Under the pieces are notes generated by a model. It did no database searches and was not told where the DNA came from. It saw only the letters and a program-made list of their open reading frames with translations. From Enorma phocaeensis (GTDB lineage: Bacteria; Actinomycetota; Coriobacteriia; Coriobacteriales; Coriobacteriaceae), in assembly GCF_016901575.1 (NCBI RefSeq), contig NZ_JACJKQ010000014.1, forward strand, positions 1 to 54,848: a stretch of DNA of 54,848 nucleotides. The letters run 5' to 3'. A program made the position numbers and the translations under genes. Shown here one piece after another: positions 1 to 54,848 of this stretch; the first letter of the stretch is position 1; the number at the start of each line of letters is the position of its first letter.

Positions 1-19
1 AGATGTGTATAAGAGACAG
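1..19. other. Tn5 mosaic end (sequencing adapter remnant)
   Basis: The first 19 bases, AGATGTGTATAAGAGACAG, are exactly the Tn5 transposase mosaic end used in tagmentation libraries. They are not genomic. Reading in frame across them gives the false N-terminus MYKRQ in front of the first gene. Real sequence starts at base 20. Confidence 0.97.
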
Positions 20-844
20 GCCCTCGACTGCGTGGAGCATCCCTTCTCGGACGGCTTCGCGCCGGGCGACGTGCGCGTGACCACCCATATCTACGAAGAC
101 GACGCCATGAATAGCGTGTTCTCGGTGCTTCACGAGGGCGGGCACGCCATATACGAGCAGAACGTCGACCCGATCTATGACTACACCTGCGTGGCGCACG
201 GCACCTCCATGGGCATCCACGAGAGCCAGTCGCGCTTCTTCGAGAACTACGTCGGGCGCGGGCGCGCCTTCATGGGGCCCCTGCTTGCCGTCATGCGCCG
301 CCATGCCCCCGAAGCCTATGCGGACGTTTCCGAGAACGACCTCTATCGCGCCGCCAACCGCGCCCAGCCCGGCCTCATCCGCATGGATGCCGACGAGCTC
401 ACCTATCCGCTGCACATCATGCTGCGCTACGACATCGAGCGCATGCTGTTCTCGGGAGAGGCCACCGCGCGCGACATCCCAGCGCTCTGGGCAAAGCTCA
501 CCCGCGACTACCTGGGGCTCGACGTGCCGGACAACGCTCGCGGCTGCCTGCAGGACACCCATTGGTCGGGCGGAAGCTTTGGCTATTTCCCCAGCTACGC
601 GCTGGGCAGCGCCTATGGCGCGCAGTTCCTCGACGCCATGCTCGAAGACGGCGTGGACGTCGCCCGCGCCCTTGCCGCGGGCGAGCTTGGTCCCATCGCG
701 ACGTGGCTGCGTGAAAAGATCTGGCGCTGGGGCCGCGGCAAAGATGCCGAGCAGCTCATGGTCGAGGCCTGCGGCTCGCCGTTCGACGCCTCGCACTACT
801 GCGCCTACCTTGAGCGCAAGTTCCGCGAGCTCTACAGCCTCTAG
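20..844 (+). CDS. Carboxypeptidase M32 family, C-terminal part
   Basis: This is the C-terminal 274 or so residues of a zinc metallocarboxypeptidase of family M32 (thermostable carboxypeptidase 1 type). These enzymes remove C-terminal residues from peptides in the cytoplasm and are usually about 500 residues, so roughly half is missing. The HExxH zinc motif is seen as HEGGH followed by AIYEQ, and the downstream GIHESQSRFFEN segment supplies the third zinc ligand Glu, both typical of M32. The C-terminal half, with SGGSFGYFPSYALGSAYGAQ, also fits the family. The gene is open at its 5' end only because the contig begins here, fused to adapter sequence. It is followed after 47 bases by a dehydrogenase gene on the same strand, perhaps in one transcript. 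Confidence 0.9.
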   Translation, partial: ALDCVEHPFSDGFAPGDVRVTTHIYEDDAMNSVFSVLHEGGHAIYEQNVDPIYDYTCVAHGTSMGIHESQSRFFENYVGRGRAFMGPLLAVMRRHAPEAYADVSENDLYRAANRAQPGLIRMDADELTYPLHIMLRYDIERMLFSGEATARDIPALWAKLTRDYLGLDVPDNARGCLQDTHWSGGSFGYFPSYALGSAYGAQFLDAMLEDGVDVARALAAGELGPIATWLREKIWRWGRGKDAEQLMVEACGSPFDASHYCAYLERKFRELYSL

Positions 845-891
845 CGAAACCGCGCCATCGGCTTTTCGCCCCGCCGCCTTGAAAGGACCCT

Positions 892-1875
892 ATGAAGATC
901 TTCGCGTTCGCTTTGCGCCCCTTCGACGAACTCGTGGTGCTCGACCGGCTCAGCCGAGAGCTCGGCTTCGAGTACGGCTGGACGCCCGACTATCCCACGC
1001 TCAGCAACGTGGAACTCGCCGCCGGGGCCGACATGCTCAACATCATCACCAACCCCATGACGCCGCCGCTGCTCGACGCCTATCGCAGGCTCGGCATCAA
1101 GGGAATCGCCACGCGCTCGATAGGCTACGACCATGTGGACGTCGCCTATGCCCACAGCCTGGGGATGCGCGTCGCCCACGCAGCCTACCCGCCCGAGGGC
1201 GTCGCGGACTACACGGTGATGCTCATCCTTATGGCCCTGCGCAAGGTCAAGCTCGTGTTTCGGCATGCCGCCGCGCAGGACTTCGGCCTCGAGGGCAAGA
1301 TGGGCCGCGACCTTGCGTCGTGCACGGTGGGCGTGGTGGGAACCGGCGCCATCGGCAGCCGCGTGGCGCGCGTCCTTGCGGGCTTTGGCTGCTCCCTGCT
1401 TGCCTTTGACCCGTACCCCCGCGATGACCTGCGAGGCCTTGTCGAGTACGTCGACCTCGACGAGCTGCTGGCGTCATCGGATGTGGTGACCCTGCATGCC
1501 CCGGGCCTCGCGGAGAACCATCACATGATCGCCCGGCGCGAGCTCGCGCTCATGCGCGAGGGGTCCGTCCTCGTCAACGCCGCGCGAGGAAGCCTGGTGG
1601 ACACCGCCGCGCTCATCGACGCCATCGAGTCGGGACACCTGGGCGGTGCCGCCCTTGACACCATCGAGCACGAGGCGAACCTCTACTATCGAGACAAGAG
1701 CCTGGAGGCGCTGCCCAACCGCGACCGCGCGATGCTGGAGGCATTCCCCAATGTGATCGTCTCTCCGCATATGGCCTTTTACACCGAGACCGACGTGGAG
1801 CATATGGTTCGCAGCACCACCGAGGCGCTCATCGCCTTCTCGCGCGGCGAGGACACGCCCTTCGAGGTCCGCTGA
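892..1875 (+). CDS. D-2-hydroxyacid dehydrogenase (VanH / D-lactate dehydrogenase-like)
   Basis: A 327-residue NAD-dependent D-2-hydroxyacid dehydrogenase that should interconvert a 2-keto acid, probably pyruvate, and the D-hydroxy acid. The Rossmann motif GTGAIGSRVARVL lies near residues 146-158. The substrate-domain segment RSIGYDHVDV and the stretch AYPPEGVADYTVMLILMALR resemble VanH and D-lactate dehydrogenases. Family catalytic residues are visible: Arg in NAARGSLVD, a Glu in the EHEANLYY region, and His in SPHMAFYT. The ATG at 892 follows a GAAAGGA ribosome binding site. Length is normal. No van genes lie nearby, so fermentative D-lactate formation is more likely than glycopeptide resistance. 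The exact substrate cannot be told from sequence. Confidence 0.9.
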   Translation: MKIFAFALRPFDELVVLDRLSRELGFEYGWTPDYPTLSNVELAAGADMLNIITNPMTPPLLDAYRRLGIKGIATRSIGYDHVDVAYAHSLGMRVAHAAYPPEGVADYTVMLILMALRKVKLVFRHAAAQDFGLEGKMGRDLASCTVGVVGTGAIGSRVARVLAGFGCSLLAFDPYPRDDLRGLVEYVDLDELLASSDVVTLHAPGLAENHHMIARRELALMREGSVLVNAARGSLVDTAALIDAIESGHLGGAALDTIEHEANLYYRDKSLEALPNRDRAMLEAFPNVIVSPHMAFYTETDVEHMVRSTTEALIAFSRGEDTPFEVR

Positions 1876-2011
1876 GCCGAGCTTGCGGGTGCCGACGCGC
1901 CCGAGGACATCGGCCCCAAGACGCAGGCGCCCCGACCGCAGCCGGGGCGCCCGTCTCATATTCAACTTGGACTCGTCGCACACGGCGGACAGCAGCTGCA
2001 GATGCGCGCCG

Positions 2012-3022
2012 CTAGACGGTCAAAAACACCATGAGGATGATGCAGGCGAAACCCACGACGTCCGTCCCTGTGAATACCGTGCCCAGCACGAGCGCGCTCG
2101 TCACGGCGGCGGACACCGGCTCGACCGTGCCGATGAGGCTCGCACGCATCGAGCCGATCTCTTTCACGCCGTGCATATACAGCGAGTAGGCAAGGCACGA
2201 CCCCACGGCGGCGAGCACGAAAAACGCTCCCCACCCCATGGTGTCGAGCGCGGGCATATGCGCCCACGGCTGGATGAAGGCGGTGGTGACGATGCCCGAC
2301 ATGAGCATTCCGGTTCCCGTCACGACCGAAGCCCCGTATGCAGGGAGCAGGGTGCGCGTGGGGATGATCGACATGCAGGCGGCGCCGACGGCGGCCAGCA
2401 GGCCGATGGCGAGCCCCTCGGGCGGGATGGCCATGGTGCTGGGATCACCGCCGGTCGCCAACAGGTAGGTGCCCACCAAGGCCAGCACCACGCCCATGAG
2501 CTCGCGCTTGCGCGGCGCGCGGCGCGAGGTGATGCAGGCGTACACCATGATGATCACGAGCTGAAGGCACTGCAGCACGGTAGCGGTACCCGCGTTTGTG
2601 ATGCGAATGGCCATGAGATAGCCAAGCTGGTTGAGCAGCACGCCCGAGGCGGAAAACACCACCATGAGCAGCATGTGGCGTCGATTTGTGAGAAGCGCCA
2701 CGAGACGCTCGCGGTCGTGCATGAGGATGATCGCCAAGAACAGCAGGCCCGACACCAGCTGTCGCATGCACATGAGCCAGAGCGTGTCCACGGCGTAGTT
2801 CTCGAAGAGAAAGTCGGCGCAGGTGCCCGAGAAGCCCCAGAACAACCCGCCGAAAAGCGTGGCGAGCACGCCTCCGAGCGCACGCCGGTCATGGACGGCG
2901 TTGGATCGTTCGCGAGAAGCGCGACGATGCCTGCGCGAGGCGGCGTCAAACCCATAGCGATGCCGCGCGTCCTCAACGCCTATCGACTCGTTCTCCACGG
3001 CATCCCCCTTCTCGCCAACCAT
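2012..3022 (-). CDS. DMT superfamily (EamA) permease
   Basis: A membrane protein of the drug/metabolite transporter superfamily with about ten hydrophobic helices arranged as two EamA repeats. The first helix begins at GGVLATLFGGLFWGFSGTCADF, and the protein ends with ACIILMVFLTV. Such proteins export metabolites or amino acids; the substrate is unknown. The open frame gives 336 residues, but the first 45 or so are charged, Arg-rich and unlike a membrane protein N-terminus, and no good SD precedes the ATG at 3022. A later start, close to the first helix near 2885, is possible. The gene converges on the dehydrogenase gene and diverges from the M16 peptidase gene. Confidence 0.85.
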   Translation of the reverse strand: MVGEKGDAVENESIGVEDARHRYGFDAASRRHRRASRERSNAVHDRRALGGVLATLFGGLFWGFSGTCADFLFENYAVDTLWLMCMRQLVSGLLFLAIILMHDRERLVALLTNRRHMLLMVVFSASGVLLNQLGYLMAIRITNAGTATVLQCLQLVIIMVYACITSRRAPRKRELMGVVLALVGTYLLATGGDPSTMAIPPEGLAIGLLAAVGAACMSIIPTRTLLPAYGASVVTGTGMLMSGIVTTAFIQPWAHMPALDTMGWGAFFVLAAVGSCLAYSLYMHGVKEIGSMRASLIGTVEPVSAAVTSALVLGTVFTGTDVVGFACIILMVFLTV

Positions 3023-3040
3023 TCCCCGGGCGTCTTACCA

Positions 3041-3088
3041 TAACGCAAGATCCCACAGGGTAAAACAGGGTTTGACAAACTTGCGTTA
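3041..3088. repeat. Inverted repeat between divergent genes
   Basis: TAACGCAAG at 3041-3049 is matched in reverse by CTTGCGTTA at 3080-3088. The half-sites are 39 bp apart, close to four helical turns, in the gap between the DMT permease and M16 peptidase genes. This would suit an operator, but no regulator gene is adjacent. Confidence 0.4.
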
Positions 3089-3216
3089 AAGCTTTGACCT
3101 GCGCTTTTTTGAGCTAAAGCACGCCCTCGGAAAACGTCGGGAGACCTGTGGAGGACGTTTGAAGCCGCGCGCTCCCGACAACTCGCGCGCCTTCGACCGG
3201 AAGGGCGCGATCGGGG

Positions 3217-3254
3217 TATAAGCTTGTCCAGTACGACATCCAACCTTGAGGGAG
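3217..3254 (+). promoter_or_regulatory. Candidate -10 box and SD that decide the M16 peptidase start
   Basis: TATAAG at 3217-3222 is a plausible -10 box, with only a weak -35 upstream. A strong SD, GAGGGAG at 3248-3254, sits 5 bases before the GTG at 3260. The in-frame TTG at 3224 would lie inside the promoter, so the GTG is preferred. Confidence 0.4.
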
Positions 3255-3259
3255 CAACC

Positions 3260-6200
3260 GTGAACAACTCGCTCAGTCCCCATGGCGACGCGCTCTTTTC
3301 AGCGCCGCCCCTGCCCACGACGCACGCTCATGCCGCCGCAGCAAAAGCCCCGCATGCAGCAGGCTCGCCCTCCGGCGGAAGCGCTGATGCCGGCGGAGGC
3401 ACCGACCATGCAGGCGAAGACGCCGCCGAATCCGCCCACGCACGCCCCTCGGCACGCGAGGCCGCCGCGAGCATGCTTGCCCCGGGAACATCCACCTGCA
3501 GCTTTGCCGTCGAGGCCCACGAGGCGATCGACGAGCTTGACGCGGACGCCTTTGTGATGCGCCACACCGCAAGCGGCGCCCGCCTGCTCTACCTCGCCTG
3601 CGACGACGAGAACAAGGCCTTCGCCATCGCCTTCAAGACTCCCCCTGCCGACGACACCGGCACCTTCCACATCCTTGAGCATTCGGTGCTCTGCGGCTCT
3701 AAGAAGTTCCCCGTGAAGGAACCGTTCGTGGACCTCATCAAGAGCTCCATGCAAACCTTCCTCAACGCCATGACCTACCCCGACAAGACGGTCTATCCGG
3801 TGGCGTCGACCAACGAGCAAGACCTCATCAACCTCATGGACGTCTACATGGACGCGGTGCTCAACCCTGCCATCTGGCACAAGCGCGCCATCTTCGAGCA
3901 AGAGGGATGGCACCTGGAGCTCGATGTGCCCGAAGGCGGCGCGCCGCGAGACGGATCGCTTCGCTACAACGGCGTGGTGTTCAACGAGATGAAGGGCGCC
4001 CTCTCCGATCCGCTCGACGTGCTGGACAACGCCATCATGCGCGAGCTGTTCCCCGGCACCGCCTACGCCTTCGAGTCGGGCGGCAACCCGCGCGCCATCC
4101 CCTCGCTCACCTACGAGGCGTTTTTGGACAACCACGCGCGCCACTACAACCTGCCGAACAGCTACATCGTGCTGTACGGAGACTTCGCCGACGTCCGCCG
4201 CGAGCTCGCTTTCCTGGACGAGCGCTACCTGTGCGACGAGGCGCGCTCTGACAGCGCCTCTTGGCGCGTTCCGCCCGAGGGCTCCCCCAGCATGCCCCGC
4301 CACGACGGAGCCTGCTCCCCCAACCCGCTCGCCCGCCAGCGGCCGGTCGTGTGCGAGCTGGCCCGCGAGCGCATGGCCACCACGCCCGACAACGCCCTCG
4401 CGGGCATGGCCTATGTGCTCGGCGACGCCTGCGACACCAAGCGCATCATCGCCGCCGACGTGCTTTTCGAGGCGCTGCTGGGCTCCAACGAGGCGCCGGT
4501 GAAAAAGGCCGTCATCGCCACCGGGCTGGGCGGCAACGTGCTGAGCTACACCTCGAACGCGTGCCTGCAGCCCTATGAGCTCATCATCCTGCAAAACGCC
4601 AAGCCCGACGCGGCCCGCGCCTTCCGCCAGACCATCGAGGACGAGTGCCGCGCCCTCGTCGACGCGGGCATCCCGCGCGACCGGCTCGAGGCCGTCATCT
4701 CGAGCAACGAGTACGCCCTGCGCCAGCGCGACTACGGAACCGCCGACGGCGTCGTGCTTGCCTGCGAGGCGCTCACCACCTGGCTCTACGACGACGATGC
4801 CGCCACGCTCGCGCTCAAGGCCGCCGGCATCTTCTCCGAGCTGCGCGAGGCGCTTGCAGGAGACTACTTCGAGCGCCTGCTCTCCGAGCTCGTGCTCGAG
4901 AGCAACCACTGCGCGCTTGTCGAACTCATCCCCACCCTTGTCGATGAAGACGGCGCGGCGGGCACCGAGGCCGCGTCCTCCGATGCCGACCGCGACGAGG
5001 CGGACGCGACCCCGGCATCCCTCGAGGCTGCCGAGCTCGCCGCCCTGAAAAGCTCCCTGTCTGACGACGAGCTCGAGGGAGTCCTGCGTGATGTCGACGA
5101 GCTGCGCGCCGCCCAGGAGGCAGAGGATACCCCCGAGGCAAAGGCGACCCTGCCCCGCCTGCACGTCTCGGACATCGGGAGCGTGCGCCAGGAGCCGCCG
5201 CTCATCGTCGAGACCCGCACCCCCGTGCCGTGCCTTGTGCATCACCTGCCCACCCGGCGCCTCGCCTATGCGCTCATCTACTTCGACCTCAGCCACGTGA
5301 GCTACGCCGAGCTTCCCTATGTGAAGGTGCTCGCGCGCCTCATGCAGCAGCTTGCCACCAAGCGCCGCTCGGCATCCGAGCTCGACAGCTACATAGCTTC
5401 GAACCTGGGCTTCCTCTCGTTCACCACCGAGGTGTTCCAGCAGGGCAACTGGCGCCTTGCGCGGCCGGTGCTCTTGGTCTCCGCAGGCGCGCTCTCCGAG
5501 AAAGTCGGCGCGCTTGCCGACATCCCGCGCGAGGTGTGGGCGGAGACCCGCTTTGAGGACACCGACCGCATGCGCGATGTCCTCACCCAGCTGAAGATCG
5601 GGATGGAGCAGACGTTCATCACCGCCGGCCACCAGGCGGCGCTCGCCCGCTCGCTTTCCTACGTATCGCCCGCAGCCGTGGTATCCGAGCAGCTTGGAGG
5701 CGTCGATTTCTATCGCTTCCTGCGCGATCTCGTAGAGCATTTCGACGAGCGAAAAGACGACCTCGTGGCGAAGCTTCGCGAGCTGCAGGAGCGCATCTTC
5801 ACCTCGAGCGGCACCGTCGTGAGCTTCACCGGCAGCGAGGCAGACCTTCGCCGCTATTGGGACGCCGCGGGAGACCTGGGGCTCTCCCCGCGCACCGCGC
5901 CCGCCAAGGAGCTCTACGTCCCTGCGCCCGAACCCCGGCGCGAGGCGTTCGTCATCCCCAGCGACGTGTGCTACCTGGCCCAGGCGACCGACCCGCGCGC
6001 ACTTGGCATCGCCACCGACGGCAGCTGGGGCGTGGCGGCAAACGCCCTGTCGTACGACTACCTCTGGAACGAGATCCGCGTCAAGGGAGGCGCCTACGGC
6101 TGCGGCTTCCGCGCAATGGTCGACCGCCAGCTTGCCTTCTACACCTATCGCGACCCCGCCATCGACCCGTCGCTCGAGCGCATTGCGCGCTCCGGCGCCT

Positions 6201-6511
6201 GGCTCGGCAGCTTCGAGCCCGCGCCCGAGGCATTCGAGGGCTTCATCGTCTCCTCGGTCTCGAGCCACGACGCCCCCGTCAAGCCGTTCGCCCTCACCAA
6301 GCGTCGCAACGCCGAGTACTTCTCGCAGCGCCCCGTAGACTTCCGCGACAAGGTTCGCTCCGAGATGCTGTCCGCCACCCCCGAGCGCCTGCGCGAGCTC
6401 GGTGAGACCGTTTCACGCGTCGCACGCGAGGCCCCTCGCTGCATCTTCGGAGGGCGCGAGATCATCGAGGCCAGCTCGGCAGACTGGAACGTGGTCGACC
6501 TGCTCGGCTAG
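3260..6511 (+). CDS. M16C (presequence protease-like) zinc peptidase
   Basis: A 1083-residue insulinase-family peptidase of the M16C / PreP type, with fused catalytic and inactive halves that close around and degrade oligopeptides. The inverted zinc motif HxxEH is HILEH at residues 137-141, followed by SVLCGSKKFPVKEPF, characteristic of M16C. Family features continue through the C-terminal part, with VKGGAYGCGFRA. The GTG start at 3260 has a strong SD. Residues 1-75 or so are a low-complexity Ala/Gly/Pro/His stretch not expected in the family; with no clear signal peptide the enzyme is predicted cytoplasmic. An Ala/Glu/Asp-rich linker occurs near the middle. The gene ends against an inverted repeat shared with the convergent metA. 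Confidence 0.92.
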   Translation: MNNSLSPHGDALFSAPPLPTTHAHAAAAKAPHAAGSPSGGSADAGGGTDHAGEDAAESAHARPSAREAAASMLAPGTSTCSFAVEAHEAIDELDADAFVMRHTASGARLLYLACDDENKAFAIAFKTPPADDTGTFHILEHSVLCGSKKFPVKEPFVDLIKSSMQTFLNAMTYPDKTVYPVASTNEQDLINLMDVYMDAVLNPAIWHKRAIFEQEGWHLELDVPEGGAPRDGSLRYNGVVFNEMKGALSDPLDVLDNAIMRELFPGTAYAFESGGNPRAIPSLTYEAFLDNHARHYNLPNSYIVLYGDFADVRRELAFLDERYLCDEARSDSASWRVPPEGSPSMPRHDGACSPNPLARQRPVVCELARERMATTPDNALAGMAYVLGDACDTKRIIAADVLFEALLGSNEAPVKKAVIATGLGGNVLSYTSNACLQPYELIILQNAKPDAARAFRQTIEDECRALVDAGIPRDRLEAVISSNEYALRQRDYGTADGVVLACEALTTWLYDDDAATLALKAAGIFSELREALAGDYFERLLSELVLESNHCALVELIPTLVDEDGAAGTEAASSDADRDEADATPASLEAAELAALKSSLSDDELEGVLRDVDELRAAQEAEDTPEAKATLPRLHVSDIGSVRQEPPLIVETRTPVPCLVHHLPTRRLAYALIYFDLSHVSYAELPYVKVLARLMQQLATKRRSASELDSYIASNLGFLSFTTEVFQQGNWRLARPVLLVSAGALSEKVGALADIPREVWAETRFEDTDRMRDVLTQLKIGMEQTFITAGHQAALARSLSYVSPAAVVSEQLGGVDFYRFLRDLVEHFDERKDDLVAKLRELQERIFTSSGTVVSFTGSEADLRRYWDAAGDLGLSPRTAPAKELYVPAPEPRREAFVIPSDVCYLAQATDPRALGIATDGSWGVAANALSYDYLWNEIRVKGGAYGCGFRAMVDRQLAFYTYRDPAIDPSLERIARSGAWLGSFEPAPEAFEGFIVSSVSSHDAPVKPFALTKRRNAEYFSQRPVDFRDKVRSEMLSATPERLRELGETVSRVAREAPRCIFGGREIIEASSADWNVVDLLG

Positions 6512-6636
6512 CCGTTGTGTGCCGGCACACCGCTTACGCCGACGACGCCGTCGCCGCGCAGGGCCCTGCTCCCGCGCGGCGACGGCCATGACGCGACCCG
6601 ACCGGCCGAGGCGCGCTCCACCCAATAAACTTCTGC

Positions 6637-6749
6637 TGCAAAATGGACGCCCAAAAGACACTTGTGTTGCAAAATGGCCGCTAACTCCCCCTCCAGGCGG
6701 TGTTAGCGGCCATTTTGCAACAGGACGTCGTCTTAGCGTCCAAATTGCA
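6637..6749. repeat. Nested inverted repeat between convergent genes
   Basis: A perfect 21-bp inverted repeat (6665-6685 with 6702-6722, 16-base loop) is nested inside a second pair (6637-6650 with 6736-6749, 12 of 14 matching). All four arms share the core TGCAAAATGG-N-CGC or a close variant. It fills most of the 264-bp gap between the M16 gene and metA, so it may act as a two-way terminator, but the arm homology suggests a palindromic intergenic repeat element. Confidence 0.85.
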
Positions 6750-6775
6750 TCACATAATTGCGCTCGCGTCCCAGC

Positions 6776-7723
6776 CTACACAAGCCCCGCCATGGCGCGG
6801 GCGTTGCGGCCGACCTTGCGGATGTCGTAAGGGGTCGTCTGGTACACGTAATAGTTGAGCCAATTGGTATAGAGCAGCTGCGCCTGGCTGCACCACGTGT
6901 TGAGCGGCTCCCTTGTGGGGTCGTCATCGGGAAAGTAGTTCACCGGGATATCCGGGTCGATGCCGCGCGCCAGGTCGCGCTCATACTCGAGCTTGAGCGT
7001 ATCGGCATCGTACTCGGGGTGTCCAAATACGAAGAACTGTCTGCTGTCGACGCTCTTCACAATGTAGAGCCCCGCAACCTTTGACGTCGCCAGGATCTCG
7101 AGGTCGGGGTGAGAGGCGACGTCCTCCTCGCGCACCTCGGTGTAGCGCGAGTGCACGGCGAAGAAGCGATCGTCGAAGCCGCGCACGAGCGGCGACTGGC
7201 GCTTGACCAGCTGGTGCTCGTAGACACCGGAGAGCTTCGCGGGCAGCTCATGCTTCTGGATGCCGTAGTGGTGGAAGAGCCCCGCCTGCGCACCCCAACA
7301 AATATGCAGCGTCGAGTGGACGTTGGTCGTCGACCAATCCATGATGCGCTCGAGCTCGGGCCAATAGTCGACGTCGGTAAAGTCCAGCTGCTCAACAGGC
7401 GCGCCCGTGATGATGAGGCCGTCGAAGTGCTCGTGCTCGACCTCCCTGAACGTCCGGTAGAAGGTCTCGAGGTGCTGGGCCGAGACGTTCTTCGAGTCGT
7501 GGCTCTGGGTGCGGAGCAGCTCCACCTCGATCTGCAACGGCGTGTTGGAAAGCTTGCGCATGATCTGCGTCTCGGTGGCGATCTTGGTAGGCATGAGGTT
7601 CAAGATGAGTACGCGCAGCGGACGAATGTCCTGATGGATGGCGCGATACTCGGTCATGACAAAGATGTTTTCGCCCTCGAGCGCCTGGGTGGCGGGCAGG
7701 GCGTCGGGAATGCGGATGGGCAT
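6776..7723 (-). CDS. metA: Homoserine O-acyltransferase, probably acetyl-CoA specific
   Basis: A 315-residue MetA-family enzyme that acylates homoserine in the first committed step of methionine synthesis. The catalytic Cys142 sits in CWGAQAG, and His235 and Glu237 in GHPEYD, matching the known Cys-His-Glu triad positions exactly. Residue 111 is Glu (GAPVEQLDF). In this family Glu111 has been linked to acetyl-CoA use and Gly111 to succinyl-CoA use, so the product is predicted to be O-acetylhomoserine despite the usual succinyltransferase name. The ATG at 7723 has AGAGGAG eight bases upstream. No other methionine gene is adjacent, and no SAM riboswitch fold was recognised in the 227-bp upstream gap. 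Confidence 0.95.
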
Positions 7724-7950
7724 GGCGGCGCTCCTCTATGTGCTTGAAACAGCGCATCGCAGGTCACAAGCGGTGCGCGCTCTATCTTTTCACGCACAAA
7801 GACGCTCGTCAAGCGGCGGCGGGAGCAACCTTCCTCGCGCTGCCCCCGCCGGTACGTCCTCGTATTCAAATCTCTGCCGGCATGCGGCGCCCCCGGGCGT
7901 GGGCGCCGTCGCGGGCCCACTTCTCGGCAGGCGCTCACGCGGCCGCGGGC

Positions 7951-9063
7951 CTATTCCCCAGCGACCGCGACGCCCGCCGCCTGGGCGAGCTCGGCCTCTT
8001 CGGGATAGTAGACGCCCCAGTCGTAGCGAAGGCGCGTCATGGTGTCCATGACGTCGGCGGCATAGTCGATCAGCTTGAGCTTCGACTCGTCCCCCGCAAC
8101 GGCGGCTTCGAGGTCGGCCATCTCGTAGGCAAGCGCGTAGGCCTCCTCGCCCTCCTCGACGATCTCGCGATGCCCGTCAGAGGTCCAAACGATCTCGGCG
8201 CGGTCGGCGCGCGGGTAGTCGTTGATCTCGAGATAGCAGTTGTCGAAGCTGATCATGGCGCGCTTGGGCTGCTTGGAGTGAAGTGAGAGCGAGAAGACGC
8301 CCAGCTGGCCCTCGGCATTGCGCGTCACAAATCCGCTCGTCTCGTCCACGCCGGTCGCAGCGCGGTTGGCAAGCGAGACCACCTCGTCGGGGTGGCTTGC
8401 CATAAAGAGTCGGGCCGCGCTGAGCGCATACACGCCGATGTCCAGCATGGCGCCGCCGGCGAGCCTGGGATTATAGAAGCGATTGGTCAGGTCGCCATAC
8501 TCCTTGTAGCTGCCAAAGTTGACCTGCGCCAAGTTCATCGCGCCAAACTCTCCGGTCGAGACGCGCTTGAGCAGCTTGGTATAGAGCGGCATGTGCAAGA
8601 TGGTCGTGGCGTCCATGAGGACCACGCCGTGCTCGGCGGCGATGGCACGCGCCTCGGCGAGCTCGGCGCTGTTCAGCGTGATGGCCTTTTCGCACAGCAC
8701 GTGCTTGCCGGCGGCAAGCGCCTCGCGCAGGAACGCGATATGGGTGTTGTGCGGCGTGGTGATGTACACGGCGTCGATGTCGGGGCTGGCATAGAGCTCC
8801 TCGAAGCTGTCGAACACGCGCTCGACGCCATAGCGCTCGGCAAACTCCACCGCCTTGCCCTTCGTGCGGTTTGCGACGCCCGCCAGCTTCCGCCCGGCGA
8901 GTGCCATGGTCTGAGCCATCTGGTTGGCGATGGCGCCGCAGCCGATCACGGCCCAGCGCAGATGCGGAGCGACGAATATGTCGCTGGGGAACGGCTTGCC
9001 CTGGACCGCCTTGAATGCGGCATCGGCAGCCTGGGCGGCATCGAGCGGAGTGGATGTGGACAT
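7951..9063 (-). CDS. Gfo/Idh/MocA family oxidoreductase
   Basis: A 370-residue NAD(P)-dependent oxidoreductase. The N-terminal Rossmann motif is VIGCGAIANQMAQTM, the EKAITLN segment holds the conserved EKP-like Lys, and the C-terminal domain carries GGAMLDIGVYAL, typical of the Gfo/Idh/MocA family (sugar, inositol or dihydrodiol dehydrogenases). The substrate cannot be assigned. The ATG at 9063 is preferred to the one 24 bases upstream because AGGAGG lies eight bases before it. A TATAAT box is at 9138-9143. The promoter region continues into the six-copy 26-nt repeat array, so expression may be controlled by whatever binds there. Confidence 0.9.
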   Translation of the reverse strand: MSTSTPLDAAQAADAAFKAVQGKPFPSDIFVAPHLRWAVIGCGAIANQMAQTMALAGRKLAGVANRTKGKAVEFAERYGVERVFDSFEELYASPDIDAVYITTPHNTHIAFLREALAAGKHVLCEKAITLNSAELAEARAIAAEHGVVLMDATTILHMPLYTKLLKRVSTGEFGAMNLAQVNFGSYKEYGDLTNRFYNPRLAGGAMLDIGVYALSAARLFMASHPDEVVSLANRAATGVDETSGFVTRNAEGQLGVFSLSLHSKQPKRAMISFDNCYLEINDYPRADRAEIVWTSDGHREIVEEGEEAYALAYEMADLEAAVAGDESKLKLIDYAADVMDTMTRLRYDWGVYYPEEAELAQAAGVAVAGE

Positions 9064-9137
9064 GGTTGGGGCCTCCTCCGACGGCATTTTGGCGGAGACT
9101 CGCAGCTTGCGTTATCACCCGCCAGGATTCCGAGGTG

Positions 9138-9143
9138 ATTATA
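9138..9143 (-). promoter_or_regulatory. Perfect -10 box for the Gfo/Idh/MocA gene
   Basis: On the minus strand the hexamer is TATAAT, 74 bases before the chosen ATG. No clear -35 is seen. The first 26-nt repeat (9158-9183) covers the -35 position, as expected for a regulated promoter. Confidence 0.5.
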
Positions 9144-9157
9144 CCGCGCGGACGTGG

Positions 9158-9465
9158 CGGTCATATCCCTTGCGAGCTGGGCATGCCGCCTGCAAATAGT
9201 CAGGCTCTGTGGTCAATTCTGGCGTGCCCTGGGCACGATGGACGCGACCGACCGACGCCGATGGTCAATCATGTCGACCTCTGGGCACCTCTGCCTAGAT
9301 CTAGGCGAGACGGCGCACCCGATCCGCAGCATCCATACCCAGCGATCGCCATGATTGACCAAGCAACGACTTCGTTCGCGTGTTCTCTGCCCAGCGCACG
9401 CCACTTTTGACCATGTCGTCCCCCATCGTGCGCATGCTCTGCCCAGCTCGCGGCAGAAACGACCA
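9158..9465. repeat. Symmetric array of six 26-nt elements
   Basis: Three plus-strand copies (9158-9183, 9210-9235, 9262-9287) face three minus-strand copies (9336-9361, 9388-9413, 9440-9465). The loose consensus is TGGTCAA-N3-TGGCG-N4-CTGGGCA. Within each set the start-to-start distance is exactly 52 bp, and the two sets mirror each other about position 9311.5. Mirror partners match at 19, 22 and 22 of 26 bases, outer to inner, while the 26-bp spacers are largely unrelated. The array fills the 417-bp gap between recQ and the Gfo/Idh/MocA gene and overlaps the latter's promoter. 52 bp is five helical turns, so all sites would face one side of the DNA. The protein that binds, if any, is unknown. 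Confidence 0.85.
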
Positions 9466-9480
9466 GAAGAAGCCCGGGCC

Positions 9481-11613
9481 CTAGTGCTCCGCCTCAAACT
9501 GGGCGATGGCATCAAGCAGCACCTCGCCATATTCCTGCGCCTTGCGCTCTCCGATGCCCGAGACCTCGAGCAGCTCGTCGTACGAATGCGGGCGCCTGCG
9601 GGTGAGTCCGCGCAACGTGGCGTCGTTGCACACCACATACGCCGGAACATGCCGCTCGTCAGCAAGCTCGCGCCGAAGAAGGCGCAGGCGCTCAAACAGC
9701 TCGGCATCATCGCCGATACGCGGACGCGCATCCAAGGCCGCCTCTTCGCGCAGCAGATCGACGGCACGCCTCACACGCCCCGTCGCGCGCTTGGAGGCGC
9801 GGCGTTTGATGGTAAAGGTGAAGGGCTCCCCCTCGCGGGCAGCCCCCGCATCGAGATTGCCCGCAGCCGCAAGCTCCGCCCATGCGCCGGCAACAGAAGG
9901 GTCATCTGCACAGTCGGCAAGCGCTTCGGCGGCACGTGGACCCAGGCCAACCACCGGATACTGCCCCTGCGAGATGCTCAGGTACCCGCGTCCAGCGAGC
10001 TGATCGATGATCTCTCGCACACGCGCCGCCGGAACCTGGGCCAGCTCGCCGTACCCGCCCGCCTCATCCAGATGGTAGGACCGGACGCGCTCGTTGTCCG
10101 CGCCGTGCAGCGCGTCGGCAATCACCGTCTTTCCAAAGCGTGCGGGGCGCGCCGCCACAAAGCGGACCACGGCCCGTGCGGCGTCGGTCACATCCTCCAC
10201 CTCAAACGACGTCAGGCAATTCGAGCAGTTCCCGCAGCCGTGCGAAGCCGCAACCGCGTCTGACGTTCCGCCGGCGCGCACACGGGCAGCCGGCAAAACC
10301 GCAGCCATGGATACGTCTGTCTGCGGGTCCACGGGGACGGGCTCGGTTGCATGCCCCGGCGAGCCCGCCGCCTCGTCTCCAAAATAGCGCAGGATGTACT
10401 CCCGCAGGCAGCCGGTGGTCTTGCAGTAGCCCTCCATCTGCCCAAGCAGGCGAAAGCGGTTGCTGCGAGCCTGCTCGCGCTGCTCTTGGTCCAAAGCGTC
10501 GTCGTCACGCTCCTGGTCGATGAGGAAGCGACGGATGCGGAAGTCGTTGCCGTTCCAAAGCAGCAGGCACGACGCGGGGTCGCCGTCGCGACCGGCGCGG
10601 CCGGCCTCCTGGTAATACGCCTCGATGCTCTCTGGCACGTTGTGATGGATCACGTAGCGTACGTTCGGCTTGTCGATTCCCATGCCGAAGGCGTTGGTCG
10701 CCACGATGACCGGCATGTCGTCGCAGATGAAGGCCTCCTGCGCCTGGCGACGCTCCTCGGGGGCCATGCCGGCGTGATAGCGCCCAACGCGCACGCCGAC
10801 CGGCCCCAGGGCGCGCCCCAGCTCGGCGGCAAGCTCGTCGACCGCCTTGCGGGTCGAGCAGTAGACGATGCCGCTTTCTTGCGCATGCTCCAGCACATAG
10901 TCGCGAATGCGCACGAGCTTCGCCTTATCACCGAGCTCCTCGACCCCAAAATACAGGTTGGTGCGGTCAAAGCCCGTCACCACCGTCTCGGGCGCGCGAA
11001 GGCCGAGCATGGCCGAGATGTCGGCACGCACGCGCTCGGTCGCCGTGGCGGTAAAGGCCGCAAGCACCGGACGCTGCGGCAGCGCTGAGACGAAATCGGA
11101 GATGGCCAGATATGCGGGGCGGAAATCCTGACCCCACTGCGACACGCAGTGCGCCTCGTCGACGGCGACCAGCGGAACGCCCAGGCCGCCCGGTGCTGCC
11201 GCGCGCCGGGCGAAGTCCAAAAAGCGCGGGTCCGAGAGGCGCTCCGGAGCCACATACATGATTTGGTACCAGCCCTCGGATGCCCGCTTGAGCACGGTGT
11301 TCTGCTGGCCAAAGGTAAGCGTGGAGTTGAGATACGCGGGGCGGGCGCCCGCCGCCTTGAGCGAGCGCACCTGGTCGGCCATAAGGGAGACGAGCGGCGA
11401 CACCACCAGCGTGATGCCGGCCAGCATGAGCGCCGGAACCTGGTAGCAGATGGATTTGCCCGCGCCGGTGGGCATGACGCCGAGCGCGTCGCGACCCGAC
11501 AGGATCGCCTCGACCATGCGGTCCTGGCCCGGCCGGAAGGAGGTATAGCCAAAGTAGCGCTTCAAGGTCTCGAGCGCTTGAACAAACACGGCGTCGCGCG
11601 TACCCTCTGGCAA
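9481..11613 (-). CDS. recQ: ATP-dependent DNA helicase RecQ
   Basis: A 710-residue 3'-5' DNA helicase for recombination and fork repair. It has the RecQ motif 0 region FGYTSFRPGQ, Walker A PTGAGKS at residues 48-54, the DEAH box followed by CVSQWG, the helicase C-terminal domain with ATNAFGMGIDKPNVR and YYQEAGRAGRDG, a zinc module, a winged helix and a C-terminal HRDC domain. Only RecQ and not UvrD motifs occur. About 40 extra residues are inserted in the zinc module, between GCLREYILRYFGD and CGNCSNC, where E. coli RecQ has only a short link. The start is a TTG at 11613 with GGAGGT just upstream. The gene diverges from the YitT gene. Confidence 0.95.
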   Translation of the reverse strand: MPEGTRDAVFVQALETLKRYFGYTSFRPGQDRMVEAILSGRDALGVMPTGAGKSICYQVPALMLAGITLVVSPLVSLMADQVRSLKAAGARPAYLNSTLTFGQQNTVLKRASEGWYQIMYVAPERLSDPRFLDFARRAAAPGGLGVPLVAVDEAHCVSQWGQDFRPAYLAISDFVSALPQRPVLAAFTATATERVRADISAMLGLRAPETVVTGFDRTNLYFGVEELGDKAKLVRIRDYVLEHAQESGIVYCSTRKAVDELAAELGRALGPVGVRVGRYHAGMAPEERRQAQEAFICDDMPVIVATNAFGMGIDKPNVRYVIHHNVPESIEAYYQEAGRAGRDGDPASCLLLWNGNDFRIRRFLIDQERDDDALDQEQREQARSNRFRLLGQMEGYCKTTGCLREYILRYFGDEAAGSPGHATEPVPVDPQTDVSMAAVLPAARVRAGGTSDAVAASHGCGNCSNCLTSFEVEDVTDAARAVVRFVAARPARFGKTVIADALHGADNERVRSYHLDEAGGYGELAQVPAARVREIIDQLAGRGYLSISQGQYPVVGLGPRAAEALADCADDPSVAGAWAELAAAGNLDAGAAREGEPFTFTIKRRASKRATGRVRRAVDLLREEAALDARPRIGDDAELFERLRLLRRELADERHVPAYVVCNDATLRGLTRRRPHSYDELLEVSGIGERKAQEYGEVLLDAIAQFEAEH

Positions 11614-11683
11614 AGTGACCTCCTGTCATGTACTGTCTGATATCGCGAGCATTATAGCGCCCATGCCAGCCTGAGGAGGATTC

Positions 11684-12682
11684 ATGCGCCCCACCACCGA
11701 TTCCATCACCGATCGAGCGCTCGAGCTGGCGCGCCTCACGGTCATTCGCCGCATCATCACCGCCGTGGCCGTCGTGGTGTCCGCCCTCCTGCAGGCGTTT
11801 CTCATCCAAGCATTCGTCAATCCGGCAAACCTGCTGCCGAGCGGCTTCACCGGCATCGCCGTCCTTGTCGACCGCATCACCTCGCTGGGCGGCGTGCGCC
11901 TGTCCACCGACCTGGGCATGCTCGCCCTCAACATCCCGCTCGCGCTCATCTGCTGGAGCCGCATCTCGAAGCGCTTCGTGGTGTTCTCCACGCTACAGGT
12001 CGTGCTTGCGGCGTTCTTCTTGCGCGTGCTCCACTTTGAGCCGCTGCTGGGCGACAAGATCATGCTCGTGGTGTTCGGCGGATTCATCTCGGGCCTCTCT
12101 ATCGCCATCGCCCTGAAGGCGGGCGCCTCCACCGGCGGCACCGACTTTATCGCGCTGCTCGTTGCCAACCGAACCGGCAAGACCATCTGGGAGTTCGTGT
12201 TTGCCGGCAACTGCGCGCTCATCGTCATCTTTGGCGCGCTGTTTGGCTGGGACCACGCCGCCTATTCGATTGTGTTCCAGTTCATCTCGACGAAGTCGCT
12301 CGACAGCTTCTACCATCGCTATGACCGCGTGACGCTGCAGATCACCACGCGTCACGCCACCGAGGTCATGGATGCCTACATCGCGCGCTTCCAGCACGGC
12401 ATCAGCTGCGCCGAGGTCATTGGCGGATACAGCCGTCAGAAGATGTACCTGCTGCACACCGTGGTCTCCACCTACGAGTCCGAAGACATCATCCGGCTCG
12501 TGCGCGAGGTCGACCCCGGCGTGGTGATCAACGTGTTTCGCACCGATGACTTCGTCGGCGGCTGGTGGCGCGGACACGTCGACGAGCCCGTGCCGGCCGC
12601 CGTGCCCGACCCCGACAAGCTTCCGCCTCGGACCTCGCCGAGCCGGCGCCGCAGCTCGCTTATGCAAGACGACGGAAGATAG
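11684..12682 (+). CDS. YitT family membrane protein
   Basis: A 332-residue protein with five or six transmembrane helices (DUF161) and a C-terminal soluble DUF2179 domain. Conserved family segments include NPANLLPSGFTGIAVLVDR and the glycine-rich KAGASTGGTDF. The DUF2179 part is seen in VIGGYSRQKMYLLHTVVS. The function of the family is not established. The ATG follows GAGGAGG with good spacing. The polar C-terminal tail, rich in Pro, Arg and Ser, overlaps the 3' end of a convergent truncated HAD gene by 23 bases, so one or both 3' ends may have been created by a deletion. Confidence 0.88.
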   Translation: MRPTTDSITDRALELARLTVIRRIITAVAVVVSALLQAFLIQAFVNPANLLPSGFTGIAVLVDRITSLGGVRLSTDLGMLALNIPLALICWSRISKRFVVFSTLQVVLAAFFLRVLHFEPLLGDKIMLVVFGGFISGLSIAIALKAGASTGGTDFIALLVANRTGKTIWEFVFAGNCALIVIFGALFGWDHAAYSIVFQFISTKSLDSFYHRYDRVTLQITTRHATEVMDAYIARFQHGISCAEVIGGYSRQKMYLLHTVVSTYESEDIIRLVREVDPGVVINVFRTDDFVGGWWRGHVDEPVPAAVPDPDKLPPRTSPSRRRSSLMQDDGR

Positions 12683-13319
12683 GCCAGGCTCGCGCTTCCT
12701 TTGCATTCAAGCTCGCATCGCACGCCACAGAGAACGCGGACGTCTCGCCGGCGCCTCCCCACGTGCCCACCTTCATGTCGGAGAACTCCTCGACCGCGTC
12801 GAGGTAGTCCTGGTAGCTCGAGAGGATGAAGCTCACCTTGTTCACATCGTCGCGATAGAGCTCGCCGCCGTAGATCATGCCGTGCATGACGTCGTCGGTC
12901 TCGAGGGTCTCGGCGTTCTCCACGCCCTTGCGCCCGGCATACAGGCGCAGCACCGGACGTGCCTTCTCGCGAAAATGCTCGCTCGCGAAGAGGCCGTTGT
13001 TGCTCTCGAGATAGAACTCGAGGCCGCGCCCGTGGCACCAGTCGACGATGCGGCGGCACTGCTCGGCCGTGACATGCTGGTGCATGACCACCGTGTCATC
13101 CACCTCGACATATGCCCCGTTGCCGCCGATCATGCCGTCGAAGCCGATGGCGAGGAGCTCGGGCGGGTTCTCCGCCTTGCTGCGGCCGGTGCACATGAAC
13201 ACCTTGTGGCCGCGGGACCTCGCCTGCCCGATGGCCCGCTTCGCCGAGGCGGGAATGACGTTTTCATAGGTGGTGATGGTGCCGTCGACATCGAGGAAGA
13301 CGACCTTTGTATCTGACAT
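12660..13319 (-). pseudogene. Truncated Cof-type HAD hydrolase
   Basis: The first 185 or so residues match a Cof-type HAD phosphatase: motif I FLDVDGTI with both nucleophile-region aspartates, motif II in CTGRS, and the C2 cap domain. After GTWGGAGET the sequence stops resembling the family and ends 35 residues later inside the convergent YitT gene. Family members are usually 260-280 residues; this one is 219. The missing part contains the motif III lysine and the motif IV acidic GDxxND residues, needed for magnesium binding and catalysis, so the product is probably inactive. A complete paralogue exists at 48920-49744. It may be expressed as a stub. Confidence 0.75.
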
Positions 13320-13385
13320 GCTTGCCCCCTACCCCGCCCCCGCGACGAACTCCGTGACAGCACGCGTGCGTTGAATAGAAAGACT

Positions 13386-13442
13386 CCGCCCGACAGGGCC
13401 CGGTGCGCGGGGCCGCGCGCCAAGGCGGGCGATGTCGGGCGG
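13386..13442 (-). terminator. Terminator-like hairpin after the VOC gene
   Basis: Arms CCGCCCGAC (13386-13394) and GTCGGGCGG (13434-13442) enclose a GC-rich internal stem. On the minus strand they are followed by GTCTTTCT. This would end the VOC transcript before the truncated HAD gene. Confidence 0.5.
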
Positions 13443-13456
13443 GGAACGGAGTGGCG

Positions 13457-13855
13457 CTATACCGTGATCTCGATGCGGTTGCCCTCGGGTCCTGCGACGC
13501 AGCTCTCGTAGTAGCCGTCGCCGGTGGTGCGAGGACCGCTGAGCACCGCGTAGCCGTCGGCGACGAGACGTTCCGTGAGCGCGTCGACCTCTTCGGCGCT
13601 TCCCACCGAGAACGCCAGGTGGGCAAAGCCCATCCGCTCGACGGAGAGGTCCACGCCCTCGGAGGCGCGGCCGCCCACCTCGGGCTTGGTCATGACCTCG
13701 AGGCGCGCCCCGTCTTCGAAAGTGAGGAAGTACGAGCGAAACCCGGTGCGCTGGTTGTGATACTCGTCATTAGCTGTCGCGCCGAAGTAGCGCACAAAGA
13801 AGTCGCGCGCGGCGACAAGGTCCTCCACATACAGCGCCACGTGTTCGATCCTCAT
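13457..13855 (-). CDS. VOC superfamily protein (glyoxalase-like)
   Basis: A 132-residue single-module vicinal oxygen chelate protein, which would dimerise to form metal sites. The first beta strand begins MRIEHVALYVEDL, with the metal-ligand His at position 5. The second half has GFAHLAFSVGS and ends GPEGNRIEITV, where the terminal Glu is the usual second ligand. The subgroup includes glyoxalase I, dioxygenases and thiol transferases, and the substrate is not evident. The ATG at 13855 follows AAGGAGA. Its neighbours give no pathway hint. Confidence 0.85.
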   Translation of the reverse strand: MRIEHVALYVEDLVAARDFFVRYFGATANDEYHNQRTGFRSYFLTFEDGARLEVMTKPEVGGRASEGVDLSVERMGFAHLAFSVGSAEEVDALTERLVADGYAVLSGPRTTGDGYYESCVAGPEGNRIEITV

Positions 13856-13956
13856 GGTTCTCTCCTTCTCTAGGCGCCTGTCCGTCTGCCGCGCGGCGGC
13901 ATGGCCCGCCGCAGGGGACGGCCCTGCCTGCCACGGCGCCTGCAGCCAGACGGATG

Positions 13957-14018
13957 GTGGTCAAAACAAGCCCGTCCCCAAATTGCCAAAAGTGGTTGAA
14001 ACGACCCCGTCCCCAAAT
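13957..14018. repeat. Direct repeat of 27 nt
   Basis: Two copies, 13957-13983 and 13992-14018, match at 23 of 27 bases and share GTGGT at the start and CCCGTCCCCAAAT at the end, with a 35-bp period. They lie just beyond the stop codon of the phospho-beta-glucosidase gene, in the gap before the VOC gene. The second copy is followed by a partial reverse of its start (TGACCA). Confidence 0.8.
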
Positions 14019-14024
14019 GACCAG

Positions 14025-15743
<1,719 letters not shown>

Positions 15744-15790
15744 TGATGAGGCAGCAGGGCGTTCCATTATGCGCGGCAAGGGAGGCTGCC

Positions 15791-16651
15791 ATGGATATCA
15801 AGCGGGGCATTCGCGAGGCGGCGGGGTTCACCCCGGCCGAGCAGCAGCTGGGAAGCGTGGTCCTCGCACTGGGAGACCGCGTGCAAGAATGCTCGATCAA
15901 AGAGCTCTCGCGCATGGCGTCGGTGTCCATCGCCACCGTCCACCGGTTTTGCAAGAAGCTCGGGCTGGACGGCTTCAAGCAGCTGAAGGTAGAGCTCGCG
16001 CGCGCCTCCGCAGACGCCGGGCGCAACGCGTCTGTCGACATCAACTTCCCCTTCATGGCGGAAGAGCGGGCATCGACCATCCTGCCCCACATGCGCGCGC
16101 TGTACGAAGAGACGCTTGCCGACACGCTTGAGATGCTCGACCCGCGAGCACTCGACCGGGCCGCCGAGCTTCTCGACCGGGCGCGGAGCATCGATGTCTA
16201 CACGCAGTCGCACAACCTCTTTCCGGCGGAAATGTTCTTCGAACGGCTCATCTCGGCAGGCATCGAGGCGAGCTGCCACGAGCGCGACGAGCGGCAGCTT
16301 CGGCGCGCCCTCGCCTCCGATGAGCGCGACGTGGCGGTGGTGATCTCCTACTCTGGGCTGAACCCCCACCTCAAGCGGCTCATACCGCTGCTCGTGCACC
16401 AGCGGGTGCCCGTGGTGTTTATCGGAACGCCCGCCGCGGCGAAGCGAAACCCAGGACTGACCGTCTACCTCCCCGTAAGCGACCGTGAGGACCTGCAGGA
16501 GCGCATCACGCAGTTTGCGAGCCACATCGCGGTGCAGTTTGTGCTCGACGCCCTGTATAGCTGCCTGTTTGCGCGGCGCTACGACGCCTGCGAGCAGTTC
16601 CTCGAGCGGACTCTTCCCTACTCGAGCCTCCCGGGCGTCGAGCGCGCGTGA
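15791..16651 (+). CDS. MurR/RpiR family transcriptional regulator
   Basis: A 286-residue regulator with an N-terminal helix-turn-helix (residues 1-80, with ELSRMASVSIATVHRFCKKLGLDGFKQL split across it) and a C-terminal SIS sugar-phosphate isomerase-like domain (about 110-260, with DVYTQSHN and VVISYSG). RpiR proteins sense phosphorylated sugars. Its position, divergent from a 6-phospho-beta-glucosidase, suggests it senses a phospho-beta-glucoside or glucose-6-P. The ATG at 15791 has GGGAGG at the right distance; earlier ATGs at 15743 and 15746 lie inside the operator cluster. Autoregulation is likely from the GATACGT repeats just upstream. Confidence 0.88.
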   Translation: MDIKRGIREAAGFTPAEQQLGSVVLALGDRVQECSIKELSRMASVSIATVHRFCKKLGLDGFKQLKVELARASADAGRNASVDINFPFMAEERASTILPHMRALYEETLADTLEMLDPRALDRAAELLDRARSIDVYTQSHNLFPAEMFFERLISAGIEASCHERDERQLRRALASDERDVAVVISYSGLNPHLKRLIPLLVHQRVPVVFIGTPAAAKRNPGLTVYLPVSDREDLQERITQFASHIAVQFVLDALYSCLFARRYDACEQFLERTLPYSSLPGVERA

Positions 16652-17180
16652 CCTCGCGGCAGAGCCGACGGCATCAGATCGCCTCCGAGCGCTCCATGCA
16701 GAGCGTTTTAAGTATAGAAGCCGGACATTGAGCATTTTTTCAATTTGATTTTAATATTTTGGCCGTTTTTGATACATACGAACGATATCGGCCTACCCGC
16801 GGCGCCGGCCATTGCTGCACGATGATGCTATACGTAGCGGTATACATCTATTCTTCCAAATTGTGCCACTTTATTCACTGCATTTTTTCAAATGCACCAC
16901 ACCTTGCACGAAAGCCGTGCCCACTTTTCATGATGCGACCCCACGGCTGCTCCCAATCGTTCGCATGTATCAAAAACGGCCAGTTTTCGCGTCTCGAAGG
17001 CGAAATGTACTCGCAGCACGTCCCCGCAACGCGTCCCCGACTGCCAAACCGGTGCCGTGTCGCCCCTCCTCGCCATGCATATAGATGAGGATGCTTTTTG
17101 TCCGAAAGAAGGCAAGGCATGGCTACGACGAGACGCCCCCGCAACGCCCTGAAGGCTTCTTTACAAGCAAACCCGACATT
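16652..17180. other. Gene-free AT-rich stretch
   Basis: About 530 bases with no convincing gene on either strand. Its left part is clearly richer in A and T than the rest of the window. It holds a 26-bp inverted repeat with 25 of 26 bases matching (16761-16786 and 16956-16981) enclosing 169 bp, described separately. The left arm also contains GATACAT, a near match to the RpiR operator half-site. Confidence 0.7.
16761..16981. repeat. Long inverted repeat, MITE-like
   Basis: Arms at 16761-16786 and 16956-16981 are inverted copies with one mismatch; each contains GGCCGTTTTTGATACAT or its near match. They enclose 169 bp without a gene. A 221-bp element with such ends resembles a miniature inverted-repeat transposable element, but no target-site duplication is evident. 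Confidence 0.75.
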
Positions 17181-17182
17181 CC

Positions 17183-17215
17183 AAAAAGAAGGGGGCGATG
17201 TCACCCATCGCCCCC
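17183..17215 (-). terminator. Terminator of the Bax inhibitor-like gene
   Basis: A perfect 10-bp stem (GGGGGCGATG at 17191-17200 with CATCGCCCCC at 17206-17215) is followed on the minus strand by TTCTTTTTGG, 39 bases past the gene's stop codon. Confidence 0.85.
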
Positions 17216-17253
17216 GAGCCGCCGGGGTCATCCCGGCAACATGTGCATTACCG

Positions 17254-17943
17254 CTATTTGTTGTCGCCAATAATCGCCAGCAGGCGCACGAACACGTTGA
17301 TGACGTCAAGGTACAGCTCGACCGCATACCACACGGCGTTGTTGAGCGTAGGCGCCACCGCCTGCGACTGGTACACGTCAAAGCCGATGAAGCCGCAGAA
17401 GACCAGCACCACGACCATGTCCAGGATGTTCTGGTGCACGCCCATGAGCGCAAGCACGAGCTCGACGACGATGATGGCCAGCAGGGCCGTCACCAGCACG
17501 CCCTGGATCTTGGCGAAGAAGCGCGGGAACAAAAAGCCCGCCGCCCCAAACACCACCATGATGCCGGCCGTGGCCCCAAAGGCAACTGAGATGGCCTCGA
17601 GGGAATACGCCGACAGGATGAACGACGTGGAGAAGCCGAACGTAAGGGTAAAGAGCGCAAAACCCGCCAGGCTCACCGGCAGGCTCTCCTTGGCGCGGCC
17701 GACCGACATGGCGATGATGCCCGCGATCGACAGCACCACGCTGCCGATCGTAAACGCAAGGGCGTGGTTGCCGATATAGATGATGAAGTCCGCGGTAGAG
17801 GTGACGTACGAGCACGTCGCCATAACCGCAAACGACACCAGGACCAAACCGGTAAGAACCAGGTTGTACAGCCCGCGCGAGACCAGCCTTCCTGCTGGCC
17901 GCTCGGCAACGATCGGGCCATCGATGTGCTCGAGTTCGTTCAT
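17254..17943 (-). CDS. Bax inhibitor-1/YccA family membrane protein
   Basis: A 229-residue integral membrane protein with seven predicted helices. The family segments GFSTSFILSAYSLEAISVAF, near the middle, and GFIGFDVYQSQ, near the C-terminal end, are typical of BI-1/YccA/YbhL proteins. Bacterial members are thought to act as pH-sensitive calcium leak channels or to modulate FtsH; the role here is not known. The protein ends ...AIIGDNK. The ATG at 17943 is preferred to an in-frame GTG two codons earlier because AGGAG stands five bases before it. It has its own terminator. Confidence 0.9.
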   Translation of the reverse strand: MNELEHIDGPIVAERPAGRLVSRGLYNLVLTGLVLVSFAVMATCSYVTSTADFIIYIGNHALAFTIGSVVLSIAGIIAMSVGRAKESLPVSLAGFALFTLTFGFSTSFILSAYSLEAISVAFGATAGIMVVFGAAGFLFPRFFAKIQGVLVTALLAIIVVELVLALMGVHQNILDMVVVLVFCGFIGFDVYQSQAVAPTLNNAVWYAVELYLDVINVFVRLLAIIGDNK

Positions 17944-18138
17944 GTTCACTCCTAACGTAGCCGCCCGGTGGCCTCCCGTGCACGGGACCGGCCGCCGCGA
18001 ATGAGCTTGGTTGGCCTCATACTACCCGATTCCCCGCGCCGATGACGCCGCATACGACCGCCAAGCACCTAAAACGAAACGAACGCGCAGGTCCCCCATA
18101 CAAGGAGCGCAACCTGCACACACCTGTCTACGTTGTGC

Positions 18139-19410
18139 CTACGCATGGTCGATGCGACGCACCCGTTCGCGCGCCGAGGCCATGATGAGTATCGGCATGA
18201 CCGTCACCACCAGGCTCGCAGCGATCAGGGCGCCCTGCACGCCAAGCTGCTCGGCGAGCCAGGGCGCCGCAAGCAGCGGCAACACGCCTGCGACGTTAAA
18301 GCCGAAGTTCATGATGGAGCTCACCCTGCCCACCACGACAAGCGGGGCGTGCTTTTGCATGAGGGTGTTCTGCAGGGGCGTAAACGCGCCAAACGCGCAG
18401 CCCAAGATCACCTGGCCCAAAAGCGCCACCGCCGCCGACGACGTGCCCACGTATATGAGGCACCCCATCCCCTCGCACAGCTGCACGACGAGCAGCGTCG
18501 CAAAGCTCACAAAGCGCCCCGGCAGCCTCATGGCGACAAGCGCGCCCAAGATGGCGCCCACGCCCGCCGCCGCAGAAAGCCATCCCATCCATGACACGCC
18601 CACGCGCAGCACGTCGCGGTAGAAGAGCGACTCAAGGGGGTCGAAGGCGCCATATCCCAAAAAGCAGAGGAAGCCGACCCAGAAAAGCAGGGTAAGCGGG
18701 GCCGACGCCGCGACCGCGCGAACGCCCGCCTTCAGAGACGACCGCTGCTGCGCGTCCTCTTGACGCACACCCCCTTCCGTCTTGTGCGCGGCAGCGCCGA
18801 TGTCGGCATGGACGCCGCGGGTTGCCCTGAATCCCGCCCAGGGAACGAGCGCCGCCAGCGACGCGACAAGCGTGAACACGAACACGCTCTTTGACGACGC
18901 AACCGAGGCGATGGCGCCGCCCACGAGCGGGCCCACCACGACGCCGATGTTCGACGCGGCGGAAATGGCCCCGTTGATCCGCTTGAGCTCGCGCGCGTCA
19001 CCGGTCAGGTGGGCAGGATATGAGCGCGCGATCACATCGGTGAGGCCGATCATGAAGCCTAGGAGCGCGGCACCCAAGATGATGCGCGCGGCGGTTCCAT
19101 CGGTGGTGAGAAAGTACAGCGACGCGGTGACAAGGCCCCCGACGGCAACCACGAAGTGCCGGCGCGGCCCCCAGGCGTCCAACAGGGAGCCGCCTGCAAA
19201 CGACCCCACGATCAGGCACGCGTTCATAAAGGCGACGGCGAGCGCGGTGTCCAGCGCGTCTGACCCCAGGGCGTAGGTAAGGGTGCCCAGCACGCCTATG
19301 AAGTAGCTTGCCTGGATGCCCACATAGACAAGGAAGCGCATGGCGACGAGGCGACGAGCCTCGGGCGAGAGAGCGCGCAGGCCATGCTGAGAGCTAGATT
19401 GGATGCGCAT
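18139..19410 (-). CDS. MFS transporter
   Basis: A 423-residue major facilitator with 12 predicted helices. The hallmark loop after helix 2 is DAWGPRRH, a variant of GxxxDRxGRR, and the second half is preceded by a hydrophilic loop near residues 205-235. It resembles the enterobactin exporter-like / drug efflux type, but substrate and direction cannot be stated. The ATG at 19410 has AGGAGG very close upstream (three bases), favoured over an in-frame TTG 36 bases earlier. It lies 164 bp downstream of moaC-mobB on the same strand and is probably a separate transcript. Confidence 0.87.
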   Translation of the reverse strand: MRIQSSSQHGLRALSPEARRLVAMRFLVYVGIQASYFIGVLGTLTYALGSDALDTALAVAFMNACLIVGSFAGGSLLDAWGPRRHFVVAVGGLVTASLYFLTTDGTAARIILGAALLGFMIGLTDVIARSYPAHLTGDARELKRINGAISAASNIGVVVGPLVGGAIASVASSKSVFVFTLVASLAALVPWAGFRATRGVHADIGAAAHKTEGGVRQEDAQQRSSLKAGVRAVAASAPLTLLFWVGFLCFLGYGAFDPLESLFYRDVLRVGVSWMGWLSAAAGVGAILGALVAMRLPGRFVSFATLLVVQLCEGMGCLIYVGTSSAAVALLGQVILGCAFGAFTPLQNTLMQKHAPLVVVGRVSSIMNFGFNVAGVLPLLAAPWLAEQLGVQGALIAASLVVTVMPILIMASARERVRRIDHA

Positions 19411-19574
19411 AGTCCTCCTGTCGAGTCGATACCGGACGGCGGACAAGCCGCTCGCCCTAAACGTTCAGCATCTCTCGACATCAATCTCCCATGCCCGCTC
19501 CCTCACGCATCCAAAGCGCGCGGCCCCGGTGCCGCGCATGCAGCACATGGTAGCACGCGGCAACGCCTTCTGAG

Positions 19575-20942
19575 CTACGCGAGCCCCGAGAGCGCCTCGC
19601 GAACCAAGTCGGCCACGGCGCGGGCGTCGTTGATGTCGACCGTCCTGACGCTGTCCGCCGCCTGCCGCGCAACGACGTCGTTGCAGGCAAGCGCGATGGT
19701 GTGCTCGTCGACCAAATCAACCGAGCTTGCCCGATGGCGTCGGTCGACCCCGGACCTCGCCACGACAAAGTTGGGAAGTCCCGCCGTCTTGTATCCCTCG
19801 ACGATCACCACGTCGACATCTGTGTAGCGCTCGAGCATGCGCTCCAGGGGAAACTCCTCCGACGTGTCGGCATACTCGGCATATCGGTCTGCCGAGATGA
19901 GGCCTACATGGCGGCTCCCCGCCTGGGCATGGCGCCAAGAGTCCTTGCCGGGCACATCGATATCAAAGCCGGCGTGGCCGTGGTGCTTGATCGAGCCGAC
20001 GCGCAGGCCGCGCGCCGTCAAGATGTTGATGACCTTCTCGACCAGCGTGGTCTTGCCGGAGTTCTGGTAGCCGACAAAGGCGATGGCCGGAGCATGCGCC
20101 GCGGCAGGCGCGGCGGATGCGGCGACCGGCCGGCCGGCGATGTCGCACGCCACGGATGCCGACGCCACGTCTGGCGCGCAGGGCACGGCCCGCGCCACGT
20201 CGTCAGCCGACGCCGCGCCGTCCTGCATGTGCGTGGAGGCCAGCGGCCCTGAGGAGGAGGCGCCTGCCGCATCCGCATACGCAACCCCGGAAGTCGACGT
20301 TCCGGCCGTCTGCACGACGGGACCGTCGGCTGCCGCCACGGACTCCGACGCCTCGAGGGCACCCTGCCCGCCACGCTCCCAAAGGCCGCTTCTGCCTCCC
20401 TCTTTCCTCAGCAGGCGAACGTCCACGACCTCCATGCCGCGATCGACGGCCTTGCACATGTCATATATGGTGAGGCACGCCACGCTCGCCGCCGTCAGGG
20501 CCTCCATCTCGATGCCCGTCACGCCCGTCACGCCACAGGTCGCACGGACACGAAAGCCCACGCGACCGTCTTCGCGCGCCGGCGCCCAGCCTTCACGGGC
20601 GACCCCGGCGGGCGCGATGGGCAGAATGTCCACCTTGCTCTTGGTGATCATCAGCGGGTGGCACATGGGGATGAGGTCGCTTGTGCGCTTGGACGCCATA
20701 ATGCCCGCGACGCGCGCGCATGCCAGCACATCACCCTTCTTGGCACGGTCTTCGAGCACCATGGCCTGCGTCTCGGGATGCATGAGGATGCTGCCCTCGG
20801 CGATGGCGATGCGCTTGGTCTCGACCTTTTCCGAGACGTCGACCATGCGAACGTCGCCACGCTCGTCCACATGCGTCAACGTGTCGCGATACGCGTCGCG
20901 CGCGCCGGGCGCCGCGGCGGGTGTGTTGTTGCGAGCATCCAT
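19575..20942 (-). CDS. moaC: Fused MoaC-MobB molybdenum cofactor protein
   Basis: A 455-residue fusion. Residues 25-190 are MoaC, cyclic pyranopterin monophosphate synthase, which with MoaA makes c[23 protein letters not shown], the catalytic-region Lys and Asp in [10 protein letters not shown], and KEGGRSG. Residues 286-455 are MobB, a GTP-binding helper of molybdopterin guanine dinucleotide formation, with P-loop GYQNSGKTT at 291-299 and VEGYK. Between them is an Ala/Ser/Gly-rich linker of about 95 residues. The ATG at 20942 has GGAGGT just upstream. moaA follows upstream on the same strand. The fusion links an early and a late step of Moco synthesis. Confidence 0.92.
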
Positions 20943-21306
20943 GCGAACCTCCATGGCCGTTGCTTCAAGACTCCGTGCCAAGATTGTAGCCCGAAGCGGC
21001 ACGTTCCCGCCACGGCGGGCAGGTCGCGGGATTCCCCGACGGCTCCCAGGCCCGGCAGCGAGGATCGTGCCCACGGAATCAGCGGCTCGGCGGGGCGGAA
21101 TGAGGCCCGGCGCGGAAAACCAACCGGGTGCCGCCCAGCTGCGCCCAAGTCGCGTTGCCACTAGGTGCACATTGTCCATACGATTCGCTTGTCTCTGCTC
21201 ATGTGGTCAAAACTATTAATCTGATACATTTTCCGCATCATCATCCATGCGCTGCCGCATCCAGCACCGTAGAACGGCAGGCCAGCAGAGGCCCTGCCCG
21301 CAGCGG
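20943..21306. other. Gap between moaA and moaC-mobB
   Basis: These 364 bases carry no convincing gene. The segment near 21190-21230 is AT-rich and includes TTGACC on the minus strand, which could be part of a promoter for moaC-mobB, but no matching -10 is clear. No molybdenum cofactor riboswitch fold was recognised. Confidence 0.5.
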
Positions 21307-22383
21307 CTAGCCGCCGATCTGCGACATGAAGCGCTCGGTTCCTGCAATGACCTCGTGTTCCTGCGGCTTATGTGCGATTGCGTCGCGGTACACGGCGAGC
21401 ACCCGCTCGTCGTCTCCTGCGCGCAACGCGTCGCGCACCGAGTATTCCGCATCCGAAAACAGGCAGGGGCGAATGGCCCCGTCCGCCGTCAGACGCATGC
21501 GATTGCAGCGCGAGCAGAAATGGTTCGACATCGCGGAAATAAAGCCGACGGTCCCCGCCGCGCCGGGAAACCTCCAGTACCGCGCAGGCCCCGCACCCGA
21601 GGGCGTGGCCCCCTCATCCACCGGCTCCAATGCGCCCAGACCAAGGCCGAGCGCCTCCTTAGAGATGCGCTCGCGCAGCCCTAAGGACGGCACGGTGTCG
21701 CTTGCGTCCCAAGCGTTCACGTCGATGCCGCCCAGGCAGTGGGGTCCCGAGGTGTCGAGCGCGTCGTGCGCCCGCGTCGAACCGGTGCGCTCGTCACCGA
21801 TGGGCATGTATTCGATAAAGCGCACGTGAACGGGACGGTCGACCGAGAGCCGCGCCAGGCCGCACACATCCTGATGAAGCCGGCGAACCACCACGCAGTT
21901 CACCTTGACCGGCTCGAAGCCCCACCTCAGCGCCGCGTCGATGCCGCCGAGCGTCTGCTCGAGCCGCCCCAGGCGAGTGATGGCGGAAAACTGCTCAGGG
22001 TCGAGGGTGTCCAGCGAAATGTTGACGCGGTCGAGTCCGGCGTCTTTGAGCTCCGGCGCGAGACGCGGCAGAAGCGCCCCGTTGGTGGTGAGCGAAATGT
22101 CCTCGATACCGGGAATGGATCGCAGCTCGCGCACCAGCGGGACGATCCGGTGCGACACGAGCGGCTCTCCCCCCGTCAGGCGCACGCGGCTGATGCCCTC
22201 GGGCGCGACAAGCCGCACAAAACGCGCGATCTCCTCGGCAGAAAGCAGCTCGCCATGGGCCCGCGGGGGAACGCCCCCCTCAGGCATGCAATACACACAG
22301 CGGAAGTTGCATTTATCCGTGACGGCAATGCGCAGGTAGGTGATACCGCGGCCAAAGCCGTCGTGAAGCTCGTGCGCCGTCAT
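21307..22383 (-). CDS. moaA: GTP 3',8-cyclase MoaA
   Basis: A 358-residue radical SAM enzyme that converts GTP to (8S)-3',8-cyclo-7,8-dihydroguanosine triphosphate, the first step of molybdenum cofactor synthesis. The radical SAM cysteines are Cys25, Cys29 and Cys32 in CNFRCVYC. The C-terminal second 4Fe-4S motif is CSRCNRMRLTADGAIRPC. The protein ends in Gly-Gly (SQIGG), the conserved MoaA tail needed for activity. About 35 extra residues are inserted between the barrel and the second cluster, rich in Gly, Ala and Asp. The ATG at 22383 has GAAGGGG upstream. It works with the MoaC half of the adjacent fusion. Confidence 0.95.
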   Translation of the reverse strand: MTAHELHDGFGRGITYLRIAVTDKCNFRCVYCMPEGGVPPRAHGELLSAEEIARFVRLVAPEGISRVRLTGGEPLVSHRIVPLVRELRSIPGIEDISLTTNGALLPRLAPELKDAGLDRVNISLDTLDPEQFSAITRLGRLEQTLGGIDAALRWGFEPVKVNCVVVRRLHQDVCGLARLSVDRPVHVRFIEYMPIGDERTGSTRAHDALDTSGPHCLGGIDVNAWDASDTVPSLGLRERISKEALGLGLGALEPVDEGATPSGAGPARYWRFPGAAGTVGFISAMSNHFCSRCNRMRLTADGAIRPCLFSDAEYSVRDALRAGDDERVLAVYRDAIAHKPQEHEVIAGTERFMSQIGG

Positions 22384-22500
22384 GCGCGCCCCTTCTCATC
22401 CCCTTGCCGCGACACGCAAGGTTGTCGCAGACGATTATTCTCGTACGAGCATAACACGATGGCTTTTCTTTGACCCGGCGGGACCGTGGTTCATCCGGGG

Positions 22501-24447
22501 CTAGTCAAGCTCCTTGAGGCCCTGGCAGAGCTTCCAATACTCGCCGCCAAGGGCATAGAGCTCCTCGTGCGTGCCGCGCTCGATGATGCGGCCGTGATCG
22601 AGCACCATGATGGCGTCGGCGTTTCGCACCGTCGACAGCCGGTGGGCGATCATGAACGTCGTTCTGCCCCGCATGAGCGCGTCCATGCCCTTTTCGATAA
22701 GGGCCTCGGTGCGCGTGTCGATCGAGCTCGTCGCCTCGTCCAGGATGAGCACCGGCGGGTCTGCGACGGCGGCGCGGGCGATGGCCAGAAGCTGACGCTG
22801 GCCTTGGGAGAGGTTCGCGCCGTCCGAGGTGACCATGGTGTCGTAGCCCTGCGGCAGGCGCCGGATGAAGCTGTCTGCGTTAGCCAGGTGAGCCGCGCGG
22901 CGAACCTCCTCGTCGGTTGCGTCCAGCTTGCCGAAGCGGATGTTCTCGGCGATGGTCCCCGTAAACAGATGCGTGTCCTGCAGCACGATGCCCAGGCTGC
23001 TGCGCAGGCTCGCCTTCTGGATGTTCTTCACATTGATGCCGTCGTAAGTGATCTCGCCCTCGTCGATGTCGTAGAAGCGGTTGATGAGGTTGGTGATCGT
23101 CGTCTTGCCCGCCCCGGTCGAGCCGACGAAGGCGATCTTCTGGCCAGGCTCGGCAAACAGGTTGAGCTTATGCAGCACCTCGTGGCCCTCGTCGTAGCCG
23201 AAGCTCACGTCATGGAAGCGCACGTCTCCGCGCAGGGGGATGAGCCCCGTTGCCAGAAGGGTCCCGTCCACGCCCATCGCCATGGCCTGCGCGTGCGCCC
23301 CTTGGTCCTCGGCCGCCAGCGCGCCCGAAGGGGACGCCTCGGCCTTCCCGCCTGGCGCCACCGGCACCAGCGCGCCCCAGGCCCCCAGGCCCATGCCCTC
23401 GGGAAGCCGCCACGCCCACGAGTCCTTCCCCGTGCGCACCAGCTGCACCAAGCCGTCGTCCACCTCTGGGACCTCGTGCATCGCGGCAAACACGCGCTCT
23501 GCGCCGGCGAGCGCCGAAAGCAAGAAGTTGGACTGCTGGGTGAACTGGTTGATGGGCAGAGCCGTCTGGCGCACAAAGACCAGATAGCTTGCGAGCGCGC
23601 CCACATCGGTCAGGCCCGCGATGGCCATGTATCCACCGAGAACCGCCACGATCGCATAGTTCACGTAGCTGATGGACACCACCGCAGGGATCATCGAGGC
23701 GGCATATGCCTGCGCGCCGGTGCCCGCAACGCGCAGACGCTCGTTCTTCTCGCGGAACGCCTCGACGTTGGACGACTCATGGTTAAAGACCTTCACGACC
23801 TTCTGGCCCGTGACCATCTCTTCGATATAGCCGTCGAGCTCGCCCAGCACGCTCTGCTGGCGCTGGAAGAAGCTGCGGCTTCGCTTGGTGGAGAAGCGGA
23901 TGTAGGCAAACATGGCCACATATCCCACCACCACGAGCAGGCTCAGCTGCCAATTGAGCACGAAGATCATGACGAGCGTGCCCACGATCTGAATGAAGCT
24001 CTGAATGACGAGCGCGAAGCCGTTGTTCATGGCCTCGGCGACCGTGTCGACGTCGTTGGTGAAGTAGCTCATGATGTCGCCGCGGCTGCGCGAGTCGAAA
24101 TAGCGCAGGGGCAGCCGCTGCATATGCACAAACAGGTCGCGTCGGATATCGAACAGCACCTTTTGCGCCGCATGCACCATGAGCTGTGTATAGGCGAGCG
24201 CCGCCAGGACGCCCGTCGCATAGACCGCGGCCGTGAGCACGATGCAGGCGACGAAGCCCTCGACATCGCCCTCGGCAAGGCGATCGACCACGGGCCGAAT
24301 CATATAGGTGCCCAGAAGGTTTGCCAGCGCGGAGACCGAGACCAGCACGGCGACCGCCAGGAAGAGCAGCTTATGCCGCCCCATGTACGAAAGCAGCTCG
24401 CGCAGCGTGCGCAGCAGATTCTGAGGCTTGTTACCCGGTGCCGGCAT
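22501..24447 (-). CDS. ABC exporter, canonical half (fused TMD-NBD)
   Basis: A 648-residue half-transporter: six helices (residues 25-320 or so), then a nucleotide-binding domain with Walker A GSTGAGKTT, ABC signature NLSQGQRQL, Walker B LILDEATSSID with the catalytic Glu, and H-loop IAHRLST. The signature has Q for G, as in the canonical member of heterodimeric exporters such as TM288. About 75 extra residues, Gly/Ala-rich, are inserted between the membrane domain and the NBD. It starts at an ATG overlapping the stop codon of its partner (TGATG), so the two are translationally coupled. The pair is expected to export drugs or peptides; the substrate is unknown. Confidence 0.93.
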   Translation of the reverse strand: MPAPGNKPQNLLRTLRELLSYMGRHKLLFLAVAVLVSVSALANLLGTYMIRPVVDRLAEGDVEGFVACIVLTAAVYATGVLAALAYTQLMVHAAQKVLFDIRRDLFVHMQRLPLRYFDSRSRGDIMSYFTNDVDTVAEAMNNGFALVIQSFIQIVGTLVMIFVLNWQLSLLVVVGYVAMFAYIRFSTKRSRSFFQRQQSVLGELDGYIEEMVTGQKVVKVFNHESSNVEAFREKNERLRVAGTGAQAYAASMIPAVVSISYVNYAIVAVLGGYMAIAGLTDVGALASYLVFVRQTALPINQFTQQSNFLLSALAGAERVFAAMHEVPEVDDGLVQLVRTGKDSWAWRLPEGMGLGAWGALVPVAPGGKAEASPSGALAAEDQGAHAQAMAMGVDGTLLATGLIPLRGDVRFHDVSFGYDEGHEVLHKLNLFAEPGQKIAFVGSTGAGKTTITNLINRFYDIDEGEITYDGINVKNIQKASLRSSLGIVLQDTHLFTGTIAENIRFGKLDATDEEVRRAAHLANADSFIRRLPQGYDTMVTSDGANLSQGQRQLLAIARAAVADPPVLILDEATSSIDTRTEALIEKGMDALMRGRTTFMIAHRLSTVRNADAIMVLDHGRIIERGTHEELYALGGEYWKLCQGLKELD

Positions 24448-26315
24448 CAGCGCTCGCCCCCTTTCGATGGATCGAGTTGGCCGTGCGAAGACGACGTCGC
24501 CTCTTCATGCGGCGAGGCGGCAGACCCTACCAGAGCGTCCGCTGCCTGGACGGCGCCGGCCCGCGCCGCGGCGCCGCCGTCCCCACATGGCCCGTGCTGC
24601 TTGGTTTGAGACGCATAGATCTCCTGGTAGATGTTGTCGCTTGCGAGCAGCTCCGCATGCGTTCCCACCGCATGCACGCGACCGTCATCGAGGACGACGA
24701 TCTGGTCCGCCTCCATGACCGAGCTGACGCGCTGCGCGATGATCACCTTCGTCACCCCGGTAAGCGAGGCGAGCGCCGAGCGGATATCCGCCTCGGTCGC
24801 CATGTCGACCGCGCTGGTCGAGTCGTCGAAGATGAGCACCTTCGGGCGCTTCAGGAGGGCGCGGGCGATGCACAGGCGCTGCTTCTGGCCTCCGGACACG
24901 TTGACGCCGCCCTGGCCCAGATCGTAGTCGAGCCCGCCGGGCAGGCGGTCCAAAAACTCGTCCACGCGCGCCTGGCGGCACGCCTCGAGCAGCTCGCCGG
25001 TGGTCGCGTGGGCGTCGCCCCACAAAAGGTTCTCGCGCACCGTGCCCGAAAACAGCACGTTCTTCTGCAGCACGATCGCCACGGCGTCGCGCAGCGCCGC
25101 CACATCGTACTCGCGCACGTTGCGGCCGCCTATCATGACCTCACCTTCCGTCGCATCATACAGGCGCGGAATCAGCTGCACGAGCGTGGTCTTGCCCGAG
25201 CCCGTTCCTCCCAGCACGCCCACCGTCGAGCCTGCTGGAATGGAGAGCGTCACGTGCTCGAGCACGTTTGCCTGCGCGTCGGCGCGGTACTTGAACGACA
25301 CGTCGCGGAACTCGATCGACCCATCCTCCACCTCGGTCGCCGCATGCTCCGGAGACGCGAGGTCCACCGGCTCGTCGAGCACCTCGCAGATGCGGTGGAT
25401 GCTCGCGAGCGACCGCGTGAGCAGCAAAAACACGTTGGAGATCATGATGAGGGAGTTCATGATCTGCATCACGTAGGAGAGAAAGCCCGTAAGCTCGCCC
25501 ACGGCGAGGGCGCCGCCCAAGATCATCTGGCCGCCGAACCACATGATGAGCGTCGTCACGGTATACATGGACACGTAGAGCACCGGCATGTTGAGGACGG
25601 CGAAGCGGAAGGTGTGCTCGCTCGTGCCCGCCAGCTCCTCGTTCACGCGGCGGAACTGCTCGCATTCATAGTCGCCTCGCACATAGGCCTTCACGGCGCG
25701 CACGGCGGTGAGCATCTCCTGCACCACGTCGTTCAGGCGGTCGACCGTGCGCTGCAGCACGCCGTAGAGCGGGCCCACGTGCCGCACGATGAGCACGAGT
25801 GCGACCGCCATGACGGGCGCCACGGCGACAAACACCAGCGCGAGCTCGGTATTGAGGTAAAACGCCAGGGCGAACCCGATCACCAGCATCACGGGGCCGC
25901 GCACCATGGGCCGGAACCCCGCATTGAGGGCGTTCTGGATGACGGTGACGTCGGTGGTCATGCGCGTGACAAGCGAGCTCGTCTCAAAGTGGTCGAGATT
26001 GGTGAACGAATAGCCCTGCACGCGCTCGTACTCGGCGGCGCGCAGATGGGCTCCCAGCCCATAGGACGCGCGGGCGGCAAATCGGGCGTACATGAGGCCT
26101 GTCACCAGCGACAGCACCGCGCAGACGCCCATATACATGCCCTGGCGCACAATGTAGTCGACGTCGCGCCTGGCGACGCCCACATCGATGATGTCCGCCA
26201 TGAGGATGGGGATCACCATCTCGAAGGCGCTCTCGATGACGACGAGCAGGATGCCGATGACCGCGTCGCGGCGGTACTGGCCCAAAAAGCCGACGATGCG
26301 GCGAAGCTCATGCAT
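24447..26315 (-). CDS. ABC exporter, degenerate half (fused TMD-NBD)
   Basis: A 622-residue partner of the preceding half-transporter. Six helices are followed by an NBD with Walker A GGTGSGKTT and a standard signature NVSGGQKQRL. The catalytic Glu of Walker B is Asp (LIFDDSTSAVD) and the switch-loop His is Gln (IAQRVSSV). This is the usual degenerate site of heterodimeric exporters. A hydrophilic tail of about 50 residues ends the protein. The ATG at 26315 has GGGAGG at good spacing and overlaps the end of marR by eight bases (ATGCATGA), so marR and both exporter genes form one operon. Confidence 0.93.
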   Translation of the reverse strand: MHELRRIVGFLGQYRRDAVIGILLVVIESAFEMVIPILMADIIDVGVARRDVDYIVRQGMYMGVCAVLSLVTGLMYARFAARASYGLGAHLRAAEYERVQGYSFTNLDHFETSSLVTRMTTDVTVIQNALNAGFRPMVRGPVMLVIGFALAFYLNTELALVFVAVAPVMAVALVLIVRHVGPLYGVLQRTVDRLNDVVQEMLTAVRAVKAYVRGDYECEQFRRVNEELAGTSEHTFRFAVLNMPVLYVSMYTVTTLIMWFGGQMILGGALAVGELTGFLSYVMQIMNSLIMISNVFLLLTRSLASIHRICEVLDEPVDLASPEHAATEVEDGSIEFRDVSFKYRADAQANVLEHVTLSIPAGSTVGVLGGTGSGKTTLVQLIPRLYDATEGEVMIGGRNVREYDVAALRDAVAIVLQKNVLFSGTVRENLLWGDAHATTGELLEACRQARVDEFLDRLPGGLDYDLGQGGVNVSGGQKQRLCIARALLKRPKVLIFDDSTSAVDMATEADIRSALASLTGVTKVIIAQRVSSVMEADQIVVLDDGRVHAVGTHAELLASDNIYQEIYASQTKQHGPCGDGGAAARAGAVQAADALVGSAASPHEEATSSSHGQLDPSKGGER

Positions 26316-26946
26316 GGCCGCCCTCCCGAACACGGGCGGCGTCCCGAGCGGCCGCGACATCGTCGAGCACTCGTCCCGCGCCCCGCTCCGAGCTCATGCT
26401 CCGCGCATCGGCAAGCTCGCGCTCATAGGCGCGCAGGTTGTCGCGGGCGCGGGCGAGGAAGTCCGCAAACGCCGTTCGCTCCTCGCTTGAGAAACCTTTG
26501 AGCATGGCCGCCGCCTCTTCGCGGCAGGCGGCATCCCATGACTGCGCGACGCGCTTGCCCTCGCCCGTGAGCCTGACCACCTTGGCGCGGCGGTCTTCGG
26601 CGTTGGTCTCGAAGGTCACGAATCCCTTGCGCCTGAGCGCGTCCAGCGCGCGCGACACGCCGGCCGGATCGAGCTCAAAGTAGTCGGCGAGCTCGCGCTG
26701 GGAGCACGCTCCGAAGCGGTCGAGGTACGAGAGCAGCCTTGGCTGGCCCGTTCCCAAACCGATCGAGGCCATAAAGGGGTGCATGAGCGCGCGCTGCGCG
26801 TGGGCGGCGCGATACAGCAGGGAGCGATACGTGACGAGGTCGGGCTCCATCGAGCCTGCCCGCCCGTCCTGCCGTGGCGGCTCCTGCTCGCCTTCCGCCC
26901 CCGAGGCGGAACCGTCAACAAGATGCACCGAATCACCCTGTGCCAT
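26308..26946 (-). CDS. MarR family transcriptional regulator
   Basis: A 212-residue winged-helix regulator. The HTH and wing are seen around CSQRELADYFELDPAGVSRA, followed by LRRKGFVTFETNAEDRRAKV, the usual MarR pattern in which the DR of the wing contacts DNA. There is an extended Gly/Glu-rich N-terminus of about 35 residues. The ATG at 26946 has GGAG eight bases upstream. It is the first gene of an operon with a heterodimeric ABC exporter, an arrangement typical for a ligand-sensing repressor that controls an efflux pump and itself. A candidate operator lies just upstream. Confidence 0.9.
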   Translation of the reverse strand: MAQGDSVHLVDGSASGAEGEQEPPRQDGRAGSMEPDLVTYRSLLYRAAHAQRALMHPFMASIGLGTGQPRLLSYLDRFGACSQRELADYFELDPAGVSRALDALRRKGFVTFETNAEDRRAKVVRLTGEGKRVAQSWDAACREEAAAMLKGFSSEERTAFADFLARARDNLRAYERELADARSMSSERGAGRVLDDVAAARDAARVREGGHA

Positions 26947-26959
26947 ATGACCATCTCCG

Positions 26960-26983
26960 ATTTATATGATTGGTCAAGTAAAT
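26960..26983. promoter_or_regulatory. Candidate MarR operator
   Basis: ATTTA (26960-26964) and TAAAT (26979-26983) form an imperfect palindrome in an AT-rich patch 14 bases upstream of the marR ATG. TTGACC lies inside it on the minus strand. The position suits autorepression; the short arms make it uncertain. Confidence 0.35.
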
Positions 26984-27137
26984 GCGAGACATCAGTATAC
27001 GCCGGGCACACGCGGCCAGCAATCCAGGTCGCCTCGGCACGGCACAGATATCCAAACGGTTAACGTCCGACCGCCCACAAGGCCATTCGCCCGCAAGCGC
27101 TCGCGGACACCTTGTGCACTTGGCAGACAGACACCCC

Positions 27138-27157
27138 GGCAGCAGCGGGGTGCTGCC
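27138..27157 (-). other. GC-rich hairpin past ligA
   Basis: GGCAGCA (27138-27144) and TGCTGCC (27151-27157) form a 7-bp stem, 54 bases beyond the ligA stop codon. There is no clear T tract, so it may stall or stabilise the transcript end rather than terminate it. Confidence 0.35.
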
Positions 27158-27210
27158 ACCGCCGGCACGCGACGGCGGCGCCCCGCGACTCACCCTGACG
27201 CGAGCTTCCC

Positions 27211-29780
<2,570 letters not shown>

Positions 29781-29885
29781 CGCACGTTCGCAGCCCATCG
29801 GGGGTTCGCAGGCACCGCCATCTGCGAAGGCGCCACCTGAGACAGGAGCAAATCCGCGCGGCGCCACCCGGATCGAGTCGGGACC

Positions 29886-30551
29886 TCACCTGCCAAAGAA
29901 CACATACACGCAGACGCACAGCGCCACCATGAGCACGAGCGCCACCGACCCGATGAGGCGACATGCCTCCCAGTTGGGCAGAACCACCCGATACAGCACG
30001 TCGTCAGGCAGCCTCGTCCCCTCGTGCCGACCTTCTAGATACGCTGCCACCTCAACCGCATCGTGAAGCCTTTGGTCGTCGAGAAAGCGCCGGATCTTTC
30101 GCTGCTGGGACGCCCGGGCGAAGCAGAGCCCCAGCTGGAGGCAGTTGAGGCAGACGCCCCACAGCGCCAGCCCGTCATAGAGAGACCTGTCGACCGACGC
30201 GTCGAGCCCTATCCGCCACACCTGTATGACAATCAAGGCAAGCGTCACCACGAAGAAGGCCCCATACCAAAACACCGAGCCAGCCAGGAGCTTCGCGAGG
30301 GTATGGCGGTCGTCGGCGGTGGAAGTCAGCAGCTCCTGGGCGTCGTCGCCCATGAGCGCGTCAACCGAGGTCTCGAGACGCCGAGACAGCATCTTGAGGC
30401 TCTCGACGTCAGGCAAGGTCCTTCCGCACTCCCAGTTGTTAACCGTCTGGCGAGAGACATATATCTCCTGCGCCAGCGCCGCCTGAGACAATCCCGCGGC
30501 CTCGCGCGCGATGCGAATATTGGCGCCGATCTCTTCTGCCAGCGTGCCCAT
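29886..30551 (-). CDS. XRE family regulator with membrane domain
   Basis: A 221-residue protein with an N-terminal Cro/C1-type helix-turn-helix (residues 5-60: LSQAALAQEIYVSRQTVNNWE, with the typical RTLPDVESLKMLS after it) and two hydrophobic regions, at about 85-150 and near the C-terminus (VALVLMVALCVCVYVFF). It would be a membrane-tethered DNA-binding protein; the signal is unknown. The ATG at 30551 has GGAGGT four bases upstream; an ATG at 30563 is the alternative. It has no obvious partner gene. Confidence 0.82.
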   Translation of the reverse strand: MGTLAEEIGANIRIAREAAGLSQAALAQEIYVSRQTVNNWECGRTLPDVESLKMLSRRLETSVDALMGDDAQELLTSTADDRHTLAKLLAGSVFWYGAFFVVTLALIVIQVWRIGLDASVDRSLYDGLALWGVCLNCLQLGLCFARASQQRKIRRFLDDQRLHDAVEVAAYLEGRHEGTRLPDDVLYRVVLPNWEACRLIGSVALVLMVALCVCVYVFFGR

Positions 30552-30745
30552 ACCGACCTCCATTGCCGCCCCTGCCCGACGTTGCGTCTCCCCTATCGTA
30601 TGCCCTTCAGACATCACGCCCAATCGAGTGGGGCGAATATCGCCGTGAAGCGGGTGTCTAAGTCCTTTGACACCACCCGATACCTGCACGTTTATGGGTT
30701 CATATAGCGTGGCATATGCTCCCGCGGGCACCGCCGGACGCGAAA

Positions 30746-30769
30746 GAGGGCGGCCAGATGACCGCCCTC
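30746..30769 (-). terminator. Terminator-like hairpin of the rnf operon
   Basis: GAGGGCGG (30746-30753) and CCGCCCTC (30762-30769) form a perfect stem with an 8-base loop. On the minus strand a short TTTC follows. It lies 109 bases past the last gene of the rnf operon. Confidence 0.6.
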
Positions 30770-30877
30770 CCTAAAGACAACTTGTTGTCAGATGAGCTGC
30801 AAGCACATCGACGTGCCACGCTCCGATACGCAGTGACCGGAGCCGCTCCAGAGCACCCGCCAGAGCCTAGGCCATTC

Positions 30878-31057
30878 CTACTCGGAAGCCGGGGCCTCGG
30901 CATCGGCGACGGCAGCCGCCTCGGCAGCCTCGGCAGCGGCCTTCTTCTCAAGCCAGTCGGCGCGACGGTCGCGACGCGACACGATGCCCAGCACCACCGC
31001 AGGAATAAACGCTACGACGACGAGCGCCATAAGCGGGGCGAACACATAGACAAACAT
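30878..31057 (-). CDS. Small single-helix protein at the rnfB position
   Basis: A 59-residue protein starting MFVYVFAPLMALVVVAFIP, one transmembrane helix, then a basic SRRDRRADWLEKK stretch and an Ala/Glu-rich tail ending PASE. It starts 12 bases after the rnfA stop codon and is followed by the operon terminator. Its layout, a membrane helix followed by SRR, resembles the N-terminal anchor of RnfB, but the whole iron-sulphur region of RnfB is absent and there are no cysteines at all. It may be a membrane subunit or assembly factor that replaced RnfB, or a remnant. It is preserved as an intact frame with a start codon, SD-like GGGGGA upstream and normal codon use, so it is probably translated. 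Confidence 0.7.
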   Translation of the reverse strand: MFVYVFAPLMALVVVAFIPAVVLGIVSRRDRRADWLEKKAAAEAAEAAAVADAEAPASE

Positions 31058-31069
31058 CGTCAGTCCCCC

Positions 31070-31666
31070 TTACACAAACAGCCCGCCGGCGATGCCGGCG
31101 ACGCCCGTGAAAGCAAGCGCCACCAGCGAGGCGGTGACAAGCGTGATGGGCAGGCCACGCAGAACGCCGGGCACTAGGCGCTCGTCGATGCGATCGCGCA
31201 GGAAGGCGAAGGCGACGATGGCGATAAACGCACCCATGCCGGCGCCGAAGGAGCTGCCAAGCGCGACATCGAACGTCGAGGTGGCGGCCACGGCGGCATT
31301 GCCCATGGGAACAGCGAGCAGCGCGGCGTTCAGCGCGACCACGGAAGCCATCATGTAGATCCGGTCGCGCACCGAGCGCTCCTTGCCCGTGGCCATGACG
31401 GCGCCGATCACATAGGACACGGCAACGCCGACCACAAGGTAGGCCATCGGGGCAAGGTAGGAGATGCCCCACGGCTCAAAGAGCGTCGTGTAGAGCGGCC
31501 AGCCGATAAGGCCGGACAGGAAGGCCGCGGCCCACACCATGCCGCCGAAGCAGAAGGAGTCCTGCGGACGCTCGGCGACCAGGATTACCGAAACCATGCC
31601 GACCAGCTGCACAAACACGAGGTTCTGGTCAAACGCGGCCGTGAACAGGGCGTTCAAAAGTTCCAT
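31070..31666 (-). CDS. rnfA: RnfA-like membrane subunit lacking cluster cysteines
   Basis: A 198-residue membrane protein with six helices that aligns with RnfA/NqrE over its whole length; for example, NLVFVQLVGMVSVILVA aligns with the first helix and RGLPITLVTASLVALAFTG with the last. In known Rnf and NQR complexes RnfA and RnfE form a pseudo-symmetric pair holding a [2Fe-2S] cluster in the membrane through two Cys each. Here the positions are Val25 and Ala114 (VALNAALLAV), both non-ligating. The ATG overlaps the rnfE stop codon (TAATG). Alignment is by eye, but the flanking Asn and Gly residues make the register clear. Confidence 0.85.
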   Translation of the reverse strand: MELLNALFTAAFDQNLVFVQLVGMVSVILVAERPQDSFCFGGMVWAAAFLSGLIGWPLYTTLFEPWGISYLAPMAYLVVGVAVSYVIGAVMATGKERSVRDRIYMMASVVALNAALLAVPMGNAAVAATSTFDVALGSSFGAGMGAFIAIVAFAFLRDRIDERLVPGVLRGLPITLVTASLVALAFTGVAGIAGGLFV

Positions 31667-32313
31667 TACTGCTCACCCCCCTGAGACGCAGCGCTCTTCT
31701 TGGCGGCGTCCACGATGGAATTGATGAATGCCGCAACGAGCGCCAGCACCAACAGCGAGCCGGCGGGCGTGCCGAAGATGGCGATCGGCGAGGAGGCGAG
31801 CTCGGTCATGGTGAGACCAAAGATCTCGCCGGTGGAGAACATGCCGTTTACCAAGCCGACAAAAGCAAGCGTGGCCACGGTGCACACGGCGCCAAACACC
31901 GCCGTGCCGAGCGACGAGCCCGAGGTCGGCGCGGCAGCGTAGTCCTCGTCCGTCGCGAACGCCATGGCGAGTGCGTTGACCGCGGCGATAGAAACATACA
32001 TGCCGACGTTCTCGTTGATCAGCGGATCGTACACGCGGAGCGCGAAGCCGCAGATGGCAACCACGGCGGCGCTCACCATGAGCATCACGGGGATGCGCGA
32101 GAACTTGCCCGTGACGGCGCGCAGCGGACGCGCGAGGATCGCCATGGCAAGGATCGACACGGCGCTCACCGCGCCGATCGCGGCGCCGTTCTCGAGCGAC
32201 GTCGCAACATACAGGCCCGGCAGCGAGCCCGCCACGACCACGAACGCCGGCGAGTGCACGAGCTCGCGCAGACGGGCGTTCTGGTCCTGAATCACAGAAT
32301 CATGAAGAGCCAT
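31666..32313 (-). CDS. rnfE: RnfE-like membrane subunit lacking cluster cysteines
   Basis: A 215-residue membrane protein with six helices, homologous to RnfE/NqrD. It would pair with RnfA in the membrane. The usual cluster Cys in GLCP reads GSLPG here (Leu31 at the Cys position), and the VTNC motif reads AVNAL (Ala114), so both of its expected [2Fe-2S] ligands are gone. The remaining Cys residues are elsewhere. The ATG at 32313 is one base after the rnfG stop, with GGGAGGT upstream, so translation is coupled. C-terminal residues are Lys/Ser-rich. It is shorter than E. coli RsxE, with a reduced loop before the last helix. Confidence 0.83.
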   Translation of the reverse strand: MALHDSVIQDQNARLRELVHSPAFVVVAGSLPGLYVATSLENGAAIGAVSAVSILAMAILARPLRAVTGKFSRIPVMLMVSAAVVAICGFALRVYDPLINENVGMYVSIAAVNALAMAFATDEDYAAAPTSGSSLGTAVFGAVCTVATLAFVGLVNGMFSTGEIFGLTMTELASSPIAIFGTPAGSLLVLALVAAFINSIVDAAKKSAASQGGEQ

Positions 32314-32314
32314 C

Positions 32315-32938
32315 TTAGTTACCTCCCAGCGCGGCATAAGCCTCGAAGGCGATGTTGAGGTCGGCCACGACGGCGTTCGAGGTGAACGTGGCGCCGGAGA
32401 CGCCGTCCACCTGGGTCTCGCCAGACGCGGGATCCTCCATGGTGAGGGTGCCCGTCGCGGCAAGCCCCGTAAAGGTGCCGAAGAAGTCCTCGGTCAGGGC
32501 GTTGGTGCCAATGCCGTCGGTCTCGTCCTCGGCCACGACCTGAATGCCGGCCACGGTGCCGTCGGAGGCGATGCCCACCATGAGCTCGACGTCGCCGTGG
32601 TAGCCGGTGGCCGAGACATCAAAGACGTAGTCGCCGGCGTCGGTCTGGTACACCGAGTTGAGGCCCTCGATCGACGGTGCGGTGACCTGGGTGAACGAGC
32701 CCGCATCGGGGAACAGCAGCGCACGCTGCGCGCCGCCCTTGGCCTCGTCCAAGCGCAGGTCGGCGTCGGCGAAGGCGGTGGAGCCCCACTCGCCGGCGTA
32801 GTAGACGCCCGCCGTCACGCCGCCGCACACGGCGGCAGCGACCAAGATGACGACGAAGGTGTACAGCGAGCCATTGCGATGGCGCTTGATCCAAGAAGGC
32901 TTCTTGGGAGCAGCGGAAGTCTCGTTAGACGAGGGCAT
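32315..32938 (-). CDS. rnfG: RnfG, flavin-binding electron transport subunit
   Basis: A 207-residue protein with one N-terminal membrane helix (residues 26-48) and an extracytoplasmic FMN-binding domain. The flavin motif SGATFTS is at 181-187, with Thr184 as the expected covalent FMN attachment site through phosphoester linkage. In Rnf complexes RnfG receives electrons on the outer side and passes them to RnfD. The ATG at 32938 overlaps the rnfD end by 14 bases and has GGGAGG at good spacing. The attachment motif is intact, so a flavinylating enzyme (ApbE) must exist elsewhere; none is in this window. Confidence 0.92.
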   Translation of the reverse strand: MPSSNETSAAPKKPSWIKRHRNGSLYTFVVILVAAAVCGGVTAGVYYAGEWGSTAFADADLRLDEAKGGAQRALLFPDAGSFTQVTAPSIEGLNSVYQTDAGDYVFDVSATGYHGDVELMVGIASDGTVAGIQVVAEDETDGIGTNALTEDFFGTFTGLAATGTLTMEDPASGETQVDGVSGATFTSNAVVADLNIAFEAYAALGGN

Positions 32939-33857
32939 TCTTGACACCTCCCACAGGCTGGGACCGCGTGTAGCGGTCGATGATCGGAACGAACATGTTC
33001 ATGAACAGGATGGAGAACGCCACGCCCTCGGGGGCGGAGGCGAACAGGCGCACGAGCGCCGTGATGAGGCCGCAGCCAACACCGAAGATGATCTTGCCCT
33101 TGGGCGTCATGGGCGTGGTGGTGTAGTCGGTGGCCATGAAGAAGGCGCCGAGCGCCAGGCCGCCGGACAGCAGCTCGAACATGACGTCCTGGCCGGCAAG
33201 GCCCGTGACCACGGCGACGGTGGCAATGAAGGGCAGCGTGGCCCAGGCGTCGACCACCTTGACCGCCAGCAGGAAGATGTAACCGATGAGCAGGGTCAAA
33301 ACGCAGGTCTCGCCCAGGGCGCCGGCGTGGTTGCCCAGGAAGAGGTCGAGATAGCTGTAGGGCATGGAGCCCTGCGCGGCCATGGCGAGCGGGGTGGCGC
33401 CGGTGACGGCGTCGAGCGACTTGCCCACCACGTCCGGATAGGACGAGAGTGCCGACGGCAGCGCAACCATAATAAAGACGCGGCCGGCGACGGCGGGGTT
33501 GGCGATGTTGCAGCCAATGCCGCCGAAGAGCATCTTCACGATGACGATGGAGAACGCCGTGCCCAGCATGGCCACCCAGAACGGGCAGTTGGCCGGCAGG
33601 GTGAAGGCCAGCAGCATGGCGGTGACCACGCAGGACAGGTCGCCCGCGGTGGACTCACGCTTCATGGCGATGCAGCACAGGTGCTCGCACACGAGCGCCG
33701 TGGCAATGCACACAAGCACCAGCAGCGGCGCGCCAAGGCCATACAGCACGGTCGCGGCAATGAGCGTGGGCACCAAGGCCAGGCACACGGCACCCATCAC
33801 CTTGAACGTGGTGCTGTTGCCGTGGAAATGAGGGGAGGCCTCGTTGATAAGGTTCAT
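32925..33857 (-). CDS. rnfD: RnfD, membrane flavoprotein subunit
   Basis: A 310-residue integral membrane protein with about ten helices, homologous to RnfD/NqrB, the ion-translocating flavin subunit. The FMN attachment motif is DAVTGATPLAM, with Thr155 as the covalent site. Conserved segments FGGIGCNIANPAVAGRVF and TDYTTTPMTPKGK are present. The ATG at 33857 has AAGGAGG nine bases upstream and lies four bases after the rnfC stop codon. The upstream in-frame extension is Arg/Pro-rich and spurious. All known core residues appear intact, unlike in RnfA and RnfE. Confidence 0.94.
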   Translation of the reverse strand: MNLINEASPHFHGNSTTFKVMGAVCLALVPTLIAATVLYGLGAPLLVLVCIATALVCEHLCCIAMKRESTAGDLSCVVTAMLLAFTLPANCPFWVAMLGTAFSIVIVKMLFGGIGCNIANPAVAGRVFIMVALPSALSSYPDVVGKSLDAVTGATPLAMAAQGSMPYSYLDLFLGNHAGALGETCVLTLLIGYIFLLAVKVVDAWATLPFIATVAVVTGLAGQDVMFELLSGGLALGAFFMATDYTTTPMTPKGKIIFGVGCGLITALVRLFASAPEGVAFSILFMNMFVPIIDRYTRSQPVGGVKNALV

Positions 33858-33861
33858 GTCG

Positions 33862-35199
33862 TTACGCCTCCTTCGCGGGTTGGGTACGGCGGGCGACGTC
33901 GCTGCGATAGAAGGCCTTGCCCTCGCGGATCGAGGCGGTGATGCGGCGATGCGCCGGGCAGGCGTAGGCGCACGAGCCACACTCCATGCAGTTCATGACC
34001 GCGAACTCATCCAGCTTCACCACGTCGTGGCTGCGGGACGCCGCGTCGAGCTGGAAAGGCATGAGGCCCAGCGGGCAGGCGCGCACGCAGCGGCCACAGC
34101 GGATGCAGGGCGTCTCGTCCGGCAGGATGGCGGCACTGTCCAGGCACAGGATGGCGTTGTTCGCCTTCAGGATGGGGCAGTCGATGTCGGTGATGGTGCG
34201 ACCCATCATGGGGCCGCCCATGATGATCTTGCGCGGCTCCTTCACGAGGCCGCCCGTGGTCTCCACCACGTCGTGCACGCTCATGCCGATGGGAATACGG
34301 TAGTTGCCGGGATTCTTCACGCAGTCGCCGGCGATGGTGACGGTCTTGCGCACCAGCGGCACGCCGTAGCGGAAGTACTCCTCGATACGCGACACCGTGG
34401 TCACGTTGAGCACGAGGCAGCCGGCGTCCACGGGCAGGCCGCCCGCGGGAACCGCGCGGCCCGTCGTGGCCTCGATGAGCACCTTCTCACCGCCGGCGGG
34501 GTACTTCGTGGGAATCGACAGGACCTCGACGAGGTCGGAGACGCCCTTCTCCTCAGCCGCCTTGCGCAGGGCCTCGATGGCCTCGGGCTTGTTGTCCTCG
34601 ACGCCGATGACGGCCGCCGGGATCTCCAGCGCGCGAGCGATGCGGGCTACGCCGTCAACGACGCGCTCGGAGTGCTCGATCATCTGGCGGTAGTCGCTCG
34701 TAATGAACGGCTCGCACTCCATGCCGTTCACCACGACGAACTCGAACTTCTTCCCCGGAGGGCACTTCATCTTGAACCACGACGGGAACGAGGCGCCGCC
34801 CAGGCCCACCACGCCGGAGGCGCGGACGCAGGCAATGAACTCGTCCTTTGTCTCGTACGTGGGCTTCGTGATGCTCGGATCCTGCTCCATCTTGCCGTCC
34901 GAGGCGATCTCCACCACCGGGGCCGTCTGGCCCGTGGGGAGCGTCTGGGTGGCGACGGAGGTCACCGTGCCCGAGATGCTTGCGTGCGTGGGCGCGCACA
35001 GGCCCTCGCCGTCGCCGATGAGCGTGCCGACGTACACGTGGTCGCCCACGTTGACCACCGGCTTGCCCGGAGCTCCGATATGCATGTTCAGCGGGATGCG
35101 AACCTGCTTGGGGGGCTCGATCGACGTGACAGGGCACTCACGCGTGTCCTTGCACTGAGGCGGATGTACACCGCCCAACGTCTTGTGCAGAGAGAACAT
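33862..35199 (-). CDS. rnfC: RnfC, NADH-binding iron-sulphur subunit
   Basis: A 445-residue peripheral cytoplasmic subunit that exchanges electrons with NADH through FMN. The N-terminal barrel-sandwich begins at HPPQCKD; the flavin/nucleotide site includes GVVGLGGASFPSWFK near residue 130 and NGMECEPFITSDYR. Two 4Fe-4S motifs follow: Cys365, 368, 371, 375 in CIRCGRCVRACP and Cys404, 407, 410, 414 in CMECGSCAYACP. This confirms an Rnf rather than an Na-NQR complex, which would have NqrA and NqrF. Gene order C-D-G-E-A is as in clostridial operons. The ATG at 35199 follows AAGGGGA. A leader hairpin and a palindrome lie upstream. Confidence 0.95.
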   Translation of the reverse strand: MFSLHKTLGGVHPPQCKDTRECPVTSIEPPKQVRIPLNMHIGAPGKPVVNVGDHVYVGTLIGDGEGLCAPTHASISGTVTSVATQTLPTGQTAPVVEIASDGKMEQDPSITKPTYETKDEFIACVRASGVVGLGGASFPSWFKMKCPPGKKFEFVVVNGMECEPFITSDYRQMIEHSERVVDGVARIARALEIPAAVIGVEDNKPEAIEALRKAAEEKGVSDLVEVLSIPTKYPAGGEKVLIEATTGRAVPAGGLPVDAGCLVLNVTTVSRIEEYFRYGVPLVRKTVTIAGDCVKNPGNYRIPIGMSVHDVVETTGGLVKEPRKIIMGGPMMGRTITDIDCPILKANNAILCLDSAAILPDETPCIRCGRCVRACPLGLMPFQLDAASRSHDVVKLDEFAVMNCMECGSCAYACPAHRRITASIREGKAFYRSDVARRTQPAKEA

Positions 35200-35227
35200 A
35201 TATCCCCTTCCCTCTTTCCCCTTCTAT

Positions 35228-35249
35228 GCGGGGCTAGGCGCAGCCCCGC
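35228..35249 (-). promoter_or_regulatory. Leader hairpin before rnfC
   Basis: GCGGGGCT (35228-35235) and AGCCCCGC (35242-35249) form a perfect 8-bp stem with a 6-base loop, 29 bases upstream of the rnfC start and just before its SD region. It could modulate translation or protect the 5' end. Confidence 0.5.
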
Positions 35250-35277
35250 GAGCTAGCACAATGCGAATATGCCAGCC

Positions 35278-35294
35278 ATACAGTTTACCTGTAT
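35278..35294. promoter_or_regulatory. Palindrome upstream of the rnf operon
   Basis: ATACAG-N5-CTGTAT is a 17-bp palindrome in an AT-rich patch about 80 bases upstream of rnfC. It is a candidate operator for a redox or nutrient regulator; no matching regulator is encoded nearby. Confidence 0.4.
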
Positions 35295-35595
35295 TGCTTC
35301 ACATTTTGAACACTTATTTGCGGAGGGAAGGGACACCCGCGCGCGTCTGACGTGCGGGTTAGGCGTTGCGGCACGCCGGCACCCATACGCCGTGGGCGCC
35401 CGCGCATGCATCGCGGGCCGCCTTGGGACGGCTGCATCATGAGGTGACGCGCCCGCACAAGGAGGTGACCCACAGGGTACACTGGCATCAAAAGGGCAGG
35501 TTCGCCGTCACCTATTACGCTGAGACGCCTCTCGGCGGCATGGCGCCCGGCCAATGGGGACACGCGCGCGCCAGCGAGACGCCTCGCCTCGCATG
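35295..35595. other. Gap between rnfC and dCMP deaminase
   Basis: About 300 bases without a gene. The part next to the rnf promoter is AT-rich; the rest is GC-rich and featureless apart from two AGGAGGTGAC-like SD-type motifs with no following frame. Confidence 0.5.
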
Positions 35596-36066
35596 CTAGT
35601 CGTCAATCGAGACGGCGCGGTAGGTGATTCCGCACCGGTCGAGAATGCTTTTCGAGATGAGGTTGTCCTCGGTGCCCTCGTATTTATCGCTGAGGTAGAC
35701 GACCTCACCGATGCCTGCCTGCACCAAGGTCTTGGCGCATTCGTGACAGGGGAACAGCGTCACGTAGACGGTGGCGCCGCCCATGTCCTTGAGCGAGCCT
35801 CGATAGTTCAGGATCGCATTGGCCTCGGCATGAATCACGTAGCTGTGCTTGTCGTGCAGCGGGTCGTCGGCGGTATCCCAGGGAAACTCGTCGTCATTCA
35901 ACGCAGAGGGGGTGCCGTTGTATCCCACCGAGAGGATACGGTGGTTGGTGTCCGCGATGCAGGCACCAACCTGCGTGTTAGGATCCTTGCTGCGAAGGCT
36001 TGCGGCGATCGCCACGCGCATGAAGAACTCGTCCCAGCTGATGACATCGGTGCGTTTGCCCGGCAT
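35596..36066 (-). CDS. Deoxycytidylate (dCMP) deaminase
   Basis: A 156-residue zinc deaminase that converts dCMP to dUMP for thymidylate synthesis. The zinc and catalytic motif is HAEANAILN (His and Glu) with PCHECAK supplying the two Cys ligands. N-terminal SWDEFFMRVAIAASLRSKDP and VGYNGTPSALND are typical of ComEB-like dCMP deaminases. The start ATG at 36066 gives a full-length protein. It is a single gene between the rnf and htrA regions. Confidence 0.95.
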   Translation of the reverse strand: MPGKRTDVISWDEFFMRVAIAASLRSKDPNTQVGACIADTNHRILSVGYNGTPSALNDDEFPWDTADDPLHDKHSYVIHAEANAILNYRGSLKDMGGATVYVTLFPCHECAKTLVQAGIGEVVYLSDKYEGTEDNLISKSILDRCGITYRAVSIDD

Positions 36067-36288
36067 AGCTCTCCTCTCTCACGCATTCGCACGGCCTCCT
36101 CGCATGGAATCACAGGCGGCGCCCCTTGTCAAAACGTTGCCAGCGAGGAGGCGCGATGCCTACGCCAAGGGCGGCAGGACCTTCCGTCCCGCCGCCCCGC
36201 GTCGATTATCTGTTCCTATGTCAGACCCGCCTTGGCACCCGAACGTACGCCTCGGCTTACCCGCGCCCACCGCGCGGGACTCGAGCCC

Positions 36289-37761
<1,473 letters not shown>

Positions 37762-38167
37762 ATCCTGCTTCCTTTCCGCATGGCTGGCGGCAGCAACCGC
37801 CCGTACGTTCATATGGTCTGGAAACGTTGTACCCCATGTCATGCGTGGCAGATGCGCTCGATGCCCCAGTTTTAGCGGAGCTTAAGTATTTCGACCTCTC
37901 GGCGTAAGAAACTTGTGCGGAAACGCCACAAACAGGAAGGCAGGCGCCCCAGAACGCGGGGCTCCAGGACATCCTGCATGCGTCTGGCAGCATGGCGTGC
38001 GACCCTCATCTCCGGAAACGCCGGCAGCAGGCAGAACGCCGTTTCCAACCAAGCAGAGCCGATGCGCCCGGAATAGACCGACGCTTTCATCGAGGTCTTG
38101 TGGGGCAAGCGAGGCGGAAAACGAGTTCGCTTCGGTTCTATGCAGATTCAGCGTTTCGGCGACATAC
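37762..38167. other. Gap upstream of htrA
   Basis: About 400 bases with no convincing gene on either strand. It must hold the htrA promoter, but no clear -35/-10 pair was identified. Confidence 0.5.
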
Positions 38168-38196
38168 AAAAGCGCCCTCCACACGGGAGGGCGCTT
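38168..38196 (-). terminator. Terminator of the GlnR-like gene
   Basis: AAGCGCCCTCC (38170-38180) and GGAGGGCGCTT (38186-38196) form an 11-bp perfect stem, followed on the minus strand by TTTGTATG, 25 bases past the regulator's stop codon. Confidence 0.88.
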
Positions 38197-38220
38197 GAAC
38201 AAAACACTTGAACGTAAGCG

Positions 38221-38886
38221 CTAGTCTTTGAAGAGGTATCCCACGCCGCGCACCGTCGTGATATGGGCTGCGATCTGCGGTCCGACCTTCGAGCGGATGC
38301 GTCGAATGTGCACGTCCACCGTACGCGTGCCGCCGCAGTACTCGAAGCCCCAGACGCGGTGCAGCAGCACCTCGCGCGAATAGGCCCGGTTGGGATGCGT
38401 CGCCAAAAACGACAGCAGCGAGTACTCCATGAGCGTAAGGTCAACCGGCTCCTCATCAAGATAGACCTGATAGGTGGCCAAATTGATGACCAGGTTATCG
38501 ATGCGCAGGACATCGTCCACCGCAAAGGACTCCTCGTCGCCCAGAAGGCGCCTCACGCGGGCCTCGAGCTCGGCGGGGGTGGCACTCGGGCACACGAAGT
38601 CGCAGCGCGCGTGCGGAGGCATGCGTAGGCCGGCGAGGGACTCGTCGTCAACGATGAGCAGCATGGGGATGCCGCCGCGGTCGTCAAGCCATTTGCTGAT
38701 CTGCTCGATTCGATCGTTGCGAACGCCGTCGGCGTCCAGAAGCAGCAGGCTAAAGTCATGTGCCGCCGTGGGAGAATCGGGCGTGGCAAGGCTCACCTCG
38801 ATACCCATGGTGGTGAGGGAACGCACGAACTCATGGAACCGCGTCGTGCGCGCCATGAACAGGATGCAGGTCTCAGTCTCGGGCAT
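38221..38886 (-). CDS. OmpR-type orphan regulator, GlnR-like
   Basis: A 221-residue response-regulator-like protein. The C-terminal half (about 125-221) is an OmpR/PhoB winged helix (VDLTLMEYSLLSFLA, GGTRTVDVHIRRIRSKVG, TTVRGVGYLF). The N-terminal half keeps a receiver-like fold (LLLLDADG) but lacks the usual acidic pair and clear switch residues, as in actinobacterial GlnR. No histidine kinase gene is near. It stands downstream of a glutamine synthetase gene on the same strand, whose upstream region contains 11-bp-spaced GAAAC half-sites like GlnR boxes. A nitrogen regulator is therefore likely. The ATG at 38886 has AGGAGG six bases upstream. Confidence 0.82.
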   Translation of the reverse strand: MPETETCILFMARTTRFHEFVRSLTTMGIEVSLATPDSPTAAHDFSLLLLDADGVRNDRIEQISKWLDDRGGIPMLLIVDDESLAGLRMPPHARCDFVCPSATPAELEARVRRLLGDEESFAVDDVLRIDNLVINLATYQVYLDEEPVDLTLMEYSLLSFLATHPNRAYSREVLLHRVWGFEYCGGTRTVDVHIRRIRSKVGPQIAAHITTVRGVGYLFKD

Positions 38887-38982
38887 GCCACACCTCCTCA
38901 AATTACAGGTACATCATATCGTATACATGCGCCCATCCGGACATATTGTTGCCTCTCTAGGCACTTTTTTGCTACCTCCGCG

Positions 38983-40323
38983 CTAGGAGTTCGCAAGATA
39001 GTGGCGAATCTCCCACTCGGTGATGGTAGATGCGTACTTCTCCCATTCGTCGCGCTTCTTCTTAAGGAAGAACGAGTGGATGTGGTCGCCCAGGACGTCC
39101 TTCATGAACTGCGAGCCCTCGAAGATGTCGAGCGCCTCGTCGAGGCTGCGCGGCAGCGGCGTATAGCCCAGCGACTCCAGATCGACCGAGGCGTTCCCCA
39201 TCGTGTCCACCGTGGTCTCGGCAGGAAGCTCGAGCTTGCGCTCGATGCCGTCGAGTCCCGCGGCGAGCGTGACGGCATTCGCCAGGTAGGGGTTGGCCAT
39301 CGGGTCGGGCGAGCGCAGCTCGATGCGCGTGGAGAGCTGCTTGCCCGGCTTATAGATGGGAATGCGAATCATCGCGGCGCGGTTGCGCAAGCCCCAGGTG
39401 GCGAACTCGGGCGTGGGGCCCTCCTTAGCAAGCAGGCGCTTGTAGGAGTTCACCGTGGGATTCGTGATCGCAGAGATCTCGGGTGCATGCGCCAAGATGC
39501 CCGCCATGTAATGCTTGGCCGTATCCGACAGGTGGTATACCGGATCGTCCTCGCCCCAAAAGACGTTGTTGCCGTCGTAATCGAAAAGCGACTGGTGCAA
39601 GAACAGCGCACTCGAGGCCTCGCCGGCAATCGGCTTGGGCATAAACGATGCGTGCACGCCCGAGGAGAACGCCTCGAGGCGAATGATGTGCTTCGCGGTG
39701 ATGATGGCGTCCGACGCGGTGAGCGCCTCGGCGTGGCGAAGCGAGATGCCATGCTGCGAGGGGCCCGACGAATGGAAGGTGTACTCGACCGGAATGCTCA
39801 TCTTCTCAAGCATGAGCACCGTGTCGCGCCTGAGGTCGCGGGCGGAATCCGAAGGCGTGAGGTCGAAATACCCCACCTCGTCGAGCGGCTCGGGAGTGCG
39901 CTCGTCGGGGAAATGGTAGAACTCGATCTCGGCGCCCACGTTCATGATGTAGCCGGCCTCCTCGGCGCGGCGGAACATGGTGCGCAGGCACTCGCGCGGG
40001 TCACCCATGAACGGCTTTCGGTCGGGCGTGCAGATGTCGCAGAACATGCGCGCGACGCCGTCGCGCGAGGGGCGCCACGGCAGGACCTGGAACGTGGACG
40101 GGTCGGGGAAGGCGAGCATGTCCGCCTCCTCGGGCGGCGTGAAGCCCTCGATCGAGGATCCGTCAAACCCGATGCCTTCGTCAAAAGCTACCTCGAGGTC
40201 CTCCGGGCTGATCGCGAAGCTCTTGAGGCGACCGAGCACGTCTGTGAACCACAGGCGTACGAACCGGATGCCGCGCTCCTCGACCGTGCGCAGGACGAAA
40301 TCGATATTCTGCTGCTGGTCCAT
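38983..40323 (-). CDS. glnA: Glutamine synthetase type I homologue with altered metal site
   Basis: A 446-residue GS-I protein of the short alpha type, without the adenylylation loop. Intact: GFDGSSIEGF, first metal pair Glu132 and Glu134 (GAEIEF), NPTVNSYKRL, NRAAMIRIP, and RIELRSPDP with Glu335. Altered by eye, with E. coli numbers: Glu212 is Ser185, Glu220 is Gly192 (HSSGPSQHG), and His269 is Phe241 (SSALFLHQSLF). These three normally bind the active-site metals, so activity is doubtful; it may be regulatory, act on another substrate, or shift ligands. The ATG at 40323 has GGAAGGTG upstream. It precedes the GlnR-like gene. Confidence 0.85.
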   Translation of the reverse strand: MDQQQNIDFVLRTVEERGIRFVRLWFTDVLGRLKSFAISPEDLEVAFDEGIGFDGSSIEGFTPPEEADMLAFPDPSTFQVLPWRPSRDGVARMFCDICTPDRKPFMGDPRECLRTMFRRAEEAGYIMNVGAEIEFYHFPDERTPEPLDEVGYFDLTPSDSARDLRRDTVLMLEKMSIPVEYTFHSSGPSQHGISLRHAEALTASDAIITAKHIIRLEAFSSGVHASFMPKPIAGEASSALFLHQSLFDYDGNNVFWGEDDPVYHLSDTAKHYMAGILAHAPEISAITNPTVNSYKRLLAKEGPTPEFATWGLRNRAAMIRIPIYKPGKQLSTRIELRSPDPMANPYLANAVTLAAGLDGIERKLELPAETTVDTMGNASVDLESLGYTPLPRSLDEALDIFEGSQFMKDVLGDHIHSFFLKKKRDEWEKYASTITEWEIRHYLANS

Positions 40324-40377
40324 GAAGCAACACCTTCCCATCCCGTCGGCGCCTGTGCGCCCACGTCACAATATGCG

Positions 40378-40415
40378 CTCATTACTTTCTCACAGGATTG
40401 TTTCGGACGGGTTTC
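40378..40415. promoter_or_regulatory. GlnR-box-like half-sites upstream of glnA
   Basis: Reading the minus strand: GAAAC (40411-40415), GAAAC (40400-40404), GTGAG (40389-40393) and ATGAG (40378-40382), each separated by exactly six bases (11-bp period). Actinobacterial GlnR boxes use GAAAC and GTNAC-type half-sites with six-base gaps. The site lies 55-92 bases before the glnA ATG. Confidence 0.5.
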
Positions 40416-40528
40416 GTCAGGTGCGGGGCCTGAAAGGGGCGGAGGCTGAAATCAATATGACAACAGAGCGTAATAATATGATGGCAGGTTAGGCAGGATT
40501 GGCCGAATCATGCATCCAAAAGCAAATA

Positions 40529-40560
40529 CGCCGCCGACGATATTCCCATCGCCGGCGGCA
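40529..40560 (-). terminator. Terminator of the decayed PTS gene
   Basis: A 13-bp stem with two mismatches (40529-40541 with 40548-40560) precedes GTATTTGCTTTT on the minus strand, 43 bases past the last PTS codon. Confidence 0.7.
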
Positions 40561-40602
40561 CGTTTTGTCAGCTGAGGGTTCAGCCCTAGCTGTCCTATTT
40601 CA

Positions 40603-41289
40603 TTACTCGGCTTTCTTGGCTTCCAACTCCGCCTCAGCCTTGTTGGGATCAAAGAAGAACCAGCAAAGCAGCCCCGATACCAACATTCCCACACCGTGGA
40701 TAATGAAGTAGTTGCGAATCGCCTCGGCGCTGTAAAGATACGTCACGATACCCGGAATGGCAGCAACGCCCATTCCTGTGCTTGCCGCGCCGAGAAGGGC
40801 GCCAGCGAAGCCCGCCGCCGCACCGCCACAGAGGGCGAACAGGAACGGCCGACCAAAGCGCAAGTTGACACCAAAAATCGCCGGCTCGGTAATACCCATG
40901 AAAGCGGGCAGGGAAGCGGACATGTAGAAGCCCCGCTTCTTAGGGTCGCGCATCTTGAATCCGGTGACGAGAGCAGCTGTCGCCTGCGCGATCGTACCGC
41001 CGGCATCGGGAACGATCCTCCTAAGCCCGCGCTCGGTCTTGGCACCGATGATAGCAACCAAGAGCGCAGGCAGCATGGAACCTTTATAGCCCATAATCTT
41101 CCAAAGGATGCCGAACGGATAGAATGTGATGGCTTTTTCCGCGCCCTTGGCCACATCGTCCTGACCGGGAAACAGCGGTTAGACGAGCGTAAGCCCCAGC
41201 GCAATACCCAAAACGGGTCTGCCGCCAAACTGCTTCATGCCAGACCATGCGATGAATAGCGGCAGATGGGCGAATGCCGTTTTCATGAG
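40603..41289 (-). pseudogene. Decayed PTS EIIC sugar permease
   Basis: The frame carries unmistakable sucrose/beta-glucoside-type PTS EIIC pieces: FLFALCGGAAAGF after GITEPAIFGVNLRFGRP, KIMGYKGSMLPALLVAI, and an upstream LPLFIAWSGMKQFGGRP with LGIALGLTLV. A TAA stop interrupts the frame at 41179-41181 exactly where family members have LVxP. After GLRRIVPD about 100 residues, including several helices, are missing, and no EIIB domain is found upstream. The gene therefore cannot make a working permease. It may once have supplied the phosphorylated substrate of the GH1 enzyme at 14-15.5 kb. Confidence 0.85.
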
Positions 41290-41494
41290 CACCTTGGAGA
41301 TAGTCGGCCCGTTCTCATCCATCCCCTGGGAATCATCGTCGCAGGCCCTCTTGACCAGAACGCTCTTGAGATGCTGAGCTCGAAGGTCGGCGTACCCGTG
41401 CTCCCCTATACAGGCGATGCCGGCGAGGTCGCCGTACAAAACCTCAGGTTCGACTGATTGCGAGCTTCCGTCGGCGACACTTCGCCGTTGCATC

Positions 41495-41558
41495 TCGCCG
41501 TTGCTCGGTAATCTTACAAAATCGAGGTCCATTTCGTAAGATTACCGAGCAACGGCGA
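41495..41558. repeat. 28-bp inverted repeat, long hairpin
   Basis: Arms 41495-41522 and 41531-41558 are inverted copies with one mismatch and an 8-base loop; the core includes CGTTGCTCGGTAATCTTAC. The stem is far longer than a terminator needs and stands at the broken 5' end of the PTS relic, so it may mark a palindromic mobile repeat that disrupted the gene. Confidence 0.85.
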
Positions 41559-41782
41559 TTTTGAGGCTTCTCGAAGCTCGGTTTTGTTGTAGCAACGAGG
41601 CGTAGGGCCCGCCACCTGCCGTTCGCTCGGCCTCGCTGCGCCCGGGCTTTGCCGCAGCGACGAGATGCCGGGCCCGCCATGAGAACGGCCCTCTACTCGA
41701 CGCAGCCCGCCACGGCCCGCGCGCGAGGGAAACAAAGAAAGAGGCGGCGCGCCTCGCAGGCGCCGCCCCGATAGAGACGAAA

Positions 41783-41820
41783 CGGGGGCCCTTGCACCGC
41801 ATCCGGCACAAGAGCCCCCG
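41783..41820 (-). terminator. Terminator of the Feo operon region
   Basis: A long imperfect stem (CGGGGGC at 41783-41789 pairs with GCCCCCG at 41814-41820, continuing through CTTG/CAAG) is followed by TTTCGTCTC on the minus strand, 27 bases past the Cys-rich protein gene. Confidence 0.6.
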
Positions 41821-41847
41821 TCGCAGCAGCCGAACCGCCGCGCTTTA

Positions 41848-42054
41848 CTAATGAACGCCCCGTCCTAGGTCGTCGGCAACCGCATCGACGCCCTTGAGGG
41901 CGGGACAGCCCTTCTTGCCAGCCGAGCCGCAATGCCCCGAGCACGTGCCGCCCTGAGAACAGTCTGCGCACGCACCCTTGCGGCGCACGCGCACGCAGAC
42001 GGCGACAAACGCCGCGGCGATGCCGGCCAGAATCACGATGTCGATGAGGCCCAT
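41848..42054 (-). CDS. FeoB-associated Cys-rich membrane protein
   Basis: A 68-residue protein with one N-terminal membrane helix (GLIDIVILAGIAAAFVAV), a basic RVRRKG segment, and a Cys-rich tail with CADCSQGGTCSGHCG and GCPAL. This is the FeoB-associated Cys-rich membrane protein family. The cysteines may bind iron or help FeoB assembly; the role is not established. The ATG at 42054 has AAGGAGGT close upstream. It follows feoB on the same strand after 225 bases. Confidence 0.88.
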   Translation of the reverse strand: MGLIDIVILAGIAAAFVAVCVRVRRKGACADCSQGGTCSGHCGSAGKKGCPALKGVDAVADDLGRGVH

Positions 42055-42279
42055 CGATACCTCCTTTTTGCGAACGGACCACACGAGCGAAAGCAGGCAA
42101 TCGAAACGAGCTGCCTGTCTCGCGAATCGCTTGGCCCCGATGTCCCGAATCATATCCCAACGTCCGGAGGCGCGTCCCCGACGCGAAGATGGAGCGCTGA
42201 GACGCCCAACATCGTGTGACCAGGATACCGCCCCGTCGCGGCCAAAGCCAGACGGGGCGGCGAGAACAGGGGAGACGAT

Positions 42280-44511
42280 TTAGGCCGTAGCCGTCGCGGC
42301 GGCACCAGATCCCGGGGCGTCCTCATCCCAGGCCCACTTGGGCATGGGGCGGAACAGCTGGAAGATGATGAGCGCGGCGAACACGACGGCGACCACGGTC
42401 CAGACGCTGAACACGCCCGTTGCGGCCAGATAGAACTGGTTGATCATGAGGCCCACGACCCAGGCGAACGCGCACTCGTAGCCCAGCGCGATGGCGGTCC
42501 ACTTGCCCGAGTTCATCTGGGCGCGGATGGTTCCCATGGCCGCGAAGCACGGCGCGCACAGCAGGTTGAACGCGCCGAAGGCGGCGATGGCGCCCATGCT
42601 CGGGAACATGGCGGCGAACGCCTGCCAGAGCGCCGGATCGGTCTCGCTTCCATCGGCGATGTGCAGCAGCGAGGAAGCGGTCGCGATCACGTTCTCCTTG
42701 GCCACGAGGCCGGTGATGGACATGGCGGTCGCCTGCCAGGTATCAAAGCCGAGCGGGGCAAAGATCCACGCGATGGCGCTGCCCAGCATGGCGAGCACGG
42801 AGTAGTCGGTGAACTCCTCGAGTCCGCCCGTCACCTCGGGCAGGAAGCCAAAGACGCCCTCGTAGACGCCGAAGTTCGACAGGAACCACACCACGATGGT
42901 GGAGGCGAAGATGATCGTGAACGCCTTCTTGATATACGCGGAGACGCGCTCCCAGATGTGCAGCCACCAGCTCTTGATGGACGGGAAGTGATAGCTCGGC
43001 AGCTCCATGACAAACGGCGTGGGACGGCCGGCGAAGAGCTTCGTCTTCTTGAGCATGACGCCCGACACGATGACGGCGATGACGCCCAGGAAGTAGAACA
43101 GCGGAGCGATCCACGTGGCCTCGGCATCGCCCACGAGCGCACCCATGAGCAGCGCGATGATGGGGAGCTTGGCGCCGCACGGGATGAACGTCGTGGTCAT
43201 GACCGTCATGCGGCGGTCCTTCTCGTTCTCGATGGTCTTGGTGGCGAGCACGCCCGGAACGCCGCAGCCCGTAGAGACAAGCATGGGAATGAAGCTCTTG
43301 CCCGACAGGCCGAAGCGACGGAACACGCGGTCCATGACAAAGGCGACGCGCGCCATGTAGCCGCAGTCCTCAAGGAAGGAGAGCAGCACGAACAGCACGA
43401 ACATCTGCGGAATGAAGCCGAGCACCGCGCCCACGCCGGCGACGATGCCGTCGTTCACCAGGCTGATCACGAGGTCGCTCGCGCCGAGCGAGGTGAGCCA
43501 GCCCTCAAAGAGCATGGGAACCGACGGGAACGCCTGGCCAAAGAGCTCGAAGCCCTCGCCGAAGAGGTTGTCGTTCACCCAGTCGGTGCCTGCCGTGCCG
43601 AAGGTGGAGATGGCCAGGTAGTACACGGCATACATCACCAAAAGGAAGATCGGCAGGCCGAGGATGCGGTTCGTGACCACGCGGTCGATCTTCTCGGAGA
43701 CGCTCATCTTGGAAGGCGCCTTCTTCACGCACTCGTCCATGATGTGCGCGATCACGGCATAGCGCTCGCCGGTGATGATGGATTCCGCGTCGTCGTCGCA
43801 ATCCTGCTCGCACTGCTTGACGAGGTTCTCGACGGTGGCCGCGGCCTCCGCCGGCAGGTTGAGCGAGCTCGCCGCGTCGCGGTCGCGCTCGAACAGCTTG
43901 ACGGCGTAGTAGCGACGCTTGCCCTGGGCGACCGAGCGTGGCAGGAGCGACTCGATCTTCTCGAGGACCTCCTCGATCGCCGAGTCGAAGGCGTGCTCGC
44001 CCACCTTGCCCTTTGCCGCCGCCGCGCGCTTCGCCTCGGCGATCAGCTCGTCGATGCCGGTGTTCTTAAGGGCCGAGATCATCACCACGGGAGCGCCCAT
44101 GCGCGCCGAAAGCGCCCGGGTGTCGATGCGGTCGCCGTCCTTCTCCACGAGGTCGGCCATATTGAGCGCGAGGACCACGGGCAGACCGGTCTCGACCACC
44201 TGGAGCGCGAGGTACAGGTTGCGCTCGAGGTTGGTCGCATCGATGACGTCGATCACGACGTCCGGCTCGCCGCTCATGAGGTAGTCTCGGCTCACGCGCT
44301 CCTCGGGGCTATAGGGGGAAAGCGAGTAGATGCCGGGGAGGTCGGTGATGGTCACGCTCTTGTCGCGCGAGAGCTTGGCCTCCTTCTTTTCAACCGTCAC
44401 ACCAGGCCAGTTGCCGACATATCCGTTTTGGCCGGTGATGAGGTTGAAGAGGGTCGTCTTGCCGCAGTTGGGGTTGCCCGCCAAAGCGACGTGTAGCTGT
44501 GAAGCTGCCAT
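42280..44511 (-). CDS. feoB: Ferrous iron transporter FeoB
   Basis: A 743-residue ferrous iron transporter: N-terminal G domain with G1 GNPNCGKTT (residues 12-20), G2 Thr in GVTVE, G3 DLPG and G4 NMAD, then a helical GDI-like spacer (about 170-260) and a membrane domain with two Gate motifs, each with a Cys (STGCGVPGVLATKTI and LCAPCFAAMGTIR). All key residues are present. The ATG at 44511 is chosen for its match to the family start and the GGA-rich SD. It forms an operon with two feoA genes upstream and the Cys-rich protein downstream. Confidence 0.96.
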   Translation of the reverse strand: MAASQLHVALAGNPNCGKTTLFNLITGQNGYVGNWPGVTVEKKEAKLSRDKSVTITDLPGIYSLSPYSPEERVSRDYLMSGEPDVVIDVIDATNLERNLYLALQVVETGLPVVLALNMADLVEKDGDRIDTRALSARMGAPVVMISALKNTGIDELIAEAKRAAAAKGKVGEHAFDSAIEEVLEKIESLLPRSVAQGKRRYYAVKLFERDRDAASSLNLPAEAAATVENLVKQCEQDCDDDAESIITGERYAVIAHIMDECVKKAPSKMSVSEKIDRVVTNRILGLPIFLLVMYAVYYLAISTFGTAGTDWVNDNLFGEGFELFGQAFPSVPMLFEGWLTSLGASDLVISLVNDGIVAGVGAVLGFIPQMFVLFVLLSFLEDCGYMARVAFVMDRVFRRFGLSGKSFIPMLVSTGCGVPGVLATKTIENEKDRRMTVMTTTFIPCGAKLPIIALLMGALVGDAEATWIAPLFYFLGVIAVIVSGVMLKKTKLFAGRPTPFVMELPSYHFPSIKSWWLHIWERVSAYIKKAFTIIFASTIVVWFLSNFGVYEGVFGFLPEVTGGLEEFTDYSVLAMLGSAIAWIFAPLGFDTWQATAMSITGLVAKENVIATASSLLHIADGSETDPALWQAFAAMFPSMGAIAAFGAFNLLCAPCFAAMGTIRAQMNSGKWTAIALGYECAFAWVVGLMINQFYLAATGVFSVWTVVAVVFAALIIFQLFRPMPKWAWDEDAPGSGAAATATA

Positions 44512-44710
44512 GAGTTCCTTCTTCCTTGGCTTTGAAACTTGAGAAAGCTGCCGAGCTCGATAGTTCTTGTCCATATGCCGGCGTCGCTGCCGCCCATGGC
44601 GGGCGACGCCCCTTGGGTGTGCGGGGCGGGGGAGCTTACATCCCGTCCCTGCGCGATGGGCAATATGTTAGAAATATCTAACTCTACCTGCAGAAATACT
44701 CGTCTTGGGG

Positions 44711-44932
44711 CTAGCTCACCTCGACGATCGCAGCCTCCTCCTTGCGGATGGAAAGCTCGTAGCCGCGCACGTTGATCTCGACCGGATCGCCGAGCGGCGC
44801 GACCTTGACCACGGTGAACCTCGTGCCCTTGATGAGCCCCAGGTCCATGAGGTGGCGCCTGAGCGCGCCCTCGCCGTGCAGCTTCACGATGGTGGCCGAG
44901 TCACCCACCTTCACATCTCCCAGCGTCTTCAT
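44711..44932 (-). CDS. feoA: FeoA domain protein 1
   Basis: A 73-residue SH3-like FeoA protein that supports FeoB. It starts MKTLGDVKVGDSATIVKL and has GALRRHLMDLGLIKGTRF and a C-terminal LSIRKEEAAIVEV, the family pattern. The ATG at 44932 is preceded by AGGGGG. It lies 199 bases upstream of feoB and 60 bases after a second feoA. Confidence 0.92.
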   Translation of the reverse strand: MKTLGDVKVGDSATIVKLHGEGALRRHLMDLGLIKGTRFTVVKVAPLGDPVEINVRGYELSIRKEEAAIVEVS

Positions 44933-44992
44933 TGCATCCCCCTTCCCTACTTCAAACCAGGCGGACGGTCCGCGCACGTGGCGCGCCGTCTG

Positions 44993-45250
44993 CTAAACCG
45001 TCATGACGTGGCTTGCGACCTTGCTATCCAGGCCGAAGCGCGCGCCCTTGATGGTCACGATGATGTTTGAGCCGCTTGAAGCGACCACATGAACCTCGGA
45101 CCCTTCGACGAAGCCCAGATTCTCCAGATGATGCTTGAGGTCTTCTCCGCCGCGCACGCGCGTGACGGTGACCGTATCGCCACTGTGCACCAACGACAGC
45201 GGCATGGCTGGCATGTGCGGGCCTGACATCATTTCCACCACCCTGTTCAT
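44993..45250 (-). CDS. feoA: FeoA domain protein 2
   Basis: An 85-residue FeoA-like protein (SLVHSGDTVTVTRVRGGED, then HHLENLGFVEGSEVHVV and FGLDSKVASHVMTV). It is the first gene of the feo operon, giving a paired feoA-feoA-feoB arrangement. The ATG at 45250 is the best guess; the SD is weak, and an in-frame ATG a little downstream (MMSGPH) is an alternative. Confidence 0.85.
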   Translation of the reverse strand: MNRVVEMMSGPHMPAMPLSLVHSGDTVTVTRVRGGEDLKHHLENLGFVEGSEVHVVASSGSNIIVTIKGARFGLDSKVASHVMTV

Positions 45251-45341
45251 CGCGTCCAACACGTTGCAAGCGGCCGCCACAGGGGCGTAGCCGCTTGTTC
45301 ACCTACGTAAACTATCACGGAATACTGCTGATGTGAAGAGT

Positions 45342-45356
45342 AAATTAGCCTATGGA
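45342..45356. promoter_or_regulatory. Candidate iron-regulator (DtxR-like) box
   Basis: TAAATTAGCCTATGG resembles half of the DtxR/IdeR box (TTAGGTTAGCCTAACCTAA) in an AT-rich region about 95 bases before the first feo gene. A possible promoter (TTCAAA, 18 bases, TAATTT on the minus strand) overlaps it. The match is partial. Confidence 0.35.
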
Positions 45357-45394
45357 AACAAAAAGTTTGAAATGGCGTATTTTAGCTGCGGCAT

Positions 45395-45434
45395 AAAAAA
45401 ACCGCGGGGAGCGCCTCTGCGCCGACCCCGCGGA
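45395..45434 (-). terminator. Terminator of manA
   Basis: CCGCGGGG (45403-45410) and CCCCGCGG (45427-45434) form a perfect stem with an internal GCGC pairing, followed on the minus strand by TTTTTTT, 47 bases past the manA stop codon. Confidence 0.93.
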
Positions 45435-45481
45435 TACCTCGTCAACTGCCACGCTGCCCCTACGGCATGCGCCCGCATCGC

Positions 45482-46411
45482 CTACAGGTGCGAAATCACC
45501 AGCGTCATGGTGCCATCGAGCTCAAGCGCCTCGCAGGCTGAGAGCGCCAGGAGGTGCGACCCCTTCTTCACCGGCATGCCGTTCAGCGTGCCCTCGCCTT
45601 CGACCACGCTCACGCAGGTGAAGGGGCACTCGCACGGCACCGTCACCTCTCCCGCGACGCGAACCAGATCAACGGTGTAGCAGCTGTTGGAAACAAGCTC
45701 GCTCACGGCCTCGTCGCCCAGCTCCACCGAGCCGGACGCAGGCGGCACCTGGTCGAAATCGATGACGTCGAGCGCCTGCTGCATGTGCAGGGGACGGAGC
45801 GTGCCGTCGTCCTGCTTGCGGTCGTAGTCGTAGACGCGGTAGGTAACGTCCGAGGACTGCTGGGACTCCAGAATAACCGTGCCGCCCTTGATGGCATGGA
45901 CCGTGCCGGGGTCGATCTGGAAGAAATCTCCCGCCTTGATGGGAAGCTCGTTCAGAAGCTCGCCCCAACGGCCCTCCTCGACCATCTGCGCGAACTCCTC
46001 GCGCGAGCGGGCGCGCTGTCCCACGATGATGGTGCCGCCTTCCTCGGCAGACAGGACATACCAGCACTCGCGCTTGCCAAGCGAGCCGTTCTCATGCTCG
46101 GCCGCATAGGCGTCGTCGGGATGAACCTGGATGGAGAGGTCGTCCTTGGCATCAATGATCTTCACGAGCAGCGGGAACACGTCGCCCTCGGCATTGCCGA
46201 ACAGCTCGCGGTGGGCGTCCCACAGCCAAGAGAGCGTCTTGCCCTCATACTCGCCCGAGGTGATGACGCAGTCGCCGTTGGGATGTGCCGAAATCGCCCA
46301 GCACTCTCCCACCGGGCCGTCGGGAATCTGGTAGCCAAACTCGGTTTCAAGCTTGCGTCCGCCCCAAATCTTGCCCTTGAAGACAGGCTCGAGCGTAATG
46401 ATGGATTCCAT
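45482..46411 (-). CDS. manA: Mannose-6-phosphate isomerase, class I
   Basis: A 309-residue zinc enzyme that interconverts mannose-6-P and fructose-6-P. The short class I type (Bacillus-like) is shown by KIWGGRKLETEFGY, zinc-site SIQVHPDDAYA with ENGSLGKRECWYVL, and the later DPGTVHAIKGGTVILESQQ split across the barrel; the C-terminal cupin part includes VVEGEGTLNG. The ATG at 46411 has AAAGGG upstream. It has its own terminator and no sugar gene next to it. Confidence 0.93.
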   Translation of the reverse strand: MESIITLEPVFKGKIWGGRKLETEFGYQIPDGPVGECWAISAHPNGDCVITSGEYEGKTLSWLWDAHRELFGNAEGDVFPLLVKIIDAKDDLSIQVHPDDAYAAEHENGSLGKRECWYVLSAEEGGTIIVGQRARSREEFAQMVEEGRWGELLNELPIKAGDFFQIDPGTVHAIKGGTVILESQQSSDVTYRVYDYDRKQDDGTLRPLHMQQALDVIDFDQVPPASGSVELGDEAVSELVSNSCYTVDLVRVAGEVTVPCECPFTCVSVVEGEGTLNGMPVKKGSHLLALSACEALELDGTMTLVISHL

Positions 46412-46755
46412 GGCAACCCTTTCCAAACAGTGTCAACGCAGCAACGGGCGCCGCAGCGCCCGCCCCTAGGATACCGCAACGGCGCGGAGCAGACCGCCCT
46501 GCGGACGCATGGGTTCCAAAGAATGCCGAGGAGGCTACGCGCTGCCTCGCAAGGTCTGCCCGTCAGCGCGAACGAAACGAGCACCCAAGCATGGGTGCCC
46601 GAGAAACAGCCGGCGGCATCCTACGGCCCCATACGAAAAGGGGGCGAGCCCGCACGCTACCGTATCGGGACCCGCCCTCTTGCACATCTGGCGCCCCGCC
46701 CCGTAGGACAGGTGCGCCCTTCGGTCGCCGGACACCTCCGGCGGAAGCGTAGGCG
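46412..46755. other. Gap between aspS and manA
   Basis: About 340 bases without a gene; contains the aspS terminator (46636-46681). No other signal was recognised. Confidence 0.5.
46636..46681 (-). terminator. Terminator of aspS
   Basis: A long stem pairs GGGGGCGAGCCCG (near 46639-46651) with CGGGACCCGCCCTC (near 46666-46679), followed on the minus strand by TTTTCGTATGG. Confidence 0.8.
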
Positions 46756-48537
46756 CTACATCAGGCGCAGGCCGACTTCTTTGAGCTGCGCCATGGAGAC
46801 CTCGCTCGGGGCCGCGCTCATGAGGTCGGAGCCGGAGGACGTCTTGGGGAACGCCATGACGTCGCGAATGGAGTCGCAGCCGGCGAGCAGCATGCACACG
46901 CGGTCGAGACCAAGCGCGAAGCCGCCCATGGGGGGCGCGCCGAACTCGAGGGCGTCCATGAGGAAGCCAAACTGTGCGCGGGCGCGCTCCTCGGTAAAGC
47001 CCATGAACTCGAGCATCTTGAGCTGCAGCGCGGCGTCGTGAATACGCATGCCGCCGCCGCCGGCCTCAAAGCCGTCCATGACGAAGTCGTACGTGCAGCT
47101 GCCCATGGCCAGAGGATCGCTCTCAAGCAGGTCGATCTGGTCGAGGTGAGGCTGGGTGAAGGGCTGGTGCTCGGCCTCGTAGCGCTTGGCGTCGTCGTCC
47201 CAGTGGAACAGCGGGAAGTCCACGACCCACAGGAAGTCGTGGCCCTCGCGCGGAAGCTCGAGGGCATCGGCCATGTGAGAGCGCATGCCGCCCAGAATCT
47301 CATCGGAGGCCAGTCGGGGGCCGGCGGCGAACATCACGAGGTCGCCCGGCTCGACGTCGCAGCGACGGCGCAGCTCGGCCATCTCCTCGTCAGAGAAGAA
47401 CTTCACGATCGGCGAGTTCATGGAGCCGTCCTCGCGGAAGGCGATCCACGCCAGGCCCTTGGCGCCGAAGGTCTCGGCCACCTTGCCCAGCTTGTCGATC
47501 TTGGCGCGCGGCCAGGTGCCGGCACCCTTGGCGTTGAGCGCCTTGACCACATGGCCCTCGGTGTTGGCAGCGCTCGAGAACACCTTGAACTTGGAGTTCG
47601 CGAACACGTCGGTGAGGTCCACGAGATGCATGCCGAAGCGCGTATCGGGCTTGTCGGAACCATACGTGTCCATGGCGTCCCAATAGGAGATGCGGCGCAG
47701 CGGCGTGGGCATCTCGACGCCCATCTTGGCAAACGCGCTCGACAGCACGTCCTCGAGCTCGCCCATGACGTCGTCCTGGTCGACGAAGCTCATCTCGATG
47801 TCCACCTGCGTGAACTCGGGCTGGCGATCGGCGCGCAGGTCCTCGTCGCGGAAGCACTTTGCCACCTGGTAGTAGCGCTCGACGCCGCCCACCATAAGCA
47901 GCTGCTTCAGGAGCTGCGGGCTCTGCGGCAAGGCGTAGAAGCTGCCCGGCTGCAGACGACTGGGGACGATGAAGTCGCGCGCGCCCTCGGGCGTGGACTT
48001 GAAGAGGCTCGGGGTCTCGACCTCCATGAAGGAGCGGTCGTGCAGTGCCTCGCGGATGGCGAAGGTGAAGTCCGAGCGCAGCTGGAGACGGCTCATCATC
48101 TCGGGACGACGAATGTCCAGATAGCGATAGCGCAGACGCGTGTCCTCTGCCGTCTCGATGCCGTCTTCGATCTGGAACGGCGGAGTCTTCGAGCGGTTGA
48201 GGACCTCGGCGCGGTCCACGAGGACCTCGATCTCGCCGGTAGCAAGCTTGGAGTTTACGGTCTCCTCGTCACGGGCGATGACCGTGCCGTGCACCAGGAT
48301 GGGCCACTCGGGACGCATGGTCTCGGCAATCTTGAACGCGTCGCCGCCCGAGTGCTCGGGGTCAAAGGTGCACTGCGTCATGCCGGTGCGGTCGCGCAGG
48401 TCGCAGAAGATAAGTCCGCCATGGTCGCGACGGCGCCAAACCCAACCGGTGAGCGTGACCTCGTCACCGATGTTGGCGGCGCGGAGCTCGCCTGCGGTAT
48501 GGGTGTGCATGGAGTGCAAGGTGTGGGTGTCTGCCAC
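46756..48537 (-). CDS. aspS: Aspartate-tRNA ligase
   Basis: A 593-residue bacterial-type class II aminoacyl-tRNA synthetase. An N-terminal OB anticodon-binding domain (GDEVTLTGWVWRRRDHGGL), motif 1 around FMEVETPSLFKSTPEGARDF, motif 2 with CFRDEDLRADRQPEFTQVD, the bacterial GAD insertion domain, and motif 3 with GGFALGLDRVCML are all present, with full length. The start is GTG at 48537, supported by AAGGGGG seven bases upstream. Whether it also charges tRNA-Asn cannot be judged from the window. Confidence 0.97.
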   Translation of the reverse strand: MADTHTLHSMHTHTAGELRAANIGDEVTLTGWVWRRRDHGGLIFCDLRDRTGMTQCTFDPEHSGGDAFKIAETMRPEWPILVHGTVIARDEETVNSKLATGEIEVLVDRAEVLNRSKTPPFQIEDGIETAEDTRLRYRYLDIRRPEMMSRLQLRSDFTFAIREALHDRSFMEVETPSLFKSTPEGARDFIVPSRLQPGSFYALPQSPQLLKQLLMVGGVERYYQVAKCFRDEDLRADRQPEFTQVDIEMSFVDQDDVMGELEDVLSSAFAKMGVEMPTPLRRISYWDAMDTYGSDKPDTRFGMHLVDLTDVFANSKFKVFSSAANTEGHVVKALNAKGAGTWPRAKIDKLGKVAETFGAKGLAWIAFREDGSMNSPIVKFFSDEEMAELRRRCDVEPGDLVMFAAGPRLASDEILGGMRSHMADALELPREGHDFLWVVDFPLFHWDDDAKRYEAEHQPFTQPHLDQIDLLESDPLAMGSCTYDFVMDGFEAGGGGMRIHDAALQLKMLEFMGFTEERARAQFGFLMDALEFGAPPMGGFALGLDRVCMLLAGCDSIRDVMAFPKTSSGSDLMSAAPSEVSMAQLKEVGLRLM

Positions 48538-48919
48538 AGATATCCCCCTTCATCTGTGCCGCCCCGTGCCGGAGCGGGCGGCGTTGGTACAGATCGGCCC
48601 GCCTGCGTAGACCGCACAGACGGACCCGAGGCGCGATGCCCCGGACGCATGCGCTGGCCCCATGCCGGGCAGCGCGCCTTTACATGTCGGGCACGCCCAG
48701 CAAGGCATGGCCCGCCGCAAAGACGCCGCCCTGCGTAGCAGGTACGCGGCGCACGCGAGTGTCGATAGTACCATCTGGGCGCGTATCCCGCAGCGAGAGC
48801 ATGCAATATCTGCCATTGTTTACGAATTAGCCTTCAAGACGCCCTCCATCGCTTGCGTCTCCGTCCGCCAAGAGGCTGCGCCACAGCACGGCGCGAGCGC
48901 CGCCGCCTGCAGGCATCCG
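48538..48919. other. Gap between HAD phosphatase and aspS
   Basis: About 380 bases without a convincing gene on either strand; no hairpin with a T tract or repeat was recognised. It must contain the aspS promoter. Confidence 0.5.
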
Positions 48920-49744
48920 CTACGCGCTGAACGGCCACTCCCCCGCCGCGAGCGCCTCGATGGCCGAGGCGACCGCGTCATCTTCGCAGCGACCGATATG
49001 CCAGCGCGCGGCAGATGCCGCCTCGGGCGTCGCGCCCGCAACGGCCACCGAGTTGGGAACGGAAGCGAACATGGTGAGGTCGTTGTTGGCGTCGCCGAAG
49101 ACCACCACCTCGTCGAGCCCGCAGCCCATGTGCTCGCACAGCAGCTTCACGGCCTCGCCCTTGTTCCAGCCGGCAGGCATGGTGTTGGTGTAGCCGCGCA
49201 TGGGCGTATCGAAGTCGATGCCGTCCACATGCTCGTTCAGATATCTCACGAACTCGACGGTGCCCGCATCGTCGGTGTTGAGGAAGCAGTTTGCCTTGGA
49301 GACCCCCTGCGCCGGAATCTCGTCGATCTCGACGGCAACGGAGGCGTAGCTCGGCATGATCTCGGCAAGGTCTTCGCGCGTCCCCGCAAGGATCATCGGT
49401 GTCGTGTCCTCGAAGCACAGCAGGCCCGCACCCGGGCACTTCGTGATGGCGTCGAGCATGCTCTTGAGGTTCTCGTGGCTGATGCGCTTCTCGCAGAGCT
49501 TCTCGCCCCGCAGATAGACCTGCAAGCCATTGGTCGCGATGGCCGTTGCGGTAAACGACTCGTCGCCCCGAAAGATCGGTGCCACCTGGGCGCGCCCGCG
49601 TCCCGTTGCCACGCCGCACACGATGCCCGCGGCGTTGGCCGCGCGAAACGCCTCGGCGCAGCGCTCGGAGATGCACGGCTCGCCCTTGGGAAGCAACGTG
49701 CCGTCGATGTCGGATAGAACGAGCTTGACCTTCGGATGCGCCAT
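48920..49744 (-). CDS. Cof-type HAD family hydrolase
   Basis: A complete 274-residue HAD phosphatase. Motif I SDIDGTLL (two Asp), motif II GVATGRG, motif III Lys in WNKGEAV, and motif IV GDANNDL are all present, with a C2-type cap between motifs II and III. Enzymes of this group dephosphorylate sugar phosphates, FMN or PLP; the substrate is not evident. The ATG at 49744 has AAGGAAGGA upstream. A -10 box and a perfect 18-bp palindrome lie in the promoter region, so the gene is probably repressed by a GntR-type protein. The truncated gene at 12660-13319 is a paralogue. Confidence 0.92.
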   Translation of the reverse strand: MAHPKVKLVLSDIDGTLLPKGEPCISERCAEAFRAANAAGIVCGVATGRGRAQVAPIFRGDESFTATAIATNGLQVYLRGEKLCEKRISHENLKSMLDAITKCPGAGLLCFEDTTPMILAGTREDLAEIMPSYASVAVEIDEIPAQGVSKANCFLNTDDAGTVEFVRYLNEHVDGIDFDTPMRGYTNTMPAGWNKGEAVKLLCEHMGCGLDEVVVFGDANNDLTMFASVPNSVAVAGATPEAASAARWHIGRCEDDAVASAIEALAAGEWPFSA

Positions 49745-49813
49745 CGGTCCTTCCTTTCGACTCATTGCCCTGCGGCATCGCCCGTGCCCGCATGGCGTTC
49801 ACAACGTAATTTC

Positions 49814-49831
49814 AACTTGTCCGGACAAGTT
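49814..49831. promoter_or_regulatory. Perfect palindromic operator
   Basis: AACTTGTCCGGACAAGTT is an 18-bp perfect palindrome just downstream of a TATACT -10 box (minus strand, 49843-49848) and about 70 bases before the HAD gene. CTTGT-N4-ACAAG patterns are typical of GntR-family (HutC-type) operators. No GntR gene is in the window. Confidence 0.7.
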
Positions 49832-49848
49832 ATCTCTCTGTAGTATAG

Positions 49849-50118
49849 CGCACGCCTGCCGGACGCCACGTGGGAGCAGAAGAAACGATCCTTTGGTGCG
49901 ACGCCGTCCCTGAGGCACGTCGCAACGCCTGAAACCTTCGTCGCGAATCCACCGCAAGCAAAACGGGGCACATCCGGCGACGGCGCCCCATCTCGGGCGC
50001 GGTGCAAGCGGCAGAATCGGCGACGTAACCGAGGGCGACCCCGCTTAACACGCGAGGCCGCCCTTGCAACACATCTATTGGGATTCCCGTCCACAGGCCG
50101 ACAGCCCAAAGAACGGCA
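49849..50118. other. Gap downstream of ppc
   Basis: About 270 bases with no supported gene or clear terminator; it links the end of ppc to the promoter of the HAD gene. Confidence 0.4.
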
Positions 50119-52956
50119 TCACCCCGTATTCTGGAGTCCTGCCGAGACGCCGGCAACGGTGGAGAGGATGAGCGACAGATACTTCGCCTTCGCCTCGTCC
50201 GCAAGCTCCTCTTGCTCGGCGCGGACGATGCGCAGCGCGCGCACCTGGGCAAGCGAGAGGGCGTCCACGTAAGGGTTGCGCACACGGACGGCGCGACCCA
50301 GCACATGGCGGTGCTCGAGCGGCCAGTCATCCCCTACGATGGCCAGCGCCCATTTGCGCGTAAGCATCATCTCGTCGTATACCTTGCGCGCGAGGTCCTC
50401 GCGGTCCCCCAGCGCCAGATACATCTTGGCGATGCGGCCATCGGTCTTGGCGATGGACATCTCGATGTTGTCGACGAAGGTCGAGAAGAGCGGCCATTCG
50501 CGATACGCCTGACGGAGCAGCTCAAGATCGCCGAGCTGCTCGCACGCGGTTCCCAGGCCATACCATGCGGCCAGGTTGATGCGCGCCTGCGACCACGAGA
50601 ACACCCACGGAATGGTGCGCAGGTCGTCGAGCGACTGGGCGCCCAGGCCGCGCTTCGCCGGACGGCTGCCGATGGGCAGAAGGCCCACCTCGGTAAGCGG
50701 CGTCACCACCGAGAACCACGGAGCGAAGTCGTCGGCGTGAAGCAGGTCCAAGAAGTGCTCCTGGGCGACCGAGCTCAGCCGGTCGGCCATGGGTGCATAG
50801 CGCTCGGTCGTCTCCATGTTGGTGCGCTCCACCGACGGAGCAGAGTTGAGCAGGGTTGCCGCGGCAACCGACTCGATATGGCGCTCGGCAAGCACCGGGT
50901 TGCCGTAGCGCGCAAAGATGACCTCGCCCTGCTCGGTGACCTTGAAGAAGCAGTTGACCGAGCCCTTGGGCTGCGCGAGCACCGCTCGGTTAGCCGGGCC
51001 GCCGCCACGTCCCACGGCGCCTCCGCGACCATGCATGAGCACGAGATCGATGTCGTGCGCCTCGGCCCACTCGGCAATGCGGCACTGCGCGTCATGCAGC
51101 ACGAAGGTCGCGGTCACAGGGCCGGCGTCCTTGGAGGAATCGGAATAGCCCAGCATGACTTCCATCTTGCGACCCGTCGCGGCGAGGCGACGCTGGACAT
51201 CGGGCAGCTCAAGCATCTGGTCGAGCACGTTGGTGGCGTTCTCGAGGTCCTCGACCTGCTCGAAGAGCGGAATCACGTCGAGCGCGGGGACGTCCTCTGC
51301 ATGCGCGAAGGCAAGACGGGCAAGCTCGTAGACGTCGGCCACGTGCTGGGCGCTCTTCGTGAAAGAGATGATGTAGCGACGCGCCATCTTCTCGCCATAG
51401 CGGCGCTGGATGGAGCCGATGGCGCGGAAGGTGTCAAGCACCTCGCGCGTCATGGGGTCAAGCGGGCCGCCCTCGCCATGCAGGCCGTGCTCGCGGATAT
51501 CGGCGAGCGCGCGGGTGTGCACGAGCGAATGCTGACGGAACTCCATCTCGACCATGTGGAAGCCGAAGGTCTCGACCTGCCAGATGAGCGTCTGGACCGG
51601 GCCGTAGGCGGCGCGAGGGGCGCCCGCAGAGGCGAGCGAACGCTGCACGATGCGCAGGTCGGCGAGGAAGTCCTCGGGGGTCTTGTACATGGTGTCGACA
51701 TTGCGGCGAACCGTGGCGTCCAGTCGGTCGGCCATGACGAGCATGACGGCACGATGCGGCTCGGAGGCAGAGATCGCGTCGGCTCGCGCGGTGAGCACCT
51801 CGCTCATCTCGACCTGGTGGCTCCAAAGGTTGAGCAGCTCGTCGGACGGCTTCGTGTAGCGGGACTCAAGCGTGAGGTTGCGCGCCACGCGGCGGCACTT
51901 GTCGGCAAGCTTGTGCACCATGTGCGTGGCGAACTTTGCCGCGACCTCGCGGCTCACCTTTGCCGTGACGTTGGGGTTGCCGTCGCGGTCGGACCCGATC
52001 CAGCTGCCTGGATGGAAGAACGCCGGGCACACCGGAGGCACCGAACCCGCATACTCGCCGAGCACCCAGTCGTCGAAGCGGCGGTATACCTGGGGCACGG
52101 TGTCGAACAGCGTGTTGTCAAAGATGTCGATGATGGTGTCGGCCTCTTCGACCGGCGTGGGCTTCTTAATCGCCGTGGGGCTCGTACGCACCAGGGCGTC
52201 GATCTCCTGCAGCATATGGCGCTCGTTCTCCACCAGGGCCGAGCCGCCCAGGTGGGCATGCTCTTCCAGCAGGCGGGAGATGCGGCGAATCTTGCCCTCG
52301 ACGGCCTTGCGGCGCGCCTCGGTGGGATGCGCGGTGAATACGGGATGGAACTCGAGCTTGGCCAGAAGGCGCGTCGCGGCGCCTCCGCCCACCTCGTCGG
52401 TAAGCTGCTTGAACGCGACGGTGAGCTCGTTGGTGGCATCGACCTCGGCATCGAGGGTCACCTTGCGCTCGCGCTCATGCAGCGTCTGCACGCGATAGTT
52501 CTCCTCGGAGAGGTTCGCGAGATGGAAGAAGGAGGTGAAGGCACGGACCACCACCTGAGCCTGGTCGATGGTGAGCAGGTCCAGCAGCTTCACCGCATGG
52601 CGGAAGGCGCAGGCGCCCGCGGCGTCGGAGGTTGGAATGCCCTGCTCGTCGGTCGGCTCGTCAGCGGCCTCGGCTCCCGGGTCGCCGGCGTTGGCCTTGA
52701 TCACGTTGTTGAGCAACGTATCGAAGACGGCGCAGGTGTCGGCGTCATACTCCTTGAGCACGCGACGCTCCAGGCGCAGGAAGAGCGCAAGGCTGTCACG
52801 CAGGCCCTCGGGTAGGTCGATCTCTGAATAGGCCTCGATCGCGGCGTCGGTGTCGGCAGCGCCCAGATCGCGATCGCGGCGCGAAGCAGCCCGCATGCAG
52901 CAGGCGGCGTCGTCCCGCTTGTCGTCGCTGCGGTCGAGAGTGGTATGTTCGGCCAC
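50119..52956 (-). CDS. ppc: Phosphoenolpyruvate carboxylase
   Basis: A 945-residue PEP carboxylase that adds bicarbonate to PEP to give oxaloacetate, refilling the reductive branch in fermentation. Catalytic motifs are intact: VFTAHPTEARRKAV (catalytic His), GSWIGSDRDGNPNVT, MLGYSDSSKDAG, MHGRGGAVGRGGGP, and the C-terminal QNTG end that reaches the active site. A short N-terminal stretch of charged, low-conservation sequence precedes the core. The start is GTG at 52956, four bases after AAAGGGGG. A TATAAT box lies at 52995-53000. It is downstream of hisS but separated from it by a terminator. Confidence 0.97.
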   Translation of the reverse strand: MAEHTTLDRSDDKRDDAACCMRAASRRDRDLGAADTDAAIEAYSEIDLPEGLRDSLALFLRLERRVLKEYDADTCAVFDTLLNNVIKANAGDPGAEAADEPTDEQGIPTSDAAGACAFRHAVKLLDLLTIDQAQVVVRAFTSFFHLANLSEENYRVQTLHERERKVTLDAEVDATNELTVAFKQLTDEVGGGAATRLLAKLEFHPVFTAHPTEARRKAVEGKIRRISRLLEEHAHLGGSALVENERHMLQEIDALVRTSPTAIKKPTPVEEADTIIDIFDNTLFDTVPQVYRRFDDWVLGEYAGSVPPVCPAFFHPGSWIGSDRDGNPNVTAKVSREVAAKFATHMVHKLADKCRRVARNLTLESRYTKPSDELLNLWSHQVEMSEVLTARADAISASEPHRAVMLVMADRLDATVRRNVDTMYKTPEDFLADLRIVQRSLASAGAPRAAYGPVQTLIWQVETFGFHMVEMEFRQHSLVHTRALADIREHGLHGEGGPLDPMTREVLDTFRAIGSIQRRYGEKMARRYIISFTKSAQHVADVYELARLAFAHAEDVPALDVIPLFEQVEDLENATNVLDQMLELPDVQRRLAATGRKMEVMLGYSDSSKDAGPVTATFVLHDAQCRIAEWAEAHDIDLVLMHGRGGAVGRGGGPANRAVLAQPKGSVNCFFKVTEQGEVIFARYGNPVLAERHIESVAAATLLNSAPSVERTNMETTERYAPMADRLSSVAQEHFLDLLHADDFAPWFSVVTPLTEVGLLPIGSRPAKRGLGAQSLDDLRTIPWVFSWSQARINLAAWYGLGTACEQLGDLELLRQAYREWPLFSTFVDNIEMSIAKTDGRIAKMYLALGDREDLARKVYDEMMLTRKWALAIVGDDWPLEHRHVLGRAVRVRNPYVDALSLAQVRALRIVRAEQEELADEAKAKYLSLILSTVAGVSAGLQNTG

Positions 52957-52994
52957 ATTGCCCCCTTTCAAGTGCTTGTTCGCACGCGACACAC

Positions 52995-53000
52995 ATTATA
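52995..53000 (-). promoter_or_regulatory. Perfect -10 box of ppc
   Basis: TATAAT on the minus strand, 39 bases before the ppc start codon. No good -35 is present at 16-18 bases, which may mean an activator is needed. Confidence 0.6.
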
Positions 53001-53182
53001 CGGAACTTGCCCCGTCCAATGTGAAGCCCTAGTGAAATGGCGAAAGGTTTACAAGTGCCGCTCGGCGGCCGGTGGGTTTTTTCGGCCGATGGGAGCGGGC
53101 GCCGGCGGAACCCCCAACAAGGCCGCGTGTCCGCGTCTTGGCAAGTGCAGGCGTCGACGTGGCGGCGCGCCGCCGAGCAGCC

Positions 53183-53244
53183 AAAAAAACGAGCAGCCCG
53201 GCACGGGCGCCACCGATGCGGGGGCGCGGCGCACCAGGCTGCTC
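53183..53244 (-). terminator. Terminator of hisS
   Basis: A stem pairs GAGCAGCC (53191-53198) with GGCTGCTC (53237-53244), enclosing a further GC-rich stem, and is followed by GTTTTTTT on the minus strand, 45 bases past the hisS stop codon. Confidence 0.88.
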
Positions 53245-53288
53245 AAAAACTCAGCCCTGTATGTCTTCGATGCCGTCGGGCGCACTCG

Positions 53289-54602
53289 TCACAGACGCTC
53301 GCGCACGGCGTCGACGACGCCGTCGACGTCGACGAGGGATTCCTCATGGCTCACCATGTCGCGCAGGCGCACCTTTCCCTGGGCGAGCTCGTCTCCGCCA
53401 AGCACCACCACCAGGCGCGCGCCCAGCTTATCGGCCTGCTTGAACTGGCTCTTGAGCGAACGCCCCTGGTAGTCGGCCTCCGTGCGCACGCCTGCGGCAC
53501 GAAGCTCACGAGCGACGGAGAACACCCGACCGCGCAGCTCGGACCCGGCGTTTGCAACATATACGCAGCCCTCCGGCTCTCCGCCCATCTGCACGCCCTG
53601 GGCCTCCAGTGCCAGCATCACGCGTTCAAACCCGACGGCGAAGCCCACGCCCGGGGTCGGCTTGCCGCCCTCAAGCTCGACAAGTCCGTCGTAGCGACCG
53701 CCGCCGCCGATAGATCCCACGCCGGCACCCGGCGCCTCGACCTCGAACACGGTGCGGGTGTAGTAGTCCAGGCCGCGCACGAGCGTAGGATCCTCCACAT
53801 AGGAGATGCCCGCCTCATCGAGGTAGCGCTTCACCTGCTCGTAGTGCTCGCGGCACTCGTTGCATAGGTTGTCCGGCGCCAGCGGTGCGTCCTTCATGAC
53901 CTCGCGGCAATGGTCGTTCTTGCAGTCGAAGACACGCAGCGGGTTCACCTCGGCGCGCTCGCGGCACTCGTCGCACATCTCGTCCGCATGGTCCAAGATG
54001 AACGAACGCACCTTCTCGCGGTATGCCGGACGGCACGCCGGGTCTCCCATGGAGTTGATGAGCAGGCGCAGCTGCGACAGATCGAAGCCGAGACGACGGT
54101 AGAACTCCATGAGCATGATGATGCATTCGGCATCTGCCGCAGGATCGGGCGCGCCCAGCCATTCGATTCCCACCTGGTGGAACTGACGCAGACGCCCCTT
54201 CTGCGGGCGCTCGCCGCGGAACATCGCCTCTGCGTAGTAGAGCTTCACCGGGCTTGCACCCTGGGGCACCAGATTGTTCTCGACAACCGCACGCACCACG
54301 CCCGCCGTGCCCTCGGGGCGAAGCGCCAGGCGCTGCTTGGGCTTGAGCTTGGCGTCGGTGCCCTCGTCGAGCACGCGCGCGAGGTTCGCGCCAGAAAACA
54401 CCCGGAACATCTCCTTGCGCACCACGTCGGTAGACTGGCCGATGCCGTGCACGAAGACATCGACCTGCTCGATGGCGGGCGTTTCCACCGGATCGAAACC
54501 GTATGGGCCGAACACCTCGGCCGCGACGTCTTGCATCTGCTGCCAGGCGCGCATCTCGCGCCCGATGAGATCTTTGGTTCCCTCTGCCTTTTGAGCCTGC
54601 AT
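53289..54602 (-). CDS. hisS: Histidine-tRNA ligase
   Basis: A 437-residue class II aminoacyl-tRNA synthetase. Motif 1 region around DVAAEVFGPYGFDPVETPAI, motif 2 with FRGERPQKGRLRQFHQVG, the HisRS signature LVRGLDYYTRTVFEV, motif 3 with GVGFAVGFERVMLAL, and a C-terminal anticodon-binding domain are all present. Four Cys (CDEC and CNEC with flanking Cys) in the insertion domain may bind zinc, as in some actinobacterial enzymes. The ATG at 54602 has AAAGGAGG upstream and a strong promoter at 54665-54693. Confidence 0.96.
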   Translation of the reverse strand: MQAQKAEGTKDLIGREMRAWQQMQDVAAEVFGPYGFDPVETPAIEQVDVFVHGIGQSTDVVRKEMFRVFSGANLARVLDEGTDAKLKPKQRLALRPEGTAGVVRAVVENNLVPQGASPVKLYYAEAMFRGERPQKGRLRQFHQVGIEWLGAPDPAADAECIIMLMEFYRRLGFDLSQLRLLINSMGDPACRPAYREKVRSFILDHADEMCDECRERAEVNPLRVFDCKNDHCREVMKDAPLAPDNLCNECREHYEQVKRYLDEAGISYVEDPTLVRGLDYYTRTVFEVEAPGAGVGSIGGGGRYDGLVELEGGKPTPGVGFAVGFERVMLALEAQGVQMGGEPEGCVYVANAGSELRGRVFSVARELRAAGVRTEADYQGRSLKSQFKQADKLGARLVVVLGGDELAQGKVRLRDMVSHEESLVDVDGVVDAVRERL

Positions 54603-54664
54603 GGCGGAAGCCTCCTTTGTGCGCCGAGCAGTGGCACCGTCGGCGGTCATCGTCGTTCCGCCAC

Positions 54665-54693
54665 ATTATATGGGCAGCATGGTGGGGTCGCAA
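54665..54693 (-). promoter_or_regulatory. Promoter of hisS
   Basis: On the minus strand, -35 TTGCGA (54688-54693), a 17-base spacer and a perfect -10 TATAAT (54665-54670). The expected start site lies about 55 bases before the ATG. Confidence 0.8.
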
Positions 54694-54848
54694 ACGCCAA
54701 CGACCGGCAAATCTTGTCATCCCCACTTCGCCGAGCACACCTCCTTGCCGAGCGACCTTCTTCGTCGAGCGCGCCCCTCGCCAGCCCTCCTCGAAGAGCC
54801 TCCTTGCTGAAGTCCCCTTCGCAACCCCTTGCCAGCCCCATCGCCAAC
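54694..54848. other. Right end of the window
   Basis: The last 155 bases contain no supported gene. Repeated short CTTGCCGAGC / CTTCGTCGAGC-like segments are present, but no complete element can be defined before the window ends. Confidence 0.4.

Follow-up and report, generated by a model that had tools for sequence, protein, structure and literature searches.

The DNA analysed here (the window, 54,848 nucleotides of Enorma phocaeensis) carries an rnf-type operon from which rnfB is missing and in which RnfA and RnfE lack the four cysteines that hold the membrane [2Fe-2S] cluster. This RnfB-less, Cys-less operon is a conserved form in many Collinsella gut bacteria, not an oddity of one genome. 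With moderate confidence, the complex is read as a remodelled Rnf that has lost one limb of its U-shaped electron path, in which NADH electrons would reach the RnfG FMN outside and pass to an extracytoplasmic acceptor. RnfB is the ferredoxin-docking subunit, and both RnfB and the RnfA/RnfE cluster are essential in the Rnf complexes that have been tested; the cluster is also central to current models of Na+ pumping. In this bacterial family both are gone, while selection maintains the remaining subunits. The two electron limbs are thereby separated in nature, which makes two ideas testable: RnfC-RnfD-RnfG as an NADH-linked exporter, and a role of RnfA/RnfE without redox chemistry.

Operon layout and the missing cluster cysteines

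The genes form a tight minus-strand operon in the order rnfC-rnfD-rnfG-rnfE-rnfA, followed by a 59-aa ORF (called rnfX here), with no rnfB; ORF calls and family matches confirmed this layout, which had been proposed in the first-pass annotation.

33862..35199, minus strand: rnfC (445 aa), with Pfam, NCBIfam and PDB matches
32925..33857, minus strand: rnfD (310 aa), ten-helix subunit, Pfam and NCBIfam matches (PF03116)
32315..32938, minus strand: rnfG (207 aa), one transmembrane helix and an extracytoplasmic FMN_bind domain, Pfam and NCBIfam matches
31666..32313, minus strand: rnfE (215 aa), Rnf-Nqr membrane subunit without cluster cysteines (PF02508, PDB alignment, 30-genome alignment, structure model)
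31070..31666, minus strand: rnfA (198 aa), Rnf-Nqr membrane subunit without cluster cysteines (PF02508, PDB alignment, 30-genome alignment, structure model)
30878..31057, minus strand: rnfX (59-aa ORF), single transmembrane helix with a short acidic Ala-rich tail and no Fe-S motif, in the rnfB slot

RnfC, RnfD and RnfG belong clearly to their Pfam and NCBIfam families, and RnfE and RnfA gave weak but significant matches to PF02508. RnfC comprises an NADH/FMN (Nuo51-like) domain, an SLBB domain and two CxxCxxCxxxCP [4Fe-4S] motifs (Cys365/368/371/375 and Cys404/407/410/414); RnfD has the FMN threonine Thr155 and the riboflavin residues Asn120 and Asp244 (N123 and D249 of A. woodii), and RnfG has its FMN threonine, Thr184, within SGATFT. 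The two motifs and both threonines are exactly as first annotated. At this locus and eight others the operon adjoins a gene for an XRE-type regulator that carries a membrane region at its C-terminal end; beside most copies this regulator is absent.

Alignment to solved Rnf and NQR chains placed Val25 (codon 31592-31594) and Ala114 (31325-31327) of RnfA, together with Leu31 (32221-32223) and Ala114 (31972-31974) of RnfE, at the four cluster-cysteine positions with no local gaps, the same residues that had been picked out by eye. None of the four cysteines occurs in any of the 30 Coriobacteriaceae operons, whereas alignment found all four in the 11 canonical comparison operons (eight from other coriobacterial families and three from Bacteroidota). 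The earlier concern that a corrected alignment might supply ligands from neighbouring positions was not borne out, since the 30-genome alignment contained no conserved set of cysteines near the lost ones. A cysteine seven residues before RnfA Ala114 (RnfA 107) is present in 23/30 relatives and not in the window protein; this one and a partial cysteine near RnfE 144 were rejected as replacement ligands, neither being universal. Single-chain structure models of RnfA matched NqrE (8a1t_E; Z 17.0, rmsd 3.5, 188 aligned) and 9eri_A (Z 16.7, rmsd 3.0, 188 aligned), and that of RnfE matched NqrD (8a1t_D; Z 14.3, rmsd 4.6, 176 aligned), the expected fold, indicating that these are real RnfA/RnfE homologues and not misnamed proteins.

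Distribution of the RnfB-less form

The draft genome comprises 108 contigs at 99.76% completeness; among named organisms, Collinsella sp. An2 was the closest relative found. A profile search for RnfB (PF04060), which does match control genomes with Rnf, was negative across the whole genome, and PF02508 identified the single RnfA/RnfE pair and no other; the genome therefore has neither an rnfB elsewhere nor a second, cysteine-bearing rnfA/rnfE pair, the combination that the first-pass annotation had named as fatal to its reading. PF02508 was present in 116 of 398 Coriobacteriia genomes. In the window's family, the Coriobacteriaceae, it was found in 28 genomes, all by weak matches, and PF04060 was matched in none of the 28 nor in any other family genome of the scan. 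Outside the family, by contrast, 87 of the 88 genomes bearing PF02508 also had PF04060, and in the remaining one (G320) a contig end truncates the locus. The coincidence of RnfB loss and cysteine loss across the class, suspected from a single locus, thus holds.

A family-wide search of genomes, part of them drafts, recovered the operon in 30 of 67 Coriobacteriaceae. These 30 operons form one clade in both the RnfC+RnfD and the RnfE+RnfA trees (support 0.89 and 0.87, respectively), nested within the Coriobacteriales beside canonical Rnf in the RnfC/RnfD tree, with a stem length of 1.09 for RnfE/RnfA versus 0.42 for RnfC/RnfD. The pattern fits a single loss of RnfB and the cluster cysteines followed by inheritance, so that the genome counts are not independent events. 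All 19 RnfA matches sampled from other Actinomycetota keep both cysteines, and four Bacteroidota matches from the collection scan were canonical. In open-access papers, no description was found of an RnfB-less, Cys-less Rnf, or of Rnf in Collinsella; for annotation, the Rnf gene set of Collinsella should not imply ferredoxin:NAD+ coupling or an ATP yield.

The retained NADH-to-RnfG arm and its probable function

Reference residues for comparing RnfC, RnfD and RnfG were taken from PMC11889175. Without variation, RnfC keeps its eight [4Fe-4S] cysteines in all 30 operons, RnfD its FMN threonine and the Asn and Asp that bind riboflavin, and RnfG its FMN threonine (Thr184) (30/30 each). Judged by these residues, the cofactor sites from NAD(H) through RnfC and RnfD to RnfG are intact, and they make up the only predicted cofactor chain left; like the loss of the return limb and the conserved arrangement, they can be read directly from the genes. 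Covalent attachment of FMN needs ApbE, which was found in all 30 operon-positive Coriobacteriaceae genomes and in 7 of the 37 operon-negative ones. The window's genome has two ApbE genes, one of which encodes a lipoprotein-like protein and adjoins a gene for a PF07456 membrane protein; RnfG was the only FMN_bind protein found in it.

Across 14 pairs, all genes had NG86 dN/dS values between 0 and 0.37, indicating purifying selection, with no gene freely decaying. Combined with the coincidence of the losses across the class, this supports the initial view of a coherent change as opposed to random decay. Pairwise identity within the family was 0.78-0.79 for RnfC/RnfD versus 0.59-0.60 for RnfA/RnfE, and in canonical coriobacteria 0.47-0.50 versus 0.52-0.57; the conservation rank is reversed, RnfC/RnfD being the most and RnfA/RnfE the least constrained in the family, and RnfA/RnfE the most constrained in the canonical operons.

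From these observations we infer the direction of the electrons, their acceptor, a lack of ion pumping and the role of RnfX. NADH would reduce the RnfC FMN in the cytosol, and electrons would then pass through the two RnfC [4Fe-4S] clusters to the riboflavin and covalent FMN of RnfD, crossing the membrane, and on to the covalent FMN of RnfG outside. Because RnfB and the membrane [2Fe-2S] cluster are both missing, they would have no way back inside and would be passed to an acceptor outside the cytoplasm; soluble flavins, quinones and Fe(III) are possible candidates. RnfA, RnfE and RnfX would serve as a scaffold for RnfG and RnfD. Outward electron flow conserves no energy by itself, so the benefit of such an exporter would be redox disposal. 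An exporter with one limb has already been proposed for two-subunit Nqr/Rnf-like complexes (PMC8238504, PMC11334425). A. woodii with mutated RnfA/RnfE cluster cysteines neither reduces NAD+ with ferredoxin nor grows autotrophically (PMC11889175), which argues that the window complex cannot be an ordinary Rnf; it carries the natural equivalent of that mutation, with RnfB missing as well.

RnfX stands where rnfB would be expected, with 12 nt between it and rnfA, and a single-helix ORF of 43-70 aa follows rnfA in all 30 operons, with a gap within about 14 nt in nearly all of them. These ORFs have one helix between a short N-terminal stretch and an acidic tail, and no Fe-S motif; RnfX itself has no Pfam or NCBIfam match. 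By its position, topology and length it may be a remnant of the RnfB anchor, but the profile comparison with the RnfB N-terminal anchor was not significant (probability 2.7%) and no better than that with the unrelated RnfG helix (2.4%). The RnfB helix touches the RnfG helix in A. woodii (PMC11889175), so RnfX may take the RnfB helix's place.

Several points count against the exporter. The genome yielded no acceptor for it. Menaquinone was rejected as a general acceptor, MenA being absent from the window's genome and present in only 9/30 operon-positive genomes (versus 0/37 operon-negative ones in the family, where it is confined to operon carriers). A flavinylated partner reductase was likewise rejected, the genome having no second FMN_bind domain, and FAD_binding_2 counts indicated no partner; neither such a reductase nor home-made menaquinone is thus general. 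Nothing in the sequence fixes the direction of the electrons. Finally, the retention of RnfA and RnfE under purifying selection seems more than a pure exporter needs, given that the two-subunit Nqr/Rnf-like complexes manage without them.

The first-pass annotation had offered an NADH-linked, flavin-only pump or an outward electron exporter. The NADH link stands and the exporter is the best fit; "flavin-only" is inexact, since RnfC keeps two [4Fe-4S] motifs, and the pump is less supported. As a pump, the complex would use alternating access of RnfA/RnfE to move a cation, with RnfG docking and redox changes of the FMN, in place of a cluster, as the driving force. The presence of RnfA/RnfE in all 30 operons under purifying selection, the predicted RnfA/NqrE fold, and an acid at the RnfE E115 position (23/30) and Arg at R67 (21/30) are consistent with it. 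However, the RnfA E88 position is never acidic (0/30), the Thr110-Thr111 pair beside the cluster is replaced in 30/30, RnfE R67 is replaced in 9/30, RnfA/RnfE are the fastest evolving subunits of the family, and A. woodii Rnf binds and releases Na+ as the cluster absent here is reduced and oxidised (PMC11889175), all of which make a cluster-free pump unlikely. A wider version, in which RnfA/RnfE switch inward and outward with RnfG docking and move a cation or a small solute, NADH-driven through RnfC-RnfD-RnfG and with RnfX as a new subunit, is similarly doubtful. If true, the pump would be a cluster-free redox pump in gut Actinomycetota.

The same half-circuit might instead run inward, from an extracytoplasmic donor through RnfG, RnfD and RnfC to NAD+, which would add to the membrane potential. 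In normal forward Rnf, electrons travel from RnfG to NAD+ along just this chain, which is complete by its residues, but a donor on the RnfG side must sit at or below the NAD+/NADH potential, and no external donor system was found in a genome whose sole FMN_bind protein is RnfG, which leaves this direction improbable. We give still less credence to a partner other than RnfB or NqrF, encoded elsewhere and docking on RnfA/RnfE or RnfX to supply or take up electrons, so that the bidirectional path is kept: the conserved RnfX could be its docking site and the draft assembly could hide it, yet the genome has neither PF04060 (missing throughout the family) nor PF00175, and without the RnfA/RnfE cluster no known cofactor would join the cytosol to the RnfG FMN on that side. 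A redox-sensing or maturation role, comparable to that of E. coli Rsx on SoxR, with a membrane-linked flavin poised by NADH and no bulk current, is suggested by the XRE-type regulator with its membrane region here and at eight other loci; this appears very unlikely, given that most copies have no such neighbour and that the E. coli Rsx complex itself requires RsxB and the cluster. A relic under decay is scarcely credible: the operon is missing from 37/67 family genomes, but no gene in any pair leaves the dN/dS range of 0 to 0.37, and layout, reading frames and cofactor residues are kept in 30/30.

Comparison with Rnf, Na+-NQR and two-subunit complexes

The window complex was compared with solved Rnf complexes (A. 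woodii 9eri, C. tetanomorphum 7zc6, A. vinelandii 8ahx), with which it shares the order C-D-G-E-A, the RnfC, RnfD and RnfG cofactor sites and the RnfA/RnfE fold. RnfC with its NADH/FMN domain and two [4Fe-4S] motifs is present, as are the predicted RnfD FMN threonine and riboflavin site and the RnfG FMN threonine. The window operon differs in lacking RnfB (PF04060) and the RnfA/RnfE [2Fe-2S] cysteines, in its altered ion-path residues and in the new small sixth ORF. By sequence, the complex is Rnf by descent that lacks two defining Rnf features.

Na+-NQR likewise descends from Rnf and is proposed to have originated once rnfB had been lost (PMC4014512); it regained an input module (NqrF) and retained the cluster, but not the cofactors of RnfC (NqrA). 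The family complex has RnfD-, RnfG-, RnfA- and RnfE-type subunits in common with it and kept the opposite half, and so is a counterpart to the proposed NQR origin, with rnfB lost in both. In contrast to Na+-NQR, its RnfC is intact (the Fe-S cysteines being invariant, this is no cofactor-free NqrA), the cluster is lost, and no NqrF-type NAD module (FAD, [2Fe-2S], PF00175) was found in the window's genome, so that an NqrF-like input was rejected as well. On these predicted features the complex is not an NQR.

In the two-subunit Nqr/Rnf-like flavinylated complexes, an RnfD-like domain is fused to PF00175, RnfC, RnfA and RnfE are absent, and the RnfD FMN threonine is lacking (Meheust 2021, PMC8238504; PMC11334425). 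They have the same single limb, from NAD(P)H to an RnfD-like subunit and an RnfG-like FMN domain, and an extracytosolic RnfG/NqrC-like subunit with a predicted flavinylation site, with ApbE in the genome, is likewise present here. In the window complex, however, RnfC is the NADH module, RnfD matches PF03116 only and keeps its threonine, and RnfA, RnfE and RnfX are retained, suggesting that it would work like the two-subunit exporters without being built like them.

Cysteines in RnfC and RnfA

Three cysteines of the window RnfC (Cys261, Cys293 and Cys341) lie outside the [4Fe-4S] motifs and were invariant in the RnfC proteins of the Coriobacteriaceae operons (n = 30/30); counterparts were mostly missing from canonical RnfC. 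The RnfA column of residue 107, located seven residues ahead of the lost ligand position, held Cys in 23 of the 30 family sequences, and the window RnfA has no Cys there.

Flavin and menaquinone genes

A candidate flavin supply for RnfD and RnfG was located elsewhere in the genome carrying the window:

L158 (G000:C78), about 6794-8477, strand -: gene for a lipoprotein-like ApbE, adjoining a gene for a PF07456 membrane protein

PF07456 genes also adjoined ApbE in loci L162 and L164. At L170 (G166:C46:58000-72000), from a family member without the operon, five FMN_bind matches were grouped at one site, possibly representing a multi-flavinylated electron-transfer system.

MenA was confined to operon-bearing genomes of the family (9/30, versus 0/37 of the others), so that menaquinone synthesis may be tied to the Rnf-derived complex in some lineages.

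XRE-type gene beside the operon

Directly downstream of the rnf operon, the window encodes a possible regulator:

29886-30731, strand -: XRE-type HTH protein whose C-terminal part includes a membrane region

Eight further loci also have a protein resembling it close to their rnf operon.
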